Shown here: piece by piece, positions 1 to 64,000 of the stretch
Layout of the letters: each line of letters begins with the position of its first letter
How positions within the stretch are numbered: position 1 is the stretch's first letter
NCBI GenBank assembly: GCA_016291905.1
Contig: JAEEZS010000009.1
Location: 62,001 to 126,000 of the forward strand
Direction of reading: 5' to 3'
DNA from: Bacteroidaceae bacterium
GTDB taxonomy: Bacteria > Bacteroidota > Bacteroidia > Bacteroidales > Bacteroidaceae
Length of the DNA: 64,000 bases
The notes under the pieces: generated by a model
What the model was told of the DNA's origin: nothing
Seen by the model: the letters and a program-made list of their open reading frames with translations, nothing else
Databases searched by the model: none
Translations under genes and position numbers: made by a program

Positions 1-35
1 AATGAAAAATGAAAAATGAAAAATGAAGAATAAAT
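1..35. repeat. Heptanucleotide tandem repeat (AATGAAA type)
   Basis: Five consecutive 7-bp words begin the window: AATGAAA three times, then two variants. They lie downstream of the lepA stop codon. The array may continue beyond the window edge. It is one member of a set of heptad arrays seen across this window with different word sequences. Confidence 0.75.
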
Positions 36-95
36 AGCTTTGTTTCGCATGGTTAATGAAAGAATAGAGATGGATGATAGAGTTAAGAATTACAC

Positions 96-1877
96 TTAGT
101 CGAGTTTCAGGACGGCGAGGAAGGCCTTCTGGGGGACTTCGACGTTGCCTATCTGCTTCATACGCTTCTTGCCACGCTTCTGCTTCTCGAGCAGCTTGCG
201 CTTACGGCTGACGTCGCCGCCGTAGCACTTGGCCGTGACGTCCTTGCGCACCTGCTTGACCGTCTCGCGGGCGATGATCTTGCCTCCGATGGCAGCCTGA
301 ATGGCGATGTCGAACTGCTGACGGGGGATGAGGTCCTTGAGCTTCTCGCACATGCGGCGTCCAAGGTCGTACGCATTATCCACGTGAGTGAGTGTGCTGA
401 GGGCATCGACGGGCTCGCCGTTGAGCAGGATGTCGAGCTTGATGAGCCGCGAGGGGCGGTAGCCCGCAGGGTGGTAGTCAAACGATGCATAGCCCTTTGA
501 GATGGACTTCAGTTTGTCGTAGAAGTCGATGACAATCTCGCCGAGGGGGAGATTGTAGTAAATCTCCACGCGGTTGCCGCTGATGTACTCCTGCTTCACC
601 AGCTCGCCGCGCTTACCGAGGCAGAGTGTCATGATGGGGCCGATGTAGTCCGTAGCCGTGATGATGCTGGCACGGATATAGGGCTCCTCAATATGGTCGA
701 TGAGCGTGGGGTCTGGCATACCGCCCGGGTTGTGCACCTCGGTCATGTGTCCCTGCTTGTCGTAGACGTTGTAGGAGACGTTGGGCACAGTGGTGATGAC
801 AGCCATATCAAACTCGCGGTCAAGTCTTTCCTGAACAATCTCCATGTGAAGCAATCCAAGGAAGCCGCAGCGGAAGCCAAAGCCGAGCGCCACGGACGAT
901 TCAGGGGTGAACGTCAGCGAAGCATCATTAAGCTGCAACTTTTCCAACGAAGCACGCAGGTCTTCGTAGTCCTCTGCCTCAATAGGATAGACACCAGCAA
1001 AGACCATCGGCTTGCTCTCCTCGAAGCCCGAAATAGCCTCGGCACAAGGACGGGCTGTGTGGGTGATGGTGTCGCCCACCTTCACCTCAGTGCTCGTCTT
1101 GATGCCGCTGATGATGTAGCCCACGTCGCCCGTACGCAGTTCCTTGCGGGGAATCATGTCCATCTTCAGGATGCCCACCTCGTCGGCATCATATTCCTTG
1201 CCCGTGTTGAAAAACTTCACCTTGTCGCCCGTGTGGATGACGCCGTTGACAACTTTAAAATAGGCGATAATGCCACGGAACGAGTTGAAAACCGAGTCGA
1301 AGATGAGACATTGAAGGGGAGCATTCTCGTCGCCCACAGGACAGGGAATGCGCTCAACAACAGCGTCGAGGATATCCAGCACGCCCTCGCCCGTCTTGGC
1401 GCTACAACGGATGATTTCCTCACGCTTGCAGCCAAGCAAGTCGACAATCTCATCCTCCACCGCATCGGGATTGGCGCTGGGCATGTCGCACTTGTTGATG
1501 ACGGGGATGATTTCCAGGTCGTGTTCGATGGCCATGTAGAGGTTGCTGATGGTCTGGGCCTGTACGCCCTGACTGGCGTCCACTACCAGCACAGCACCTT
1601 CGCAGGCTGCGATGCTGCGGGAGACCTCGTAGGAGAAGTCCACATGTCCCGGTGTGTCAATCAGATTAAGGACAAACGTCTCTCCCCCATGTTCATACTC
1701 CATCTGGATGGCGTGGCTCTTGATAGTAATGCCGCGCTCGCGCTCCAGTTCCATGTCATCAAGCATCTGCCCTTCGGTAATCTGGATGGTGTGGGTGTAC
1801 TCCAGCATACGGTCGGCAAGGGTTGACTTGCCGTGGTCTATATGGGCAATAATGCAGAAATTGCGGATATTTTTCAT
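96..1877 (-). CDS. lepA: Elongation factor 4 (LepA), ribosomal back-translocase GTPase
   Basis: The 593-residue protein has the usual LepA length and the full set of translational GTPase motifs: G1 AHIDHGKST at residues 11-19, G3 DTPGH at 74-78 and G4 NKCD at 128-131. The C-terminal half carries the LepA-specific region ending in a lysine/arginine-rich tail ([17 protein letters not shown]). EF4 acts on the ribosome in the cytoplasm and is thought to reverse faulty translocation or help 30S biogenesis. The ATG start is directly followed by the canonical [18 protein letters not shown] opening. The gene lies 30 bp downstream of the phosphohexomutase gene on the same strand, so the two may be co-transcribed. 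Nothing is missing. Confidence 0.97.
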
Positions 1878-1907
1878 CTATTTACAATGCCCTTAACAAA
1901 GGGTGTT

Positions 1908-3650
1908 TTAGTCAATTCCCAGTGACTTCTTCATAGCGGCAATCTTCTCCAGCGCGGCAGCACAGCAGTCGGCGTACTCGTCGGGGCGGTGCATGACACC
2001 TTTGGCCTCCATGTAGAACTTGATTTTCGGCTCGGTGCCCGAGGGACGGACGCTGACCTTGTCGCCGTTGGCGTTAAAATACTGCAGTACGTTGCTGGGC
2101 TCAGGCATATCGAGGGGCGTGACGCGGCCCTCGGCATCGGTCTGCTGGAGCAGCTTGAAGTCTTTAGTGAGCACCACAGGCTCTCCTGCCAGCTCCTTCA
2201 GCGGATTGGCGCGGAAGTTCTCCATCATTGCCTTGATTTCGTCGGCACCGCTCTTGCCCGGACGGACGACGTTGACGGTAATCTCGTGCGAGAAGCCGTA
2301 CTCAATATAGATTTGCATGAGGAGGTCGTATAGTGTCATACCGTTGTCGCGTGCCCAGGCTGCAATCTCGCAGATGAGGCAGATGGAGGCAGGAGCGTCC
2401 TTGTCGCGCACCTTGTCGAAGGGCAGGAAGCCGAAGCTCTCTTCGCCACCACCGATGTATTTCTGCTTGCCTTCGCTGATGGCAATCTCGCGGGCAATCC
2501 ACTTGAAGCCGGTGTAGCAGTCGCGCAGTTCGATGGCGTTCTTCTCGGCCATGCGGGTGATGACTTCGGTTGTAACGATGGTCTTCACAAGGAAGTCGGT
2601 AGGCTTGAGCTGCCCCAGGGCAATCTTATTTTTAATAATGTAGTAGCAGAACATCATGGCGGTCTGGTTGCCGTTGATGATGGTCCACTCGCCCTTGTTG
2701 TTGCGGCAGACGATGGCAAGGCGGTCGGCGTCGGGGTCGGTAGCCACCACCAGATCAGCGTTGAGCTTTGTGCCGAGCTTTATACCGAGGGTCATAGCCT
2801 CGGGGTTTTCGGGATTGGGACTGACAACGGTGGGGAAATTGCCGTCGACCACCATCTGCTCGGGCACAAGGTGGATGTTCTCGAAGCCCCAGCTGCGCAG
2901 GCAGAGAGGGACGATGACGCGACCCGTACCATGCATGGCGCTATAGACGATGTTGAGGTCTTTCTGGCGCAGGATGACGTCTTGGTCAATCATGGCCTCC
3001 TTGACGGCAGTCATGTAGTCGAAGTCCATCTGCCCACCGATGATTTCGATGAGGTCGTGATTACCCTTGAACTTCACGTCCTCGACACGGACCTTACCCA
3101 CTTCGTCGATGATGCCCTTGTCGTGCGGCGAGAGCACCTGGGCGCCGTCGTTCCAATATGCCTTGTAGCCGTTATACTCGCGGGGGTTGTGGCTGGCGGT
3201 AATGTTGACGCCGCTCTGGCAGCCCAGATGACGAATGGCGAAAGAGCACTCGGGCGTGGGGCGCAGGTCGTCGAAGAGATAGACCTTGATGTCGTTGGCC
3301 GAGAAGATGTTGGCTACCGTCTCGGCAAAGAGGCGGCTGTTGTTGCGGCAGTCGTGGCAGACGACGACGCTAATCTGCTTCAGCGTGGGGAACGCCTTGT
3401 GGAGGTAGTTGGCCAAGCCCTGCGTAGCCATGCCGACGGTATAGATGTTCATGCGGTTGGTACCGGCGCCCATGATGCCGCGCAGGCCGCCCGTGCCAAA
3501 TTCCAGGTCGCGATAGAACGCATCCACCAGCTGCGCCGGGTCCTCGGCATCCAGCATGTTCTTCACTTCAGCCTGAGTAGCTGCATCGTAGGCGGGCGTC
3601 AGCCACTGGGCGGCACGCTCCCGCACTTCCTTCAATAATTCGTTGTCCAT
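1908..3650 (-). CDS. Phosphoglucomutase / phosphomannomutase (alpha-D-phosphohexomutase)
   Basis: The protein has 580 residues, typical of the larger phosphohexomutase subfamily. It shows the phosphoserine loop TASHNP (active serine near residue 153), the metal-binding loop DPDADR near residue 305 and the phosphate-binding loop RPSGTEPKIKFY near residue 533. It interconverts hexose 1- and 6-phosphates in the cytoplasm, feeding sugar-nucleotide synthesis or glycogen metabolism. Sequence alone does not settle glucose versus mannose preference. A possible minus-strand promoter box lies about 70 bp upstream of the ATG. lepA follows 30 bp downstream. Confidence 0.93.
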   Translation of the reverse strand: MDNELLKEVRERAAQWLTPAYDAATQAEVKNMLDAEDPAQLVDAFYRDLEFGTGGLRGIMGAGTNRMNIYTVGMATQGLANYLHKAFPTLKQISVVVCHDCRNNSRLFAETVANIFSANDIKVYLFDDLRPTPECSFAIRHLGCQSGVNITASHNPREYNGYKAYWNDGAQVLSPHDKGIIDEVGKVRVEDVKFKGNHDLIEIIGGQMDFDYMTAVKEAMIDQDVILRQKDLNIVYSAMHGTGRVIVPLCLRSWGFENIHLVPEQMVVDGNFPTVVSPNPENPEAMTLGIKLGTKLNADLVVATDPDADRLAIVCRNNKGEWTIINGNQTAMMFCYYIIKNKIALGQLKPTDFLVKTIVTTEVITRMAEKNAIELRDCYTGFKWIAREIAISEGKQKYIGGGEESFGFLPFDKVRDKDAPASICLICEIAAWARDNGMTLYDLLMQIYIEYGFSHEITVNVVRPGKSGADEIKAMMENFRANPLKELAGEPVVLTKDFKLLQQTDAEGRVTPLDMPEPSNVLQYFNANGDKVSVRPSGTEPKIKFYMEAKGVMHRPDEYADCCAAALEKIAAMKKSLGID

Positions 3651-3715
3651 TGTTGTTGGGTTATGAGTTTATAGATTTTTCGGTTCAGGGGTTTAGGGGT
3701 AAACGCTTTTCGCCG

Positions 3716-3723
3716 CGAAGATA
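3716..3723 (-). promoter_or_regulatory. Candidate -7 box for the phosphohexomutase gene
   Basis: The minus strand reads TATCTTCG, one base from the Bacteroidota consensus TAnnTTTG, 66 bp upstream of the ATG. It is motif-based only. Confidence 0.45.
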
Positions 3724-3867
3724 GGCAAAAAATCGGAACAGACAAAGAGAAACCCCGAAAAAAAGCACAAAAAGAAAAGACACGCCTTGTGGTGTGTCCC
3801 ATCATCAGAAATCAACTCCTAAAACAATCTTTTCTTCTTTCCTAGTAGAACTGTCCTTCTGCAGGAG

Positions 3868-3940
<73 letters not shown>

Positions 3941-3972
3941 AACGTTTTTCGCCGGTTTTGCGAAATCGGCTG

Positions 3973-3980
3973 CAAAGGTA
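3973..3980 (-). promoter_or_regulatory. -7 box for tRNA-Thr
   Basis: The minus strand reads TACCTTTG followed by CAG, an exact TAnnTTTG match 32 bp upstream of the tRNA 5' end. Confidence 0.7.
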
Positions 3981-4175
3981 CAAACGTTTTTTCTATCTGC
4001 CAAAGGTACGGCGCATTTTTTTATTACAATCCGCAAAAATCCGTCATCGGCTGCCTCGTCCGCTGGGGGCTTCATCTCCGTCGCAGAAGACAAAACGAGC
4101 CTCTCCCATATTCTTCTCCGGTTTTTCGTTGCGGTTTTACGGTTCATTCGTTGCTTTTCTTATCTCCCAAAGCCG

Positions 4176-4241
4176 TTGGGACACGTGTCCCAACGGGTTA
4201 GGTAAGGTGTCCCAACGGGTTAGGACACGTGTCCTAACGGG
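4176..4241. repeat. Three-unit 22-bp palindromic tandem array
   Basis: Three units start at 4176, 4198 and 4220, an exact 22-bp period. Units 1 and 3 are perfect 18-bp palindromes (TTGGGACACGTGTCCCAA and TTAGGACACGTGTCCTAA) and unit 2 is a degraded copy. Each is followed by CGGG. The array fills the 3' intergenic space between tRNA-Thr (transcribed away from it) and the rhamnosidase stop codon. The remainder of 3941-4287 shows only the tRNA promoter. Confidence 0.85.
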
Positions 4242-4287
4242 TTTGGTACAATAACTTTTGACTGCGCTGAGATTATAATCCCAAATG

Positions 4288-6963
4288 TCATCGGGCGCAC
4301 ATCAGGGTGTGAATGCCCTGTGAAAGCGTTTCAGGCGCGCGATTGGGAAGAACGACGGTAGCCGTCGTGCCTACAGGGACGGTTACGGTGAGGCGATAGT
4401 TCTCTCCCTCGCGGCGCACCTCGCTACGAAGCAGTCCGTAGGGCGTCATCTTCTCGTAGCCCACGCGAGGCAGCGAAGGGCTGAGGAACGGACGGATGAC
4501 GACGTGACGGTAGCCGGGCTTCTTCTCGTCAATCCGCACGCCAGCAAAGTCGCGATAGAGGCTGACAAGTCCGCCTCCGAACATAGGATGGTTGTGCGAG
4601 TTGCTGCCGTCCCACGCTTCCCATGTGACTGTGGCGCCCTGCGCAATCCAGTTTCCAAATCCCGGGAAGTCGCGCTGGCGAAGCACCTGCAGGGCCAGTT
4701 CGCTCAATCCATTCGCGCAGAGCACCTCAAAGAGGAAGCGCGTGCCAAATATGCCTGTATTGAGGTGGCTTTTGTAGGTGTCGGCAATTTCGTGCTCCAG
4801 CGTGCGGACGACATCTGCCTTGACGCTATCGGGCACGCCCATATAAAGGGCCAAGACATTGCTGCCGAAGTCGCCATAGCTCTTGACCTCCGCATCGTAG
4901 AACTTGCGATGGAAAGCCTCGCGCGTACGCTGAGCTAGTTCGCGGAAAGTATAGGAATCTTCCACCACATTCATGCCATTGAACGTATGGTCTTCCAGTA
5001 CGCGTGCGGCACGGGCAGTCAGCTCGGCACAGTACCAGAGGTAGAATGTGTGGACGAGCTCATCCTTCGGCAGGCCGAAGGCAGGCGACCAGTCGCCCAG
5101 ATTCAACCAATAGAGCGGCTGCCCTTCAGGGCTGGTTTTCTGCTGGAACATGATTCCCTCGGGCGTAATGGACTGCTGCATATGGCGCAGCTGCTCCTTC
5201 ATAGCAAAATAGTTTTCCCTCAAAACTTGAATGTCACCCGTATGGACGTAGAGTTCCCAGGGGATGATGTTCATAGCGGCACCCCAGGCAACGCCTCCGC
5301 CACAGATGGGTTGCCAGGGAGCGCCGTTGGGGACGTAGCCGTCATCGACGTTCTGCGTATCGCGCATGTCGCGCAGCCACTTGCGGTAGAAGGCAGCGGC
5401 ATCGAAGTTCTCCATCACCGTGGGGCAGGCCACCTGTCCGTCGCCGGTGTAGGGCGCACGCTCACGGTGGGGACAGTCGGACGCTACGGCGCAATGCATA
5501 TTGTCCGTCTGCGATTGCTGCCAGATGGTGTTAATCTGATTCAGCAGACGGTCGGAGGTGAAGAAACGAGCATCGACAGGGACATCCGTGCCAATACACT
5601 CAGCAGTAATCATGTCAGGCGTCAAATGCTCAACGCCCGTGATGACAGCCTTCGAGAACACATACCAAGTGAAGCGGGCAGCGTGTTCCTCCTTCCCTTC
5701 GCCTTTGAAGATGTACTTATCAACGCCCAGCGGCGACTCGCAGACATACTGGATGCTGAGCTGCTGTCCTGCTTGCCCGCTGATGCCGCGTAGATGGATG
5801 CGGCCTGATACTTCATGGTCGAACTCCACCGTCCATTCCCCCGTCTTGCTGTGAGTGAGGGACGTGGGACGGAGGGTTTCAAGGACTTTATCGACGGGAG
5901 CATCCTGAGCGGTGAGCTTGCCATCGGGAGCCTTGCGGAGAACGGCGTGTTGCCAGCCGGAAGTGTTGCAGCCCACGGATGCCCAGAGCGGCTCTTCGAG
6001 ACGGGCGTCATAGACCTCGCCGCTGTAGATGTCGTTGTGACGGATGGGTGATTCCTTGACCAGCCAGCTCTCGTCGGTAACGACAAGTTCGCGACGGCCG
6101 TTGGCGTAGGTGATGTCAAGCTGACAGAGGAAGCGCGGCGACCCGAAAGGCGCCATCAGGCGGTGGCTGGGGTTAGCCCAGCCGTTGCCCAGCAGGACGC
6201 CGAGCGCATTCTCACCCTTCTGCACCAGGTCAGTAATGTCGTAGGCGAGGTAGAGGACACGGTAGTCACGAAAGCGGTCGCTGATGGGAATGTTGGCCTT
6301 GTCCAGACCTTCGCGGCGGGTAAAGTTGGTGAAGCCCGGCACCAGGCAGTCATCGCTAACGCGCGTCCCGTTGGCGTAGAGCTCGAAGAAGCCCATGGCC
6401 GTAATATAGGCTTTCGCCTTACTCACCTTATCTTTTAGATAGACTTCCTTGCGGAACATCGGGGCGATGGAATCGTCCGTCGTTGCCTTCTCGCCCTGCC
6501 ACGGCGCACCTATCCATTGGGCCTTCCAGTCTTTGGCATCCAGCCCGACGCCAAAACAAGCAGGCTTACTCCATCCGGACACGACGCCCCGCTCGTCCCA
6601 CACGCGGACTTGCCACCAGGCCTCCTGCCCGCTTTTCAGCGGCTTGCCGAAATAGCAGACCAGATAGGAGTCGTTGCCCACGGTCTTCTTGGAATCCCAC
6701 AAATCGGCTTTTCCCTTGGCCAGCTTTTTGGCCGACGACGCCACGCGTATCTGCCAGGCTGTCTGCGTCTTTCCCTTCAACGTGTCGCTAAGGGGAGTAT
6801 TTATCCACGAAAAACGCGGCACACGTGTTTCTATGGTCGTGGGGTTGGCCATATCCTCGCACGTCAGGCGTTGTGGCTCCATCTCCACCACCAGCTTTGC
6901 CGAAGCCACAGTTGCAGTCCAAAGGGCAAGCAGTAAAACCAGTAAACGAGCTTTTCTTTCCAT
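4288..6963 (-). CDS. Secreted alpha-L-rhamnosidase, GH78 family
   Basis: The 891-residue protein starts with a Sec signal peptide (about 22 residues ending ATVASA) and then the typical GH78 opening with LTCEDMANP and PRFSWI. The N-terminal beta-sandwich domains span roughly residues 60-450, and the (alpha/alpha)6 catalytic barrel follows. The catalytic-acid motif DCPHRERAPYTGDGQ is near residue 496. GH78 enzymes remove terminal alpha-L-rhamnose from plant pectin (rhamnogalacturonan) or glycosides, outside the cytoplasm. The ATG lies 1 bp after the nudC stop, so translation may be coupled to it. No SusC/SusD pair is nearby, so this is not a classical polysaccharide utilisation locus. A second pectin-type enzyme lies at 11971-13665. 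Confidence 0.93.
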   Translation of the reverse strand: MERKARLLVLLLALWTATVASAKLVVEMEPQRLTCEDMANPTTIETRVPRFSWINTPLSDTLKGKTQTAWQIRVASSAKKLAKGKADLWDSKKTVGNDSYLVCYFGKPLKSGQEAWWQVRVWDERGVVSGWSKPACFGVGLDAKDWKAQWIGAPWQGEKATTDDSIAPMFRKEVYLKDKVSKAKAYITAMGFFELYANGTRVSDDCLVPGFTNFTRREGLDKANIPISDRFRDYRVLYLAYDITDLVQKGENALGVLLGNGWANPSHRLMAPFGSPRFLCQLDITYANGRRELVVTDESWLVKESPIRHNDIYSGEVYDARLEEPLWASVGCNTSGWQHAVLRKAPDGKLTAQDAPVDKVLETLRPTSLTHSKTGEWTVEFDHEVSGRIHLRGISGQAGQQLSIQYVCESPLGVDKYIFKGEGKEEHAARFTWYVFSKAVITGVEHLTPDMITAECIGTDVPVDARFFTSDRLLNQINTIWQQSQTDNMHCAVASDCPHRERAPYTGDGQVACPTVMENFDAAAFYRKWLRDMRDTQNVDDGYVPNGAPWQPICGGGVAWGAAMNIIPWELYVHTGDIQVLRENYFAMKEQLRHMQQSITPEGIMFQQKTSPEGQPLYWLNLGDWSPAFGLPKDELVHTFYLWYCAELTARAARVLEDHTFNGMNVVEDSYTFRELAQRTREAFHRKFYDAEVKSYGDFGSNVLALYMGVPDSVKADVVRTLEHEIADTYKSHLNTGIFGTRFLFEVLCANGLSELALQVLRQRDFPGFGNWIAQGATVTWEAWDGSNSHNHPMFGGGLVSLYRDFAGVRIDEKKPGYRHVVIRPFLSPSLPRVGYEKMTPYGLLRSEVRREGENYRLTVTVPVGTTATVVLPNRAPETLSQGIHTLMCAR

Positions 6964-6964
6964 A

Positions 6965-7780
6965 TTAATAGGTAGTTTTCAACCAATCGTCAATTAAGCG
7001 GCGCGCCATACTCTCCGGCCCTGGGATGGCGAGCGTGCCGTCGTCATACGTAGGAATGTTGTCTTTTCGGAAGAAGCGGCCGTCTTTCAGCTCGCCGTCG
7101 GCAAAAGTGACCTCGCCGCTGAAATAGTCGGCATGAAAGCCAATCATCAACCCCAGAGGATAGGGCCAGGGCTGACTGCCAAAGTAACGAATGTTGGTGA
7201 TGACAAGCGACGTCTCTTCGCGCACCTCGCGCGCCACGCACTCCTCGAGGCTCTCACCCGTTTCGACAAAGCCGGCTACTAATCCAAAGAAGTTACGCCG
7301 GAACGTCTTTGCTTTCACCAACAGCGCCTCGTCACCCCTATGCACCAGCACGATAATGGCCGTATTCAACTGGGGCCAAATCTCCTGTCCGCAACCTGTG
7401 CACCGCCGGCTGATAACCGTGTGCCAAGCCATGGACGACCCGCATCGTCCGCAATACCGCGTCTGCTCGCTCCAATAAAGCAATTCCCAAGCCTTCCCTG
7501 CCCGCTGATAATCCTCAGCCGACAGCAAACGGCTGGTTTCGCGCAGCGGAAAAGATTGAAGATTGAAGCTTAATTCCTCATTCCTAATTCCTAATTCTTT
7601 TGTTTTTCCATCTGGCAGACGCCCGACAAGCTCGTCAGGAACAAATTCATGCAACTCTATGTTATCCATAGGAACACATGAACTACGTGGGATTTGCCAT
7701 TTGAGGGAAATCTCTTTTTTCTCACAAGCTGGCATCAACAGGATTTTGTCCTCCTCATCAAACAAATAAAGCCGCTTCAT
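6965..7780 (-). CDS. nudC: NAD(+) diphosphatase (NudC-type Nudix hydrolase)
   Basis: The 271-residue protein has a four-cysteine zinc ribbon (CGRCG then CTGCG) near residues 113-133, a Nudix box with GFVETGESLEECVAREVREE near residue 172, and the NudC signature SQPWPYP just after. Family members hydrolyse NAD(H) to NMN(H) and AMP and can remove NAD caps from RNA. In the usual Nudix consensus a glycine follows EE by one residue; here the sequence is EETSL, so that glycine is serine. Residues 61-77 (KELGIRNEELSFNLQSF) are encoded by an in-frame heptanucleotide repeat and are probably a lineage-specific insertion in the N-terminal domain. The gene precedes the rhamnosidase by 1 bp. Confidence 0.93.
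   Translation of the reverse strand: MKRLYLFDEEDKILLMPACEKKEISLKWQIPRSSCVPMDNIELHEFVPDELVGRLPDGKTKELGIRNEELSFNLQSFPLRETSRLLSAEDYQRAGKAWELLYWSEQTRYCGRCGSSMAWHTVISRRCTGCGQEIWPQLNTAIIVLVHRGDEALLVKAKTFRRNFFGLVAGFVETGESLEECVAREVREETSLVITNIRYFGSQPWPYPLGLMIGFHADYFSGEVTFADGELKDGRFFRKDNIPTYDDGTLAIPGPESMARRLIDDWLKTTY
7552..7600. repeat. Heptanucleotide repeat inside the nudC coding sequence
   Basis: On the plus strand two AAGATTG words are followed by four words of the ATTCCTA type in 7-bp register. The same words occur in intergenic arrays at 11931 and 53185 and, as short hairpins, at 14811 and 41175. The reading frame stays open through the repeat and codes for residues 61-77 of NudC. Confidence 0.85.
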
Positions 7781-7825
7781 TTAAAAACTTTCTTCTTTTG
7801 GGGACAAAGATAAGGATTATTTTCG

Positions 7826-7833
7826 TAAATTTG
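7826..7833 (+). promoter_or_regulatory. -7 box for the nucleotidase gene at 7867
   Basis: TAAATTTG followed by CA matches TAnnTTTG exactly, 33 bp upstream of the chosen ATG. Confidence 0.65.
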
Positions 7834-7866
7834 CACACTCAAACCAAAAACTCCATACAAGTCATT

Positions 7867-9627
7867 ATGAAAAAAACTGTTTTTAACTTGTCCGCTGCGA
7901 TTCTTTCGGCTTTGCTTGCCTTCACAGCCTGCGGGCCGAAGGAAGTGGAATTCCGCATCGTCGGCACATCGGACGTTCACGCCAATTTCTATCCTTACGA
8001 TTTTGTAACCGACCGTCCAGCCGCTGGCAGCTTGGCGCGGGTGCAGAGCTATCTGCGCGAGCAACGTGCCACGTGGGGCGACCGCCTCATCTATGTCGAT
8101 AACGGCGACATCATTCAGGGGCAGCCCACATCTTACTACTATAACACCGTTGCCGTAGCGGACGTCCACCTCGCAGACCAAATGCTCAACTACATGGGCT
8201 GCGAAGTCGGCACCCTTGGCAACCACGAAATAGAAACCGGCGGCACCACTTACCAACGCTACATCCTCGATGCTGACTTCCCTATCTTGGGCGCCAACAT
8301 TATGATAGAGGGTACAGACCATAATTTCATTCCTCCTTATAAAGTCATTGAGCGCCACGGTGTGAAGATTGCTTTCATCGGCATGCTCACTCCTGCCATC
8401 CCCAACTGGCTTCCGCGCGAATTGTGGCGCGAACTGAAGTTTATTGACATCGAGACCTCTGCCCGTAAGTGGATTCCCTACGTGAAGGAAAAAGAGCAGC
8501 CTGACGTCATTATCGGCGTATTCCATTCCGGCATCAATGGAGGCATCACTACCGACAGTTACACGGAGAACGCCACGGAACAGGTGGCTCGCGAGGTGCC
8601 AGGCTTCGATGCCATCATCTTTGGGCACGACCATCGTCTCTGCTGCGACTCGGTAATCAATATTGAGGGCAAGACTGTGCCCATTATCAACCCCGCCAAC
8701 GGCGCGCGTAGTGTTTCACAACTCACCCTCACCCTTCGGAAGGAACACAGAAAATGGGTGCTGCGACATACCGATGCCGAGAACGTGTCTGTCACGGACT
8801 ACGAGCCAGACCCCGACTTCATGACAACGTTTGCTCCGCAGATGGAGACCGTCAAGAAGTACGTCTCCAAACGCATTGGCACCTTCACAGAGACGCTCTC
8901 TACGCAAGACGCTTATTTCGGCCCCTGCCCCTTTATGGATTTTATTCACCAGATGCAGCTCGACATCACCCGTGCTGACATATCGCTGGCTGCACCTCTT
9001 TCGCTGAATGCCACCATAAAGGCTGGCGACGTTTATGTACGCGACATGTTCAATCTCTATCGATACGAAAACATGCTCTACACCATGTTGTTGAAGGGAC
9101 ACGAAGTCCGCGACCATCTAGAGATGTCCTATGCGCTTTGGGCCAACCAAATGCACTCGGCAAATGACCATCTTCTTCTCTTCGACGAGAATGAGAGCAA
9201 CACAGCCAATGGCGATAAAAACACGGGTAAGGGACGTCCGAAGTTTAAGAACATCTATTACAACTTCGACACCGCTGCCGGCATTCGTTATGAAGTGGAT
9301 GTTACGAAACCCATCGGGCAACGTGTGCGCATCCTCAGCATGGCTGACGGACAACCCTTCGACCCCGAAAAGGTCTATCGTGTGGCTGTCAACTCCTACC
9401 GCGGCAATGGAGGAGGCGAGCTGCTCACCCGTGGCGCAGGCATCCCGCAGGAGGAATTGCGCAAGCGCGTGGACTACAGTACCGATGCCGACCTTCGTTT
9501 CTATATGCTCTCCTACATCGAGGCTCGCGATACCATCACACCCCGCCCCGTTTGCCAATGGCGTTTCGTCCCCGAGAAGTGGACCATTCCCGCAGCCCAG
9601 CGCGATAAGAAACTGCTGTTCGAATAA
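7867..9627 (+). CDS. Surface/periplasmic 5'-nucleotidase or 2',3'-cyclic nucleotide phosphodiesterase lipoprotein
   Basis: The 586-residue protein begins with a lipoprotein signal ending LLAFTACG, so cysteine 20 is the likely lipidation site. The metallophosphoesterase motifs follow: GTSDVHANF, GDIIQGQP, GNHEIE and FGHDHRLC. A C-terminal 5'-nucleotidase domain begins near residue 340 and contains the NSYRGNGGGELL segment. It most likely removes phosphate from extracellular nucleotides for purine/pyrimidine salvage. I chose the ATG at 7867 over an upstream in-frame codon because it gives a proper signal peptide and follows a promoter box. A relative lies at 51692. The FMN-binding lipoprotein gene follows 38 bp downstream. 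Confidence 0.9.
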   Translation: MKKTVFNLSAAILSALLAFTACGPKEVEFRIVGTSDVHANFYPYDFVTDRPAAGSLARVQSYLREQRATWGDRLIYVDNGDIIQGQPTSYYYNTVAVADVHLADQMLNYMGCEVGTLGNHEIETGGTTYQRYILDADFPILGANIMIEGTDHNFIPPYKVIERHGVKIAFIGMLTPAIPNWLPRELWRELKFIDIETSARKWIPYVKEKEQPDVIIGVFHSGINGGITTDSYTENATEQVAREVPGFDAIIFGHDHRLCCDSVINIEGKTVPIINPANGARSVSQLTLTLRKEHRKWVLRHTDAENVSVTDYEPDPDFMTTFAPQMETVKKYVSKRIGTFTETLSTQDAYFGPCPFMDFIHQMQLDITRADISLAAPLSLNATIKAGDVYVRDMFNLYRYENMLYTMLLKGHEVRDHLEMSYALWANQMHSANDHLLLFDENESNTANGDKNTGKGRPKFKNIYYNFDTAAGIRYEVDVTKPIGQRVRILSMADGQPFDPEKVYRVAVNSYRGNGGGELLTRGAGIPQEELRKRVDYSTDADLRFYMLSYIEARDTITPRPVCQWRFVPEKWTIPAAQRDKKLLFE

Positions 9628-9665
9628 CTGGGAAGTTGGATAATCTATACACTTCTTTTAAGAAA

Positions 9666-10070
9666 ATGATAACGAAAAGAGTGATTGGCTTGATACTGGC
9701 GTTCGGGATGGTAGCGATGATGACAAGCTGCAAGCCGGATGCTGACATCATGCAAAAAGCGGATGGCGGGTATGTCGTCAACACAACAAAGTTGTCAGAA
9801 GATGTCTATGGCTATGAATGGACAACGCCCGTAAAAATTTACATTACTGACAACAAGATAACAAAGGTTGAAGCTCTTCCGAACCACGAAACGCCCCGCT
9901 ACTTTGCACGGGTAAAGACGCATCTCCTCCCGCAATGGAACGGGATGGACGTATCAAAGGCCTTAAAAACCGATGTAGATGGGGTGACAGGAGCCACCTA
10001 TTCATGCAAAGCCGTCAAGGAGAACGTCCGCTTAGGATTGGAATACTACAAGAAGCATCGGAAGCATTAG
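9666..10070 (+). CDS. FMN-binding domain lipoprotein, probably covalently flavinylated
   Basis: This small 134-residue protein has a lipobox (MVAMMTSC, cysteine near residue 21) and one FMN-binding domain. The motif DGVTGATYS near residue 105 matches the site at which the flavin transferase ApbE attaches FMN to a Ser/Thr through phosphate (RnfG/NqrC/NosR-type domains). A single lipid-anchored flavinylated domain suggests extracytosolic electron transfer. No ApbE or membrane electron-transfer partner is encoded in this window. The ATG at 9666 is preferred over a TTG 30 bp upstream. The thioesterase gene begins 11 bp after the stop. Confidence 0.85.
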   Translation: MITKRVIGLILAFGMVAMMTSCKPDADIMQKADGGYVVNTTKLSEDVYGYEWTTPVKIYITDNKITKVEALPNHETPRYFARVKTHLLPQWNGMDVSKALKTDVDGVTGATYSCKAVKENVRLGLEYYKKHRKH

Positions 10071-10081
10071 AAATTAAGACA

Positions 10082-10501
10082 ATGGAAATAAAGCCCTATA
10101 TTCATACCGTCCACTATTACGAGACGGATAAGATGCAGGTTACGCATCATAGCAACTACATCCGTTTCATGGAAGAAGCACGTATTGACTTCATGGAGCA
10201 GCTGGGGTATGGTTTTGAGAAGATGGAGGCTGAAGGGATTGCATCCCCCGTGATGAGTGTGACGTGCAACTACCGCAAACCTACGACATTCCCTGACAAA
10301 ATTGTCATCACGCTGCACGTTGAGGAGCTGGCACGACTAAAGATGCGCTTTGGCTACACAATGAAGGTAGGCGACACGGTGGTGTGCACGGCATCAAGCC
10401 AACATTGTTTTTTTCGCAACGGACGCCCCGTTTCGTTAGAGGAATCCTTGCCAGATTTTTACGAAATCCTAAAGGCTTTTTTGAAAGAGGAGGAAAAGTA
10501 A
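10082..10501 (+). CDS. Acyl-CoA thioesterase, hotdog fold (4-hydroxybenzoyl-CoA thioesterase/YbgC type)
   Basis: The 139-residue protein has the hotdog signature YYETDKMQVTHHSNYIRFMEEARIDFMEQLG, in which the catalytic-type aspartate (usually D in D-x-x-G-H) appears as TDKMQVTHH. It probably hydrolyses an acyl-CoA in the cytoplasm; the substrate is unknown. The ATG at 10082 is chosen because the frame is open upstream only through overlap with the FMN lipoprotein gene. The stop codon directly abuts the stop of the converging nitroreductase gene, with no base between. Confidence 0.85.
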   Translation: MEIKPYIHTVHYYETDKMQVTHHSNYIRFMEEARIDFMEQLGYGFEKMEAEGIASPVMSVTCNYRKPTTFPDKIVITLHVEELARLKMRFGYTMKVGDTVVCTASSQHCFFRNGRPVSLEESLPDFYEILKAFLKEEEK

Positions 10502-11014
10502 CTACAGTTCCTTCGTTATCTCTTCCAGCGGCTTGCGGGTCTTGACAGGGGCATTGTCATCTACAGGATAACCGAGGGGCACAAGAGCCACAGGCTCTAC
10601 ATGCTCTGGCAAATCGAAGGCCCTACGGATGCCTTCAGCATCGAAATTGCATACCCAGCAAGTGCCCAGTCCCTGCTCGGCTGCGGCAAGGCAGAGATGT
10701 TCTGTGGCAATAGCCACATCAACATCGGCATGGTCCTTACCATCACTACGACGTTTCCACGACTGGGAATGATCGGCACAGCAAATGATAATCACGGGTG
10801 CTTCGCGAAACCAAGGACGGTCGTAGCAGGGATAGGCTTTTTCCTTGGCTTCGTCGGACTTCAGAACCAGAAACTTCCAAGGCTGGAAATTGACTGCCGA
10901 GGGTGCCAGACGAACACATTCGAGTGTGTACGTAAGCTTGGAGTCTTCCACGGAAACATCTTTTTTGTAGGCGCGCACAGAATAGCGCAGTAGGGAAAGG
11001 GATTTGAGAGACAT
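10502..11014 (-). CDS. Nitroreductase family FMN-dependent oxidoreductase
   Basis: The 170-residue protein has the nitroreductase fold: RYSVRAY near the start (FMN phosphate contact), APSAVNFQPWKF around residue 37 and GLGTCWVCNFD around residue 115, with PLGYP near the end. It is cytoplasmic, without a signal peptide, and probably uses NAD(P)H. The physiological substrate cannot be read from sequence. It converges on the thioesterase gene with zero spacing. A relative with a lipoprotein signal lies at 37978. Confidence 0.87.
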   Translation of the reverse strand: MSLKSLSLLRYSVRAYKKDVSVEDSKLTYTLECVRLAPSAVNFQPWKFLVLKSDEAKEKAYPCYDRPWFREAPVIIICCADHSQSWKRRSDGKDHADVDVAIATEHLCLAAAEQGLGTCWVCNFDAEGIRRAFDLPEHVEPVALVPLGYPVDDNAPVKTRKPLEEITKEL

Positions 11015-11049
11015 AAATAGTAGCGAATTTATAGCGTTAAGGACTGTTC

Positions 11050-11133
11050 TTTCAGAATAAGGGGCTGCGGAATTAGAATAGGGGGTTGTGAAATTAGAAT
11101 AAGGGAATACGGAATTAGAATAAGGGAATAATC
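11050..11133. repeat. Four-unit 21-bp tandem array
   Basis: Units start at 11050, 11071, 11092 and 11113, an exact 21-bp period. The last three share AATTAGAATA followed by a G run; the first is degraded. The array lies between the nitroreductase start and the stop of the TerB/DnaJ gene. Unlike the other arrays it is not clearly palindromic. Confidence 0.85.
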
Positions 11134-11137
11134 TGCG

Positions 11138-11923
11138 TTACTTTATTCCTCGGGCAGTTTTGATAGCTTCGTAGGCTTCGTTGACGGCGCGGAACTTTTC
11201 CGTAGCGTTCTTGACAACTTCCTCCCCTGCCCCTGCCACTTTGTCGGGATGATACTTGAGTGCCATGCGACGGTAGGCTGTCTTCACCTCGTCGTCGGTA
11301 GCCGAGGGGGAAATCTCCAGCACGGTATAGGCCCAGTTGGGGTCTTTCGTCTTCTGATAAAGAGCGGCAAGGGAGTTATAGTCGGCTTGTGAGAGCCCCA
11401 TACCCGCTGCAATCTGCTCTATCACCTGCTGCTCACGCGGGTCAAAATCCCCATCCACATTGGCAAGGTCAAGCAGCATGTGGACTATCTCAAGGCGCGT
11501 GGAATAGTTGACATTCTCACCTATCTGACGCGACACGCTGACAGGGTCTATCTCCTTTTCCAACAGCTGCTTTAGCAGTTGAAGCGCCTGTTTGGCGCTC
11601 GCCTCGTCATAGTTGGCACGCAAGTAGGCTTTCACATGCTCCAGCTCAGACTTCAGCAGACGCCCGTCGGCTTTCATGACGCAGGCGATGAGAACAAGAA
11701 TGGAGACTCGGATGTCGCCCACCGTGGCACGCTGTCTTGTATAAGTCGTGCCCGAGCGCCCGCCCCTGTCGTACGCTCCTCCAGGGCTATCGCCCTCCCT
11801 CTCATACGAAAGTACGGCAATGCCCTTGTCAACCATCGAACCCAGAATGGCACCCAGAATAGCGCCTATCGGGCCGCTGAGCACAAAGCCCAGCCCTCCA
11901 AGAATCCATTTAACGACTGACAC
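11138..11923 (-). CDS. TerB-like/J-domain membrane-associated co-chaperone (DjlA-like)
   Basis: The 261-residue protein opens with a glycine-rich hydrophobic segment (VKWILGGLGFVLSGPIGAILGAILGSMVD, residues 4-32) that may sit in the inner membrane. A TerB-like helical domain follows (about residues 70-180), then a C-terminal J domain (about 190-258) with the HPD tripeptide in ALKYHPDKV. This order matches DjlA-type co-chaperones, which stimulate DnaK ATPase at the membrane. The 21-bp array lies just downstream of its stop codon and a heptad array just upstream of its start. Confidence 0.88.
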   Translation of the reverse strand: MSVVKWILGGLGFVLSGPIGAILGAILGSMVDKGIAVLSYEREGDSPGGAYDRGGRSGTTYTRQRATVGDIRVSILVLIACVMKADGRLLKSELEHVKAYLRANYDEASAKQALQLLKQLLEKEIDPVSVSRQIGENVNYSTRLEIVHMLLDLANVDGDFDPREQQVIEQIAAGMGLSQADYNSLAALYQKTKDPNWAYTVLEISPSATDDEVKTAYRRMALKYHPDKVAGAGEEVVKNATEKFRAVNEAYEAIKTARGIK

Positions 11924-11930
11924 AACTTAT

Positions 11931-11972
11931 AGAATTAGGAATTTGATAATGAGGAATTAGGAATTAAGGATT
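11931..11972. repeat. Heptanucleotide array (GGAATTA type) ending at a stop codon
   Basis: Six 7-bp words in register (AGAATTA, GGAATTT, GATAATG, AGGAATT, AGGAATT, AAGGATT) fill the gap between two minus-strand genes and run up to the TAA of the SGNH esterase gene. Confidence 0.8.
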
Positions 11973-13665
11973 ATTTCTTCAACAACTCTTTCAAAGGACA
12001 ATCGGTTTGACGAAGGCCTGTGGCAAACATCTTCGCATTGAGCCGAGCACCCTCCAGCGAGGTGTGCGTATGGTCGTGCTGATAGTAGGCGCCGGCTTTC
12101 TCCTTCGACGTCTCGGGGGTTTTCGCATGGCAATGCTTGTCCAGATAGTCTGCCGTAAGGTTGTGGATATCCACAAAGGGAACGCCCATCTGCTCAGCCA
12201 CTTCGCCTGCCCATGTGGCTGCACTACCGGGTCGGCGTTCAATGGCGTTGTTGGGCCACTCGTTGCGAGGCGTCATGGAACAGATGATGGGAATTGCACC
12301 CTTCTCACGGGCATCCTGCACGAATTTGCGCAAGTACCAGCCGTAGGTATATACCACCTTGTAGCTGAAGTCGCTCTGCAGACGATAGACGTGACTGCTG
12401 TCGGCTATGCCTGGAATGTCGGCACGGGCTTTGCCCCCCGCAATGTCGCCCATGTCGTTGTGCCCGAATTGCAGGACCACATAATCTCCTGGGCGTAGGC
12501 TGTTATAAACCTGTTCCCAACGTCCCTCCTCCAGATAGGTGCGGGCACTACGCCCTGCCTTTGCAGCATTGACAACGTGTACCAATGGCTCGTTCGTCTT
12601 CTTGTCATGCAGGAAAAGGGCTGACGTGATCGTTGGATTCGCCCACCCCCACATGCTGTTTGGGTCGTCGGGGTTATCCTCGTTCTGCATGGTACTGTCG
12701 CCACAGAAGTAGATGACGGGCTTGCCGTCGTCCCACGTGGGATAGGCAGGGTACCAGGTGTCAGCCGGCGTCAGATAGTCAGCAAGCCCCAGTCCAGGGC
12801 AGGCACGGATAGCCTCGGCAGCCGAACGGGCATTGAGCCGAGCGCCGAATTCGCTGCTGTGTATCTTGTCGAGATAGAAATGATAGTTCACCTTCTCTGC
12901 GCCGAAACGTTCGAACTTACGTGCTGTAGTACCCTCAAGGTCAATGAAGGGGACGTTCTCCTCGGCACAGATTTCTTTCTGCCAACGAGTGAAAGTTTCC
13001 GTTTTACGGGTGATGCTGCTGGAGCCGGACAAAGGATTACCCCAGTCGTTGCGCGGGGTAAGGGAGCAAAGGATGGGTTGAGCGCCTCGACTGCGGATGT
13101 CACGGATGAAGCGACGCATGTACTCGCCATAGCTATAGACGACTTCCTGTTCGCCCGTCTCTTGAATGGTGACGACGAGGCTGTCCCTGCCCGTACCGGG
13201 GATGGAAGCACGTGCCCGCCCGCTGTCATAGGGGCCGTTGTCGTTATGTCCCAATTCAATGATTACCCAGTCGCCTGCGCGGATGCCCTTCAGCACGTCG
13301 GGCCAGAGACGACGATAGAAGGTGCGACTACTGGTGCCTCCAAGCGCATGGTTCTCTACGCTGATGCGCCTCGAATCAAAATAGAGATGCGCAAAATAGC
13401 CCCAGCCCCACTGTCCGTTATTGCCGTTGCCAAGGGTGCCCGTACGCATGGTGCTGTTTCCGACGAGGAAGAGCACAGGGTTATTCCCCACCCGGCTGCT
13501 GCCTGCCACAGGCCGTGCCGACGCTGCCTTGTTCAGGCTGTCCAGCGTCAGGTCCGACACGCGGTTCACATCCTCCACGGGGCGCGGCACCTGCTGATTT
13601 ACCACCTGTGCCTGCAGCGCCACACAGCAAGCCAGCATTCCAACGACGAAACTTATCTTTTTCAT
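11971..13665 (-). CDS. Secreted tandem SGNH esterase, rhamnogalacturonan acetylesterase-like
   Basis: The 564-residue protein has a signal peptide (CVALQAQ cleavage region) and two SGNH/GDSL hydrolase domains of the rhamnogalacturonan acetylesterase type. Domain 1 (about residues 60-295) has LVGNSTM, ELGHND and the D-K-I-H motif. Domain 2 (about 310-560) has FCGDSTM, FGHND and DHTHTSLEGARLNA. Such enzymes remove acetyl groups from pectin backbones, which would let the GH78 rhamnosidase upstream act. Domain 1 has Asn instead of the usual Asp before the catalytic serine, but serine, Asp and His are all still present. The duplication within one chain is notable. Confidence 0.87.
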   Translation of the reverse strand: MKKISFVVGMLACCVALQAQVVNQQVPRPVEDVNRVSDLTLDSLNKAASARPVAGSSRVGNNPVLFLVGNSTMRTGTLGNGNNGQWGWGYFAHLYFDSRRISVENHALGGTSSRTFYRRLWPDVLKGIRAGDWVIIELGHNDNGPYDSGRARASIPGTGRDSLVVTIQETGEQEVVYSYGEYMRRFIRDIRSRGAQPILCSLTPRNDWGNPLSGSSSITRKTETFTRWQKEICAEENVPFIDLEGTTARKFERFGAEKVNYHFYLDKIHSSEFGARLNARSAAEAIRACPGLGLADYLTPADTWYPAYPTWDDGKPVIYFCGDSTMQNEDNPDDPNSMWGWANPTITSALFLHDKKTNEPLVHVVNAAKAGRSARTYLEEGRWEQVYNSLRPGDYVVLQFGHNDMGDIAGGKARADIPGIADSSHVYRLQSDFSYKVVYTYGWYLRKFVQDAREKGAIPIICSMTPRNEWPNNAIERRPGSAATWAGEVAEQMGVPFVDIHNLTADYLDKHCHAKTPETSKEKAGAYYQHDHTHTSLEGARLNAKMFATGLRQTDCPLKELLKK

Positions 13666-13692
13666 TTTAATCCTTTATTCTAAAACCTGGTG

Positions 13693-13700
13693 CAAAGATA
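13693..13700 (-). promoter_or_regulatory. -7 box for the SGNH esterase gene
   Basis: The minus strand reads TATCTTTG followed by CA, an exact consensus match 27 bp upstream of the ATG. Confidence 0.65.
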
Positions 13701-13750
13701 CACAAAAAAGTGATTCATCAAAACGAATTGACACAAAAAGGATGCCAAAT

Positions 13751-13780
13751 AAAAAAGGCGCCCTTTCAAAGGGACGCCCT
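13751..13780 (-). terminator. Intrinsic terminator of the sigma factor gene
   Basis: On the minus strand a GC-rich hairpin (CCCTT/AAGGG with GGCG/CGCC extension, one-base bulge, TGA-type loop) is followed directly by six T residues. It lies about 50 bp downstream of the sigma factor stop codon. Confidence 0.8.
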
Positions 13781-13827
13781 TGACATTGTGTCATCAGTCA
13801 TGTCAGTCCGGCATGGGGCAACCTTGC

Positions 13828-14688
13828 CTATCCCAAGTAGGATTTCAGCAATTTGCTGCGCGTGCCTTGACGGAGGCGCCGGATGGCTTTCTCCTTAATC
13901 TGACGGACACGCTCACGCGTCAGGCCGAAACGATCGCCGATTTCCTCCAGCGTCATCTCCTGGCATCCGATGCCGAAGAACATACGCAGGATTTCCTTCT
14001 CACGCTCAGAGAGCGTGTTTAGTGCACGGTCAATCTCCGTCGAAAGGCTCTCGTTGACCAACGAGCGGTCTGCCATAGGACTGTCGTCGTTGATGAGGAC
14101 GTCCAGCAGACTGTTGTCCTCGCCGTCAACGAAGGGAGCATCCACAGAGACATGGCGTCCGCTGACCTTCAGCGTGTCGGCAATCTTGTCCACGGGGACG
14201 TCGAGTTGCTCGGCAAGCTCCTCGGCACTGGGACGGCGCTCGTTTTCCTGCTCAAACTTGCTGAAAGCCTTGGTAATCTTGTTCAGTGAGCCCACTTGGT
14301 TAAGCGGCAGACGAACGATACGGCTCTGTTCGGCAAGTGCCTGCAGGATGCTCTGGCGAATCCACCACACGGCATAGCTGATGAACTTAAAACCACGTGT
14401 CTCGTCGAACTTCTCGGCGGCTTTGATAAGGCCAAGGTTTCCTTCGTTGATAAGGTCCGGCAAGCTGAGCCCCTGATTCTGGTACTGCTTTGCCACGGAA
14501 ACGACAAACCGAAGGTTCGCACGAGTGAGTTTCTCCAACGCGCGACGGTCACCCTTACGGATGCGCTGGGCGAGCTCCACTTCTTCTTCAACGGTTATCA
14601 GGTCCTCACGACCTATCTCCTGAAGGTATTTGTCAAGTGATGCGCTCTCGCGATTGGTGATGCTTTTTGTAATTTTAAGCTGTCGCAT
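13828..14688 (-). CDS. rpoD: Primary RNA polymerase sigma factor (sigma-70 family, RpoD/SigA)
   Basis: The 286-residue protein contains regions 1.2 to 4.2. Region 2 includes the [22 protein letters not shown] and [13 protein letters not shown] segments and the WWIRQ -10 recognition helix. Region 4 contains [21 protein letters not shown]. It lacks region 1.1, as is known for the Bacteroidota primary sigma factor, which reads the TAnnTTTG -7 box rather than an E. coli-type -10. That fits the promoter boxes seen throughout this window. It is monocistronic, with its own promoter box and terminator. Confidence 0.95.
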
Positions 14689-14730
14689 TGATTTTTATTT
14701 ATTTACCTTGTATAATAGGGAAAAATCATG

Positions 14731-14738
14731 CAAAATTA
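14731..14738 (-). promoter_or_regulatory. -7 box for the sigma factor gene
   Basis: The minus strand reads TAATTTTG followed by CA, 42 bp upstream of the ATG. Confidence 0.6.
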
Positions 14739-14802
14739 GTAACAATAAAATTCTTTTGCAAATTTTTTCTCACTTTTTTTATTATTTGGCTCGAAAAAAA
14801 AG

Positions 14803-14855
14803 AAAGAATTGAAGATTGAGGATTCAGCCGCGCGCGGGTGTAATCCTCAATCTTC
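14803..14855 (-). terminator. Long hairpin terminator downstream of htrA
   Basis: A perfect 14-bp stem (GAAGATTGAGGATT with its complement at 14842-14855) encloses a GC-rich loop. On the minus strand it is followed by a T-rich tract. The arms are two heptads (GAAGATT type), so the terminator seems built from the repeat family that is also seen inside nudC. Confidence 0.7.
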
Positions 14856-14876
14856 AGTATCCTTTTATTGCTTCAC

Positions 14877-16427
14877 CTACTCTTCCGAGAGGTCAACGGC
14901 GTAGTTGTAGCGCTTGCCGCTGGAGTAGGTGCCGATGATAAAGAGCACCTGGTCGGGCGACTGCGTGGCAGCCTTGAAGGCTTCGCGGAGGTCGTCCTCG
15001 CTCTTAATCTGCTGGCCGTTCACCTTGAGGATGATGAAACCCTTCTTGATGCCGGCATCGGCAAACTTACCCTTCGAGACGCCCGTCACCTGCAGGCCGT
15101 AGCCGATGTTAAGCGCTTTCTTGGTAGCGTCGTCCACCTCCTTGAAGGCGGCGCCCAGCGAGGCTAGGTCGGCGTCCTTGACAACCTTCGTGTTGCCTTG
15201 CGGGTTCTTCAGCGTGACGTTATAGTTCTGCTCCCTCTTGCCACGCGTAAGCGTCACCTTCACCTCGTCGCCCGGACGGTGACGAGCCATCGTCTCCTGC
15301 AGTTCAGCCATCGTCTTGACTTTCTTGCCGTCGATGGAGGTGATGATGTCGCCCTTCTCGATGCCGGCTTCAGCCGCGCCGCCATCCTCGGGAACACCCG
15401 TCACCATAACGCCCTCGTGGTACTTCATATTCTTCACGTCATCCTCCGTCAGGCCTATCTCGCCCAACGCCTTCTCGCTCAGGTCGGAGAGGTTTGCCAC
15501 ATCCGTACCCTGAATGCCGAGCATAGCCCGCTGTACGGTGCCGTACTCCTTCAGGTCGCTGACCACCTTCGTCACGATGCTGGTAGGAATGGCAAAGCCG
15601 TAGCCGGCATAGCTGCCAGTCGGCGACGAGAGCACGGCGTTGATGCCCACCAGCTCGCCACGCACGTTGACAAGTGCGCCACCGCTGTTTCCCTGGTTGA
15701 TAGCCGCATCGGTCTGGATAAACGACTCAATGCCTCCGTTCCGTCCATAGACGCCCAGCGAACGAGCCTTCGCGCTCACGATACCGGCAGTAACCGTCGA
15801 AGTAAGGTTGAAGGGGTTACCGACAGCCAGCACCCATTCGCCCACCTTCAGGTTGTCGCTGTTTCCGATAGGCAGCGTGGGGAACTCGTCGCCCTCAATC
15901 TTCACCAGCGCAAGGTCTGTGCTGGCATCGGCACCGATGAGACGCCCCTTGAACTCGCGGTTGTCGTTAAGCTTGACGTCAATCTCGTCAGCCCCGTCGA
16001 TGACGTGGTTGTTGGTAACGATGTAGCCGTCCTTTGAGATAATGACGCCCGAGCCGATGCCCACGCGGGGCTGTGTCTGTATCTGCTGCTGGCGCGAGCC
16101 GCCATAGCCGTCACCGAAGAAGAAGTCGAAGAGGTCGGGCATCTGGGGTACGTCCACCACCTGCGTCTTGCCGTGGATGGTCGATTTGATGTGCACCACA
16201 GCGTGCACGGAAGCCTCGGCAGCCTCTGTCAGATCGACGTTGCCTGCTGCCCTGTCGCCTGCCGGGATAGCCACCGGCATCGTGAAACTACTTTCCGACG
16301 GCTGCGACTGTGCCTGAGCCGTCGGCTGATTCTTACTCGTCAGGGCATACGTTGTCAGCCCTGCCACCAAAGCGCTGCACAGGATAACGAGCGCCATGTT
16401 CAAGAATTTACTACCAGTTGATTTCAT
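14877..16427 (-). CDS. htrA: Periplasmic serine protease/chaperone HtrA (DegP/Do family)
   Basis: The 516-residue protein has an N-terminal hydrophobic segment (ALVILCSALVAGLTTYAL), a trypsin-like domain with catalytic His in NNHVIDGADE, Asp in TDLALVKIE and Ser in NQGNSGGAL, and then two PDZ domains (about residues 310-400 and 420-510). It acts in the periplasm on misfolded envelope proteins. No cleavage site is certain, so it may be signal-anchored. A possible promoter box lies about 55 bp upstream. It does not overlap other genes. Confidence 0.95.
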   Translation of the reverse strand: MKSTGSKFLNMALVILCSALVAGLTTYALTSKNQPTAQAQSQPSESSFTMPVAIPAGDRAAGNVDLTEAAEASVHAVVHIKSTIHGKTQVVDVPQMPDLFDFFFGDGYGGSRQQQIQTQPRVGIGSGVIISKDGYIVTNNHVIDGADEIDVKLNDNREFKGRLIGADASTDLALVKIEGDEFPTLPIGNSDNLKVGEWVLAVGNPFNLTSTVTAGIVSAKARSLGVYGRNGGIESFIQTDAAINQGNSGGALVNVRGELVGINAVLSSPTGSYAGYGFAIPTSIVTKVVSDLKEYGTVQRAMLGIQGTDVANLSDLSEKALGEIGLTEDDVKNMKYHEGVMVTGVPEDGGAAEAGIEKGDIITSIDGKKVKTMAELQETMARHRPGDEVKVTLTRGKREQNYNVTLKNPQGNTKVVKDADLASLGAAFKEVDDATKKALNIGYGLQVTGVSKGKFADAGIKKGFIILKVNGQQIKSEDDLREAFKAATQSPDQVLFIIGTYSSGKRYNYAVDLSEE

Positions 16428-16479
16428 AATTTTCGATTTTTGTTATGTTAAATTTCTATTCGTTTTAACGTTTCTCCTG

Positions 16480-16487
16480 CAAATATA
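16480..16487 (-). promoter_or_regulatory. -7 box for htrA
   Basis: The minus strand reads TATATTTG followed by CAGG, 52 bp upstream of the htrA ATG. Confidence 0.6.
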
Positions 16488-16654
16488 CGGCAAATATCTT
16501 GCAGTTATTACAAACTCGCATTCATATTTATCGCATTTTAACCAAACAGGGAGCGTCTTAACGAAACTTTATTTTCCACCCGATGCTTTACAACATTTAT
16601 TTACACAAAAAGCATGCCACAACGGCAGAGGCAGACAGCGAAATGACAGGACTG

Positions 16655-16945
16655 TCAGACGAAGCGGATGTCCGTAATCACCTGAGCGCCGACAGCGGCA
16701 TTCAGGTTCTGGACCAACATCGAGCGTTGCATCACAAGCTCGTTTTTCAGCACGGAGCTTGATAGGCGGACGTAGAGCGTCTGCCCTCGGATGTAGAGGT
16801 CGCGCGTATAGCGTTCGATGGGCTTCCCCAGCACATCAGTCCACGACTGGATGAGCCGGTACTCGTTCAGCGGCCCCTCCAGCCCCTGCTGGCGCAGCAG
16901 CATCCGCACCACATCGCCCACCTGTTCTGCCTTATTCCGTTTCAT
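16655..16945 (-). CDS. DUF721 family protein (DciA-like)
   Basis: The 96-residue basic protein matches DUF721: an N-terminal helix (AEQVGDVVRMLLRQQGLE), a W-x-x-VLG segment (SWTDVLGKPIERYT) and a hydrophobic strand pair (LYVRLSSSVLKNELVMQR). In other bacteria the related DciA loads the replicative helicase DnaB. It lies 58 bp downstream of recF, an arrangement seen in many Bacteroidota. A direct role in replication here is inferred from family and neighbour only. Confidence 0.85.
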   Translation of the reverse strand: MKRNKAEQVGDVVRMLLRQQGLEGPLNEYRLIQSWTDVLGKPIERYTRDLYIRGQTLYVRLSSSVLKNELVMQRSMLVQNLNAAVGAQVITDIRFV

Positions 16946-17003
16946 GATTACGCATTATTGACGTGCGTTATACCTTATTTAAAATAGCACCACTTCTCTT
17001 TTT

Positions 17004-18101
17004 TTATAATAACAGTACTTCCCCTTTCTCGACGTTGAACAGCTTGTAGTCGCTGCCGGCAGAGGCAAGTATGCGGTCCATGTTTCCGCGGTTAACGTCG
17101 GTAATGAAAATCTGTCCGAACCTGTCGCCCGACACCAGGCGCACTATCTCCTCCACACGCGAGGCGTCCAGACGGTCGAAAATGTCGTCGAGCAACAGCA
17201 GGGGCGTGGTACGGCTGGTACGCTTCAGGAACTCAAACTGCGCCAGCTTCAGCGCAATCAGGTAAGTCTTGGTCTGCCCCTGCGAGCCTTCACGCTTCAT
17301 GGGATAGCCCTCGAGCCGCATCACCAGCTCGTCCTTGTGCGTGCCGTGGATGCTGAATCCGAGGATGCGCTCCTTCTCCCTGCCGCTGCGGATGAGGGGC
17401 AACAGGTCGCCCCTGTCGCCGTGCGACTCGTAGGTCAGCGACACCGACTCGCGACTCCGTGCAATCTGGGCATATATGTCCTGGAAGATGGGCGTAAACT
17501 CCGTGATGAACGCCTTGCGCCGCTCGTAGATGAGGGCTCCCGCCTCGGCCATCGTCTCCTCGTAGAGGCTCATCACCTCGGGGTCGGGCTCCTCCTCCAT
17601 CTTCAGCATAACGTTGCGTTGCGTGAGCGCCTTCTCGTAGCGGATAAGCTGCAGGAGATACGCCTTGTCGTACTGCGAGATGGCCACGTCCATAAACCGA
17701 CGCCGCTCGTCGCTGCCCCCGCTGATGAGCTCGGCATCGGAGGGCGAAATCATCACCAGCGGGATGACGCCCACATGCTCCGAGGAGCGCTGGTAGGTCT
17801 TTCCGCCCAGCTTCACCTGCTTGCGGGTGCCGCGCTTCAGCCCACAGAACACCTCCTTCGCGTCGCCCTGCTCCGTCTCATACCGCCCCTGCACGACGGC
17901 ATAGTCAGCCTCGTGACGGATAACCTGCGCGTCGATGGGATTCGTAGCACTCCGGCAGAACGACAGGTAGTAGATGGCGTCCAGCAAGTTGGTTTTCCCC
18001 ATGCCGTTGCGTCCTATCAGGCAGTTCATCTTCGAGGAGAACGTCAGGTCCGCCTGTTCGATGTTTTTATAGTTGACGACAGTCAGTTTCTGTAGAATCA
18101 T
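17004..18101 (-). CDS. recF: DNA replication and repair protein RecF
   Basis: With the ATG at 18101 the protein has 365 residues. It starts MILQKLTVVNYKN, the usual RecF opening, with Walker A GRNGMGKTNLLDAIYYL near residue 33 and the ABC signature/Walker B region SQGQTKTYLIALKLAQFEFLK then LLLLDDIFDRLD near the C-terminus. RecF loads RecA at gapped DNA with RecO and RecR. A longer frame upstream adds 20 hydrophobic residues, but it would begin above the promoter box, so I reject it. The box ends only 4 bp before this ATG, which implies a leaderless or nearly leaderless mRNA. Confidence 0.93.
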   Translation of the reverse strand: MILQKLTVVNYKNIEQADLTFSSKMNCLIGRNGMGKTNLLDAIYYLSFCRSATNPIDAQVIRHEADYAVVQGRYETEQGDAKEVFCGLKRGTRKQVKLGGKTYQRSSEHVGVIPLVMISPSDAELISGGSDERRRFMDVAISQYDKAYLLQLIRYEKALTQRNVMLKMEEEPDPEVMSLYEETMAEAGALIYERRKAFITEFTPIFQDIYAQIARSRESVSLTYESHGDRGDLLPLIRSGREKERILGFSIHGTHKDELVMRLEGYPMKREGSQGQTKTYLIALKLAQFEFLKRTSRTTPLLLLDDIFDRLDASRVEEIVRLVSGDRFGQIFITDVNRGNMDRILASAGSDYKLFNVEKGEVLLL

Positions 18102-18105
18102 GGTG

Positions 18106-18113
18106 CAAAAATA
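18106..18113 (-). promoter_or_regulatory. -7 box abutting the recF start
   Basis: The minus strand reads TATTTTTG followed by CA, ending 4 bp before the recF ATG. If it is active, transcription would start at about the ATG. Confidence 0.55.
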
Positions 18114-18176
18114 AAAAAAAAGAATCATCAGACAAAAAAATTTGCTCCGAAATTTCGTCATTAGCGAGAAAAGGTC

Positions 18177-18184
18177 TAATTTTG
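18177..18184 (+). promoter_or_regulatory. -7 box for the TPR protein gene
   Basis: TAATTTTG followed by CG lies 38 bp upstream of the ATG at 18223, in the divergent gap with recF. Confidence 0.6.
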
Positions 18185-18222
18185 CGGGCTGAAATCTGAA
18201 AATACTAAAAAATTAAAGAAAT

Positions 18223-18912
18223 ATGGCACAAAAGAAAAAAGCAAAAAGCGTTGCTCAACAGAACGCCGCCAACGTGGGCGAAGCTGTGAGCCGTACCGAA
18301 CAGTACATCGAAAACAACAAGAAAAAACTGACCGTCATCGTCTGCGCCGTCATCGTCATCATCGCAGCCATCCTGCTGCTCAACACCTACTACCTGGCTC
18401 CGCGTCAGCAGAAGTCGCTTGAAGCCCTCGTCCCTGGCGAGAAGCTCTTCCAGGCTGGTGATTTCCAGAAAGCACTCGACGGCGACAGCTACGAATACGA
18501 CGGCTTCGACGCCATCATCAAGCACTACGGCTGCACCAAGGGCGCCAATCTCGCCAAGGCCTATGCCGGACTGAGCCACGTGAAGCTCGGACAGTACGAG
18601 GAGGCTATCCCCTACCTCAAGGCTTTCAAGGGCAAGGACCACATGATTGCTCCCTCCGTGCTTGGCGCGCTGGGTAACTGCTATTCGCAGCAGGGCGACC
18701 ACGCCAAGGCAGCTGCCACGCTGATGAAGGCCGCAGCCAAGGCCGACAACAACGTCCTCAGCGCCGGTTACCTCATCCAGGCCGGACAGCTCTACGAGTC
18801 GCTTGGCAAGAACGCCGAAGCCCTCGCCGCCTACAAGCTGGTGAAGAGCAAGTACTACCAGTCCACCCAGGCTGCCGACATCGATAAGTACATCGAGCGT
18901 CTGAGCAAATAA
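18223..18912 (+). CDS. Membrane-anchored tetratricopeptide repeat protein
   Basis: The 229-residue protein has a lysine-rich cytoplasmic N-terminus, one transmembrane segment (about residues 38-57, LTVIVCAVIVIIAAILLLN) and then TPR-like helix pairs (FQAGDFQKAL, AGLSHVKLGQYEEAIPYL, LGNCYSQQGDHAKAA, AGQLYESLGKNAEALAAY). The TPRs would face the periplasm. It resembles the YfgM/BamD-like helper proteins commonly next to recF in Bacteroidales. The precise partner is unknown. A strong terminator follows. Confidence 0.85.
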   Translation: MAQKKKAKSVAQQNAANVGEAVSRTEQYIENNKKKLTVIVCAVIVIIAAILLLNTYYLAPRQQKSLEALVPGEKLFQAGDFQKALDGDSYEYDGFDAIIKHYGCTKGANLAKAYAGLSHVKLGQYEEAIPYLKAFKGKDHMIAPSVLGALGNCYSQQGDHAKAAATLMKAAAKADNNVLSAGYLIQAGQLYESLGKNAEALAAYKLVKSKYYQSTQAADIDKYIERLSK

Positions 18913-18940
18913 ACCACGCTCTGGCACACACCATCAGTCA

Positions 18941-18970
18941 AGCCCCTTCCCAAGGGGCTTTTCTTTTTTC
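18941..18970 (+). terminator. Intrinsic terminator of the TPR gene
   Basis: AGCCCCTT/AAGGGGCT hairpin with a CCC loop is followed by TTTTCTTTTTT. Confidence 0.85.
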
Positions 18971-18996
18971 CTTTCACCACCGGCTGCGCCGTTCAG

Positions 18997-19013
18997 GGGG
19001 ATTTGTAATCCCC
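18997..19013. repeat. REP-like short hairpin
   Basis: GGGGATT TGT AATCCCC forms a 7-bp stem within a GC-rich stretch (18977-19028). It resembles bacterial REP elements, but only one copy is seen here and no REP-associated transposase is nearby. Confidence 0.35.
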
Positions 19014-19092
19014 AGCCTTCTACGTGCGTCATGATGGCCAATCTTGAGAGCGATTCAAGCCGTTATCTTGTTATTCCAAGCAACTATTCTCA

Positions 19093-19240
19093 CAGCCCAG
19101 TGGGCTAATTTGCCAGCCCAAGCATCTGGCAGCACAGCCCAAGGGAATAAATCCGCAGCCCAAGGGGCTATTTATAAACACGGGCCGCGTTTATATAAAC
19201 AGGGGCCGTGTTTATATAAACAGGGGCGCTGTTTATAAAC
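19093..19240. repeat. Seven-unit 21-bp periodic array with drifting sequence
   Basis: CAGCCCA recurs at 19093, 19114, 19135 and 19156. From 19168 a second motif takes over in the same period: CTATTTATAAAC at 19168, then the palindrome GTTTATATAAAC at 19189 and 19210, and GTTTATAAAC at 19231. Every step is exactly 21 bp. The array lies in the 661-bp gap between the TPR and Omp28-like genes. It is not translated convincingly. Confidence 0.85.
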
Positions 19241-19310
19241 ATCGCACTACGCGCAGAAATTGCCGTCAAGCGTCGGAACACCTTCAACAAAAAACACGAA
19301 AATTGCTACA

Positions 19311-19403
19311 TTCCTACACCAATGGGCTTATTTCGCTGGTACATAAACCATTGTGGGTGTAGGAAGGCGATTATTCCTACACTTTCCTACACCTTCCTAC
19401 ACC
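19311..19403. repeat. TTCCTACACC repeats, direct and inverted
   Basis: TTCCTACACC occurs at 19311, inverted at 19356-19365, then three times in tandem with a 10-bp period from 19374 to 19403 (first copy ends in T). The 19311 and 19356 copies, together with flanking CAATGG/CCATTG, can form a stem. Confidence 0.75.
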
Positions 19404-19527
19404 AAAAAACAGGCATTTCGTGTTTCATTTAACGTGGAATCGCTCCTTTTCGTTTGGAAAAGCCGGCGAATTTGGCGTATGAAACGAATTTTATGCAGAG
19501 AAATGGCGCCAAAAAAGAAAAAAACCG

Positions 19528-19535
19528 TACCTTTG
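19528..19535 (+). promoter_or_regulatory. -7 box for the Omp28-like gene
   Basis: TACCTTTG followed by CAG lies 38 bp upstream of the ATG. Confidence 0.7.
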
Positions 19536-19573
19536 CAGCGGAAAAATAATCACATAAAACAACCAATGATAAA

Positions 19574-21391
19574 ATGAAAAAAACCTTTACCCTTATTCTG
19601 GCCTTAACGATGGCCATCGGGACATTTGCACAGAAAATCGAACCCTCCGACACGCAGATGTGGTGGGGCTATTACAGCGAATCCGATGCGCAGAAGCTCG
19701 ACCTGGTGAACGACGGGCTTGGCATGAGTAGCGCAGCCACACTCGACGCCTCCATCTATATCCCCAAGAATCACCCCTTCGCAGGCGGCAGCACCATCAA
19801 CGCCGTACGCGTCTGGTTGAGTGCCGACATCACAAAGGTAACGGGCAACGTGAAGGTCTGGATTTCCAAGACCCAGCCTACGGACGTGTCGAAAGCCAAC
19901 TATATCCAGAGCGTCGCACTCTCCACGCTGTCGAAGGGGCAGAACGATATTGCCCTCACCACCCCCTTTGCCGTCAACAACGATGGCATCTACGTGGGTG
20001 TCACACTTACGACAAACCAGAGAGCCTATCCCTTCCTCTGCAATGGCGACGATGTGCCCAACTCCTTCTATTTCCGCTACTCTACGACCGACGGTTGGAT
20101 AGACCTCTACGGTTACGGCTATGGCAAGCTGGCCTTGCAGGTACTGCTCGATGGGGGTGATTTCCCCAGCCATTGTGCTACGGTGGAGGACTTCGGACAG
20201 ACCATCGTCGTCAAGGGGCAGGATGCGACAGTCCCTGTCAGGATAACCAACGGAGGCAAGGAAGCCGTCACAAGCATCTCCTATACCATCACCACCGACG
20301 ACGGCACTCCCTCGTCCGAGACCACCCTCTCGGTAGGTTCGCTTGCCTATAGTGGCACCTACACGGCCTCCCTCTCCATGCCTTCGTGCAGCGAAGCCCG
20401 AAAAGAGGTGAAGACCGTCACCATCACGAAAGTGAACGGCGTGCCCAACACGGCAGCCAACCCCTCGGCAAAGGGCAACCTGATTACCATCACCCAGCCG
20501 GCAGCGGCTACGCCTGTCGTCGAGGAGTTCACGGGCACCTGGTGCGGCTATTGCCCCTACGGCACGGTGGGCATGCAGAAGGCTCACGACACTTTCGGCG
20601 ACCGCGTGGTGCTGATTGCTGCCCACAATGGCGACCCGATGACAATCGACGGTTACAACCCCATCATGCAGAGCGTGGGCAGCTTCCCCAGCGCCAACCT
20701 GAACAGGGAAGTGGACTTCTACCCCTCGTCGGGCACTATCGTCGGCCTGATTCAGAATGCCCTCAACCGCGCCACGCAGGGCTCTATCAAATTGACAGCC
20801 ATGTGGGGAAATATAGGGAAATCGCTTGTCTGCTTCGACACGGAAACCACGTTTGTCTATGACGACAACGACGGCAAATACGGCATCGCCTTCGTGCTTG
20901 TCGAGGACGGCATGACAGGTACCGGCTCCAAATGGGCACAGAGCAACTACTTGAGCGGAGGAAGCGGCGATGCCGACATGTCCTTCTGGTACCGCTCGGG
21001 CTCAAGCGTGACGGGAATAGAATTCAATCATGTAGCCGTTGCCGCCTGGGACATCCTGAACGGCGTGAAAAACTCCGTAAGCCCCACGATTGTAGCTGAC
21101 GAACCGCAGACGTTCAGCTACAAAGCGGGAATCTCTGGAAACAGCCTCATCCAGGACAAGACGAAACTGAAAGCCGTGGCGTTACTCATCGACCAGGTTT
21201 CCGGCACGATTGTCAATGCCGCCCAGGCTACCATTCAGGACTATTCATCCGGCGTTGAAGCCCTTCCGACTGACGATGCCATCATCGTCTCGTGCTATGC
21301 GCTTGACGGACGCGAGGTTGCCGAACCGCAGAAGGGACTGAATATTGTGAAGATGAGCGACGGCACCACCCGCAAAGTCTTTGTGAAGTAA
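19574..21391 (+). CDS. Omp28-related secreted protein with thioredoxin-like CxxC and type IX-like C-terminus
   Basis: The 605-residue protein has a signal peptide (ALTMAIGTFAQ), an N-terminal beta-rich domain, and from about residue 310 the Omp28-type domain with VEEFTGTWCGYCPYG, a thioredoxin-like C-G-Y-C. The last 45 residues (VSCYALDGREV ... GLNIVKMSDGTTRKVFVK) resemble a type A type IX secretion sorting domain. It is therefore likely exported and attached at the cell surface. The function of Omp28 proteins is poorly known; a surface redox role is only suggested by CxxC. A similar promoter (21450) precedes the next gene. Confidence 0.8.
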   Translation: MKKTFTLILALTMAIGTFAQKIEPSDTQMWWGYYSESDAQKLDLVNDGLGMSSAATLDASIYIPKNHPFAGGSTINAVRVWLSADITKVTGNVKVWISKTQPTDVSKANYIQSVALSTLSKGQNDIALTTPFAVNNDGIYVGVTLTTNQRAYPFLCNGDDVPNSFYFRYSTTDGWIDLYGYGYGKLALQVLLDGGDFPSHCATVEDFGQTIVVKGQDATVPVRITNGGKEAVTSISYTITTDDGTPSSETTLSVGSLAYSGTYTASLSMPSCSEARKEVKTVTITKVNGVPNTAANPSAKGNLITITQPAAATPVVEEFTGTWCGYCPYGTVGMQKAHDTFGDRVVLIAAHNGDPMTIDGYNPIMQSVGSFPSANLNREVDFYPSSGTIVGLIQNALNRATQGSIKLTAMWGNIGKSLVCFDTETTFVYDDNDGKYGIAFVLVEDGMTGTGSKWAQSNYLSGGSGDADMSFWYRSGSSVTGIEFNHVAVAAWDILNGVKNSVSPTIVADEPQTFSYKAGISGNSLIQDKTKLKAVALLIDQVSGTIVNAAQATIQDYSSGVEALPTDDAIIVSCYALDGREVAEPQKGLNIVKMSDGTTRKVFVK

Positions 21392-21449
21392 AAGAGCGAA
21401 GAATTGACATTTTTTTGAGCAAATGGCATAGAAATAGGAAAAAAGTCCG

Positions 21450-21457
21450 TACCTTCG
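21450..21457 (+). promoter_or_regulatory. -7 box for the beta-barrel gene at 21542
   Basis: TACCTTCG followed by CAG, one mismatch from consensus, lies 84 bp upstream of the ATG. Confidence 0.5.
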
Positions 21458-21541
21458 CAGCCGATAATAAAATTAATAAGGTATCAACAACAAGAAAACA
21501 GGGTTTTAACAACAATAATTAAAAAGCACAATTCGTTAGAA

Positions 21542-22327
21542 ATGAAGAAAGTCTATCTTGCAGCCTTCGTTGCTGCGGTTATGGTTTCAGCGAGTGTCAG
21601 CGCCCAGGGAGTCGATTTCTCTGAGGCGAGTTCTAATGACAATCCCTTTACCCTCGAACTGAGCGAGGTGGGCGTTAGCACCAGCTACCTCTGGCGCGGT
21701 CAGGAATTGGGTGGCCTGAATGTACAGGGCGACCTTTCCTTGAGCTACGAAGTGGATGACTTCTCGGCCAGCCTCGGCACGTGGTTCGTTCATGCCTTTC
21801 AGGAGAGCATCTACGGCCCGTTCATGAAACAGGGCTATCAGGAGTGGGACTTCTACGCCAGCCTGGGCTTTGGCGGCACTTCTCTGACCCTGACGGACTA
21901 TATGGCTCCCCCTTATTTCAAGACGGGTTTGAGTAAGGGCGAAGGCCATGCACTCGACGCCACGCTGGAGCACTTTTTTGGCGACAGCTTCCCCCTCACC
22001 CTCTCGTGGAGCACCATCCTGCTGGGCGGTGACGACATGGAGGAACAGCCCTTTGCCAGCATCGACAAACGATTCTATAGCAGCTACGCGGAAGCCAGCT
22101 ACGACTTCAGCCTGGGCGATTTCCCCGTTGACTTCACGGCCAGCGTCGGCTTCGTGCCCTGGACAAGCCCTTACATCGACGATGCTGAAGGTGCCCACTT
22201 CGCCTGGCTCGGCCTGCGCGCAGGCTACGACATCTCTCTTGGAAGTTTCGTCCTTCCCGTGAGCACCACCCTTGGCCTTAACCCCACCGACGGCAAGTTC
22301 CTCTGGAGCGTCGCCATCGGTTTCTAA
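21542..22327 (+). CDS. Outer-membrane beta-barrel protein of unknown function
   Basis: The 261-residue protein has a signal peptide (VMVSASVSAQG) followed by alternating polar/aromatic strands such as SYLWRGQELGG, SLSYEVDDFSASLGTWFVHAF and EASYDFSLGDFPVDFTASVGFVPW. It ends in FLWSVAIGF with a C-terminal phenylalanine, typical of outer-membrane barrels. It resembles the TorF-like putative porins of environmental Bacteroidota. No substrate can be named. Confidence 0.75.
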   Translation: MKKVYLAAFVAAVMVSASVSAQGVDFSEASSNDNPFTLELSEVGVSTSYLWRGQELGGLNVQGDLSLSYEVDDFSASLGTWFVHAFQESIYGPFMKQGYQEWDFYASLGFGGTSLTLTDYMAPPYFKTGLSKGEGHALDATLEHFFGDSFPLTLSWSTILLGGDDMEEQPFASIDKRFYSSYAEASYDFSLGDFPVDFTASVGFVPWTSPYIDDAEGAHFAWLGLRAGYDISLGSFVLPVSTTLGLNPTDGKFLWSVAIGF

Positions 22328-22387
22328 ACCCATAAACCCGTAAACGTCAAACCTGTATGTTATCCTTCTTAATCATAAAACTGAAAA

Positions 22388-23794
22388 ATGGCATTGGCTG
22401 AGAAGAAAAAAGAACCTGAGGGTCGCATCATCGATGTGAAGCATGTCTCCAAGTGGTTCGGGGAGAAACAAGTGCTGAACGATGTGAACCTGTATGTGAG
22501 AAAGGGAGAATTCGTCACCATCCTCGGTCCCTCGGGATGCGGCAAGACGACCTTGCTCCGAATCCTGGCCGGATTTGAAACGGCATCAGAGGGAGAAATC
22601 CTGCTTGGGGGTGAGGATATCGCACAAACGCCCCCGCATAAGCGCCCCATGAATACCGTGTTCCAGCGCTATGCCTTGTTTCCACACTTAAATGTTTTTG
22701 ACAACGTCGCCTTCGGACTGAAACTCCGCAAGATGGACTCGAAGGAAATGGATGCCGCCGTGCGCAAGGCACTCAAGATGGTGGGCATGACAGACTACGA
22801 GGAACGCGACGTGAACAGCCTGTCGGGCGGACAGCAACAGCGCGTGGCTATTGCACGAGCCATCGTCAACAAGCCTCAGGTGCTGCTCCTTGACGAGCCC
22901 CTTGCCGCCCTCGACCTGAAGATGCGCAAGGACATGCAGCTCGAGCTGAAGGACATGCACAAGACGCTGGGCATCACCTTCATCTACGTCACGCACGACC
23001 AGGAGGAGGCGCTCACCCTCTCCGACACCATCGTAGTGATGAACGAGGGCGTCATCCAGCAGATAGGCACACCTACCGACATATACAACGAGCCGAAGAA
23101 CTGCTTTGTGGCTGACTTCATCGGCGAAAGCAACATACTCGAGGGCACCATGCTGGAGGACTGCCTGGTGCGCTTCATGGACAAGGAGTTCACGTGTGTC
23201 GACACGGGCTTTGACAAGAACGAGCCCGTCGATGTCGTGCTCCGTCCCGAGGACATCTACATCATGCACCGCAACGAACAGGCCGAGCAGTTCCACGGCA
23301 CGGTGCAGAGCTGTATCTTTAAGGGCGTACACTACGAGATGATTATCCTTACGCCTGACGGATACGAAATAATGATTCAGGACTACAACTGCTTTGAACC
23401 TGGCATGGACGTCAGCCTCATCGTCAAGCCTGCCGACATCCACGTGATGAAGAAGGAACGCCTCTGCAACACCATCGAAGCCACTGTCGTTGACAGCGAG
23501 CACATTGAGATGCTGGGCGAGAAGTTCCAGATTTTGCCCACCGACATCGAAGAAGGAACAGAAGTGCTCGCCGAAGTGGACTTCGACAAAATTGAGCTCA
23601 CCGACTATCTGGAGGACGGCACTGCCGACGGCGAGGTACGTCTGATTCTCTACAAGGGCAACCACTACCACCTGACGATTGCCACCGACGACGGCCCCTA
23701 CCTCTACGTCGACACCAACGACGTGTGGGATGACGGAGACCTTGTCGGCATCAACATCAAACCGGAGGATATTAGGTTAAAGGTTAGAGGTTAA
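22388..23794 (+). CDS. potA: Spermidine/putrescine ABC transporter ATP-binding protein PotA
   Basis: The 468-residue protein has Walker [12 protein letters not shown] near residue 48, Q-loop, signature [14 protein letters not shown] near 143, Walker [13 protein letters not shown] near 162 and the H-loop [14 protein letters not shown]-type domain follows. It energises polyamine uptake with PotB and PotC at the inner membrane. E. coli PotA has about 378 residues; this one has roughly 90 extra C-terminal residues that look like a second beta-rich regulatory segment. Its last six codons plus the stop are formed by three AGGTTAA-type heptads, so the natural C-terminus seems set by a repeat. potB begins 7 bp later. 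Confidence 0.93.
23774..23794. repeat. Heptad repeat forming the 3' end of potA
   Basis: Three 7-bp words (AGGTTAA, AGGTTAG, AGGTTAA) supply the final codons RLKVRG and the TAA stop of potA. The words match the GGTTAAA/GGTTAAC array at 54192. Confidence 0.8.
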
Positions 23795-23801
23795 TGGTCC
23801 G

Positions 23802-24596
23802 ATGAACAAGATTGTCCGGTATTTCTCCAAGCGAAGCAGTTGGTCACTCCCCTACTTCATCTTTCTGCTGCTGTTTGTGGTACTGCCTCTGCTGCTGATT
23901 GTTCTCTATGCGTTCAGAGACAACCAAGGGCACTTCACGGTGGACAACTTTGTGAAGTTCGTCCAGCAGAAGGAGGCGCTGAATACGTTTATCTACTCTG
24001 TAGGCATTGCCATCGTCACCACAGTGCTATGCATTCTGTTCGGCTACCCCGCTGCCTATATCCTCAGCAACAGCGAGTTCAACAAGTCGAAGACAACGGT
24101 GCTACTTTTCATCCTGCCTATGTGGGTGAACTTCCTCATCCGTACGTTGGCCACCGTCACGCTGTTCGACATCACAGGCCTGCCTCTTGGGCAGGGCGCG
24201 CTGATGTTCGGCCTCACCTACGACTTCCTGCCCTTCATGATCTACCCCATTTACAACACCATGATGAAGATAGACAAGAGCCTCATCGAGGCAGCGCAGG
24301 ACCTCGGCGCAGGGCGTGCGAAGGTGTTTACGAAAGTCATCTTTCCGCTCAGCCTCCCCGGCGTATTGAGCGGAGTGCTAATGGTGTTCCTGCCTACCAT
24401 CTCGACGTTTGCCATTTCGGAGCTGTTGACCATGAACGACATTCAGCTCTTTGGCTCCGTTATTCAGACCTACATCATGCAGAGCGACACGATGAACTAC
24501 GGCGCGGCACTCTCTCTGATTATGTTGCTGATTATCGGCATTACGTCCCTCTTCACAGGCGGTGATGCTGAGAACGAGTCCGCAGGTTTAATATAA
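23802..24596 (+). CDS. potB: Spermidine/putrescine ABC transporter permease PotB
   Basis: The 264-residue protein is a type I permease with about six transmembrane segments, the first at residues 17-37 (YFIFLLLFVVLPLLLIVLYAF). The EAA loop that contacts the ATPase is present as EAAQDLGAGRAKVFTKVIFPLSLPGVLSG near residue 165. It pairs with PotC to form the polyamine channel. It sits 7 bp after potA and 15 bp before potC, so it is clearly one operon. Confidence 0.93.
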   Translation: MNKIVRYFSKRSSWSLPYFIFLLLFVVLPLLLIVLYAFRDNQGHFTVDNFVKFVQQKEALNTFIYSVGIAIVTTVLCILFGYPAAYILSNSEFNKSKTTVLLFILPMWVNFLIRTLATVTLFDITGLPLGQGALMFGLTYDFLPFMIYPIYNTMMKIDKSLIEAAQDLGAGRAKVFTKVIFPLSLPGVLSGVLMVFLPTISTFAISELLTMNDIQLFGSVIQTYIMQSDTMNYGAALSLIMLLIIGITSLFTGGDAENESAGLI

Positions 24597-24611
24597 TAAG
24601 GAGAATGCATT

Positions 24612-25448
24612 ATGAAAGTCAAGTTTGATAACATACTCGCACGTGGGTACCTGTGGCTTCTGTTGCTGGTCCTCTACACTCCCATTGTCATCATTGCCAT
24701 CTTTTCTTTTACGGAAACGAAGGTGCTGGGCAACTGGACGGGATTCTCGCTTAACCTGTATAAGAACATTTTTGTAGGCGATGCCAGCGGCAGCATGCTG
24801 TCGGCTATCAAGAACACCCTCATCATTGCCATCATCGCAGCAACCATCTCGACGTTGCTTGGCAGTTTCTCGGCCATCGGTATCTATAACTTGAAGAACC
24901 GTCGGCGCAAAGCCATCACGTTCCTCAACAGCATCCCAATGATTAACCCTGACATCATCACGGGTATTTCGCTGTTCCTACTCTTCGTATGGCTGGGCGT
25001 CAGTCAAGGCTACGTCACCGTGGTGCTGGCGCACATTTCGTTTTGCACGCCGTACGTGGTACTGAGCGTGATGCCGCGCCTGACGGGAATGAACCAAAAC
25101 ATCTACGAAGCGGCCCTCGACCTCGGCGCCACACCTTTCCAAGCACTCACCAAAGTCATTATCCCCGAAATCAAACCGGGCATCGTCAGCGGTTTCATCC
25201 TTGCCTTTACGCTTTCCATCGACGACTTCGCTGTCAGCCTCTTCACGAAGGGTAACATCGGGTTGGAGACGCTCTCGACCTACATCTACTCCGATGCACG
25301 AAAAGGTGGACTGACGCCCGAACTACGCGCTCTTTCAACGTTGGTGTTCGTCATCGTCCTTGCCCTGCTACTCGTCATTAACCTGCGCGCCGAACGACTG
25401 GCCAAGAAGGAACGCCAACGTGCTGCCGTGCTTGCAATCAAAAAATAA
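24612..25448 (+). CDS. potC: Spermidine/putrescine ABC transporter permease PotC
   Basis: The 278-residue inner-membrane permease starts with a transmembrane helix (LWLLLLVLYTPIVIIAIFSF) and has the EAA motif EAALDLGATPFQALTKVIIPEIKPGIVSG near residue 170. An acidic SIDDFAVSLF segment follows, typical of PotC. A charged C-terminal tail ends KKERQRAAVLAIKK. It lies in the potABCD operon, 36 bp before potD. Confidence 0.93.
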   Translation: MKVKFDNILARGYLWLLLLVLYTPIVIIAIFSFTETKVLGNWTGFSLNLYKNIFVGDASGSMLSAIKNTLIIAIIAATISTLLGSFSAIGIYNLKNRRRKAITFLNSIPMINPDIITGISLFLLFVWLGVSQGYVTVVLAHISFCTPYVVLSVMPRLTGMNQNIYEAALDLGATPFQALTKVIIPEIKPGIVSGFILAFTLSIDDFAVSLFTKGNIGLETLSTYIYSDARKGGLTPELRALSTLVFVIVLALLLVINLRAERLAKKERQRAAVLAIKK

Positions 25449-25484
25449 CTCACTTTATTAACATTAACACCTATTTTATCAGAA

Positions 25485-26807
25485 ATGAAAAAAGCCATCC
25501 GTATCTTTGCTCTCGCAGCTTTGCTGTTGGGTTTCACCTTCCAGGCTGATGCCAAGGACCGTGCACACACCCTGAAAATCTATAACTGGGCCGACTATAT
25601 CGACGAGGACCTGCTGGAGGAATTCAAAGTGTGGTATCACGAACAGACGGGCGAAGAGGTTGACATTATTTACCAGCTTTTCGACATCAATGAAGTCATG
25701 CTAGCCAAGATTGAGACGGGACATGAGGATTTTGACGTCGTCTGCCCCTCGGAGTATATCATCGACCGTATGCTTGAGAAGGACCTTCTCCTCCCCCTCA
25801 ACCGCGACTATGGCAAGGCTACCGACTATACGAACCTCGTCTCGCCTTTTATGAAAGAGATGTTGAGCCGTTTCGACAAGACGGGCAAGAAGGCTGGCGA
25901 CTATGCAGTCCCCTATATGTGGGGTACCACCGGCTGGCTCTACAATCCGAAGTATGTCACCGACGAGGAAGCCAGTACATGGGCCACTCTCTGGAATCCC
26001 AAGTTCGCCAACCACATCCTCGTCAAGGATGCCGTACACGATGTGTCTGGCTCCATCCTCACCTACGTCCGTCAGCAGGACGTCCTTGACGGTAAGGTCA
26101 CCCGTCAGCAGCTGATGAACGACGCTAGCGATGCTGCCATCGCCCTCATCGAGGACACGTTGAAAGCTGCCAAGAACATGGGCAACATTGCCGGTTGGGA
26201 AGTTGACTTCGGCAAGGAAATGATGACAAAGGGTAAGATTTGGCTCAACCTCAGCTGGAGCGGAGATGCCATGTTTGCCATTGACGAAGCTGCTGAAATC
26301 GGCACCGAGCTCCGCTATCAGGTTCCCAAAGAGGGTTCTAATGTGTGGTTCGACGGCTGGGTTATCCCCAAGTACGCCAAGAACACCAAGGCTGCCAACT
26401 ACTTTATCAATTACATGTGCTTGCCCGAGAACGCCCTTCGTAACATGGACATCGTAGGGTACGTAAGTGCCATCGCTTCGCCCGAGATTCTGGAAGCCAA
26501 AACTGACGAAAGCATTACTACCCCCATCAACCTCAGCTACTTCTTTGGTGAAGGCTGCGACAGCGTTTTTGTCAACGACGTGCAATACCCCGATGCCAGC
26601 GTCATCGAACGTTGCGCCGTCATGCGCGACTATGGCGAACGCACCAAGGAGATGCTGGAGATGTGGAGCCGCATCAAGGGCGACAGCATGGGCACATGGG
26701 TCTATATCGTTATCGGTGTTGTTCTCTTGGCTGCCATCGCTGCTGCGCTGAGCTCCAAAAAGAAGAACAACAGCAAGAAAACAAAGAAAAACAACAAAAG
26801 AAGATAA
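25485..26807 (+). CDS. potD: Polyamine-binding protein PotD with a C-terminal membrane anchor
   Basis: The 440-residue protein has a signal peptide (LLLGFTFQADAK) and a complete type II solute-binding domain with KIYNWADYIDEDLLEEF, CPSEYIIDRM, PYMWGTTGWLYNP and WSGDAMFAIDEA. Soluble PotD proteins have about 350 residues. Here about 50 more follow, including a transmembrane helix (WVYIVIGVVLLAAIAAAL, about residues 404-421) and a strongly basic tail (KKKNNSKKTKKNNKRR). The binding domain is thus probably tethered to the inner membrane instead of free in the periplasm. It is the last transport gene; the glycosyltransferase gene starts 3 bp after the stop. Confidence 0.92.
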   Translation: MKKAIRIFALAALLLGFTFQADAKDRAHTLKIYNWADYIDEDLLEEFKVWYHEQTGEEVDIIYQLFDINEVMLAKIETGHEDFDVVCPSEYIIDRMLEKDLLLPLNRDYGKATDYTNLVSPFMKEMLSRFDKTGKKAGDYAVPYMWGTTGWLYNPKYVTDEEASTWATLWNPKFANHILVKDAVHDVSGSILTYVRQQDVLDGKVTRQQLMNDASDAAIALIEDTLKAAKNMGNIAGWEVDFGKEMMTKGKIWLNLSWSGDAMFAIDEAAEIGTELRYQVPKEGSNVWFDGWVIPKYAKNTKAANYFINYMCLPENALRNMDIVGYVSAIASPEILEAKTDESITTPINLSYFFGEGCDSVFVNDVQYPDASVIERCAVMRDYGERTKEMLEMWSRIKGDSMGTWVYIVIGVVLLAAIAAALSSKKKNNSKKTKKNNKRR

Positions 26808-26810
26808 AAA

Positions 26811-27554
26811 ATGAACGCTTCCGATAGCATCGTCATCATCCCCACCTACAACGAGAAGGAGAATATCGAGAACATCATCCGTGCCGTTTTCGGACTGGAG
26901 AAGGTGTTCCATATCCTTGTCATTGAGGACGGCTCACCCGACGGCACTGCCGACATCGTACGTCGTTTACAAGGGGAATTCCCCGAGCGTCTGTTTATGG
27001 TGGAACGTAGCGGCAAGCAGGGTCTTGGCACAGCCTACATTTGTGGTTTCAAATGGGGGCTGGAACATGGCTACGACTACATTTTCGAGATGGACGCCGA
27101 CTTCAGTCACAATCCGAACGACCTGCCTCGCCTCTATGCCGCCTGTGCTGATGAGGGATACGACCTTGCCATCGGGAGCCGTTACGTCAGTGGTGTAAAC
27201 GTCATCAACTGGCCTATGGGCCGTGTGCTGATGTCATACTACGCCAGCCGCTACGTGCAGTTCATCACGCGCATTCCCGTGCGCGACACAACAGCCGGAT
27301 TCAAATGCTATCGCCGTCGTGTGCTGGAAACCATCAACCTTGATGGAATCCGCTTCAAGGGCTATGCCTTCCAGATTGAGATGAAGTTCACTACCTGGAA
27401 GTGTGGTTTCCGCATTAAGGAAGTGCCTGTCATCTTCGTCAACCGCGAACTAGGCACCAGCAAGATGAACAGCAGTATTTTCGGCGAAGCTGTCTTCGGA
27501 GTCCTTCGTCTCCGCTGGGACGGTTGGTTTAAGAAATACCCCAAAGCTAAATAG
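26811..27554 (+). CDS. Polyprenol-phosphate mannosyltransferase (dolichol-phosphate mannose synthase-like, GT2)
   Basis: The 247-residue GT2 enzyme has IIPTYNEKENIENII, EDGSPDGTADIV, the metal-binding EMDADFSHNP, and RDTTAGFKCYRRRVLE. It resembles DPM1 without the membrane domain. It likely moves mannose from GDP-mannose to undecaprenyl phosphate at the cytoplasmic face, giving the donor for periplasmic protein O-glycosylation or other glycans. The sugar donor is inferred from family. The gene begins 3 bp after potD and is followed 9 bp later by dihydroorotase. Confidence 0.88.
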   Translation: MNASDSIVIIPTYNEKENIENIIRAVFGLEKVFHILVIEDGSPDGTADIVRRLQGEFPERLFMVERSGKQGLGTAYICGFKWGLEHGYDYIFEMDADFSHNPNDLPRLYAACADEGYDLAIGSRYVSGVNVINWPMGRVLMSYYASRYVQFITRIPVRDTTAGFKCYRRRVLETINLDGIRFKGYAFQIEMKFTTWKCGFRIKEVPVIFVNRELGTSKMNSSIFGEAVFGVLRLRWDGWFKKYPKAK

Positions 27555-27563
27555 CCCCCCTTC

Positions 27564-28886
27564 ATGCCTCGCACCATCATCCAAAACGCTACTATCGTCA
27601 ACGAAGGCCACACCTTTATTGGCGCAGTAGTGCTGGAGGGCGAGAAGATTGTAAAAGTCTCAGCAGAGTCGTCTCTCCTACAGGAGGGAAAAGGGGATGA
27701 TCTTGTCATTGACGCCTCTGGTATGTTGCTTCTTCCTGGCGTCATTGATGAGCATGTCCATTTCCGTGAGCCAGGACTTACACACAAGGCCACTATTGCC
27801 AGCGAAAGCCATAAGGCTGTCATGGGGGGTGTCACCAGCTATATGGACATGCCCAACTGTATTCCGCAAACAACTACCATCGAACTCGTAGAAGCTAAGC
27901 ACAGCATCGCTGAGGCGTGTAGTCCTGCCAACTGGTCTTTCTATCTGGGGGCTACAAACAACAATCTCATCGAAGTTGAACGCCTTGATCCTACCACGAA
28001 TTGTGGAATAAAGGTTTTTATGGGCAGCAGCACGGGTGGAATGTTGTTGAGCGACGATGAAGCGCTTGAAGCCGTTTTCCGTGCCACATCCCTTCCTATC
28101 GCCCTCCATTGCGAGGATCAAGATATTATCTCTGCCAACATTGCCCACTATAAGCGGCTCCTTCAAGACTCACTCCAAGTCAACGATAGTTCATCGACTG
28201 GTGTAGATTTACCCCTCCGCTATCACTCCCTTATCCGTAGCGAGGAGGCCTGCTATTGTTCCTCAGCACGTGCTATAGCGTTGGCAGAACGTACAGGAGC
28301 AAACATACATATTCTTCACATCAGTACGGCTCGCGAACTGCAATTGTTCCAGCGAGGCCCTGTCGAAGGAAAGAAGATAACTGCCGAAGCTTGTATCCCC
28401 CACCTGCTCTACATCGATGCAGACTATGACACTCTCGGAACAGCCATCAAATGCAATCCGGCTATCAAGACGGCAGCAGATCGTGATGCACTACGAAGTG
28501 CCATTCATGAACAGCTTATTGATACCATCGGTACCGACCACGCTCCCCATACCCCTGCCGACAAGGAGGGAGGTGCGCTGCGGGCTGCCTCGGGCATCGC
28601 TACGTTGCCACACTCCCTGACGTCAATGCTTACCCTTGCGGACAAAGGCTGTTTTGATATTACAGACGTTGTGCGCACGATGTGCCACAATCCCGCCCTC
28701 CGCTATGACATTGCCCACCGAGGTTTTATCCGTCCAGACTATCAAGCCGACCTTGTTCTGGTGAAAAAGACAGATAGCGTTTGGTCTGTCCAAAAGACGT
28801 GGGTCAACGGCACCTTAGCCTATTCCGAGGGCGTTGTCAATCCTTCAGCCCGAGGACAACGCCTCACCTTCGCCCGACATTCATAA
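27564..28886 (+). CDS. pyrC: Dihydroorotase (amidohydrolase type, PyrC)
   Basis: The 440-residue protein has the zinc motif DEHVHFREPG near residue 53, a later histidine cluster HILHISTARE, and the catalytic aspartate region GTDHAPHTPADKE near residue 315. The conversion of carbamoyl aspartate to dihydroorotate is the third step of pyrimidine synthesis. The usual carboxylated lysine of type I enzymes lies in the region GIKVFMGSSTGG. The gene is packed between the mannosyltransferase and the MetH-domain gene with 9-bp gaps on both sides. Confidence 0.93.
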   Translation: MPRTIIQNATIVNEGHTFIGAVVLEGEKIVKVSAESSLLQEGKGDDLVIDASGMLLLPGVIDEHVHFREPGLTHKATIASESHKAVMGGVTSYMDMPNCIPQTTTIELVEAKHSIAEACSPANWSFYLGATNNNLIEVERLDPTTNCGIKVFMGSSTGGMLLSDDEALEAVFRATSLPIALHCEDQDIISANIAHYKRLLQDSLQVNDSSSTGVDLPLRYHSLIRSEEACYCSSARAIALAERTGANIHILHISTARELQLFQRGPVEGKKITAEACIPHLLYIDADYDTLGTAIKCNPAIKTAADRDALRSAIHEQLIDTIGTDHAPHTPADKEGGALRAASGIATLPHSLTSMLTLADKGCFDITDVVRTMCHNPALRYDIAHRGFIRPDYQADLVLVKKTDSVWSVQKTWVNGTLAYSEGVVNPSARGQRLTFARHS

Positions 28887-28895
28887 TCTTGACGT

Positions 28896-29684
28896 ATGAT
28901 TCAACATTTCCAATACACAGTTGCCGAACTTGTTCCCTTCATTGACTGGGTATATTTCTTCCATGCGTGGCAAGTGAAGGAACACACGGAGCAGGGGGCA
29001 GAGTTGAAAGCTGATGCATTGCGAATGCTGACGTCCCTCGCTGACAACATTGGAGCAAAGGCTCTGTATTGGGAAGTAAAAGCCCACAGCGAGGAAGACA
29101 ACATCATCATTGAGGCTCCTGACTCCAAGCATCAGACAATAGTGATTCCTTTGTTGCGGCAACAAAAACTTGGGGCTGATGGATATGCACTATGTTTGGC
29201 AGACTTCATCCGTCCAGACAAAGATACGTTGGGGCTCTTTGCTACTACATGCGCGCTGAAGGCCAACGCTAACGCCGACCCATACGAAAGCCTAATGATG
29301 CAAACGCTTGCTACTCGCTTAGCTGAAGCAGCCGCAGAGAAGGTGGATGAGGATACCTGGAACAAAAAGAATCAGAATGATGTCAATAAAGGCAAAACAG
29401 ATTACAAAGGAATTCGTCCAGCCGTAGGCTACCCCAGCCTCCCAGACCTCACCATCAACTTCCTTTTAGACAAACTGCTTGACATGGGAAACATCGGAAT
29501 CACACTCACAGAAAATGGTGCCATGGCTCCACCCTCATCCGTTTCAGGGCTTATTATCCGACATCCATCTGCCCGTTATTTCAGCATCGGCACTATAAGT
29601 AACGAACAATTTGAAGACTACACCCGACGACGTGGCCTTCCGCCCCAACGTATGCGCCAGTTCCTCCGTGCCGTGTTGGATTAA
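28896..29684 (+). CDS. Free-standing cobalamin-dependent methionine synthase activation domain protein
   Basis: The 262-residue protein matches the C-terminal AdoMet-binding reactivation domain of MetH. The features are FIDWVYFFHAWQVK at the start, IRPAVGYPSLPDLT near residue 178, and ENGAMAPPSSVSGLIIRHPSARYFSIG from about residue 207. In full-length MetH this domain methylates cob(II)alamin, using AdoMet and a reductase, after the cofactor is oxidised. Here it has no homocysteine, folate or cobalamin domains. The usual PDHTEK sequence reads PDLTIN, so one contact may differ. Presumably it acts in trans on MetH or a split MetH encoded elsewhere. It may be translationally linked to pyrC upstream. 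Confidence 0.85.
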   Translation: MIQHFQYTVAELVPFIDWVYFFHAWQVKEHTEQGAELKADALRMLTSLADNIGAKALYWEVKAHSEEDNIIIEAPDSKHQTIVIPLLRQQKLGADGYALCLADFIRPDKDTLGLFATTCALKANANADPYESLMMQTLATRLAEAAAEKVDEDTWNKKNQNDVNKGKTDYKGIRPAVGYPSLPDLTINFLLDKLLDMGNIGITLTENGAMAPPSSVSGLIIRHPSARYFSIGTISNEQFEDYTRRRGLPPQRMRQFLRAVLD

Positions 29685-29718
29685 GATTCTATTATATGAT
29701 TTCAAAATGTGAACTGAT

Positions 29719-30447
29719 ATGAAACCGCTTTATCTCATTTACCAATACTGCATCGCATTTCCTGTGATGCTCATCGTATCCATTTTCTGTGCGTTGGCAG
29801 CTATCGTCTGCGGCACCTTATTCGGCATGGAAGCTGGATGGTGGACAGCAAGGGTCTGGGGATGGCTTTTCTGCCGCATGTTCCTTCTGCCCGTTAAAGT
29901 TGAAGGAAAGGAAAAGCTGGACCGAAAACAAGCATACATTATTGTAGGCAATCATCAGAGCATGTTCGACATCTTTCTTATGCTTGGCTTCATGCCCTAC
30001 CGTTTCAAATGGATGATGAAGAAAGAGCTTTCACGTATTCCGCTTATTGGCTTTGCCTGCAAATGCTGTGGCTTTATCACGGTGGACCGTACAAGTAAAG
30101 CAGACATTGTTCACACCATGTCGAAAGCTGATGAGCTCCTTCGCCATCATAACTCATTAGCGATGTTTGCAGAGGGTACGCGTACCTTAACCGGCAAGCT
30201 CGGCCCCTTCAAGCGGGGCGCTTTCAAGCTAGCAGTAGAACAACAATTACCTATCGCCCCCGTCAGCATCAACGGCACATTTGAGGTGATGCCCAAAGGA
30301 CAGAAATACGTCCGTCGTTTCCCCCTTCGTCTTGTCATCCACGACCCGATATTCCCGGAAGGAACTGACGGAACAGAAATAGATCGTCTACGCGACGTCA
30401 CTCGGGAGGCAGTCCTTGCGGGACTGGACGAACAATATAAAGAATAA
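29719..30447 (+). CDS. plsC: 1-acyl-sn-glycerol-3-phosphate acyltransferase (PlsC)
   Basis: The 242-residue membrane-bound acyltransferase has an N-terminal hydrophobic helix (residues 6-35), the catalytic NHQSMFD (HX4D) motif near residue 78 and the substrate motif FAEGTRTLTGK near residue 149. It makes phosphatidic acid from lysophosphatidic acid. It is the last gene of the plus-strand run that starts at potA, 34 bp downstream of the MetH-domain gene, and converges on a DUF4369 gene with only 13 bp between the stops. Confidence 0.92.
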   Translation: MKPLYLIYQYCIAFPVMLIVSIFCALAAIVCGTLFGMEAGWWTARVWGWLFCRMFLLPVKVEGKEKLDRKQAYIIVGNHQSMFDIFLMLGFMPYRFKWMMKKELSRIPLIGFACKCCGFITVDRTSKADIVHTMSKADELLRHHNSLAMFAEGTRTLTGKLGPFKRGAFKLAVEQQLPIAPVSINGTFEVMPKGQKYVRRFPLRLVIHDPIFPEGTDGTEIDRLRDVTREAVLAGLDEQYKE

Positions 30448-30460
30448 GGTCTAAATAGGA

Positions 30461-31045
30461 TTAAGGATAATTTCCCGCTGCCAAATTTTGCCGCGACATT
30501 TCATCATTTACAGCCATCACATAACGGCGAATAAGAGGGTTTAAGCCCGTAATTAACTCATGCATGGCATCGGCAATCGAAGTATAAACAGAATCGACAT
30601 AATGATGCACATCTTCGATGCGTTCACCGTTCATAATCATCTGCGACTCCGTGTGTCCTAACTCGTCCACCTGCGCGTCCAGCCTATTCTTTTCATCAAA
30701 AAAAGCATAAAGAGCCTCGTTGAGTCGTGTGCCGGTAACACGTCCTGTTAAGTTTGACAGCCTGACATTGAGCATCCCCGCTTCAAGGACAATGGGAATA
30801 AGTGGCATCTCATCTACAAACAACGTTGCCAGCGCTATTGAATCCAGATGTCCCTTCATCGTAAACTCGCCATGCGTCACTTGACAGGAGTCTACCGTCA
30901 ACCAACTTCCATCGGCTGTCGGCACCTTCAAAGCTACTTGACGCCCTTTGAAATACGTTACGTCTGTCATGCCCTTGACGACATACATGTCCTGACAAGA
31001 GAATAACAGCACAGAGGCCAATAGTAACGATGAGATACTTTTCAC
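30461..31045 (-). CDS. DUF4369-type lipoprotein
   Basis: The 194-residue protein has a lipobox (LASVLLFSC, cysteine 17) and a beta-rich DUF4369-like domain: FKGRQVALKVP, DSCQVTHGEFTMKGHLDSIALATLFVDEMPLIPIVLE. Such domains often precede thioredoxin-like domains in Bacteroidota, but here no thioredoxin domain or CxxC follows. The role is unknown. An inverted repeat overlaps its promoter box (31069-31109), hinting at regulation. Confidence 0.78.
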   Translation of the reverse strand: MKSISSLLLASVLLFSCQDMYVVKGMTDVTYFKGRQVALKVPTADGSWLTVDSCQVTHGEFTMKGHLDSIALATLFVDEMPLIPIVLEAGMLNVRLSNLTGRVTGTRLNEALYAFFDEKNRLDAQVDELGHTESQMIMNGERIEDVHHYVDSVYTSIADAMHELITGLNPLIRRYVMAVNDEMSRQNLAAGNYP

Positions 31046-31068
31046 GAGTGTTTAGACTGAAAACGACG

Positions 31069-31109
31069 CAAAAATAAATCGTTCCCCCGACATAAGGAAA
31101 CGATTTATT
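31069..31109 (-). promoter_or_regulatory. Promoter box overlapped by an 11-bp inverted repeat
   Basis: The minus-strand -7 box TATTTTTG lies at 31069-31076. An inverted repeat AATAAATCGTT / AACGATTTATT (31073-31083 and 31099-31109) overlaps it. A regulator bound there could block the DUF4369 lipoprotein promoter. A simple hairpin explanation is also possible. Confidence 0.5.
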
Positions 31110-31142
31110 ATTATTTAAAAGAGAAGGGCTTTTTTTTATTTA

Positions 31143-31162
31143 TTTTTTCATATGTGAAAAAA
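31143..31162. repeat. AT-rich inverted repeat around TATG
   Basis: TTTTTTCA TATG TGAAAAAA forms an 8-bp-arm inverted repeat, 60 bp downstream of the stop of the small membrane protein gene (31222). With T runs on both sides it may end transcription of that operon. Confidence 0.45.
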
Positions 31163-31221
31163 CTACGATTGGGCTTTACTCACCTATTACAACTTGCCCT
31201 CTCATAAACGATTGCAGGCAG

Positions 31222-31551
31222 TTATTGTTTCTCTCGTTCGTGTGGGATGCGATACGAGGTATAGAGTTCAATGATAGCGGCAACGAGCAGGCAGACAACC
31301 CATTCGTTATGCCGCAGAACAATCATGAGCACGCCTGCAAGCACAAGCAGGAAGGCAGCAATCCATTGTTGACGACGCAAGCGTCTGACGATGAAGTTAT
31401 CATCCTCATATCGCTCTGTCACCTGCATAGCGCTGAACATTACGGCGCCAGCCAGATAGACATAAGGGGCGAAAGCCCAGCCCGTCACATAGACAACCGC
31501 TCCCAAAAGGAGCAGAACGCCGCCCGTCCAATAGATTATCTGCCGCATCAC
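31222..31551 (-). CDS. Small inner-membrane protein of unknown function
   Basis: The 109-residue protein has four predicted transmembrane segments (IIYWTGGVLLLLGAVVYVTGWAFAPYVYLAG, then WIAAFLLVLAGVLMIVL and VVCLLVAAIIELY) and a central basic loop RRLRRQQW. I do not recognise it. Its start overlaps the stop of the DivIC/FtsB-like gene by 4 bp (ATGA), so the two are translationally coupled, which suggests a cell-envelope or division-related role. Confidence 0.8.
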   Translation of the reverse strand: MMRQIIYWTGGVLLLLGAVVYVTGWAFAPYVYLAGAVMFSAMQVTERYEDDNFIVRRLRRQQWIAAFLLVLAGVLMIVLRHNEWVVCLLVAAIIELYTSYRIPHEREKQ

Positions 31552-31850
31552 TTGTCTTTAACAATGAATACATCCTCCCCAGCCTCGTGCATGCCATACT
31601 GCTCTCGGGCAATGCGTTCAAGCGACTTGCCATCAGTATCGAAGGACTGCAGTTCGTCACTAAGCGAATCGCAGAGGTTCTGGAATTCCTGCTTCTGGGC
31701 GCTGAGGCGGCTGATTTCGTAGCGATTCTTCAGGCGCACCATCATGTTGTTCTTGTCCAGGAAACCGACTATAAGCAGAAAGGCAATCACCGTAATCAGG
31801 TACTTGTGACGCCCAATGTAATGCCAAAGCTGCGAGAGGAACTTCTTCAT
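31548..31850 (-). CDS. Septum formation initiator protein (DivIC/FtsB family)
   Basis: The 100-residue bitopic protein has one transmembrane helix (residues 19-35, YLITVIAFLLIVGFLDK) and a coiled coil (KNRYEISRLSAQKQEFQNLCDSLSDELQSF). The end SLERIAREQYGMHEAGEDVFIV fits the FtsB/DivIC signature. It acts in the divisome with FtsL and FtsQ in the periplasm. It overlaps the next small membrane gene by 4 bp and follows the SIS-domain gene by 9 bp. Confidence 0.87.
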   Translation of the reverse strand: MKKFLSQLWHYIGRHKYLITVIAFLLIVGFLDKNNMMVRLKNRYEISRLSAQKQEFQNLCDSLSDELQSFDTDGKSLERIAREQYGMHEAGEDVFIVKDK

Positions 31851-31859
31851 ACCTTATTA

Positions 31860-32870
31860 TTACATTTCGTTACCGACCTTACGGGCGCGATTGGGCTTAT
31901 CAAGGTTGATGCCATCGCTAATACCTACCTCAACGAGCAGGTTCCAACCAGCACAGAGATAAACGTAGGCCTGCATCTCGCCTGCATCGGGAACTACAAC
32001 CGTCTTGGCAAAGGGTGTCGGCTTCGTGTCAATCGCTACGACGTGCACGCCGGCGTTCTTGAACACGGTAAGGAACTTGTCGTACTCGTTCTCAATGGGG
32101 GCTACGACGAAGACGATGTCGCCTTCCTGCATCACCTCCTCGATGCCATGAACGGCATAGGTGCCTTCGAGGAAGTCGCTCTTACGACGGGTAATCTCGT
32201 TGGTCTTGAGGGTAAGTTCCTCAGCCACGCCGTCGTTCATGCCACAGAAGTAGATGGTAGGCGCAGCTTTTACCCATTCCACGATTTCAGGGTCTACGGG
32301 CAACGTCAGAGCGGCTTCAAGCTTTTCAGGAAGCCCCTTCAGGGCAGCCTTCATATCCTTGCCGGCAACGTTCCAGACGATGCTCTCACAGAACAAGGCC
32401 TGCTCTACTACGCTCTTCGTGGCAGCAACAGCATTCTCCCAGCCGCACTTCAGCACATTGCCCTTCACGCAAGCCTCCTCAAGGGGAGTGTTAGGATTCG
32501 CCGAGAGTGAGAAGCGACGGTTGTTGCCCTTAGCCTTCAGGTCGAGCGCCAGCATCAGCGTCTCTTTCGTTCGCCCGCTGTTGGAGTCGAGCACCACGGC
32601 ATAGTCGTCAAGCTTGTATTCACAGCACTGGTAGCTACCGTCAGTCTGAATATTGATGTCGAGGCCGTTACGCATGGCGACACGGCGGGCGTTCTTGGCA
32701 GGCATGATGCGGCTGCTGCCCTCGCCCGAAAACATCAGCTTACGCGTTTCCTTGACGGCATCAGCCACAAACTGGCTGTCGGCAGGGTTGAAATTACGAA
32801 CGGTGTCAACCGTTCCCATCATTTCTTGCACCAGGTAAAACTGGGCATATTTCTCTTCTTTCAGATTCAT
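31860..32870 (-). CDS. SIS-domain sugar-phosphate isomerase-like protein (GlmS C-terminal type)
   Basis: The 336-residue protein has two SIS domains. SIS1 shows SGEGSSRIMPAK near residue 47 and VVLDSNSGRTKETL near 92, the phosphate-binding loop of aldose-ketose isomerases. SIS2 contains TLKTNEITRRKSDFLEGTYAVHGIEEVM. No glutaminase domain is present, unlike GlmS. A deaminase/isomerase reaction on an amino-sugar phosphate is possible but unproven. It forms an operon with DUF4954 upstream (35 bp) and the DivIC-like gene downstream (9 bp). Confidence 0.82.
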   Translation of the reverse strand: MNLKEEKYAQFYLVQEMMGTVDTVRNFNPADSQFVADAVKETRKLMFSGEGSSRIMPAKNARRVAMRNGLDINIQTDGSYQCCEYKLDDYAVVLDSNSGRTKETLMLALDLKAKGNNRRFSLSANPNTPLEEACVKGNVLKCGWENAVAATKSVVEQALFCESIVWNVAGKDMKAALKGLPEKLEAALTLPVDPEIVEWVKAAPTIYFCGMNDGVAEELTLKTNEITRRKSDFLEGTYAVHGIEEVMQEGDIVFVVAPIENEYDKFLTVFKNAGVHVVAIDTKPTPFAKTVVVPDAGEMQAYVYLCAGWNLLVEVGISDGINLDKPNRARKVGNEM

Positions 32871-32905
32871 AGAATAATTGAGTTAAATGGTTAATAATAT
32901 GTTTC

Positions 32906-35110
32906 TCATAGCCTCAGACGAAGTTCTTCAAGGCGCTTCAGGTTGACATCCGTCTCACGGCGAATCTGCTGCACGAAAGAGTTGCTCTCGATAGTACCAA
33001 TGGCAGCCTCCATCTCCGCCTCGTTGCGGTAGGTGGCCTGACGGTAGATGTTGTCGTAATCCTTCTTGCGCGACAGATAGACCTGCTCGCAGATGTACTG
33101 CTGAATGCGCTTCTCGGCGTCAATGGCGTGTTGCCACGCGGCGCCGTCCATTGAATCTACACCCATCACGAAACACAGCGAGAGATAGGCGTGACGAAGC
33201 TTGTCAAGGGGATAACGCCTCCAAATATCGTTGTAGCGCTTGTGGATGTCCTTCCAGGAAGTCAGCTTGCCCTCACGGATATCGGCGCGGATGCGGTCGA
33301 AGTCCGTAGTCATCATCAGCTGCCCTCCGAGGTTAATCCATTCGCGCTGGCGACGGCTCCGAAGCAGGGTGGACATGGATGTCAGCGTCTCGCCCGAATT
33401 GGCTTCTATGTAGCTCAGCACGTTCATCATGGCGTAGTGGATGAGCATATCGCCATAAGCGTGATAGGCGCTATAAGCCTTGCGGATGCGCACGTGACGT
33501 TTACCTTTTTCCATGTCTTCACCGAAGATTTCGAGGCCGTCCACAATGGCAGGGTCTCCACCCAGCAGCTCGTGGCCCTTAGCCCGCAGTTGCTTTTCGG
33601 TGTAGGTGTCTGTATTCTCATTTTGTTGTTTCAACCAAGCCTTTGCCGTCCAAACCTCCAACAGCTTACGGGCGGCGATTGTCTCCTCCATACTGTCGGG
33701 GGCAAAGGTCTCAAACTCGATGTGCTGCACCTTCGTGACGCGCTTGTCGCGTGTCTGGTACTTCCAGGAGTTACGCGAAAGCGCATACATGTTGTGCAGC
33801 CACCAGAAGGCGGGCATCACCTCGAGCTCGCCCTTCTGCTCGTTGTTGCTAACGAGGGAGAAGGGCAACTTGATATTCAGTTCAAAGGGATAGGCGGCCT
33901 TGCAAAGCAACGTGAACGAGGCAAACTTGCTTGAGTGCTTCACGCTGCTGCACAGCCCGGGCCAGAATCCGCGTCCAGCCACAATCTCGTTGTCGTTGGT
34001 GCGGCTGTTGTGGTTGCTGCCTACGGTGGCGCCGGCAGCCATGTTGCTCTGCCCCATCACCACCGCAGCCACAAGGAACGAGTTATTGTGGTGTTGTTCG
34101 TGGGCTGGGAAGATGAGGTTGTTCAGCACCTCGCAGCACGAGATGGTGCTGTTGTCACCCAGGATAGAGTCGATGACGCGGGCGCCGTATTTGATGTTGC
34201 AGTTGTTGCCTAAGACAAACTTCACACACGTGCAGCTGTAAAACACTCTGCAGCCGTAGCCCATGATGCCGTTGACAAGAATGACGTTCTCGCCTATCTG
34301 CGAGGGCTCCTTCTCGGAGCTGTTGATGGTGATGTTCTTCAGCTTCGAGGCACCCTTGATGTAGCAGCACGCGCCAATCTTCGCATCCTTCAGGATGCTG
34401 GAGTTCTTGATGACGCAGCCCTCGCCCACCGTGCCGTAGTAGCCCCGATGATGGTCAACGCTTGCCTGCGTAATCTCCTCCAGGCGTTGCATGAGCTCCT
34501 TGTCGTCGATATACTTCGCCCACATGTAGGCGTCGGCGGTAATCATGCCGTCGAAGGGCCACACCGACCGGCAGCCCGTCTCGTTCATCACCTGCAGCTT
34601 CACGCGCACGCTCTCCTCTTCGCCGTCCTTCACGATGCCGTTGCCGAACTTCGCATGGTCCGTCGTACACATCTCCTCGATGTTGAAAAGCATCGTGCGG
34701 GGGCCGATGATGTAGTGGCTCAGGTAATGCACGTCGTGAATGGCGCAGTCGTCGCCGATGTCGCAGCTGTGGATGTTGCTGTTGGTGATACCGATGGGGA
34801 GGCGCAAGTCGTGATACTGCAGTCCGTTGGTGCTGATGCGCCCGATGCGGACGGTGCCGTAGAACTTGTTGTTCTTCACCATGCGCGGCTCAAACTCATC
34901 CGTTACCCAGATGGTGTCCCACGTTGTGGCTGTGTTGTTATTCTTAACGAGTCGTTCAATCTCGTCGCTATACAGATGGCGCCAGCCCCCTTTCGGAGCC
35001 TTCACCTGCTTGTTGCGAAGGTAATACTTATCCTTCCCTGCAGGCAAAAACTGAGGGTCTATCCAGCCGTTCACAAGCCGTTCTGGGGGCAGTACCGTCA
35101 CTCTCTCCAT
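32906..35110 (-). CDS. DUF4954 family protein with left-handed beta-helix
   Basis: The 734-residue cytoplasmic protein opens with MERVTVLPPERLVNGWIDP, typical of DUF4954. About residues 90-390 show repeated hexapeptide-like turns (IHSCDIGDDCAIHDVHYL, ENVILVNGIMGYGCRVFYSC, NNCNIKYGARVIDSILGDNSTISCCEVLNN) that form a left-handed beta-helix, as in sugar acyl- and nucleotidyltransferases. The C-terminal 330 residues are helical. The biochemical role is not known. The tight link with a SIS isomerase suggests amino-sugar nucleotide synthesis, which is my inference. Confidence 0.82.
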   Translation of the reverse strand: MERVTVLPPERLVNGWIDPQFLPAGKDKYYLRNKQVKAPKGGWRHLYSDEIERLVKNNNTATTWDTIWVTDEFEPRMVKNNKFYGTVRIGRISTNGLQYHDLRLPIGITNSNIHSCDIGDDCAIHDVHYLSHYIIGPRTMLFNIEEMCTTDHAKFGNGIVKDGEEESVRVKLQVMNETGCRSVWPFDGMITADAYMWAKYIDDKELMQRLEEITQASVDHHRGYYGTVGEGCVIKNSSILKDAKIGACCYIKGASKLKNITINSSEKEPSQIGENVILVNGIMGYGCRVFYSCTCVKFVLGNNCNIKYGARVIDSILGDNSTISCCEVLNNLIFPAHEQHHNNSFLVAAVVMGQSNMAAGATVGSNHNSRTNDNEIVAGRGFWPGLCSSVKHSSKFASFTLLCKAAYPFELNIKLPFSLVSNNEQKGELEVMPAFWWLHNMYALSRNSWKYQTRDKRVTKVQHIEFETFAPDSMEETIAARKLLEVWTAKAWLKQQNENTDTYTEKQLRAKGHELLGGDPAIVDGLEIFGEDMEKGKRHVRIRKAYSAYHAYGDMLIHYAMMNVLSYIEANSGETLTSMSTLLRSRRQREWINLGGQLMMTTDFDRIRADIREGKLTSWKDIHKRYNDIWRRYPLDKLRHAYLSLCFVMGVDSMDGAAWQHAIDAEKRIQQYICEQVYLSRKKDYDNIYRQATYRNEAEMEAAIGTIESNSFVQQIRRETDVNLKRLEELRLRL

Positions 35111-35143
35111 CGTCTTCTTGGGGATTCTATTCGTTTATGTCTG

Positions 35144-35151
35144 CAAAGGTA
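35144..35151 (-). promoter_or_regulatory. -7 box for the DUF4954 gene
   Basis: The minus strand reads TACCTTTG followed by CAG, 33 bp upstream of the ATG. Confidence 0.7.
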
Positions 35152-35294
35152 AAGCAATCCCCACACATTCGCAAACAAACGAGCAAAAAAACATCGCGCA
35201 ATTCAGAACAATTAACGAAAGAATATCACGGAAGAACGCCCCTCCTTTTTCCGTCGAAACGCCTGTAAAAAATCACCATTCCCTTCCTCTTTCC

Positions 35295-35382
35295 TTAAAA
35301 CCCAATTGAGTTTTAATTAAAACCCAATTGGGTTTTAATTAAAATTCAGCTGTGTTTTAATTAAATCACAACTGAGTTTTAA
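35295..35382. repeat. Four-unit 22-bp palindromic tandem array
   Basis: Four contiguous units start at 35295, 35317, 35339 and 35361, with no spacer. Each starts TTAAA and ends GTTTTAA, and unit 2 is a perfect palindrome centred on CAATTG. The array lies between the divergent DUF4954 and tsaD promoters, 85 bp upstream of the tsaD box. The rest of 35152-35294 shows nothing I can identify. Confidence 0.9.
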
Positions 35383-35466
35383 GAAAATCCCCTTGTGCTG
35401 CGAGAAAAATAGCGTCTGTTTTTCATATAAGAAGCAAATAAATTTGTTTTTTCCCCCACCTAAGCG

Positions 35467-35474
35467 TACCTTTG
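35467..35474 (+). promoter_or_regulatory. -7 box for tsaD
   Basis: TACCTTTG followed by CAG ends 8 bp before the chosen tsaD ATG, so the leader would be a few bases at most. Confidence 0.7.
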
Positions 35475-35482
35475 CAGCAGCA

Positions 35483-36508
35483 ATGGAAAAGGACATTATT
35501 ATATTAGGTATAGAGTCGTCGTGCGACGATACGTCGGCAGCCGTCATCCGCAACGGGGTGTTGCTATCGAACGTCACGGCGTCGCAGGCGGTACACGAGA
35601 GCTACGGGGGCGTGGTGCCGGAGCTGGCTTCGCGTGCCCATGAGCAGAACATCGTACCCGTTGTTGACCAAGCGCTCAAACGCGCCGAGGTAAAGAAGGA
35701 GCAGCTGTCGGCTGTGGCTTTCACACGAGGTCCAGGCCTGATGGGCTCGTTGCTTGTGGGCGTGTCGTTTGCCAAAGGCTTCGCCCGCTCGTTGGGCATT
35801 CCGCTCATCGACGTCAATCATCTGCAGGGGCATGTCCTGGCCCATTTCATCGACGAAAAGGACGTGGTGCCCGTTCACCCCTCCTTCCCCTTCCTCTGCC
35901 TGCTGGTGTCGGGTGGAAATTCGCAGATTGTCCTTGTAAAAGCCTACAACCAGATGGAAGTCATTGGGCAGACTATCGACGATGCTGCCGGAGAAGCCAT
36001 CGACAAATGCTCGAAGGTGATGGGACTGGGCTACCCTGGAGGCCCTATTATCGATAAACTTGCTCGACAGGGCAATCCCGATGCCTATACCTTCAGCAAA
36101 CCGCACATCGCAGGATACGACTACAGCTTCAGCGGACTGAAGACGTCGTTCCTCTATTTCTTGCGCGACCAAATCAAGGAGAATCCCGATTTCATTGAGC
36201 AGAACAAGGCCGACTTGGCTGCCTCGCTGGAACGGACTGTTGTGGAAATCCTGATGGACAAGCTGCGCCGTGCTGCCAAGGACCTCGGCATACGCGAGGT
36301 GGCTGTGGCTGGAGGCGTCAGCGCCAACACGGGGCTACGCAAAGCCTTCCTCGACCATTCGCGCCGCTACCGCTGGAACGTTTATATCCCCAAGTTCGGA
36401 TTCACTACCGACAACGCCGCCATGATTGCCATCACAGGCTACTACAAATATCAGGACGAGGACTTCTGCTCCATCGACCAGCCTGCCTTCTCACGTGTCA
36501 CCCTTTAG
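35483..36508 (+). CDS. tsaD: tRNA N6-threonylcarbamoyladenosine synthase TsaD
   Basis: The 341-residue protein has the TsaD/Kae1 ASKHA fold: GIESSCDDTSAAV near residue 8, the metal-binding HLQGHVLAH near 112, LLVSGGNSQIV near 135 and AVAGGVSANTGLR near 276. It transfers the threonylcarbamoyl group to A37 of ANN-decoding tRNAs. The frame continues 90 bp upstream, but that extension spans the promoter box and codes a low-complexity peptide, so the ATG at 35483 is preferred. The CinA-domain gene follows 10 bp later. Confidence 0.95.
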   Translation: MEKDIIILGIESSCDDTSAAVIRNGVLLSNVTASQAVHESYGGVVPELASRAHEQNIVPVVDQALKRAEVKKEQLSAVAFTRGPGLMGSLLVGVSFAKGFARSLGIPLIDVNHLQGHVLAHFIDEKDVVPVHPSFPFLCLLVSGGNSQIVLVKAYNQMEVIGQTIDDAAGEAIDKCSKVMGLGYPGGPIIDKLARQGNPDAYTFSKPHIAGYDYSFSGLKTSFLYFLRDQIKENPDFIEQNKADLAASLERTVVEILMDKLRRAAKDLGIREVAVAGGVSANTGLRKAFLDHSRRYRWNVYIPKFGFTTDNAAMIAITGYYKYQDEDFCSIDQPAFSRVTL

Positions 36509-36518
36509 GAACGTAACC

Positions 36519-37016
36519 ATGAAACAGGAAATACGTACCACAGCCCGAGCAATAATAAAAGCGCTGGCAGCCTGCCATAAGACCGTCGGCACAGCCGAAA
36601 GCTGCACAGGCGGAGGCATTGCTGCGGCACTCACGTCCATCAGCGGCAGCTCTGCCGTTGTGCGAGGGGGCATCGTTTCCTACGCTACCGAAGTCAAGCA
36701 AGACCTCCTGCACGTCAAAGCCAGCACGTTGCGCCGCTTCGATGTTGTCAGCGAACAAGTGGTTATTGAGATGGCACAAGGGGCATTAAAGACCCTGAAA
36801 GCAGACTTTGCCGTTTCCACATCAGGCGTTTCGGGCCCTTCAGGAGGAACACCCGAAAACCCTGTGGGGACTGTTTGGATAGCCGTTGCCTCAGCCGAGG
36901 GAGCCGTACACACCTACCGTCTCAGCGGCGAAGACCTGGGCCGCGCGCAGAACACCCAGCGAGCCGTCCTGGAAGCCCTGCGGCAACTGCTCAGCGTTAT
37001 TTCTTCTCAGGCATGA
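36519..37016 (+). CDS. CinA C-terminal domain protein (nicotinamide-nucleotide amidase, PncC-like)
   Basis: The 165-residue protein contains only the CinA C-terminal domain: TVGTAESCTGGGIAAALTSISGSSAVVRGGIVSY and TSGVSGPSGGTPENPVGTVWIAV. This domain deamidates NMN to nicotinic acid mononucleotide in other bacteria. It lacks the N-terminal molybdopterin-like domain, which is usual for stand-alone PncC. The ATG at 36519 comes after the tsaD stop by 10 bp. The last 20 bp overlap the converging SPFH gene. Confidence 0.9.
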   Translation: MKQEIRTTARAIIKALAACHKTVGTAESCTGGGIAAALTSISGSSAVVRGGIVSYATEVKQDLLHVKASTLRRFDVVSEQVVIEMAQGALKTLKADFAVSTSGVSGPSGGTPENPVGTVWIAVASAEGAVHTYRLSGEDLGRAQNTQRAVLEALRQLLSVISSQA

Positions 37017-37836
37017 TCATGACGGCGCTGCCGTTGCCCGTCATGTACGTGGGGAGCTTGCCGTCCCATTTCTCAATCCAGTCTTCCTGCACAATCTGCT
37101 CGGAAAGCGAGGCGCTGATGGTACGGTTGTAGTAAGCCTCGGCGTCAGCCTTCACCTTCATGGCCTCGGCGCTACCGCGAGCCTCTGCCACAGCAATCTT
37201 AGCCATTGCCTCAGCCTCCTTTACCTTGTTTTCGGCCTTCAGCGCCGACTGGATGGCGATGTTCTTCTCATTAATCATCTCCGTGAGCGACGCAGGAGGA
37301 GTAATCTGCGACGTAAATTCCTCGACGATGAAGCCTTCGTCGCGCATCGTGGCGTCAAGGCGCGAGCGGACATCATTCTCAAACTTCTCGCGATTAGACA
37401 TCAGCGAGTCGGAGGTGTATTGGTTGGCACACGTGCGGTAAGCCTCGTAGATACACGTGCGGATGTAGCCGCTCTCCAATTCGCGCACGCCCTTACGGTA
37501 TTTGACGAAGATGCTGCACACCTTTTCCTCGTCGATGCGGTAGGCAATCGTCGGGTCCATAGAAAAGATGGAAGCATCCTTGGCATTCACGTTGAACGGC
37601 TCGTAGTTCTTACGCTGCACGTACGTAGGATATTTGTAGATGCGGGTAGTGATGGGATTGTAGAACACCCAACCGCGGCACGTTCCCTCCACGCCTCCAT
37701 GCATGTCGGAACGGCTCGACCACTTATGGAACTTCACGCCGATATCACCCGAGTCGACCACCGTGCAGCAGTTCATAAGTAACACCACAATCAGGCAGCA
37801 CACGCCCAGAATCACAAACAAGAATTTCTTTTTCAT
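36997..37836 (-). CDS. SPFH/Band 7 (prohibitin-like) membrane protein
   Basis: The 279-residue protein has an N-terminal membrane segment (FLFVILGVCCLIVVLLMNC), which could alternatively be a lipobox. A Band 7 domain (about residues 28-190) follows, then an alanine/glutamate-rich coiled coil (NEKNIAIQSALKAENKVKEAEAMAKIAVAEARGSAEAM). Prohibitin-like proteins oligomerise in the membrane and modulate proteases or lipid domains. Its stop overlaps the 3' end of the CinA gene by 20 bp. A perfect promoter box lies 39 bp upstream. Confidence 0.87.
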   Translation of the reverse strand: MKKKFLFVILGVCCLIVVLLMNCCTVVDSGDIGVKFHKWSSRSDMHGGVEGTCRGWVFYNPITTRIYKYPTYVQRKNYEPFNVNAKDASIFSMDPTIAYRIDEEKVCSIFVKYRKGVRELESGYIRTCIYEAYRTCANQYTSDSLMSNREKFENDVRSRLDATMRDEGFIVEEFTSQITPPASLTEMINEKNIAIQSALKAENKVKEAEAMAKIAVAEARGSAEAMKVKADAEAYYNRTISASLSEQIVQEDWIEKWDGKLPTYMTGNGSAVMIMPEKK

Positions 37837-37874
37837 ATACTAAATACGCTGTTAGGATAATTTGTTTCTGGCAG

Positions 37875-37882
37875 CAAAGGTA
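37875..37882 (-). promoter_or_regulatory. -7 box for the SPFH gene
   Basis: The minus strand reads TACCTTTG followed by CTG, 38 bp upstream of the ATG. Confidence 0.65.
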
Positions 37883-37945
37883 ACGCACGTTGACGAAATA
37901 CACAAAAAAAACGACATGATTTTGCACAAGTTCCGAAAAAACACG

Positions 37946-37953
37946 TATCTTTG
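37946..37953 (+). promoter_or_regulatory. -7 box for the nitroreductase lipoprotein gene
   Basis: TATCTTTG followed by CC lies 24 bp upstream of the ATG. Confidence 0.65.
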
Positions 37954-37977
37954 CCGAAACAATTATAATGTAAGAAT

Positions 37978-38598
37978 ATGAAAAAGTACACATTGCTCCT
38001 TTTGATGGCGCTGGCTCTCCCGCTGTGTGCCTGCAACGGACAGAAAAAAGATCAGAAAAACGAACAAACAGTGGAAACAACAGTGAAAAAAGACTTTATG
38101 GACATTGCAGCTGAGCGCTACTCCGTGCGCCACTTTTCCTCGCAAGCCGTGGAACAGGAGAAAATCGACCTTATTCTCGAAGCCGGCAAACTGGCTCCCA
38201 CAGCCGTCAACAGCCAACCGCAGATGATTTACGTGCTGCGCTCGGAGGATGCTGTGGCAAAGGCCAACCAGTTCAGCCCCTGCATGTACGGCGCCCCGCA
38301 GGCCTTCCTCTTCTGCTACGACGACAACCGCGTGTGCCGTCGGGGCGAAAACGGCAACTTCGGAGAGATTGACGTTACCATCGTGCTCACGCACATGATG
38401 CTTGAAGCATGGAACCTCGGCATCGGCACCTGCCCTGTGGGCACCTTCCGTCAGGACGAGGCTAAGACTCTCCTCGGACTTCCCGACAACATCCACCCCA
38501 TCCTGCTGATGCCCTTCGGCTATCCTGCTGACGATGCCAAACCCTCAGACCGTCACAAAGCCTACCGTAACATGGACGAAATGGTGGAGTACAAATAG
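37978..38598 (+). CDS. Nitroreductase family protein with a lipoprotein signal
   Basis: The 206-residue protein has a lipoprotein signal ending LALPLCAC (cysteine near 19), then the nitroreductase domain with ERYSVRHFSSQAV, APTAVNSQPQMIYVL, WNLGIGTCPVGTF and MPFGYPADDAKPS. Nitroreductases are usually cytoplasmic because FMN and NAD(P)H are there. A lipid anchor would put this one outside the inner membrane, so its electron source is unclear. Either it is exported with flavin or the signal is not functional. It has its own promoter box and terminator. Confidence 0.85.
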   Translation: MKKYTLLLLMALALPLCACNGQKKDQKNEQTVETTVKKDFMDIAAERYSVRHFSSQAVEQEKIDLILEAGKLAPTAVNSQPQMIYVLRSEDAVAKANQFSPCMYGAPQAFLFCYDDNRVCRRGENGNFGEIDVTIVLTHMMLEAWNLGIGTCPVGTFRQDEAKTLLGLPDNIHPILLMPFGYPADDAKPSDRHKAYRNMDEMVEYK

Positions 38599-38623
38599 GT
38601 TGTTAAAAAAGCAAGTTATTTTT

Positions 38624-38662
38624 CGGTGTTTGGTTAATTTTTGCCAAACACCGAATATTTTT
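38624..38662 (+). terminator. Intrinsic terminator after the nitroreductase gene
   Basis: CGGTGTTTGG (38624-38633) pairs with CCAAACACCG (38644-38653) and is followed by AATATTTTTT. It separates the nitroreductase from the two-component operon. Confidence 0.85.
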
Positions 38663-38696
38663 TAATAAAAATGAGAGCATGAATTTAAGAGTTCCC

Positions 38697-38704
38697 TATA
38701 TTTG
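38697..38704 (+). promoter_or_regulatory. -7 box abutting the sensor kinase start
   Basis: TATATTTG followed by CAG ends 6 bp before the kinase ATG, implying a leaderless or nearly leaderless transcript. Confidence 0.6.
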
Positions 38705-38710
38705 CAGCGT

Positions 38711-40225
38711 ATGAGAAAACATGTCATTTGGCTATTGAGTATTGTGATAGGGCTGTCGTGCGTAGCCCTGCTTGTGCTGCAAGTCCGGTACATCGACGAG
38801 ATGCGTTCGATGCGCCGCCAACAGTTTGAGGAATCTGTCAAGCGCAGCCTCTATGCGACGGCTCATAACCTCGAAGTCTATGAAACTATGAACTACCTGG
38901 AGCAAGACGCCATCCAGACAGAGCGCAACGCGCGTGCCAGCCAGGGGCAGTCCGAGAGCCACGAGTATAATATACAAATGAAGGACGGGCGTGTCTCGGC
39001 CTTCGAGTTCCACTCCATCACGCTCCCGCCCAAGCCGCAGGCACAAGTGAAGAGCGATGCCCCCATACCCCAGACCTCCCAGTCGCTGCAGGACATCATC
39101 CGCAAGCGCTATGCCAACCAGCGTGCCCTGATGGACGAGGTCATCTACAACATCCTCTACACCGCTAGCAACAAGCCTCTCAGCCAGCGCATCGACTTCC
39201 AGACCCTTGACCGCGACCTGCAGACCGAGCTGCTTAACAACGGCATCACGCTGACCTACCACTTCACCGTCAGCACCTCCGACGGACGCCTGGTCTATAG
39301 CTGTCCCGACTACGAGGAGAAGCGCCACGGAGCTACCTACTCGCAAATACTCTTCCGCAACGACCCGCCCAACCGCATGGGCGTGCTGAAGATACACTTC
39401 CCCGATGCCAACACCTACATGTTCAACTCCATACGCTACGTTATGCCTGCCATCATCTTCACCCTTATTCTGATGGTGACATTCAGTTACGCCTTGTGGA
39501 TTATCTCGCGCCAGAAAAAGCTCACCGAGGTGAAGAACGACTTCATCAACAACATGACACACGAGTTGAAGACCCCCATCAGTACCATCTCGCTGGCAGC
39601 CCAGATGCTGGGCGACTCGGGCGTCACCAAATCCCCTGAAATGGCGCGTCATATCTCCGGCGTCATCAACGACGAGACGAAACGCCTGCGCCTGCTGGTG
39701 GAAAAGGTACTCCAGATGTCCATGTTCGACCGTCAGAACACCTCCCTCAAGTTGCGCGACCTCGATGCCAATGATACTATCGACAGCGTCGTGCACACCT
39801 TCGAACTGAAAGTAAAGAAATACGGAGGCACCCTCACCGCCTCCCTCGATGCCGCCGACGCCCTTGTCGCAGCCGACGAAATGCACTTTACCAACGTCAT
39901 CTTCAACCTCCTCGACAATGCCGTGAAGTACCGTCGCGAGGACACCCCGCTGGAGTTGAAAGTCAGCACCTGGAACGATGGAGGCAAGCTCTGCATAGCC
40001 GTCAAGGACAACGGCATAGGCATCAAGAAAGACAATCTCAAGCACATCTTCGACCGCTTCTACCGCGTCCACACCGGCAACAAGCACGACGTGAAGGGCT
40101 TTGGCCTCGGACTGGCCTACGTGAAGAAGATTGTCACCGACCTCAAGGGCTCCATCCGTGCTGAGAGTGAGCTCGGCGTAGGTACGACGTTCATCATCAC
40201 CCTGCCCCTGCTGGACAATGCATGA
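38711..40225 (+). CDS. rprX: Sensor histidine kinase, RprX-like
   Basis: The 504-residue kinase has an N-terminal transmembrane helix (about residues 5-24), a periplasmic sensor domain to about residue 240, a second helix (YVMPAIIFTLILMVTFSYALWII), an H-box NNMTHELKTPIS with phosphoacceptor His near residue 280, and an ATPase domain with NLLDNAVKYR, KDNGIGIKKDNL and GFGLGLAYVK. It most resembles RprX of Bacteroides. I chose the ATG at 38711 over a TTG 9 bp upstream that lies within the promoter. The response regulator gene follows 51 bp later. Confidence 0.88.
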   Translation: MRKHVIWLLSIVIGLSCVALLVLQVRYIDEMRSMRRQQFEESVKRSLYATAHNLEVYETMNYLEQDAIQTERNARASQGQSESHEYNIQMKDGRVSAFEFHSITLPPKPQAQVKSDAPIPQTSQSLQDIIRKRYANQRALMDEVIYNILYTASNKPLSQRIDFQTLDRDLQTELLNNGITLTYHFTVSTSDGRLVYSCPDYEEKRHGATYSQILFRNDPPNRMGVLKIHFPDANTYMFNSIRYVMPAIIFTLILMVTFSYALWIISRQKKLTEVKNDFINNMTHELKTPISTISLAAQMLGDSGVTKSPEMARHISGVINDETKRLRLLVEKVLQMSMFDRQNTSLKLRDLDANDTIDSVVHTFELKVKKYGGTLTASLDAADALVAADEMHFTNVIFNLLDNAVKYRREDTPLELKVSTWNDGGKLCIAVKDNGIGIKKDNLKHIFDRFYRVHTGNKHDVKGFGLGLAYVKKIVTDLKGSIRAESELGVGTTFIITLPLLDNA

Positions 40226-40276
40226 CAATAATAATAGAAAACGAACAATAGTATTAACCCTTAATTCCAATCAACT

Positions 40277-40981
40277 ATGGGCGACAAATTGAAAATCCTA
40301 CTTTGTGAAGACGACGAGAACCTCGGCATGCTGCTGAGAGAGTACCTCAACGCCAAAGGCTATGAGACAGACCTCTGTCCCGACGGCGAAGCCGGCTACA
40401 AAGCCTTCATGAAAAACAAGTACGACGTCTGTGTGCTCGACGTGATGATGCCTAAGAAGGACGGCTTCACGCTGGCCAAGGAAATCCGCGAGGTCAACAC
40501 CGAAGTACCCATCATCTTCCTCACGGCCAAGACCATGAAGGAAGACGTGCAGGAAGGCTTCCGTCTGGGTGCCGACGACTACATCCCCAAACCCTTCAGC
40601 ATGGAAGAGCTCACCCTGCGCATCGAGGCCATCCTGCGCCGCGTACACGGACAGAAGACCAAGACCGTCACGCTCTATCGCTTCGGCTCCTTCTCGTTCG
40701 ACACGCAGAAGCAGCTGCTCACCTGTGGCGACGACCAGCAGAAGCTCACCACCAAAGAGTCTGAACTGCTCACCCTGCTCTGCGCACACGCCAACGACAT
40801 CCTCCAGCGAGAGTATGCCCTCAAGACCATCTGGATTGACGACAACTACTTCAACGCCCGCAGCATGGACGTCTATATCACCAAGCTGCGCAAGCTCCTG
40901 AAGGCCGACCCCACGGTGGAGATCATCAACATCCACGGCAAGGGCTACAAGCTCATTGCCCCGCAGGTTGAAGAGGACTAA
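40277..40981 (+). CDS. rprY: OmpR-family response regulator, RprY-like
   Basis: The 234-residue protein has a receiver domain (LCEDDENL, phosphoacceptor Asp near residue 55 in VCVLDVMMP, a conserved lysine in IPKPFS) and a winged-helix DNA-binding domain ending in GKGYKLIAP. It pairs with the upstream kinase. RprY in Bacteroides fragilis controls metabolic genes; the regulon here is not known. A 13-bp-stem hairpin follows the gene. Confidence 0.9.
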   Translation: MGDKLKILLCEDDENLGMLLREYLNAKGYETDLCPDGEAGYKAFMKNKYDVCVLDVMMPKKDGFTLAKEIREVNTEVPIIFLTAKTMKEDVQEGFRLGADDYIPKPFSMEELTLRIEAILRRVHGQKTKTVTLYRFGSFSFDTQKQLLTCGDDQQKLTTKESELLTLLCAHANDILQREYALKTIWIDDNYFNARSMDVYITKLRKLLKADPTVEIINIHGKGYKLIAPQVEED

Positions 40982-41008
40982 CCCTCCCCCGTCAACCCAC
41001 ATGAACGA

Positions 41009-41039
41009 GAGAAGTCTGGATATCCCATCCAGACTTCTC
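41009..41039. terminator. Hairpin terminator between rprY and tRNA-Tyr
   Basis: GAGAAGTCTGGAT (41009-41021) and its exact complement (41027-41039) enclose a 5-nt loop. It lies between converging rprY and tRNA-Tyr, so it may serve both strands, though the T run is short. Confidence 0.65.
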
Positions 41040-41080
41040 CCATCTTTAAATAAAAACGCTTAGTTATGAAAAACCTTTCG

Positions 41081-41163
41081 TGGGTGAAGATGGATTCGAA
41101 CCACCGAAGTCGATAGACAGCAGATTTACAGTCTGCCCCATTTGGCCACTCTGGAATTCACCC
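41081..41163 (-). tRNA. tRNA-Tyr (anticodon GTA)
   Basis: The 83-nt class II tRNA begins GGGTGAATTCC and ends TTCACCCA on the minus strand. The anticodon stem GCAGA/TCTGC closes the loop CTGTAAA (anticodon GTA), and a long variable arm follows. No CCA is encoded. Confidence 0.95.
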
Positions 41164-41174
41164 CTTAAACGGAA

Positions 41175-41198
41175 TGAAGATTGATGCCTCAATCTTCA
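41175..41198. other. Hairpin between tRNA-Val and tRNA-Tyr
   Basis: TGAAGATTGA and TCAATCTTCA form a perfect 10-bp stem with a 4-nt loop in the 50-bp spacer of the two minus-strand tRNA genes. It could be a processing signal or a repeat remnant; the words match the GAAGATT heptads elsewhere. Confidence 0.55.
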
Positions 41199-41213
41199 AT
41201 TCCCTTTCGGTTG

Positions 41214-41288
41214 TGGCCCTTCGCAGGTTCGAACTGCGGACCTCTTGCCTGTCAAGCAAGCGCTCTGAACCAACTGAGCTAAAGGACC
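41214..41288 (-). tRNA. tRNA-Val (anticodon GAC)
   Basis: The 75-nt cloverleaf starts GGTCCTT and ends AAGGGCCA on the minus strand. The anticodon stem CTTGC/GCAAG closes loop TTGACAG, giving anticodon GAC (valine GUC/GUU). It is the first gene of a two-tRNA unit with tRNA-Tyr. Confidence 0.93.
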
Positions 41289-41305
41289 GTTTTCAAATTC
41301 GGCTG

Positions 41306-41313
41306 CAAAGATA
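41306..41313 (-). promoter_or_regulatory. -7 box for the tRNA-Val/tRNA-Tyr unit
   Basis: The minus strand reads TATCTTTG followed by CAG, 17 bp upstream of tRNA-Val. No separate box is seen before tRNA-Tyr. Confidence 0.7.
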
Positions 41314-41386
41314 CGGCAAACCGTTAAAAGTGCCAAACAAAAACAACATTTTTTTTCATTCCCGCACAAAATTCTTCAAAATCCAC

Positions 41387-41394
41387 TACCTTTG
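41387..41394 (+). promoter_or_regulatory. -7 box for the DUF4298-mnmA operon
   Basis: TACCTTTG followed by CAG lies 29 bp upstream of the DUF4298 ATG. Confidence 0.7.
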
Positions 41395-41423
41395 CAGCCT
41401 ACAAACACCCATTCACCCAAGAA

Positions 41424-41732
41424 ATGGAACAGACCGAACGCATCAAGCAGATGGAGCTGTGTCTCGACGAAGCCACAGCTGCCGTTGCCGACCTCTCGGC
41501 AGCTCTCGACCGTTACTCCCAGGCGCAGGAAGCCATCAAGGCACTTGCCGCCTACTACGGCAGCGACGTGTGGAAGGCCGACTTCCATGCTGACGAACAG
41601 GGCCTGCTCCCTGCCGACCTCAAGCGCGGCGTACTCTCCGAGGATGCCGCATGGAACGTGCTCTCCGACAGCCGTGAGCTGAACATACGACTCCTCGAGA
41701 CACTCCTCACTATCCTCAAGGACAAGCCATGA
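41424..41732 (+). CDS. DUF4298 family protein
   Basis: The 102-residue, mostly helical protein has the DUF4298 core: LAAYYGSDVWKADFHADEQGLLPADLKRGVLSEDAAWNVL. The function is unknown. Its stop overlaps the start of mnmA by 4 bp (ATGA), so translation is coupled. That places it in tRNA thiolation or general translation by context only. Confidence 0.85.
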   Translation: MEQTERIKQMELCLDEATAAVADLSAALDRYSQAQEAIKALAAYYGSDVWKADFHADEQGLLPADLKRGVLSEDAAWNVLSDSRELNIRLLETLLTILKDKP

Positions 41733-42802
41733 CAGACCTCACCCAACTCCACGACAAGCGCATCGCCCTGCTCCTCTCCGGAGGCGTCGACAGCTCGGTA
41801 GCCGCCTGGCAGCTCGTCAGTCAGGGACTCAAGCCCGACTGCTTCTACATCCGCATCGGCCCCGACGAAACCGAGGAGTGGGACTGCACCTCCGAAGAGG
41901 ACATGGAGATGGCCACCTCCATAGCCGCACGCTATGGGCTGACGCTCAATGTCGTCGACTGTCACCGCGAGTACTGGGATCAGGTGACGCGCTATACCAT
42001 GGAGAAAGTCCGTGCCGGCTTTACTCCCAACCCCGATGTCATGTGCAACCGCCTCATCAAGTTCGGCGCCTTCGACGAGAAGGCAGGCCACGACTACGAC
42101 CTCATCGCCACCGGCCATTACGCACAGACGGAGTGGATCGACGGGCAGAAGTGGCTCACCACCAGCCCCGACCCCGTGAAGGACCAGACCGACTTCCTTG
42201 CCCAGATCTACGACTGGCAACTCCGCAAAGCTCTCTTCCCCATCGGGCACCTCTACAAGGACGAAGTGCGCGCCATCGCCGAGCGCGAGCACCTCGTCAG
42301 CGCACACCGTAAGGACTCGCAGGGCATCTGCTTCCTCGGGAAGATCAACTACAACGACTATGTGCGCCGCTACCTCGGTGAGCAGCCCGGCGACGTCGTC
42401 GACTGGGACACAGGCCGCGTCATCGGGCAGCACCGTGGTCTCTGGTTCCACACCATCGGGCAGCGCAAGGGCCTCGGGCTCGGCGGCGGCCCCTGGAACG
42501 TCGTCCGAAAGGACATGGAGCATAACATCCTCTACGTCGTCAAGGGCTACGAGCCGCAGACCGTCTGTCGCAGCCACTTCCCCATCTGCGACATCCACCT
42601 ACTCACCCCCTGCACGCTGCCGCGCGACATCACCTTCAAGATACGCCACACCCCTCATTGGACCCGCGCCACCCTCGACGACGGCGTCATCCACTCCGAA
42701 GTCCCCATCCAAGGCGTCGCACCCGGACAGTTCTGCGTGCTCTACGACAAAGACCGTCACCGCTGCTTCGGCTCGGCCGAAATCGCCTGGAGCGAAGAAT
42801 AA
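41729..42802 (+). CDS. mnmA: tRNA-specific 2-thiouridylase MnmA
   Basis: The 357-residue enzyme has the PP-loop LLLSGGVDSSVAAW near residue 12, the catalytic cysteine pair (NPDVMCNRLIKFG near residue 108 and SQGICFLG near 205) and the C-terminal beta-barrel. It thiolates U34 of Lys, Glu and Gln tRNAs, using persulfide sulfur. Bacteroidota genomes often carry several MnmA paralogues, so this may be one of a set. It overlaps the DUF4298 gene by 4 bp. Confidence 0.92.
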   Translation: MTDLTQLHDKRIALLLSGGVDSSVAAWQLVSQGLKPDCFYIRIGPDETEEWDCTSEEDMEMATSIAARYGLTLNVVDCHREYWDQVTRYTMEKVRAGFTPNPDVMCNRLIKFGAFDEKAGHDYDLIATGHYAQTEWIDGQKWLTTSPDPVKDQTDFLAQIYDWQLRKALFPIGHLYKDEVRAIAEREHLVSAHRKDSQGICFLGKINYNDYVRRYLGEQPGDVVDWDTGRVIGQHRGLWFHTIGQRKGLGLGGGPWNVVRKDMEHNILYVVKGYEPQTVCRSHFPICDIHLLTPCTLPRDITFKIRHTPHWTRATLDDGVIHSEVPIQGVAPGQFCVLYDKDRHRCFGSAEIAWSEE

Positions 42803-42844
42803 AACGCAAAAAAACTGCTGATTTATTTGGATATTCCAGAAAAA

Positions 42845-42993
42845 AGTCGTTACTTTGCACGCTGATTTCTAAGAACAACCAAGGAAGGACCTGGTAAAGC
42901 GCCGCGAATCAGTGCATTGGATGCTAAATGCACCGTTTCCAGCCCACCCCGGCCTCCAGAAAAAAGAATAAGTAAACATTAAAGAAGATAGCG
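42845..42993 (+). promoter_or_regulatory. Promoter and structured leader of the rpmB operon
   Basis: A near-consensus box TTACTTTG followed by CAC begins at about 42851. The roughly 130-nt leader before rpmB contains a stem GTGCATT/AATGCAC with a 7-nt loop around 42912-42933. Leaders of this kind can bind ribosomal proteins, but no match to a known motif is recognised. Confidence 0.5.
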
Positions 42994-43254
42994 ATGTCTA
43001 AGATTTGTCAAATTACCGGAAAAAAGGCCATGATTGGCAACAACGTGTCACACTCCAAGCGTCGCACCAAGCGCTCGTTCGATGTGAACCTGTTTAAGAA
43101 GAAGTTCTACTATGTAGAGAAAGGCTGCTGGATTGAGCTGCGCCTGAGCGCCGCCGGTCTGCGCATCATCAACAAGAAAGGCTTGGACGCCGCCCTCAAC
43201 GAGGCCGTCGCCAATGGCTATTGCGACTGGAACGAAATTGCAGTCATAGGATAA
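42994..43254 (+). CDS. rpmB: Large ribosomal subunit protein bL28
   Basis: The 86-residue protein starts [29 protein letters not shown], the classic L28 opening, and ends with [13 protein letters not shown]. It is a component of the 50S subunit. rpmG follows 21 bp later, and both are followed by a DUF4295 gene. The promoter lies about 130 bp upstream. Confidence 0.97.
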
Positions 43255-43275
43255 ACAGTTCAAGAGAATACAATT

Positions 43276-43464
43276 ATGGCAAAGAAAGTTAAAGGAAACA
43301 GAGTGCAGGTCATCCTCGAGTGCACCGAGCAGAAAGAAAGCGGCGTCCCCGGCATGAGCCGTTACATCACCACCAAGAACCGCAAGAACACCACCGAGCG
43401 TCTTGAGCTGAAGAAGTACAACCCCTATCTGAAGCGCATGACCGTCCACAAAGAGATCAAGTAA
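43276..43464 (+). CDS. rpmG: Large ribosomal subunit protein bL33
   Basis: The 62-residue basic protein has the L33 signature [47 protein letters not shown]. The zinc-binding cysteine pairs of some L33 proteins are absent, so this is the cysteine-free (C-) form. It sits between rpmB and the DUF4295 gene, 28 bp upstream of the latter. Confidence 0.96.
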
Positions 43465-43492
43465 ACAGTCCAACCGCTAAATCACATCAACT

Positions 43493-43645
43493 ATGGCAAA
43501 GAAAGCAGTTGCAACCCTCCAGACCGGCAAGGCCAGTTCCTACGCCAAGGTCGTCAAGATGGTGAAATCCCCCAAGACCGGCGCCTACATCTTCACCGAA
43601 GAGATGGTTCCCGCCGAGAAGGTACAGGAATACGTCAAGAAGTAA
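43493..43645 (+). CDS. DUF4295 family protein, small basic ribosome-associated candidate
   Basis: The short gene encodes a 50-residue lysine-rich protein that starts MAKKAVATLQTGKASSYAKV and ends VPAEKVQEYVKK. It is part of the rpmB-rpmG operon in Bacteroidota. The family may correspond to the phylum-specific ribosomal protein bL38 reported in Flavobacterium ribosomes, but I cannot confirm that from sequence. In many relatives ftsY comes next; here a terminator and a MerR gene follow. Confidence 0.87.
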   Translation: MAKKAVATLQTGKASSYAKVVKMVKSPKTGAYIFTEEMVPAEKVQEYVKK

Positions 43646-43670
43646 AAAACCCCTTCCCTATCCAATAGTC

Positions 43671-43705
43671 ATCGGGACGTGCTGTGCGCGCCCCGATTTC
43701 TTTTT
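43671..43705 (+). terminator. Intrinsic terminator of the rpmB operon
   Basis: ATCGGG pairs with CCCGAT across a GC-rich hairpin (one A-C mismatch), followed by TTCTTTTTC, 25 bp after the DUF4295 stop. Confidence 0.75.
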
Positions 43706-43794
43706 CATCCCCCTACCTCTTGCCATGAATCCTTTTATGTTAAAATGAAGTTAAATTCTGGATATCTCTTGACTCTAACGTTACGTCACGTCTT

Positions 43795-43802
43795 AACTTT
43801 GC
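43795..43802 (+). promoter_or_regulatory. -7 box for the MerR regulator gene
   Basis: TAACTTTG followed by CAG matches the consensus exactly, 103 bp upstream of the ATG. Confidence 0.6.
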
Positions 43803-43807
43803 AGCCG

Positions 43808-43819
43808 ATTCTAGAATCA
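43808..43819. promoter_or_regulatory. 12-bp palindrome just downstream of the MerR-gene promoter
   Basis: GATTCTAGAATC is a perfect palindrome starting 5 bp after the -7 box, so it overlaps the predicted transcription start. It is a candidate operator for autoregulation. Confidence 0.45.
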
Positions 43820-43905
43820 GCCGCCAGTCTCTGCGACACCCGGGATAAGAAGTGAGCTCCTTCTTCTCACGTTTGCACGAGACATGCAAAAAACATCGAT
43901 CGATT

Positions 43906-44730
43906 ATGAGAGAGAAAACAAAGTTAAAAATCGGAGAGTTCTCAAAGATGATGCAGATTACCGTCAGGACACTGCGCTTCTATGAAGAGAAGGGACTGCT
44001 GACACCTGACGAGGTGGACGAGTGGACAGGCTACCGCTACTACAGCATCGGCCAGATGCAGAAGCTGATGGACATCCGCAACTTGCAACGGCTCGGATTC
44101 TCGCTGGATGAGATCAAGGGCTTGTATGAAGAAGACTCGCACGCCCCCAGCATCCAGCAGCTGACCGAGAAAATCATGGAAACGGAGGAACAACTACGGC
44201 AGCTGATAGCCCGCAGAAACCAATTGCTCGACTGGAGGAACTCTCGTAAAGAAATGAAGACAATGGAAAAATTCAGTATTCAGTCATTGCCCGAAATCAT
44301 CGTGGCAAGTCATCGTGAAGTCATCCCCAACTATGCCGCCATCGGCCCCATGTGTTACGAGAAGATTGGTCCGGAGATGCAGCGTTTAGGTTGCAAGTGT
44401 CCGCCTCCAGGCTATTGCTTTACTATAGAGCATAACAAGGAATATACGCCAACGGATATCGACATCGAGTATTGTGAGCAGGTGGAAGAGATGGGTGAAG
44501 ACAGTGCAATCATCCAGTTCAAGCGTCTGCCTGCTATCCCCAAGGTGCTCTGCATGAAACATATCGGTCCATACGAGCGTATGGGTGAATCTTTTGTCGA
44601 ACTCTTCAAATACATTGATGAGCATGGCTATAAGATCATAGGGCAGCATCGCACTTGCTATATCGATGGTGCCTGGAATCAGGACGACCCGGAGAAATGG
44701 CTCTCTGTCATTCAGATACCAATCGAATAA
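43906..44730 (+). CDS. MerR-family regulator with GyrI-like effector-binding domain (BmrR-like)
   Basis: With the ATG at 43906 the protein has 274 residues. The N-terminal winged helix (KIGEFSKMMQITVRTLRFYEEKGLL, then GYRYYSIGQMQKL) is followed by a dimerisation coiled coil (about residues 85-118). The C-terminal GyrI-like effector domain begins with FSIQSLPEIIVASHREVIPNYAAIGPMCYEKIG. Such proteins sense hydrophobic or cationic compounds and activate efflux genes by twisting the promoter DNA. No efflux pump is adjacent. A 54-bp longer GTG-initiated frame has no family similarity and is rejected. The composite repeat element lies 100 bp downstream. Confidence 0.87.
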   Translation: MREKTKLKIGEFSKMMQITVRTLRFYEEKGLLTPDEVDEWTGYRYYSIGQMQKLMDIRNLQRLGFSLDEIKGLYEEDSHAPSIQQLTEKIMETEEQLRQLIARRNQLLDWRNSRKEMKTMEKFSIQSLPEIIVASHREVIPNYAAIGPMCYEKIGPEMQRLGCKCPPPGYCFTIEHNKEYTPTDIDIEYCEQVEEMGEDSAIIQFKRLPAIPKVLCMKHIGPYERMGESFVELFKYIDEHGYKIIGQHRTCYIDGAWNQDDPEKWLSVIQIPIE

Positions 44731-44942
44731 TCAATCATAGGAATCAAGGGGACTGGAACTTCCATTACCCCCTTTCCCTATCCAATGGTTTATAATTCCC
44801 TTCCAGCTGTGTCAGCCTCTCCCTTTTCGCGACCCCCTCTATATATATAGTATCCCGAAAAAATCGAAAAATTACGATTTTTGCCATTTTTTTTGCACAA
44901 AATTGAAAAAAGCACTCACAGCACCTTCTCGGCAGGGGTTGG

Positions 44943-45141
44943 AAAAGTATCAGGTATCACGGTATCATGGTATCACGCAGACACCCTTGATACTTTTTAC
45001 TCCCTTTTTTGCTTTCTTTTTTCTCTTTGTATTTCTCTTTTTTCTTTGATATAAATATATAATAACATACATACAGAAATTGGTGGGGCGAAAAAGGTGG
45101 TATCACTTTTTTACCATGATACCGTGATACCTGATACTTTT
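44943..45141. repeat. Inner repeat unit 1 of the composite element
   Basis: The unit is bounded by a perfect 30-bp inverted repeat beginning AAAAGTATCAGGTATCACGG (44943-44972 and 45112-45141). GGTATCA-type words recur with 7- or 8-bp spacing. The core is pyrimidine-rich, then reads GATATAAATATATAATAAC. Confidence 0.88.
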
Positions 45142-45183
45142 TTCCCTCCCTCCAACTGAGAAGGTGCTGCAATGTGTTTGTGT

Positions 45184-45380
45184 GGTATCAGGTATCAAAG
45201 TATCACGGTATCATGCAGACACCCATGATACCCGTTTTCCTCCCTTTTTACTTTCTTTCTTCTCTTTGTATTTCTCTTTTTTCTTTGATATAAATATATA
45301 ATAACACACATACAGAAAATGGCGGCGCGAAAAAGGTGGTATCACTTTTTTACCGTGATACCGTGATACCTGATACTTTT
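45184..45380. repeat. Inner repeat unit 2 of the composite element
   Basis: This is a second copy of unit 1, shifted by 239 bp and highly similar in the core (45250-45340), with its own but less exact terminal inverted repeats of GTATCA words. Confidence 0.88.
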
Positions 45381-45716
45381 TCCGCTCCCTGCCGAGAAGG
45401 CACTGTGAATGCCATTTTGAAAAAAGTTGAAAAAAAATGGCAAAAATCGTAATTTTTCGATTTTTTCGGGATACTATATATATAGAGGGCCTAATGAAAA
45501 CAGCGCCTGCCCCCCGCGCCGCCGCCCACTTCGCTGTAAAGCTTCAGATAGTTCAGAAGCTACTCCAGAATTTCCGGAAGCTTTTTCAATAATTTCCCTT
45601 CTCTCCCGCCATCAATATATCTCCCTATTCTATCCGTAAAAAACCTCAAATCCCAGCCAGTTATGTTCAACAGATGCATCCACAACCGTTTCAACACCCC
45701 CATCCGCAGACAATTG

Positions 45717-47114
45717 CTACTTCGCTATCTCGAAAATGGTTTTCATGCCCTTGATTTTCTCGCCGCTGACGAGCGCGAGAAGCTGGCGCACCTTCGTGCG
45801 ACGGACGGCAGCATAGGCGTAGTGGTCGAGGACGTCGATGCGGCCCACGTCGTCGGCCGTGAGGTTGCCCTTCTTGTAGAGGAATCCGGCGATGTCGATG
45901 CGGTTCAACTTATCCTTCTTGCCCTTGCCGATGTAGAGCGTCTCCCAGGCGGGCGGCGTGGGACGACGGGTGATGTCGGGGAGAGGGAAGTCAGACAAGG
46001 TGTCCGTGGCTGTCAGCCACGCGGGGGGCTGCTCGGCAGGGGCGAGGATGTAGTAGCTGTTGCCCGAGGCATCCCAGCGGGCGGTACGACCGGTACGATG
46101 GATAGAGGCTTCCTCGTTGACGGGCAGGTGGTAATGAACGATGTGCTGCACCTCGGGGATGTCAAGCCCACGCGAGGCGAGGTCGGTGCTGACAAGGACG
46201 TTGACCGAGCCGTTGCGGAACTTGTAGAGGGCACGTTCGCGGAGATCCTGCTCGAGCCCTCCGTGATAGACGGCATGGACGAGGCGCTGCTCACGCAGGA
46301 AAGTGCCGATGCGCTCAACGGACTCGCGATAGCCGGCAAAGACAATAACCGGCGCGCCATCGAGGGCACAGAGCAGCCGATAGAGGGTCTGCAGCTTGTC
46401 CTTCTCAGGCGAGTGGACGAGGTAGGTGCTGATGCGTGCCTGGGCGCCACGATAGTCGAGGCGAAGGAAGCGCCGACCTTCAGCAAGCGAGACAGACGTC
46501 TGGGCCTCCCCTGCCCCTGCATCGGACGACGAGGGAGGGACGACTTCGGTAGCGGAGACGTACCAGCGACGCTCCACGTGAGGGAGACGAGCGATGAGGG
46601 TTTGCATCTCGTCCTGAAAGCCAAGCTCAAGGCACTTGTCGTACTCGTCGAGCACGAGGGTACGGACGGCTGAGGCATCGATGTTGCCCTTCTGCAGGTG
46701 GTCGTTAAGGCGTCCGGGAGTGCCGACGATGAGGGCAGGACGGACCTCGCGCAGGGTACGGTGCTCGTCCATAGCGGGGCGCCCGCCATAGACCGAGAGG
46801 GCTTTCCACGGGGTACCCATCTGCTTCCAGACGGATTCGATCTGCTGGGCGAGTTCGCGCGAGGGCACCACAACGAGGGCGGAGGGGCTTGCGGTTTGCG
46901 GTGAAGGGTTAGCGGTTAGCGGGGAGCGGTTAGCGGTTAGCGCGTCGAACAGCTGGATGAGGGGCAGCAGGTAGGCGACGGTCTTTCCACTGCCGGTGGG
47001 CGAAAGCAGGAGGATGTCGCTTGGCTCGCTGCTGCATGCCATCATGGCCTCCTGCATGGGCGTCAGCGCCTCGATGCTCAACCGCTGCAGGGCTGTTTGC
47101 TGTATCTCGTTCAT
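45717..47114 (-). CDS. DEAD-box-type RNA helicase with DEYD motif and DbpA-like RNA-binding C-terminus
   Basis: The 465-residue protein has motif I SPTGSGKT (residue 38), Ia PSRELAQQ, Ib GTPGRL, motif II VLDEYDKC (DEYD rather than DEAD), motif III SAT, and C-terminal motifs VSTDLASRGLDIP and HRTGRTAR. The last 70 residues (KDKLNRIDIAGFLYKKGNL...) resemble the DbpA RNA-binding domain, which recognises 23S rRNA. It probably helps ribosome assembly. Residues 59-79 form a repeat encoded by nine heptanucleotides between motifs I and Ia. The gene starts 6 bp after the stop of the receiver/ATP-grasp gene. Confidence 0.9.
   Translation of the reverse strand: MNEIQQTALQRLSIEALTPMQEAMMACSSEPSDILLLSPTGSGKTVAYLLPLIQLFDALTANRSPLTANPSPQTASPSALVVVPSRELAQQIESVWKQMGTPWKALSVYGGRPAMDEHRTLREVRPALIVGTPGRLNDHLQKGNIDASAVRTLVLDEYDKCLELGFQDEMQTLIARLPHVERRWYVSATEVVPPSSSDAGAGEAQTSVSLAEGRRFLRLDYRGAQARISTYLVHSPEKDKLQTLYRLLCALDGAPVIVFAGYRESVERIGTFLREQRLVHAVYHGGLEQDLRERALYKFRNGSVNVLVSTDLASRGLDIPEVQHIVHYHLPVNEEASIHRTGRTARWDASGNSYYILAPAEQPPAWLTATDTLSDFPLPDITRRPTPPAWETLYIGKGKKDKLNRIDIAGFLYKKGNLTADDVGRIDVLDHYAYAAVRRTKVRQLLALVSGEKIKGMKTIFEIAK
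46878..46940. repeat. Nine-heptad (3 x 21 bp) repeat in the helicase gene
   Basis: On the minus strand nine 7-bp words of the CTAACCG type occur in perfect register. They group into three 21-bp units encoding seven-residue repeats (LTANRSP, LTANPSP, then a degraded third). The word is related to the intergenic GGTTAAC/AGGTTAA family. The frame is intact. Confidence 0.9.
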
Positions 47115-47120
47115 AGTGAT

Positions 47121-50090
47121 TTATTCCTCCTTTATTTCGATGATGCCGACGCTCTTGAGACCGTCCATCTTCACGACGAAAGGACGGGGGAAGCGGACGT
47201 GACGCACATGCTCGGTCTCGTGGACGGCAGGCAATGCCTCGAGCCACTCGGTGCGGAAGATATCGTCGCTGCCACGTGCGAAGGGGTTGACGGTGAAATA
47301 GCCCACACCAAACGAGGTGAGGTTCTGGAAGAAGTGCGACCCTTGGCTGGGCTGGATAGGACGCCCGTCAATAGCAGTCTCAACGATGAAGCGCACGCTA
47401 GCGATGTCGCCCCACTCGACGGGGATGCCCAACGCCTCGTCGGCGGTACCCCAACGTCCCGGACCGATGAGCAGGTAGCCGCGGTCATCGGCCGTCAGGA
47501 GTTCATTGAGCTGGCGTACCTCGTCGGCAATGGTACGGTTGATGGTGTAGCCGAACATGCCCGGGCGGACGTAGATGACGTCGGCAACGTCGGAGGTGAT
47601 GCCATTACCCAGCGACTGCGTGGAATAGAGCAGCAGGGGCTCGCGGTCAACCTTCGTCAGGTCTTCCTGAATGCACTCTCGGGCGCTAACGATAGGACGC
47701 ATCTGCAAAGGATAGAAGACGCCCGAGCGTTCCTTGGTGTCGAAACGCACGGCAAACTCAATCTCCACCGGACGACGCATACCGTCGGAGCCGTACTTCA
47801 GCACCTGCTGCACAATCGTCATCAGCGGGAAGAGGTCGTAGTGGAGCAGGCCCGAGAAGGTCACCAGCTTGCGCCCCGGGTAGCCGACACCGTCGCAAAT
47901 CATATCGTCCTCGCGGATGTAGGTGGAGCCAATCCAGTCGAGGGTGCCGTCGGCAACGGCCTCGCTGACAGGCAGACGCAGCAGGTCGAAGTCCTCGTGG
48001 ACGGTGATAGGACGCTCGTCGGAGTCCATGTCAATGGCCAGGAACGTGGTTTGCGTCTCGGTGAGTGCCAGACGCACCTCGCTGGTTTGCATGACGTGAC
48101 GGGGATGGGCAGGGCTGACACGCAGCGAGCGTCCTCCATCGACGATGTGCTTGCCCAGACCGAGCGCCAGGTCCACGACGCCCTCCTCGGCTTTCTCGTC
48201 GCCCACAGGATAGAAGTTGAGTGAGCGGGCCACACCCGAGCAGTTCGGATAGAAGCGCTTGCCGTAGCGGTCGCCCACCACCTCCTGCAGGATAATGGCC
48301 ATCTTCTCCTGGTCGATGACATTGCTGGTAGCAGCCATATAGGACTTCGATGCACGGTAGAACACGCTGGCATAAACGCCCTTGATGGCCTCGGCTAGGC
48401 GGGTGAGCTGATTGGGGCCGTCGGGCACCATGTAGGTGGCATAGACGCCAGCATAGGGCTGGTAGTGCGAGTCCTCAAGCAGCGAACTGGAACGCACGGC
48501 AATGGGATGGGAGACGACGTCGCAGAACGTCTCGACATCGTCGCGCAGCGTGTCGGGCAGCTGCCCTTGGAGGAACGCCGCCAGAATCTCCTCGTCGGGG
48601 ATGTCGGAGAGGGCTATGGGATAGAGGTTGTTGTCCTCCATGAAACGGTCGAAGATGTCTGTGCAGAGCACAAGCGTCTTGGGGATGCGCACCTCCGCCC
48701 GCTCCATCGACTGCACCTCGGGGTGTTTCTTCAGTAGGTTGTCAATGAAGGCAATGCCGCGGGCCTTTCCGCCCAGCGAGCCCTCGCCGATGCGTGCGAA
48801 GTTGGAGTAGCGGTCGAAACGTCCGCGCATGTACTCGGCCACCACGCCCTGGTTCTTCATCTTGCGGTACTGCACGATAGCATCGAAGATGATGCGGCGA
48901 TGAACGTCGATGTCCTTCTCCTCCTCGATGGAGATTTTGCGCAGCACCTCGGCGATGGGGAACATGGCGCGCGAGGTGAGCCAGCGGGAGATGATGTTGT
49001 GGGAGGCTAGGAAGACGAGCGACTCGGCAGGGACGGTGAAGATGTTGTCCTGCAGGTCGCGCAGGTTGTGCACGCGCACCAGCTCTTCGCCCGTCTGCAT
49101 GTCGCTGAACACCAGATCGCCGAAGCCGAAGTGCTTCCACACCATACTGCGCAGATCCACGTCCATCTTCTTGGAATTCTTGTCGATGTAGCCAATGCCC
49201 CTTGCCTCAGCCAGCGCGCGGTTCTTCTCCTCGGCCGACTGCATGATGATGGGCACGAAGGGGTTGTCGGCGCGGATGGCATCAAGCAGCTTGAAGCCTG
49301 CCTCGGGGTCCTTCTCGCCGTCCTTTGGGAAGCGCACGTCGGTGATGACGCCCAGCGTGTTGTCGCGGTAGGTGGAGTAGAGCTCCCACGCCTCCTCGTA
49401 GGTGCGCGCAAGGACAATCTTGGGACGTCCGCGCTTGCGCAGCATCACCTCGTGGGCATTGAGGGCCTCGGAGGCGAAATTGCTGCTCTGCTCCAGCACG
49501 AAACGGTAGAGATTGGGCAGTGCCGACGAGTAGTAACGGATGCCGTCCTCGACCAAAAGAATCTGCTGCACGCCAGCCTCGTGGATATCGTGGTCGAGAT
49601 TCATCTTGTCCTCTATCAGCTTGATGATGGAGAGGATGAGCTCCGTGTTTCCCAGCCAGCAGAAGACGTACTCGAAGAGGCTCAGGTCGAGCCCCTCCAT
49701 ATAGCGTGTGATGCCGTGCGAGAAGGGGGTGAGCACCACCAGCTCGGTGTCGGGGAACTCCAGCTTGATGTTGCGGGCGATATCGAAAGCGTCGGTGTTG
49801 TCGGTGCTGGGCATACAAATGACCAAGTCGTAGCGCATGTTCTTAAGCGCTGCTGTGGCCTCGTCCTGTGTGGACACCTTGGTGAAACGTGGGGCGCTGC
49901 TCAGTCCGATGCGGGTGTACTCCTCGAAAATCTTCTCCTCGATGCGCCCGTCGTCCTCCATGATGAACACATCGTAGGGATTGGCAACCAGTAAGACATT
50001 GAAGATGCGCTTCGTCATCAGGTTGACAAACGAGGTGTCTTTCAGCAGATATCTGCGGCTATTCAAAAAATTCAGGTTTGTTTCTGCCAT
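47121..50090 (-). CDS. Receiver-like plus PEP synthase-type ATP-grasp fusion protein
   Basis: With the ATG at 50090 the protein has 989 residues. The N-terminus holds two response-regulator-like domains: about residues 25-155 (FNVLLVANPYDVFIMEDDG, VICMPST) and about 200-345 (ILLVEDGIRYY, GVITDVRFPKDG, IIMQSAEE). From about 430 a pyruvate-phosphate dikinase N-terminal ATP-grasp domain follows with GEGSLGGKARGIAFIDNLL and IAVRSSSLLEDSHYQPYAGVY. The phosphohistidine and PEP/pyruvate-binding domains of PpsA/PpdK are missing, so it cannot perform the full reaction. The function is unknown. A longer start at 50102 would use TTG. gdhA is divergent. Confidence 0.82.
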   Translation of the reverse strand: MAETNLNFLNSRRYLLKDTSFVNLMTKRIFNVLLVANPYDVFIMEDDGRIEEKIFEEYTRIGLSSAPRFTKVSTQDEATAALKNMRYDLVICMPSTDNTDAFDIARNIKLEFPDTELVVLTPFSHGITRYMEGLDLSLFEYVFCWLGNTELILSIIKLIEDKMNLDHDIHEAGVQQILLVEDGIRYYSSALPNLYRFVLEQSSNFASEALNAHEVMLRKRGRPKIVLARTYEEAWELYSTYRDNTLGVITDVRFPKDGEKDPEAGFKLLDAIRADNPFVPIIMQSAEEKNRALAEARGIGYIDKNSKKMDVDLRSMVWKHFGFGDLVFSDMQTGEELVRVHNLRDLQDNIFTVPAESLVFLASHNIISRWLTSRAMFPIAEVLRKISIEEEKDIDVHRRIIFDAIVQYRKMKNQGVVAEYMRGRFDRYSNFARIGEGSLGGKARGIAFIDNLLKKHPEVQSMERAEVRIPKTLVLCTDIFDRFMEDNNLYPIALSDIPDEEILAAFLQGQLPDTLRDDVETFCDVVSHPIAVRSSSLLEDSHYQPYAGVYATYMVPDGPNQLTRLAEAIKGVYASVFYRASKSYMAATSNVIDQEKMAIILQEVVGDRYGKRFYPNCSGVARSLNFYPVGDEKAEEGVVDLALGLGKHIVDGGRSLRVSPAHPRHVMQTSEVRLALTETQTTFLAIDMDSDERPITVHEDFDLLRLPVSEAVADGTLDWIGSTYIREDDMICDGVGYPGRKLVTFSGLLHYDLFPLMTIVQQVLKYGSDGMRRPVEIEFAVRFDTKERSGVFYPLQMRPIVSARECIQEDLTKVDREPLLLYSTQSLGNGITSDVADVIYVRPGMFGYTINRTIADEVRQLNELLTADDRGYLLIGPGRWGTADEALGIPVEWGDIASVRFIVETAIDGRPIQPSQGSHFFQNLTSFGVGYFTVNPFARGSDDIFRTEWLEALPAVHETEHVRHVRFPRPFVVKMDGLKSVGIIEIKEE

Positions 50091-50121
50091 CCGTTTTTCC
50101 AATAGAATGAAATTGATTGCG

Positions 50122-50129
50122 CGAAATTA
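50122..50129 (-). promoter_or_regulatory. Candidate -7 box for the receiver/ATP-grasp gene
   Basis: The minus strand reads TAATTTCG followed by CG, one mismatch from consensus, 31 bp upstream of the ATG. Confidence 0.4.
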
Positions 50130-50261
50130 ATACAAAAAAAACAATTAATCGAACAAGAAAACAGAAAACTGTTTTTTCTCGCTCACAAAAGCCGCCTTCG
50201 CCCCCTTTTTTCCGCCGCGAAAATAAATACGTTTTTATTTTTTTCTTCGCGTCAGTTGCAC

Positions 50262-50269
50262 TATCTTTG
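50262..50269 (+). promoter_or_regulatory. -7 box for gdhA
   Basis: TATCTTTG followed by CA lies 25 bp upstream of the ATG. Confidence 0.7.
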
Positions 50270-50294
50270 CACGTCATATTTAAAAAATCACTCT

Positions 50295-51632
50295 ATGAAA
50301 AGCGAAGAGATTATTAAATCACTTGAGTTAAAGCATCCGGGCGAACCCGAGTATATCCAAGCCGTTCGCGAAGTGCTATTGTCTATCGAAGACATTTACA
50401 ACCAACATCCTGAGTTTGAAAAAGCCAAAATCATCGAGCGTCTTGTCGAACCCGACCGCATGATTACGTTCCGCGTAACGTGGGTGGACGACAAGGGCGA
50501 GGTGCAGACGAACACCGGCTACCGCGTACAGTTCAACAACGCCATCGGCCCGTACAAGGGCGGCCTGCGTTTCCACGCTTCTGTTACCCCCTCTATTCTG
50601 AAGTTCCTCGGCTTCGAGCAGACCTTCAAGAACGCGCTCACCACCCTCCCCATGGGCGGCGGCAAGGGCGGCTCGGACTTCAGCCCCCGAGGAAAGTCGG
50701 AAGCCGAGATCATGCGCTTCTGCCAGGCCTTCATGCTTGAGCTCTGGAAGAATATAGGCCCCGACACCGACGTTCCCGCAGGCGACATCGGCGTGGGCGG
50801 ACGCGAAATCGGCTTCCTGATGGGCATGTACAAGAAGCTCACACGCGAGTGCACAGGCGTCCTCACCGGCAAGGGCCTCGACTACGGCGGCTCGCTCATC
50901 CGTCCCGAGGCAACAGGCTTCGGCGGACTCTACTTCGTCACCCAGATGCTCGCTACCCGCGGGCTCTCCATCGAGGGCAAGACGGTCGCCGTCAGCGGCT
51001 TCGGCAACGTCGCCTGGGGTGCCGTCACCAAGGCCACCCAGCTCGGTGCCAAGGTGGTCACCATCTCTGGACCTGACGGGTACATCTACGACCCCGCCGG
51101 CATCAGCGGCGAGAAGATTGACTATCTGCTCGACCTCCGCAACAGCGGCGACGACATCGTGGCTCCCTACGCCGACAAGTTCCCCGGCTCACAGTTCTTC
51201 GCTGGCCGCAAGCCCTGGGAGCAGAAGGTCGATGTATGCCTCACCTGCGCCACCCAGAACGAACTCAACGGTGCCGATGCCAAGCAGATACTCGACAACG
51301 GCGTCATCTGCGTGGGCGAAATCTCCAACATGGGCTGCACCCCCGAGGCCATCGACGCCTTCATCGAAGCCAAGATGCTCTTCGCCCCCGGCAAGGCCGT
51401 CAACGCAGGCGGCGTCGCCACCAGCGGATTGGAGATGAGCCAGAACGCAGGCCACATCAGCTGGAGTGCCGAGGAAGTCGATCAGAAGCTCCACTACATC
51501 ATGAGCAGCATCCACGCCCAGTGCCTTAAGTACGGCACCGAGCCCGACGGCTACATCAACTACGTCAAGGGCGCCAACATCGCCGGCTTCATGAAAGTCG
51601 CCCACGCCATGCTGGCGCAGGGAATTATTTGA
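50295..51632 (+). CDS. gdhA: Glutamate dehydrogenase, hexameric NADP-type
   Basis: The 445-residue protein has the usual length of hexameric bacterial GDH. The active-site lysine lies in LPMGGGKGGSDF near residue 124, and the catalytic aspartate in PAGDIGVGGREIGF near 163. The nucleotide fold shows VAVSGFGNVAWGA near 230. It aminates 2-oxoglutarate with ammonia and is the main ammonia entry route in Bacteroidales. The NADP preference is inferred from family. The ATG at 50295 lies 25 bp from an exact promoter box; a strong terminator follows. Confidence 0.95.
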   Translation: MKSEEIIKSLELKHPGEPEYIQAVREVLLSIEDIYNQHPEFEKAKIIERLVEPDRMITFRVTWVDDKGEVQTNTGYRVQFNNAIGPYKGGLRFHASVTPSILKFLGFEQTFKNALTTLPMGGGKGGSDFSPRGKSEAEIMRFCQAFMLELWKNIGPDTDVPAGDIGVGGREIGFLMGMYKKLTRECTGVLTGKGLDYGGSLIRPEATGFGGLYFVTQMLATRGLSIEGKTVAVSGFGNVAWGAVTKATQLGAKVVTISGPDGYIYDPAGISGEKIDYLLDLRNSGDDIVAPYADKFPGSQFFAGRKPWEQKVDVCLTCATQNELNGADAKQILDNGVICVGEISNMGCTPEAIDAFIEAKMLFAPGKAVNAGGVATSGLEMSQNAGHISWSAEEVDQKLHYIMSSIHAQCLKYGTEPDGYINYVKGANIAGFMKVAHAMLAQGII

Positions 51633-51653
51633 TACTGACATAATCAACACTTG

Positions 51654-51684
51654 CGCAGGGAGGCCAACACCTCCCTGCGTTTTT
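51654..51684 (+). terminator. Intrinsic terminator of gdhA
   Basis: CGCAGGGAGG/CCTCCCTGCG forms a perfect 10-bp stem with a 6-nt loop, followed by TTTTT, 21 bp after the stop and 8 bp before the next ATG. Confidence 0.9.
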
Positions 51685-51691
51685 ACAGAAA

Positions 51692-53173
51692 ATGAAAAAG
51701 ATTGGATTTCAGTTTTGCAGCCTTGCGCTGTGGCTGCTTGTAGGATTTGCACTTACCTCGTGTCGGACGGCCTCTCTCCCCAACGGAGCGAATGAGACCT
51801 CCATTGTCATCTTTGCCACAAACGACATGCACGCGCGCATTGACAACTACGCCAAAGTGAAGACGCTCGTCGATGCTGAGAAGAAGAAAAATCCCAACGG
51901 CGTGCTTCTCCTCTCAGCAGGCGACAAATACACAGGCAACCCCATCGTGGACCAGTACAACCCCAAAGGTTATCCGATGGTGGAACTGATGAACCAAGTG
52001 GGCTACGATTTTGAGACCTACGGTAACCACGAATACGACCTGGGACAGGAAATCCTTGTGGAGCGTCTGCGTCAGGCAAAGTTCACTGCCGTTAGCGCCA
52101 ACTGGACCGTTGACCCTGCCGTCTCGCCCCTGCCCCAGCCTAAGCCCTATTCCTTATTTAAAAGGAACGGCATCCGCATCTGCATCCTCGGACTGACGGA
52201 AGCCGAACCCGACGACGACGGACGCTACTACCCCTCGGCCCATCGAGGCAAGCTACGCGGACTGACCTTCCAAGACCCCATCAAGACTGCCCTCTCGTAT
52301 CGTCATCTGCGCGACAGCTGCGACCTGTTCATTGCCCTCACGCACATCGGAGCAGAAGCTGATAAACATCTTGCCGAAGTTATGCCGGAGCTGGATGTCA
52401 TCATTGGCGGGCATAGTCACACCCGCATCGACAAAGAGCTTATCGTAAACGGTGTACTCATTACCCAAACCGAATGCTGGTTGAAATATCTGGGAAAAAC
52501 TACCATAACGCTAAAGGACGGCAAGGTCACAGACAAGCATTTCAAGCTTATCAACCTGTCAAAGTCTATTGCTGAAGATGCCGGCGTGAAGGCACTTATC
52601 ACTGATTTTAACGAGAACAACACGCTGAAGGACGTCCTGTGCGAGGCTACAGCACAGTTCAACGGCAAAGAAGCGCTTGCCAACTTTATGACGGATGCGC
52701 TCGTTGACCGTCTAAAAGTCGATATCGCCCTGCAAAACTCAGGCGGCGTGCGTCTCGGACAACTGCCTAAAGGTAAAATAACAAAGGGTGACATCTTCAC
52801 ACTCAATCCCTTCTGCAACAACGTCTTCATCTTCCGCATGACAACTGCCGACCTGCGTGAGATGATTAGACGTTCCTATCGTCCCCACAGCAAGCGTGCC
52901 GACTTGCTTCCCAGCGGCATACGCTACACTATCTACACCCACGACGGCAATGTCACCCGCATTGATATCACCGACATGGGGGGACGCCCCCTCGACGAAA
53001 GCCGCACCTACCGCGTGGCTATGAACAGCTACATTGCAACGGCCTACACCTTCCCGCACGACGGTGAAGGTGAAGAACTTATGGACATCGACACGGAACT
53101 GCTTATCGACTACCTTGCCAACCAATCCACCATCACTCCCCTTCCCTCGCGAACCCAAGTGGTGGAGGAATAA
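51692..53173 (+). CDS. 5'-nucleotidase/UshA-like metallophosphatase lipoprotein
   Basis: The 493-residue protein has a lipobox (LLVGFALTSC, cysteine near 25), then the metallophosphoesterase motifs FATNDMHARI, SAGDKYTGNP, YGNHEYDLG and IGGHSHTRID, and a C-terminal 5'-nucleotidase domain with ALQNSGGVRLGQ and NPFCNNVFIF. It should release phosphate from extracellular nucleotides. It resembles the gene at 7867 in architecture but not closely in sequence. It begins 8 bp after the gdhA terminator, so it likely relies on readthrough or on a promoter inside gdhA. Confidence 0.88.
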   Translation: MKKIGFQFCSLALWLLVGFALTSCRTASLPNGANETSIVIFATNDMHARIDNYAKVKTLVDAEKKKNPNGVLLLSAGDKYTGNPIVDQYNPKGYPMVELMNQVGYDFETYGNHEYDLGQEILVERLRQAKFTAVSANWTVDPAVSPLPQPKPYSLFKRNGIRICILGLTEAEPDDDGRYYPSAHRGKLRGLTFQDPIKTALSYRHLRDSCDLFIALTHIGAEADKHLAEVMPELDVIIGGHSHTRIDKELIVNGVLITQTECWLKYLGKTTITLKDGKVTDKHFKLINLSKSIAEDAGVKALITDFNENNTLKDVLCEATAQFNGKEALANFMTDALVDRLKVDIALQNSGGVRLGQLPKGKITKGDIFTLNPFCNNVFIFRMTTADLREMIRRSYRPHSKRADLLPSGIRYTIYTHDGNVTRIDITDMGGRPLDESRTYRVAMNSYIATAYTFPHDGEGEELMDIDTELLIDYLANQSTITPLPSRTQVVEE

Positions 53174-53184
53174 TAGAATAATGA

Positions 53185-53217
53185 GGAATTAGAAATTAGG
53201 AATAAAAAATTAGAAAT
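53185..53217. repeat. Heptad array ahead of a start codon
   Basis: GGAATTA, GAAATTA, GGAATAA and AAAATTA occur in 7-bp register, and a fifth word (GAAATAT) runs into the ATG of the oxidoreductase gene. The array therefore forms its ribosome-binding region. Confidence 0.8.
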
Positions 53218-54189
53218 ATGCGAATTGGAATCCTCGGCGCAGGCCATATCGCCATAAAGATGGCCATGACTTTGAAAGATCGCCCAGAGTGTCGATGTGC
53301 TGTTGGCTCACGGAGCTACGAAAAGGCACGTGACTTTGCCCGTCAGTACGGTTTTACCCACGCCTATGGCTCCTACGAAGAGCTCGTGGCTGACCCCGAC
53401 GTGGACCTCATCTATGTGGCAACCCCTCACTCGCACCATTTTGCCCACGCCTCGTTGGCTATCAATCACGGGAAGGCTGTGCTATGTGAAAAGGCATTTA
53501 CCACCAATGCCCGCGAAGCAGAAGAGCTGCTCCGGCTGGCAGAGGAGAAGGGCGTCTTCATTACGGAAGCCATCTGGACACGCTACATGCCCTTCTCAAC
53601 CACCATCCGAGAGACCATTGACAGCGGAATTATCGGACAGCCCAAATTCCTAACGGCTAATCTTTCCTATCCAATAGATTGGAAAGAACGTCTCATGCGC
53701 CCCGAATTGGGAGGTGGAGCTTTACTTGACATCGGCGTCTATACGCTCAACTTTGCCCGCATGTGCTTTGGTACAGACATTGTCGACGTCAAGTCGGCCT
53801 GCCTCACCAGCGCCACAGGGATGGACATGCAAGAGACCATTACCCTCATCTATCGCGACGGACGGATGGCTAGTCTGCAAAGCAGCGCCTATTGTGCCGA
53901 CCCACGCTTTGGCATCATCGGAGGCACAAAAGGCTACATCGTAGTGGAGAACATCAACAACCCCCTCCGTGCTACCGTCTATAGCGAAGACCACCAGCCC
54001 ATCCGAACGCTGGAAGCCCCCCCTCAGATAACAGGCTTTGAGTACCAACTGGCAGCCTGTGAGGAAGCCCTCCGCAACGGCTGGCTCGAGAGTCCCTTCA
54101 TGCCTCATGCCGAAACCCTTGCCGTCATGCGCCTGATGGATATCCTCCGTGCTCAGTGGGGCGTCCGTTTCCCTGCGGATGAGGGGTAA
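53218..54189 (+). CDS. Gfo/Idh/MocA family oxidoreductase
   Basis: The 323-residue protein has a Rossmann fold with GILGAGHIAIKMA at residues 3-15, the EKAFTTNAREAEEL segment (the usual EKP motif reads EKA) near residue 90, and GGALLDIGVYTLNF near 165. It uses NAD(P) to oxidise or reduce a sugar or cyclitol; its closest kin look like the trans-1,2-dihydrobenzenediol dehydrogenase/xylose-type subgroup. The substrate is unknown. The heptad array forms its 5' flank and another follows its stop codon. Confidence 0.87.
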   Translation: MRIGILGAGHIAIKMAMTLKDRPECRCAVGSRSYEKARDFARQYGFTHAYGSYEELVADPDVDLIYVATPHSHHFAHASLAINHGKAVLCEKAFTTNAREAEELLRLAEEKGVFITEAIWTRYMPFSTTIRETIDSGIIGQPKFLTANLSYPIDWKERLMRPELGGGALLDIGVYTLNFARMCFGTDIVDVKSACLTSATGMDMQETITLIYRDGRMASLQSSAYCADPRFGIIGGTKGYIVVENINNPLRATVYSEDHQPIRTLEAPPQITGFEYQLAACEEALRNGWLESPFMPHAETLAVMRLMDILRAQWGVRFPADEG

Positions 54190-54191
54190 GG

Positions 54192-54247
54192 GATTAACGG
54201 TTAACGGTTAAAGGTTAGTGATTAACGGTTAACGGTTAAAGGTTAAA
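54192..54247. repeat. Eight-heptad array (GGTTAAC/GGTTAAA type)
   Basis: Eight 7-bp words occur in register and fall into two 28-bp higher-order units (GATTAAC, GGTTAAC, GGTTAAA, GGTTAGT; then nearly the same again). It begins 3 bp after the oxidoreductase stop. Confidence 0.9.
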
Positions 54248-54265
54248 GAGACGACAATAAAAAAG

Positions 54266-54291
54266 AAGAGGTCGGAGTGTTCCGACCTCTT
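54266..54291. terminator. Bidirectional intrinsic terminator
   Basis: AAGAGGTCGGA pairs with TCCGACCTCTT around GTGT. T-rich tracts follow on both strands, between converging genes. Confidence 0.88.
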
Positions 54292-54315
54292 TTCTCTTTT
54301 CTTTCTTCTCAACGA

Positions 54316-54972
54316 TTAGAAGGTCACACCAAAGTTGGCGAAGAGGTTGCTGGTACGAGCTGCCTGACCATATTCCTTATGTCTGGCCATGTTGTAGGCA
54401 CCAAACTGATAACCAAGCTCGAGATAGAGCATGTTCCACTCAGCACCACAACCAAGTTTGAAGCCCATATCAACAATCTTGTAATCCTTGGAGATTCTAT
54501 ACCTTTCGACCTTGCTATTAGGATCCTTGGGATTAACTGGGTACTGGAACTTTCCTGCCAAATTGAAGGAGAAGTAGGGACCGAAGAACGGTAACAATGC
54601 AACGTCGTCGGTTACCTGCACGCCATACTTGAGCAGCACGGGAAGTTCAACATAACTAAAGCTAGCAACGTTTTTACCCTTCTTTGCACCACGTGTGGAA
54701 TAGTATGCACCACTCTCAAGGAAGAGAGGAATGTCCTGGCTTACACGGAAACCGGCGACAAGGGCAAGGTTGATACCAGCCTTCGTTCCACCCGGCATGT
54801 AATTAGGATTACCTGTTCCATAATAGTTACCTGACAGACCCGAAAGGTTGAGACCGACACGCGTACCATAGTAAAATGTAGTCTCTTCCAATGAGAAACC
54901 ATCGCTGCTGAACTGAGCGAATGAGGGTGCGGTTAAGCACAAAGCCATAAGAGCTACAAGAATCTTTTTCAT
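54316..54972 (-). CDS. Outer-membrane beta-barrel protein (PorT-like, DUF3575/OMP_b-brl family)
   Basis: The 218-residue protein has a signal peptide (ALCLTAPSFAQF) and an 8-stranded barrel pattern: FYYGTRVGLNLSGLSG, AGINLALVAGFRVSQDIPLFLESGAYYS, KNVASFSYVELPVLLKYGVQV. It ends in LFANFGVTF with a C-terminal phenylalanine. Function unknown; many Bacteroidales encode several such small barrels. A promoter box lies 44 bp upstream. Confidence 0.83.
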   Translation of the reverse strand: MKKILVALMALCLTAPSFAQFSSDGFSLEETTFYYGTRVGLNLSGLSGNYYGTGNPNYMPGGTKAGINLALVAGFRVSQDIPLFLESGAYYSTRGAKKGKNVASFSYVELPVLLKYGVQVTDDVALLPFFGPYFSFNLAGKFQYPVNPKDPNSKVERYRISKDYKIVDMGFKLGCGAEWNMLYLELGYQFGAYNMARHKEYGQAARTSNLFANFGVTF

Positions 54973-55016
54973 GTTTTTAATTTTTAATGGTTACTAAAAC
55001 GTTTTAATACTTTCTG

Positions 55017-55024
55017 CAAAGTAA
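55017..55024 (-). promoter_or_regulatory. -7 box for the beta-barrel gene
   Basis: The minus strand reads TTACTTTG followed by CAG, one mismatch from TAnnTTTG, 44 bp upstream of the ATG. Confidence 0.5.
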
Positions 55025-55066
55025 CATCATTCCATTCAAACTTGCAAACTTTTTTTAAACTTTTTT

Positions 55067-57064
55067 TTACCTTACATAGGCTTTCACATGATGCGAGGCA
55101 CCGTCAGGGGTAATAAGCGTGGCGACACAGAAACCTGAAGGGAGGGGAACGGTGACGAAAAAGCCGTTTGTCACAAGGTTGGTGCGCAGGTTACCGGCCA
55201 CATCGCAGACCGTCACTTTGGTGCCCTCGGGCCATCCCTCAAGCAGGATGCCCCCTACCCCGCTACGGACATTGCCCTTCATGACAGATGCCATAGGAAG
55301 CTCGATAGTAGAGTACTTTTCATCGAGGCCCACCTTGTTGTCCATCCAATCCATGCGGCTGGTGATGTAGGTCTTCATAAACTCCACCTCAGCGGTGTAG
55401 TTGCCCAATGCCTGGAAATTCTGATGAACATAACTGCTGAGGATGGGCCAGCGGATGAAATTGAGTTGCTGTGACACATCAGCCATTTCAGCCAAACTGT
55501 CAACAAGGTGAATCATGCCGTCAGCAGAGAGCCCGCGGTCAAAGCGGGCAATGCTCCATTCCTCACATTGCAAATCCTTTGTTGTATTGATGATGCGAGG
55601 GATAAGGCTCTTGACGCCGTTAGCGGCCGACGAGCGGGAGGAGAGGGCAATAAACGTGTTGCCGATGCTGCTGATAGGATGCGTACGGTTGTCGTTCTCA
55701 AAAGCGAGGTCAAAGTCCCACACAGGGCCAATGTGGAAGCGCGGGTCATCGCGATCCTTCCAAACGTTCACGCTCCAGTATGTATCAGTATTGCCGCTGT
55801 ACTCGCCCACCAGGAAATGCTTGACAAACGAGGGGACATCCAGCATCGAGGCATAGCCCTTCTCAGGATCGGCATAGGATGTGGAAGAGACGGTGCGCTC
55901 AAAAGCGTTCCACTGGCTCTTGATGTAAGCCTCCTGATAGGGGGTGATGTCCTCTGCGTCAGGATATTTGATAGAGATAGGGATACGATAGGTAGAGGAG
56001 GTGAACCACTTGGGTTCGCCGCTGGCGTAGGCGTCAAGCTCAATGAGGTATCCGCCTGTGACGAAATCGCCGTAGTTATCCGTCTTCTCCATCTTGGTGA
56101 CAGCCACGCGGTCCTCGTGCACCTGCACCTGGTCGCAAAGCTGATAAGTACCCTTGTACTCGCCGTTGAAGATAACATCTACCAGACGTCCCTCAGGCGT
56201 CCACGCCATATCCAGACGACGGCTAACGTCGAAAGCCAGCAGATTGCGCATGAGTGTCTTGTCGCCGTAGTTGTTGATAAGGGTCCAGTTCTTCGCGTCG
56301 GCCGACATGCCCATCAGGTGACGGGCGCGGGCAAGCTTAATACGATAAGGTTTTTTGGGAAAGCCCCAGCTGGCGTTTCCTCGCCCGCGAATCTGCAGGG
56401 TGTCGCTCTGAATCTTCGTCCCACCGTCGGAACGGGCGGGAGTACCGTCGATTTTCGTTGAGTAGATAGCCGAATAGGTGCCGTCGATGTAGGTGCTGCG
56501 CGAGTTAACCTCACGTGCATCGGTGGTGTGGATGGTGATGACGGGCAGTGCAGAGGGTGTCCAAAGACCCGTGTCGTCGCCCTCACCCTCCGTGCCGTAG
56601 AAACGCATCTCGCTCACGTTACAGCGCACGTCGTTCGGTCCCACGTAGCGAACATAGCGGAAGCCACGACTGCACTTGATGTCGGCATAGGTGAACCGTT
56701 TCTCCGAAGGCTGTTTGGCGATAATATAAAAAGGAACAGCGTCGCTGAAATCGGGCTCGTTGGCTCCTTCAAAGACGCCGAGGAGCATGCGGTTGGCATA
56801 GCCGGTGCGAGGAGCAAAGCTGATTTTCCCAATCACGTAGGGCTTGCCCAAGTCAAGGCCCACCCACGTGTAGCTGCGGTCCTGCGAGGCGTAGAACGTC
56901 TCAAAGTCGCCGTCGAAAACATTCTCGGCAACATTGGCGCCGCTGCCGTAATCGACACTGGGGCTCGAAATCGCTGTGCCGGAGAGCATTTTCATCTGTG
57001 CCGCTGCCGGTAGGGCGCAGCACAACGCCAAACACATACAGAGGAATACTTTCTTGTGGTTCAT
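55067..57064 (-). CDS. Secreted CotH-kinase family protein with discoidin-like domain
   Basis: The 665-residue protein has a signal peptide (LALCCALPAAAQ), a discoidin (F5/8 type C)-like domain (about residues 25-155, with YASQDRSYTWVGLDLGKPYVIGKISFAPR) and a CotH domain (about 175-560; RGRGNASWGFPKKPYRIKL, YGDKTLMRNLLAFDVSR, GPVWDFDLAFEND). CotH of Bacillus is an atypical protein kinase on spore coats; in Bacteroidota the substrates are not known. The end (KVTVCDVAGNLRTNLV...GASHHVKAYVR) looks like a type IX sorting domain, suggesting surface export. A second CotH gene lies at 61190. Confidence 0.85.
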   Translation of the reverse strand: MNHKKVFLCMCLALCCALPAAAQMKMLSGTAISSPSVDYGSGANVAENVFDGDFETFYASQDRSYTWVGLDLGKPYVIGKISFAPRTGYANRMLLGVFEGANEPDFSDAVPFYIIAKQPSEKRFTYADIKCSRGFRYVRYVGPNDVRCNVSEMRFYGTEGEGDDTGLWTPSALPVITIHTTDAREVNSRSTYIDGTYSAIYSTKIDGTPARSDGGTKIQSDTLQIRGRGNASWGFPKKPYRIKLARARHLMGMSADAKNWTLINNYGDKTLMRNLLAFDVSRRLDMAWTPEGRLVDVIFNGEYKGTYQLCDQVQVHEDRVAVTKMEKTDNYGDFVTGGYLIELDAYASGEPKWFTSSTYRIPISIKYPDAEDITPYQEAYIKSQWNAFERTVSSTSYADPEKGYASMLDVPSFVKHFLVGEYSGNTDTYWSVNVWKDRDDPRFHIGPVWDFDLAFENDNRTHPISSIGNTFIALSSRSSAANGVKSLIPRIINTTKDLQCEEWSIARFDRGLSADGMIHLVDSLAEMADVSQQLNFIRWPILSSYVHQNFQALGNYTAEVEFMKTYITSRMDWMDNKVGLDEKYSTIELPMASVMKGNVRSGVGGILLEGWPEGTKVTVCDVAGNLRTNLVTNGFFVTVPLPSGFCVATLITPDGASHHVKAYVR

Positions 57065-57086
57065 TGTCTTCAGCAGTCCATTAACA

Positions 57087-57572
57087 TCAGGCTAAGTCTA
57101 TATCCTGCAACGGTTTGTGCAGCGAGGGAATCTCGTGGACCGCCTCGAAATACTCCGCAAAGATGCGTGCGCCCTCAGCCACCGTGTCGGCGCAGGGGCG
57201 TTTCTTCAGAGGCTCCTCTCCCCCATCGCTTCTAGGGCGCATGCCCAACAGCTCGGCACAGACGAGGGAGCCGTTACGACGTCGGAACTCCGCCGCCAGC
57301 TGCTGCACCACCTCGTAGTTGTGCAGCTTCCCCTCGCGGTCTTCGGCACGGGTGGCACCGCAGTCGAGGCCAGCAAGGACGAACATGCCGCAGGCTGCGC
57401 CGCACGTCTCGTGCATCCGCCCTATCCCTCCGCCGAAGGAGGCAGCGACGCGCAGGGCCTGTTCCTCCGTCAGTCCGTAGAGGTCGGCAAACGCGACACA
57501 GACGGCCTGCGCGCAATTGAATCCTTGATGGAAATAGCCGACAGCACGGGAGACCCGCTCTTCCTTATTCAT
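57087..57572 (-). CDS. C_GCAxxG_C_C family redox/metal protein
   Basis: The 161-residue protein has the family pattern: FNCAQAVCVAF (cysteines near 20-25), HETCGAACGMFVLAGL (the GCAxxG region, near 57) and single cysteines later (SLVCAELLG, RPCADTV). It is probably a cytoplasmic metal- or cluster-binding protein; its function is not established. The gene lies 16 bp downstream of YebC and 22 bp upstream of the discoidin/CotH gene on the same strand. Confidence 0.87.
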   Translation of the reverse strand: MNKEERVSRAVGYFHQGFNCAQAVCVAFADLYGLTEEQALRVAASFGGGIGRMHETCGAACGMFVLAGLDCGATRAEDREGKLHNYEVVQQLAAEFRRRNGSLVCAELLGMRPRSDGGEEPLKKRPCADTVAEGARIFAEYFEAVHEIPSLHKPLQDIDLA

Positions 57573-57588
57573 TTTGCCTGGGAAAGGA

Positions 57589-58326
57589 TTATTCCTCGTC
57601 GCCGCTCTCCAAAGGACGCATGTTGGTATAGACGTTCTGCACGTCGTCGTCCTCCTCGAGGCGTTCCACCATCTTGTCGATGGTCTCGCGCTGCTCGTCG
57701 GTAACGTCCTTCAGGTCATTGGGGATACGGGTAAACTCAGCGCTCACTACCTCAAAGCCCTGTTCCTCCAGGTGATGCTGAATCTGTGCAAACGATTTCG
57801 GGTCACCGTAGATGGTGATGCCGTCCTCGTCCTCGTCGAATTCCTCCTCCACGCCGTAGTCAATCATGTCGAGGATAAACTCGTCCATGTCGAGGCCGTC
57901 CTTCTTCTTGAAGGTGAACATGGCCTTGTGGGTAAACATGAAGGCGAGACTGCCTGTGGTGCCGAGGGTGCCGCTGAACTTGGTGAAGACGCTGCGCACG
58001 TTGGCCACCGTACGGGTGGTATTGTCGGTCAGGGTCTCGACGAACACGGCGATGCCGTGAGGACCGTAACCCTCGTAGTTCATCTCCTTGTAGTCCTTCG
58101 TGTCCTTGCCCATTGCGTTCTTGATAGCGCGCTCGATGTTGTCCTTCGGCATGTTCTCGTGCTTGGCCGTAGCGATGATGGCACGGAGGGCGGCGTTGGA
58201 GTCGGGGTCGGGACCGCCGGCCTTGACAGCAATGGAGATCTGCTTGCCGATGCGGGTGAACGTGCGGGCCATGTTGCCCCATCTCTTCAGTTTTCTTGCT
58301 TTGCGGAATTCAAATGCTCTTCCCAT
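57589..58326 (-). CDS. YebC/PmpR family protein
   Basis: The 245-residue protein begins MGRAFEFRKARKLKRWGNMARTFTRIGKQI, and has AIATAKHENMPKDNIERAIKNAMGK, both YebC signatures. In different species YebC-family proteins act as DNA-binding regulators or help ribosomes translate polyproline stretches. It lies 49 bp downstream of pheT. Confidence 0.95.
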   Translation of the reverse strand: MGRAFEFRKARKLKRWGNMARTFTRIGKQISIAVKAGGPDPDSNAALRAIIATAKHENMPKDNIERAIKNAMGKDTKDYKEMNYEGYGPHGIAVFVETLTDNTTRTVANVRSVFTKFSGTLGTTGSLAFMFTHKAMFTFKKKDGLDMDEFILDMIDYGVEEEFDEDEDGITIYGDPKSFAQIQHHLEEQGFEVVSAEFTRIPNDLKDVTDEQRETIDKMVERLEEDDDVQNVYTNMRPLESGDEE

Positions 58327-58375
58327 AATTGTGATTTACTATTTTACGATTTATATATTGTTTCTCATTTAAGCT

Positions 58376-60895
58376 TTATCTCAGTTTTGCGCCCAGCTTC
58401 TGCTCGTAGGCGGCGACGAGGCGCTCCATCGTCTTCTCAATCAGTTTGTCATTGAGCGTCTGGTTCTCGTCCTGAAGGATGAAGCTGACGGCATAGCTCT
58501 TCTTGCCCGCCTCGAGGTTCTTGCCCTCATAGACGTCGAAGAGGGACACCTCCTTCAGCAGGCGGCGCTCTGTCTCAAAGGCGATGCGCTCTACATCGGC
58601 AAAGGGGATGTTCTTGTCAAGCAGCAGAGCGAGGTCGCGCTTCACGGCGGGATACTTCGACAGCTCCACGTAGCTGACCGTGTGGTTGCGGATGGCCTTC
58701 ATCAGTTCTTTCCAGTTGAGGTCGGCGAAGAACACCTCATTCTCGATGTCGAAGGGACGGAGCAGCTTCTTCGTGACGATGCCGACGGTGGCCAGCAGCT
58801 TGCCTCCACGCGTGTGGAAAGTCAGCGCGGCCGAGAATACGTCGTTCTTCAGGTTGCCTACCACCATTGCCTGGCGCTGGATGCCCAGACGGGCGAAGAT
58901 GTTCTCCACGTAGCCCTTCAGCTCATAGACCGACGATGCCTGGTCGGCATGGGCCCAGGAGTTCTGAATCTTCTTGCCTGTCACCCAGAGACCCAAGTGG
59001 TAATCCTCGCTGTAAGGCGAGAGGATGGCCTTGGCGTCGGGCTTGCTGATGCCCTCGACGACGGTGGGCTGAGCGGGAGCCGCTTCGCGGCGGTTCTCGT
59101 TGTGGAAGTAGTAGCAGTTGCCGAACTCGAAGAATTTCAGGTCGGCGTTCTTGCGGTTGGCATTGCGGGCAATGCTCTCCAAGCCGCCGAAGAGCAGCGT
59201 CTGACGCATTACGTTCAGGTCGGCGCTCAACGGATTCATCAGCCGGACAAGGTTGGCCGACGGATAGGCCTCGAGTCCGTCGTAGTAGGCGGCACGGGTG
59301 AGCGAGTTATTCAGTATCTCGTTGAATCCACAGCCCACCAGCTGCTCGCCGATAACGTTCTGCAGCTTCTGGCTCTGGTCGATAGCAGTCTTCACGGAGA
59401 GACTTGACTTCAGCGTCGTGGGAATCTCCACGTTGTTGTAGCCGTAGATACGCAGGATGTCCTCCACCACGTCGCAGGGGCGCTGCACGTCCACGCGGTA
59501 AGGGGGCACGCTCAGAGTCAGCCCTTCGCCCGTCTCGCTGACGGTCTTCATCTCCAGGCTGCTGACGATACTCTTCACCGTCTCAGCGGGGATGTGTTTG
59601 CCTATGAGGCTGTCCACGTAGTCGTACTTCAGTTCCACCTCAAAGTCGGCGATGGGGTTCGGGTAGCTGTCTGTAATCTCCATAGCGATGATGCCGCCCG
59701 CCAGCTCCTTCACCAGCAGGGCTGCCTGCTTCAGGGCGTAGATGACGCCGTTGGGGTCGATGCCGCGCTCGAAGCGGAAGCTGGCGTCGGTCTGCAGGCC
59801 GTGACGACGGGCGCTCTTGCGAATCCACGTGGGATGGAAGTAGGCACTCTCCAGGAAGATGTTCTTCGTCGTCTCCACCGTGCCGCTCTCCAGTCCGCCG
59901 AAGACACCTGCGATACACATGGGCTCCTCGGCTCCGTTGCAGATCATCAGGTCGCGTTCGCTGAGCTTGCGCTCCACACCGTCAAGGGTGACGAACGGGG
60001 TGCCCTCGGACTTCGTCTCCACGATGACCTTGCCGCCCTTGATTTTGTCGGCATCGAAGCAATGCAACGGCTGACCGTAGGCGTGCAGGATGTAGTTGGT
60101 GATATCGACGATATTGTTGATGGGACGAAGGCCGATAAGCGTCAGCTTCTGCTTCAGCCATTCAGGGCTCTCCTTGACGGTGACACCCTTGACGGTAACG
60201 CCGGCATAGCGTGGGCAGGCCTCGGTGTTGCGCACCTCGACGGGGATGACCAGCTCGTGGCTGTCCACCTTAAAGGCCTCGCAATCGGGGCGGCTGAGGG
60301 AGGTCTTGTGCCCATTCTGCACCAGCCAGGCGTAGAGGTCGCGCGCCACGCCGTAGTGGCTGCACGCATCAGCACGGTTGGGGGTAATATCGACTTCGAT
60401 GACGTATTCGCTCTTGATGTGGTAGTACTCCTTGGCAGGGGTGCCAGGAACGGCCGTGTCGGGCAGCACGATGATGCCGTCGTGGCTCGTGCCGATGCCT
60501 ATCTCGTCCTCGGCGCAAATCATGCCGTTGCTCTCCACGCCGCGCAGTTTCGACTTCTTGATGGTGAAGGCCACATCGCCCTCGTAGAGCTTCGTGCCCA
60601 GCGTGGCCACTACGACCTTTTGTCCGGCCCTCACGTTGGGCGCTCCGCAGACAATCTGCACGGGCTCGCCCCCGTCGCCGAGATTGACGGTGGTGACGTG
60701 CATGTGGTCGCTGTTGGGATGGGGCTCGCACGTCAGCACCTCGCCGACGACGATGCCCGCCAGCCCGCCTTTGATGGTTTCCACTTCTTCCACTCCGCCC
60801 ACTTCCAGTCCGATGGAGGTCAGGGCTACAGCTACCTCATCAGGCGTGAGGTCAGTCTGAACATACTCTTTCAGCCAGTTATACGAGATATTCAT
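58376..60895 (-). CDS. pheT: Phenylalanyl-tRNA synthetase beta subunit
   Basis: The 839-residue protein has the bacterial PheT order: an N-terminal tRNA-binding EMAP domain (about residues 40-150, with HPNSDHMHVTTVNLGDG), the B3/B4 editing domain (about 205-380), B5 domain, catalytic-like core (KNADLKFFEFGNCYY near 605) and a C-terminal FDX-ACB domain (KYPAVKRDLALLLDKN near 745). With PheS it charges tRNA-Phe. PheS is not adjacent. A box (TATTTTTG) lies about 70 bp upstream. Confidence 0.96.
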   Translation of the reverse strand: MNISYNWLKEYVQTDLTPDEVAVALTSIGLEVGGVEEVETIKGGLAGIVVGEVLTCEPHPNSDHMHVTTVNLGDGGEPVQIVCGAPNVRAGQKVVVATLGTKLYEGDVAFTIKKSKLRGVESNGMICAEDEIGIGTSHDGIIVLPDTAVPGTPAKEYYHIKSEYVIEVDITPNRADACSHYGVARDLYAWLVQNGHKTSLSRPDCEAFKVDSHELVIPVEVRNTEACPRYAGVTVKGVTVKESPEWLKQKLTLIGLRPINNIVDITNYILHAYGQPLHCFDADKIKGGKVIVETKSEGTPFVTLDGVERKLSERDLMICNGAEEPMCIAGVFGGLESGTVETTKNIFLESAYFHPTWIRKSARRHGLQTDASFRFERGIDPNGVIYALKQAALLVKELAGGIIAMEITDSYPNPIADFEVELKYDYVDSLIGKHIPAETVKSIVSSLEMKTVSETGEGLTLSVPPYRVDVQRPCDVVEDILRIYGYNNVEIPTTLKSSLSVKTAIDQSQKLQNVIGEQLVGCGFNEILNNSLTRAAYYDGLEAYPSANLVRLMNPLSADLNVMRQTLLFGGLESIARNANRKNADLKFFEFGNCYYFHNENRREAAPAQPTVVEGISKPDAKAILSPYSEDYHLGLWVTGKKIQNSWAHADQASSVYELKGYVENIFARLGIQRQAMVVGNLKNDVFSAALTFHTRGGKLLATVGIVTKKLLRPFDIENEVFFADLNWKELMKAIRNHTVSYVELSKYPAVKRDLALLLDKNIPFADVERIAFETERRLLKEVSLFDVYEGKNLEAGKKSYAVSFILQDENQTLNDKLIEKTMERLVAAYEQKLGAKLR

Positions 60896-60964
60896 TTTTC
60901 GTTTATTCTGTTATTTTCCTTATTATTATAAAAGGCATAGCACATAAAATGCTATTTCAAACTG

Positions 60965-60972
60965 CAAAAATA
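60965..60972 (-). promoter_or_regulatory. -7 box for pheT
   Basis: The minus strand reads TATTTTTG followed by CAG, 69 bp upstream of the pheT ATG. Confidence 0.5.
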
Positions 60973-61073
60973 ATACGAATCTGACGAACGAACAAATATA
61001 TTTGAGATTTTCTGAGCGAAGCCGGCAAAAACCTGCCTCCCTCCCCTTCGCGTGAAAACTGAAAACTATCATA

Positions 61074-61152
61074 CTGAAACTGCTGAAACGGCGCAGTCGC
61101 ATCACGGTTTATACATACGTTAAAAAGGGTAAAATCGTTGGCGTGTTTCAGC
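61074..61152 (+). promoter_or_regulatory. Repeated CTGAAAC motifs upstream of the CotH gene
   Basis: CTGAAAC occurs at 61074 and 61083, and the complement GTTTCAG at 61145. GCTGAAAC/GTTTCAGC can pair across 55 bp. They sit just upstream of the CotH promoter box and could be regulator sites. The rest of the 294-bp divergent gap shows nothing else. Confidence 0.35.
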
Positions 61153-61160
61153 GATTACAC

Positions 61161-61168
61161 TACCTTTG
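61161..61168 (+). promoter_or_regulatory. -7 box for the CotH gene at 61190
   Basis: TACCTTTG followed by CGG lies 21 bp upstream of the ATG. Confidence 0.7.
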
Positions 61169-61189
61169 CGGTGTCGTTTTTAGAAAAAA

Positions 61190-62785
61190 ATGAAACACAC
61201 GACGATTCTTCTTTTGCTGCTGGGCTATGTGGCGGTCCTCACCACGGGCATTCATGCCCAGGAAGGTCTGCCGACACTCGTCATCACTACTTCAGGTCCC
61301 CTTAACGCCCAGGAGAAGGTGGACGCTCACCTCACGACGAAAGGCTACGATGGCCCCATCGGCATCAAGCTACGAGGCAACAGTTCGCTGGCCTTCAACC
61401 AGAAGAAATACACGTTCGAGACGCGCGACGGCAACGGCAAATCGCATTCCGTCAGCCTGCTGGGCATGCCTGCCCATAGCGACTGGGTGCTCCTCGCCCC
61501 TTATAACGATGTCTCCATGCTACGCGATCCCCTAGCGTTCAAGCTGTGGCGCGACATGGGACATTGGGGACCACGCACGGTAATGTGCGAACTGACCATG
61601 GACGGTGATTACCAAGGTATATACATTCTCTGCGAAGCCATCAAACGGGGCAAGAACCGCGTAGACATCAGCGAAATGAAAGCCAGCGACACCAATGGAC
61701 GGGCGCTGACGGGAGGCTATCTTCTGCGTATCGACACCTTCAACGACGACGACGCCACCTTCACCTCCAAGGTCCCTGGCATCGGAGAGGGCAGCATGTC
61801 CAGCGAGGTCATTTGGTCGTGCATCTACCCGAAGAAGAAAAAACTGCAGCCCGAACAGCTCGACTACATCCAGCGCTATGTGGACACCGTAGAACAGGTG
61901 ATACAATCCGACTCGTTTGCCGACCCCACGAAGGGCTATGCCTGCTATATCGATGTGCCCTCGTTTGTAGATTATTTCATCCACACCGAACTCAGCCTCA
62001 ATGCCGACGGCTATAAGCGTAGCGCCTACTTTTACAAGGAACGGCAAAAGAAGAACGGCAGCGGCGGCAAGCTCGTCGCCGGCCCTGTATGGGACTACAA
62101 CCTCGCCTACGGAAACTGCAACTTCGCCAATGCCAACAACCCCGAGGCCTGGTGCTACGAAGGGGCGAGCAACAACCCCACGCCTGCTATGTGGCAACGG
62201 CTGCTCCAGGACATTACGTTCCGCCGTGCTGTGAAGACACGCTATCAAGAACTTCGTCAGACGGTGCTCAGCGACCAGGCCATCAACGACTTCATCGACC
62301 GCCAGGTGCAATTGCTTGCCCAGGCCACGGACCGCCACTTCAAAACATATCCCGAACTATTGGTGAGCGAAGAACGCAAGCAACAGCTCGACCAGCAAAA
62401 TCAAGCGAACCCTTTCGGTGCCTTCCCTCCTTTCGGCGCCTTTCCGATGGGCGCCTTCCCTCCCCAAGGCAACTTTCCACCGACAGACAGCATCATCCCT
62501 CCCTTCGGCGTCTTTCCGATGGGTGAGTTTCCGATGGGCGCCTTCCCTCCCCAGGGCGCAGGCTTTCCTCCGATGGGCAATATCACCTTTGACGCCACAG
62601 GAATGTTTGCCGCCTACCGTGTCAGCTCGTATGACGAAGAGATTGCCACCCTTAAGCAATGGCTGGCGAACCGTCTTGCCTTCCTCGACCGCAACATCGC
62701 ACGTTTCGATACCGACTGGCAGCCCCGCATCCAGCCCCTCGTCGAGAAAAAACTCCCATTCCCTTTCGTTCAGGTTAAAAACTAA
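61190..62785 (+). CDS. Secreted CotH-kinase family protein with a Phe/Pro/Gly/Met repeat
   Basis: The 531-residue protein has a signal peptide (LTTGIHAQ) and a CotH domain: KLRGNSSLAFNQKKYTFETRD, LLAPYNDVSMLRDPLAFKLWRDMG, GGYLLRID, and GPVWDYNLAYGN. Between about residues 406 and 463 lies a low-complexity repeat of the FPMGAFPPQG type, interrupting two helices near the C-terminus. Unlike the gene at 55067 it has no discoidin domain and no clear type IX sorting end. Role unknown; family activity is protein phosphorylation. Confidence 0.85.
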   Translation: MKHTTILLLLLGYVAVLTTGIHAQEGLPTLVITTSGPLNAQEKVDAHLTTKGYDGPIGIKLRGNSSLAFNQKKYTFETRDGNGKSHSVSLLGMPAHSDWVLLAPYNDVSMLRDPLAFKLWRDMGHWGPRTVMCELTMDGDYQGIYILCEAIKRGKNRVDISEMKASDTNGRALTGGYLLRIDTFNDDDATFTSKVPGIGEGSMSSEVIWSCIYPKKKKLQPEQLDYIQRYVDTVEQVIQSDSFADPTKGYACYIDVPSFVDYFIHTELSLNADGYKRSAYFYKERQKKNGSGGKLVAGPVWDYNLAYGNCNFANANNPEAWCYEGASNNPTPAMWQRLLQDITFRRAVKTRYQELRQTVLSDQAINDFIDRQVQLLAQATDRHFKTYPELLVSEERKQQLDQQNQANPFGAFPPFGAFPMGAFPPQGNFPPTDSIIPPFGVFPMGEFPMGAFPPQGAGFPPMGNITFDATGMFAAYRVSSYDEEIATLKQWLANRLAFLDRNIARFDTDWQPRIQPLVEKKLPFPFVQVKN

Positions 62786-62800
62786 TTGCCCGTTCCTTAT

Positions 62801-62835
62801 AACAAACGCCACGCTGCTCGGCGTAGCGTTTGTTT
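62801..62835. terminator. Bidirectional hairpin terminator between CotH and dnaB
   Basis: AACAAACGC pairs with GCGTTTGTT, with an inner ACGC/GCGT pair, between converging genes. The T run is modest. Confidence 0.7.
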
Positions 62836-62877
62836 AGGGAACGCGTTATTCAACTCGTCACCCGCAAGCATAAGGGA

Positions 62878-64000
62878 TCAGAAGCGCGGGCTCCCTCCCG
62901 AGGGGGCGCGGAAGGGGTCGTCTTGATCAGGCAGAGGGGGAATGTCGGGCATGGGTGCAGCAGGCGGCATCCCTTCGGGCGAGGTGTTGCCGCGCAGCTT
63001 CTTGTTGCGCTTGCTGCCATAAACGGCCTCCTGGTCGCGGATGCTGTTCTCGTTGGGGTTGCGGAAGCGGGCAAGCTCGGACTGGAAGCGAAGCCAGACG
63101 TCGCCCACGGCGCCGTTTCGGTGTTTGGCCACAATGATGTCGGCCATACCATGAAGGTCGTGTCCCTTCTCGTCCTCGTAGATGTGGTAGTACTCGGGGC
63201 GGTGGATGAAGCAGACGATGTCGGCATCCTGCTCGATGGCGCCCGACTCGCGCAGGTCGCTCAGCTGGGGGCGCTTGCCCTCGTTGCCCTCGCGGTTCTC
63301 CACGCCGCGGTTGAGCTGCGAGAGGGCGATGATGGGGATATTGAGCTCCTTCGCCAATCCCTTCAGCGAACGGCTGATGGTGCTGACCTCCTCCTGACGG
63401 CTTCCGTAGGAGGTGCCGCCGTTCATCAGCTGCAAGTAGTCGATAATTATCATTTGGATGCCGTGCTCGCGTACAAGGCGGCGAGCCTTGGTGCGAAGCT
63501 CGAAGATGGAGAGCGAGGGGGTGTCGTCGACGTAGAGGGGCGCTTCGGAGAGCTCTTTGATGTGGTAGTCCAGCATGGCCCACTCCTCCTTCACCAGCTG
63601 GCCGCTCTTGATTTTGTCGCCGCTGATTTCACACACGTTGGAGATGAGACGGTTGACGAGCTGGACGTTGCTCATCTCAAGCGAGAATAGGGCGATGGGG
63701 GTCTTGTTGTTGACGGCGATGTTCTTCGCCATTGAGAGCACGAAAGCTGTCTTACCCATAGCGGGGCGGGCGGCAATGATGATGAGGTCGGACTTCTGCC
63801 AGCCGCTGGTGATTTTGTCGAGGTCGTAATAGCCGGAAGGAAGGCCCGTGAGACCCGTCTGGTTTGCTGCAGCTTTCTTGAGCAGTTCCACGGCCTGCTC
63901 CACGATGGGGCTTATCTGCACGTAGTCCTTGCGGAGGTTCTGCTGCGAGATTTTGAACAGCTCAGCCTCGGCGCTCTGCATCAGCTCGTCGACGTCGCGC
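62878..64000 (-). CDS. dnaB: Replicative DNA helicase DnaB, C-terminal part (truncated by window edge)
   Basis: The frame stays open to the last base of the window, so the N-terminal domain lies outside. The visible part of about 374 residues has the RecA-like helicase core: GLPSGYYDLDKITSGW, Walker A AARPAMGKTAFVL, SLEMSNVQLVNRLIS, Walker B IIIDYLQLM and SQLNRGVENR, with the arginine finger region after it. It unwinds DNA at the fork. The tail is rich in proline (PPAAPMPDIPPLPDQDDPFRAPSGG) and may interact with other replication proteins. Confidence 0.95.
   Translation of the reverse strand, partial: RDVDELMQSAEAELFKISQQNLRKDYVQISPIVEQAVELLKKAAANQTGLTGLPSGYYDLDKITSGWQKSDLIIIAARPAMGKTAFVLSMAKNIAVNNKTPIALFSLEMSNVQLVNRLISNVCEISGDKIKSGQLVKEEWAMLDYHIKELSEAPLYVDDTPSLSIFELRTKARRLVREHGIQMIIIDYLQLMNGGTSYGSRQEEVSTISRSLKGLAKELNIPIIALSQLNRGVENREGNEGKRPQLSDLRESGAIEQDADIVCFIHRPEYYHIYEDEKGHDLHGMADIIVAKHRNGAVGDVWLRFQSELARFRNPNENSIRDQEAVYGSKRNKKLRGNTSPEGMPPAAPMPDIPPLPDQDDPFRAPSGGSPRF

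Follow-up and report, generated by a model that had tools for sequence, protein, structure and literature searches.

A doubled iteron module between two converging genes of a Bacteroidaceae genome is probably an orphan copy of the putative replication origin of BT4734-type islands

Between two converging genes, assigned by Pfam to a MerR/GyrI-like regulator and a DbpA-type DEAD-box helicase, the window (the whole stretch of 64,000 nucleotides analysed here, from the genome labelled G000) carries a 655-bp palindromic element on a contig of 269 kb (Table 1). Repeat comparison bore out what the first-pass annotation had described from the letters, namely exact 60-bp inverted arms around two tandem 239-bp units, opposed GTATCA-rich ends in each unit and convergence of the flanking genes. 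The exact identity of the arms ends there on both sides; with mismatches allowed, they reach 123 nt at 84% identity, while the two units, with a period of 238-239 bp, are 92% identical over 156 nt and 89% identical over another 47 nt. The comparison covered repeats of at least 12 bp. Each unit consists of two opposed arrays of the 7-8-bp iteron GTATCA(CG), four GTATCA facing three TGATAC, around an AT-rich core, and the arrays of unit 1 are complementary over 30 nt. Two further claims of that annotation needed correction: its third layer, an 18-bp word, does exist as a repeated word, but is exact only over 12 bp at 44919-44930 and 45158-45169, the copy at 45394-45405 being two mismatches off; and the feature does not stop at 45489, since homology with a relative runs on to about 45643. 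More precisely, positions 45176-45643 align at 78% identity to a locus of the sister genome G003 (L028), ending about 30 bp before the start codon of an HU gene. A truncated HU start at 45663 of the window (MFNRCIHNRFNT compared with MSLKCILNHNT) was considered and rejected, as its DNA alignment score of 20 was not significant, the median of the shuffles being 17 and their 95% level 22.

Table 1. Features of the palindromic element and its flanks (window coordinates)
Feature	Positions	Strand	Remarks
MerR/GyrI-like regulator gene, flanking	43852..44730	+	Pfam
Left arm	44835..44894	-	Inverted HU-side leader (CCCTCTATATATATAGTATCCCGAAAAAATCG...); exact 60-bp inverted repeat of 45430-45489; same start base in the C33 copy
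Unit 1 iteron array, GTATCA x4	44947..44977	+	Starts 44947, 44954, 44962, 44970
Unit 1 core, AT-rich and pyrimidine-rich	44994..45100	.	28% GC (window 54%); similar in relatives
Unit 1 opposed array, TGATAC x3	45117..45137	-	Starts 45117, 45125, 45132
Unit 2 iteron array, GTATCA x4	45185..45215	+	Starts 45185, 45192, 45200, 45208
Unit 2 core, AT-rich	45232..45338	.	33% GC
Unit 2 opposed array, TGATAC x3	45356..45376	-	Starts 45356, 45364, 45371
Segment from last array to right arm	45394..45429	+	Begins GAGAAGGCACTGTGAATGC; its first 12 bp recur with two mismatches at 44919-44930 (inverted) and 45158-45169
Right arm, HU-side leader	45430..45489	+	AAAATCG/CGATTTT hairpin, TTTTTTCGGGATACTATATATATAGAGGG
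Trailer	45490..45643	+	Homologous to the HU-HIG 5' leader of G003; no HU gene after it
DEAD-box helicase, DbpA type, convergent flank	45717..47114	-	Pfam; VapE-like gene with its own CACCTACC arrays at this end in G009, G016 and G017

The iteron is strongly concentrated in the element, where GTATCA/TGATAC occurs 18 times as compared with 14 times in the other 63,345 bp of the window (about 120-fold denser); 14 of the 18 sit in the four arrays and the remaining four are single copies at 44988, 45100, 45226 and 45339. A 25-bp word of the arm was not matched in any of 100 shuffled versions of the window. Folded as single-stranded DNA, the element reached -160 kcal/mol (z = -18.6 against 20 shuffles), a strength that follows from its repeats and is no proof of function. 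The idea of a long structured RNA found no support, the best Rfam matches (miRNA and rli47, at chance level) lying far below threshold; as for a promoter switch or inversion, no recombinase was seen among the genes beside the element. Compared with its relatives, the arrangement is inverted leader, module, module, leader and trailer, where the basic unit is module, leader and trailer.

In the sister genomes G003 and G016, the same module lies inside islands, between a divergent HU-HIG gene and a gene for a BT4734-primase/DUF3987-helicase. The order HU, module, primase-helicase, with both genes pointing outward, was observed at six loci (L177, L180, L181, L182, L195 and, in the window genome itself, L167), and Pfam identified BT4734-like_N, DUF3987, S24 and HU-HIG domains in the islands. 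Away from HU, two loci of G016 and one of G003 carry, in order, the module, cargo genes, an S24-peptidase gene, a sigma-70-like gene (a call below Pfam's cut-off), a small gene and a gene for a 764-789-aa protein with BT4734-like_N and DUF3987 domains, the protein being truncated on contig C5 of G003. Among the cargo genes located between the module and the replication gene are those for an NgoBV-type restriction-modification pair (L181), GmrSD (L182) and AbiH (L156), and L167 has two methyltransferases on the HU side of the module. To our knowledge, annotation seldom assigns a role to BT4734-like and HU-HIG genes. They are common in this family: a BT4734 match was found in 64 of 121 family genomes searched, and G000 alone has nine BT4734-like and 24 HU-HIG matches.

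A scan of named genomes by means of the primase-helicase yielded 26 loci encoding its relatives, every one of them in an assembly whose title names Bacteroidales, Bacteroidaceae or Bacteroidetes; rumen, rectum or faeces also appears in several of these titles. We scored a strict module as one exact 7-mer with at least two tandem copies on each strand and five in all, around a core of 40-230 bp. By this measure, the module was present at 10 of the 26 loci and in none of 130 order-1 Markov copies; the nominal 5 of 56 among control loci were all either the window element itself (L107 in the scan) or island HU loci of its own genome (L063, L069-L071). In the window, the detector picked up the module at 44953-45131 with a core AT fraction of 0.69. 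The strict module was absent from the other 16 loci, and within G000 it was found at two of nine loci with a BT4734_N match (L167 and L172) and absent from seven. A relaxed detector allowing one mismatch was set aside in favour of the strict one; it found a module at 12 of 26 loci (gaining L176, L178, L188 and L198, losing L187 and L195), at 2 of the 37 control loci taken from real sequence, and in none of 78 Markov copies. Runs of period 7 or 8 (AATTAGG, TTAACTC) are common between genes in these genomes, for example at L156:5878-5910 and L158:11597-11675, and mislead repeat detectors.

The layout of the module is constant, while the iteron word varies from island to island: GTATCA, GTAACA, GTCGTAT, GTATCCT, TCTGACA, GGTGAAC, TAGAATG, CCGGTAA, ATTACAA and ACGAATT were found, together with GTAACCT in the window genome. 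The module lies 5' of the primase-helicase gene at nine of the ten strict loci and 3' at L183; arrays other than the central module do lie 3' of the replication gene in some islands. Among 40 loci of the wider family, hand-picked from a longer list and with open frames of 689-847 aa, the strict module was present at seven and absent from 33, as compared with 0 of 20 regions of the same genomes. Five of these seven have cores longer than 100 bp and come from G009, of the same genus, and from three other genera (G114, G117 with two, and G120), whereas L246 and L249, with cores of 41-58 bp, are doubtful. All five belong to the 16 proteins of at least 780 aa and none to the 24 shorter ones, a division seen afterwards. 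Some of the loci without the strict module are short contigs. Since most BT4734 loci lack it, the idea of the module as an origin concerns a subset of them. The window element belongs with this family on two counts, as it has the opposed arrays of one 7-8-bp iteron around an AT-rich core of 40-230 bp and is homologous to the module beside HU and primase genes.

At five loci (L181, L182, L167, L180 and L195), the central iterons recur as arrays at both outer ends of the island, in opposite orientation and spanning 6.2-10.0 kb, and L187 and L195 have one additional array further off; L183, L184, L186, L196 and L172 have the central module only. The longest run among the arrays compiled is one of 13 GTTACC iterons at L252:5230-5332 (G009, contig C46). 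L167 and its orthologue L182 represent one island at one chromosomal site, with flanks 89% and 75% identical and primase-helicases 81% identical, but their array iterons differ throughout, reading GTAACCT in 16 of 16 cases in L167 and GTATCCT in 16 of 16 in L182. Sixteen parallel differences at four places across 8-10 kb point to either one trans-acting binder or conversion between arrays, and in both cases the arrays behave as a set.

The primase-helicase is the candidate initiator of these islands. Archaeo-eukaryotic primases include BT4734-like proteins as one of their named families, and the DUF3987/VirE domains have been predicted to be helicases of mobile elements (PMC5862659). In a 22-row alignment, D80/D82, G392 K393 S394 and E472 are invariant and D474 is nearly so, residues that we interpret as the Walker A and Walker B motifs of the helicase, preceded by motif I of the primase (D80/D82). 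The structure model (mean pLDDT 84, pTM 0.53) ends in a helix-helix-helix-strand-strand pattern at residues 697-749 that resembles a winged helix. All 22 PDB matches of the model with E up to 0.001 were MCM chains; given their TM-scores of 0.19-0.27 of the query and rmsd above 11, this likeness is loose, and a profile search of PDB sequences gave no match. Relatives of the primase were absent from the viral contigs searched, and were represented by three distant unannotated records in phages and by two distant DUF3987 genes in plasmids, while in PHROGs three of the four BT4734 proteins matched primases/helicases weakly, the VapE-like one had strong helicase matches and five other proteins had no match. 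A small gene (L167:6199-6501, L181:9700-10011 and relatives) overlaps the primase-helicase gene at its start; its product, of about 100 aa and of no known family, is 75-98% identical across five islands and is a possible origin-binding partner.

Taken together, these observations are best explained, and we think probably so, if the stretch in the window is an orphan, doubled copy of the iteron/AT-rich/inverted-iteron module of Bacteroidaceae BT4734-type islands, and if this module is the putative replication origin of the intact islands. In an intact island, the primase-helicase, or the small partner encoded beside it, would bind the opposed iteron arrays, upon which the AT-rich core would melt and the fused primase and helicase would start replication, while HU and cargo genes would be transcribed outward from the same region. 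The iterons at the outer ends could mark the ends of a replicating or mobilised unit, or else regulate the outer transcripts. The likeness to a published satellite origin and the empty island site, both described below, also speak for this explanation. Against it count the many BT4734 loci that lack the strict module, the solo copies in relatives, the position 5' of the replication gene, the additional end arrays, the lack of an integrase in the ORFs scanned, the scarcity of relatives in viral, phage and plasmid records and the looseness of the MCM likeness. The suggestion in the first-pass annotation of a replication or recombination site agrees with this comparative evidence.

A different role for the same arrays, that of operators, is the strongest competitor, although we consider it unlikely. 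Here, an HU-HIG, S24 or sigma-like regulator would bind the arrays, silence the divergent HU and cargo promoters and insulate the island ends, and the copy in the window would be a leftover promoter region. The position of the module between divergent transcripts, with the HU leader on its right side, is what such a role would predict, as are the arrays just behind the S24 gene and those behind the last island gene; the concerted iteron difference suits any trans-acting binder. However, the factor common to the 26 scanned loci is the primase-helicase, on which the search was based, and profile matches (E 1e-4) to S24, sigma-like and HU proteins are missing at five module-bearing loci (L183, L184, L186, L187 and L196). 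Moreover, the layout given for satellite origins in a published description (PMC6092414) is just such an AT-rich core, of 100-140 bp, with opposed short iterons around it.

Very unlikely, in our view, is the reading of the arrays as terminal recognition sites, that is, as the transposon-like inverted ends of an integrase-free mobile element in which the internal arrays are junctions of HU and primase cassettes. The ends do lend themselves to such a reading: the left and right outer arrays pair as inverted repeats over 75 columns in L181, 51 in L182, 36 in L167 and 53 in L180, extending well past the iterons in L181, L182 and L180, and outward-facing arrays bound both the HU and the primase blocks. 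One site further allowed filled and empty states to be compared. There, the island adjoins a gene that we take, by eye, to be lipoprotein-like in G016 (the other gene names at the empty and filled site are likewise presumed), extra genes lie between the two in G003 and the right end is seen in G017, while the site is empty in G009 and G000, where the two flanking genes stand side by side; sequence that is also in the empty site of G009 stands immediately next to the right iteron array in G016 and G017. Against this reading, the islands scanned yielded neither a transposase nor a recombinase, and several islands possess the central module only. A Pfam scan found no integrase among the ORFs of L181 and of the L177/L036 island, nor among those ORFs of other islands that it covered.

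Copies of the element itself are few. Matches occurred in 6 of 61 genomes searched, two of them (G036 and G046) of 35 bp at most. Within the genus, the element is present in four of 19 genomes (G000, G003, G016 and G017). The only other locus found in G000, on contig C33 (L027), holds one full unit, a shortened second unit and an inverted left leader that begins at the same CCCTC; at one mismatch at most, the paired iteron word occurs in G000 only at these two orphan loci (seven matches). The single-unit copies that were read have neither the left arm nor a terminal inverted repeat. Four of them adjoin an HU-HIG gene (contigs C5 and C58 of G003, C18 and C59 of G016), contig C30 of G003 begins within a module on the primase side, and these copies (C5 and C30/C58; C18 and C59) lie inside larger islands; the copy on contig C11 of G003 is interrupted by the contig end. 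Three solo copies without HU or primase gene were found, followed by an SSB gene on contig C32 of G016 and by a LytTR-domain ORF on C190 of G017 and lying beside a convergent CotH gene on C126 of G017, indicating that the module may spread or persist alone. Since the window, C33 of G000 and its counterpart on C48 of G017 hold the only copies read that have the inverted left arm, the palindrome is a secondary, derived arrangement.

This distribution also bears on the proposal of the first-pass annotation that the element might be mobile, for which it had suggested a homology search for copy number, flanks and empty sites. The search did reveal copies at several sites and one empty island site, and a piece of a mobile element fits the comparative evidence, but copy number is low. 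That the module itself is a small non-autonomous, MITE-like element is highly improbable: a left arm starting at the same base in the window and in C33, and solo copies at several unrelated sites, are what it would predict, whereas the single-unit copies without terminal inverted repeat, homology running about 150 bp past the right arm, and the mere two loci in G000 and four positive genomes of 19 speak against it. An assembly artefact, a chimeric palindrome of the kind that easily arises when palindromes are misassembled in a draft (G000 has 86 contigs), is scarcely credible, as the 269-kb contig runs through the element and two further copies share the inverted leader, one of them from another assembly (G017).

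Two side observations concern the neighbourhoods of these copies. Between C33 of G000 and C48 of G017 (L032:2318-5560), a segment with the CotH gene is 98.7% identical over 3.6 kb, the adjoining upstream stretch being 88% identical between the two species; one of its edges is found at a direct repeat of 75-80 bp at the 3' end of the upstream gene, and the other near position 5559 of L032, inside the orphan element. The segment thus seems to have been transferred recently, one breakpoint falling within that element. On C126 of G017 (L034:1478-1740), a 65-bp piece comprising a TGTTACC array and GAGAAGGTGGTGTTG is tandemly repeated beside the solo module.

Returning to the window, no island genes adjoin its module. 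Between a gene that we presume by eye to be L33-like and the helicase, G009 and G016 hold other genes and the VapE-like gene with its arrays, and in G017 the same end of the helicase has arrays and a VapE gene beside it; in G000, the MerR gene, which is located elsewhere in all six relatives searched, and the orphan element stand in their place. The flanks of the element contain no cognate primase-helicase, and the 93%-complete assembly of G000 contains no close initiator, the best candidate being 42% identical over its length and belonging to the GTAACCT island. Accordingly named an orphan of its island type, the window copy consists of one HU-side half (module, leader and trailer), a tandem second module and an inverted second leader, in the slot where sister genomes carry a similar island. 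A former island was presumably lost here, and the inverted second leader presumably goes back to a head-to-head duplication. Such an element may be inert debris, or it may titrate the initiators of incoming islands. The flanking helicase shares only 71-72% identity with its syntenic relatives, compared with about 91% for the adjacent PPDK-like gene and for the mnmA-like gene.

SaPIs encode their primase and replication genes within the island, a feature shared by the islands described here. The central module also resembles the PICI origin, in which an AT-rich region has a set of short iterons on either side (PMC6092414). However, the PICI origin lies 3' of rep (PMC6092414), whereas the module mostly precedes the replication gene and often has a divergent HU gene as its neighbour; the proteins are a BT4734 primase and DUF3987; the hosts are Bacteroidales; iterons are repeated at some island ends, which is not part of that PICI description; and, unlike whole PICIs, the island ORFs scanned here lack an integrase. 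Because of these differences in position, protein families and end arrays, we file the module as origin-like and not as PICI. In the PLE satellites of Vibrio cholerae, RepA binds iterons (PMC7145576), which in PLE1 are three semi-palindromic repeats of about 30 bp, and the initiator binding domain and the origin covary between variants (PMC8263062). In contrast to this RepA_N system, the island iterons here are 7-8 bp long and the putative initiator is of another family. The V. cholerae satellite origin and initiator are attacked by an origin-cutting phage nuclease (PMC8263062), and by analogy such pressure could also drive the concerted iteron difference. The PICMI satellites of Vibrionaceae likewise have a DUF3987 primase in a small island, but are defined by an integrase, AlpA and Fis besides the primase (PMC10803314), none of which was found in the island ORFs scanned here, where the genes of the parent islands are BT4734-like primase genes with HU-HIG neighbours.

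Our literature search, covering titles and the starts of abstracts and mostly without subscription journals, returned no description of an iteron module for BT4734-like primase or HU-HIG genes and nothing pairing Bacteroidales with iterons. The association with satellite-type origins, outer arrays, defence cargo and an empty site suggests, for a subset of these genes, a role in replicating defence islands, and the concerted difference of 16 iterons makes coevolution of initiator and origin testable. The orphan copies further raise the question of whether spare origins shield a genome from related islands. In its boldest form, which we regard as quite unlikely, this would be a satellite-like class of Bacteroidales elements in which one initiator reads both a central bipartite origin and inverted ends, without an integrase and with specificity changing in concert, and in which orphan doubled origins are kept as initiator-titrating decoys, forming an iteron-based immunity or incompatibility locus. 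A second island type displays a similar habit: at the two VapE loci L153 and L154, neither of which has the strict module, though one-word arrays are present in both, CACCTACC and CACTTACC arrays lie on both sides of the VapE-like ATPase gene (L153:3553-5488 and L154:7526-9158).
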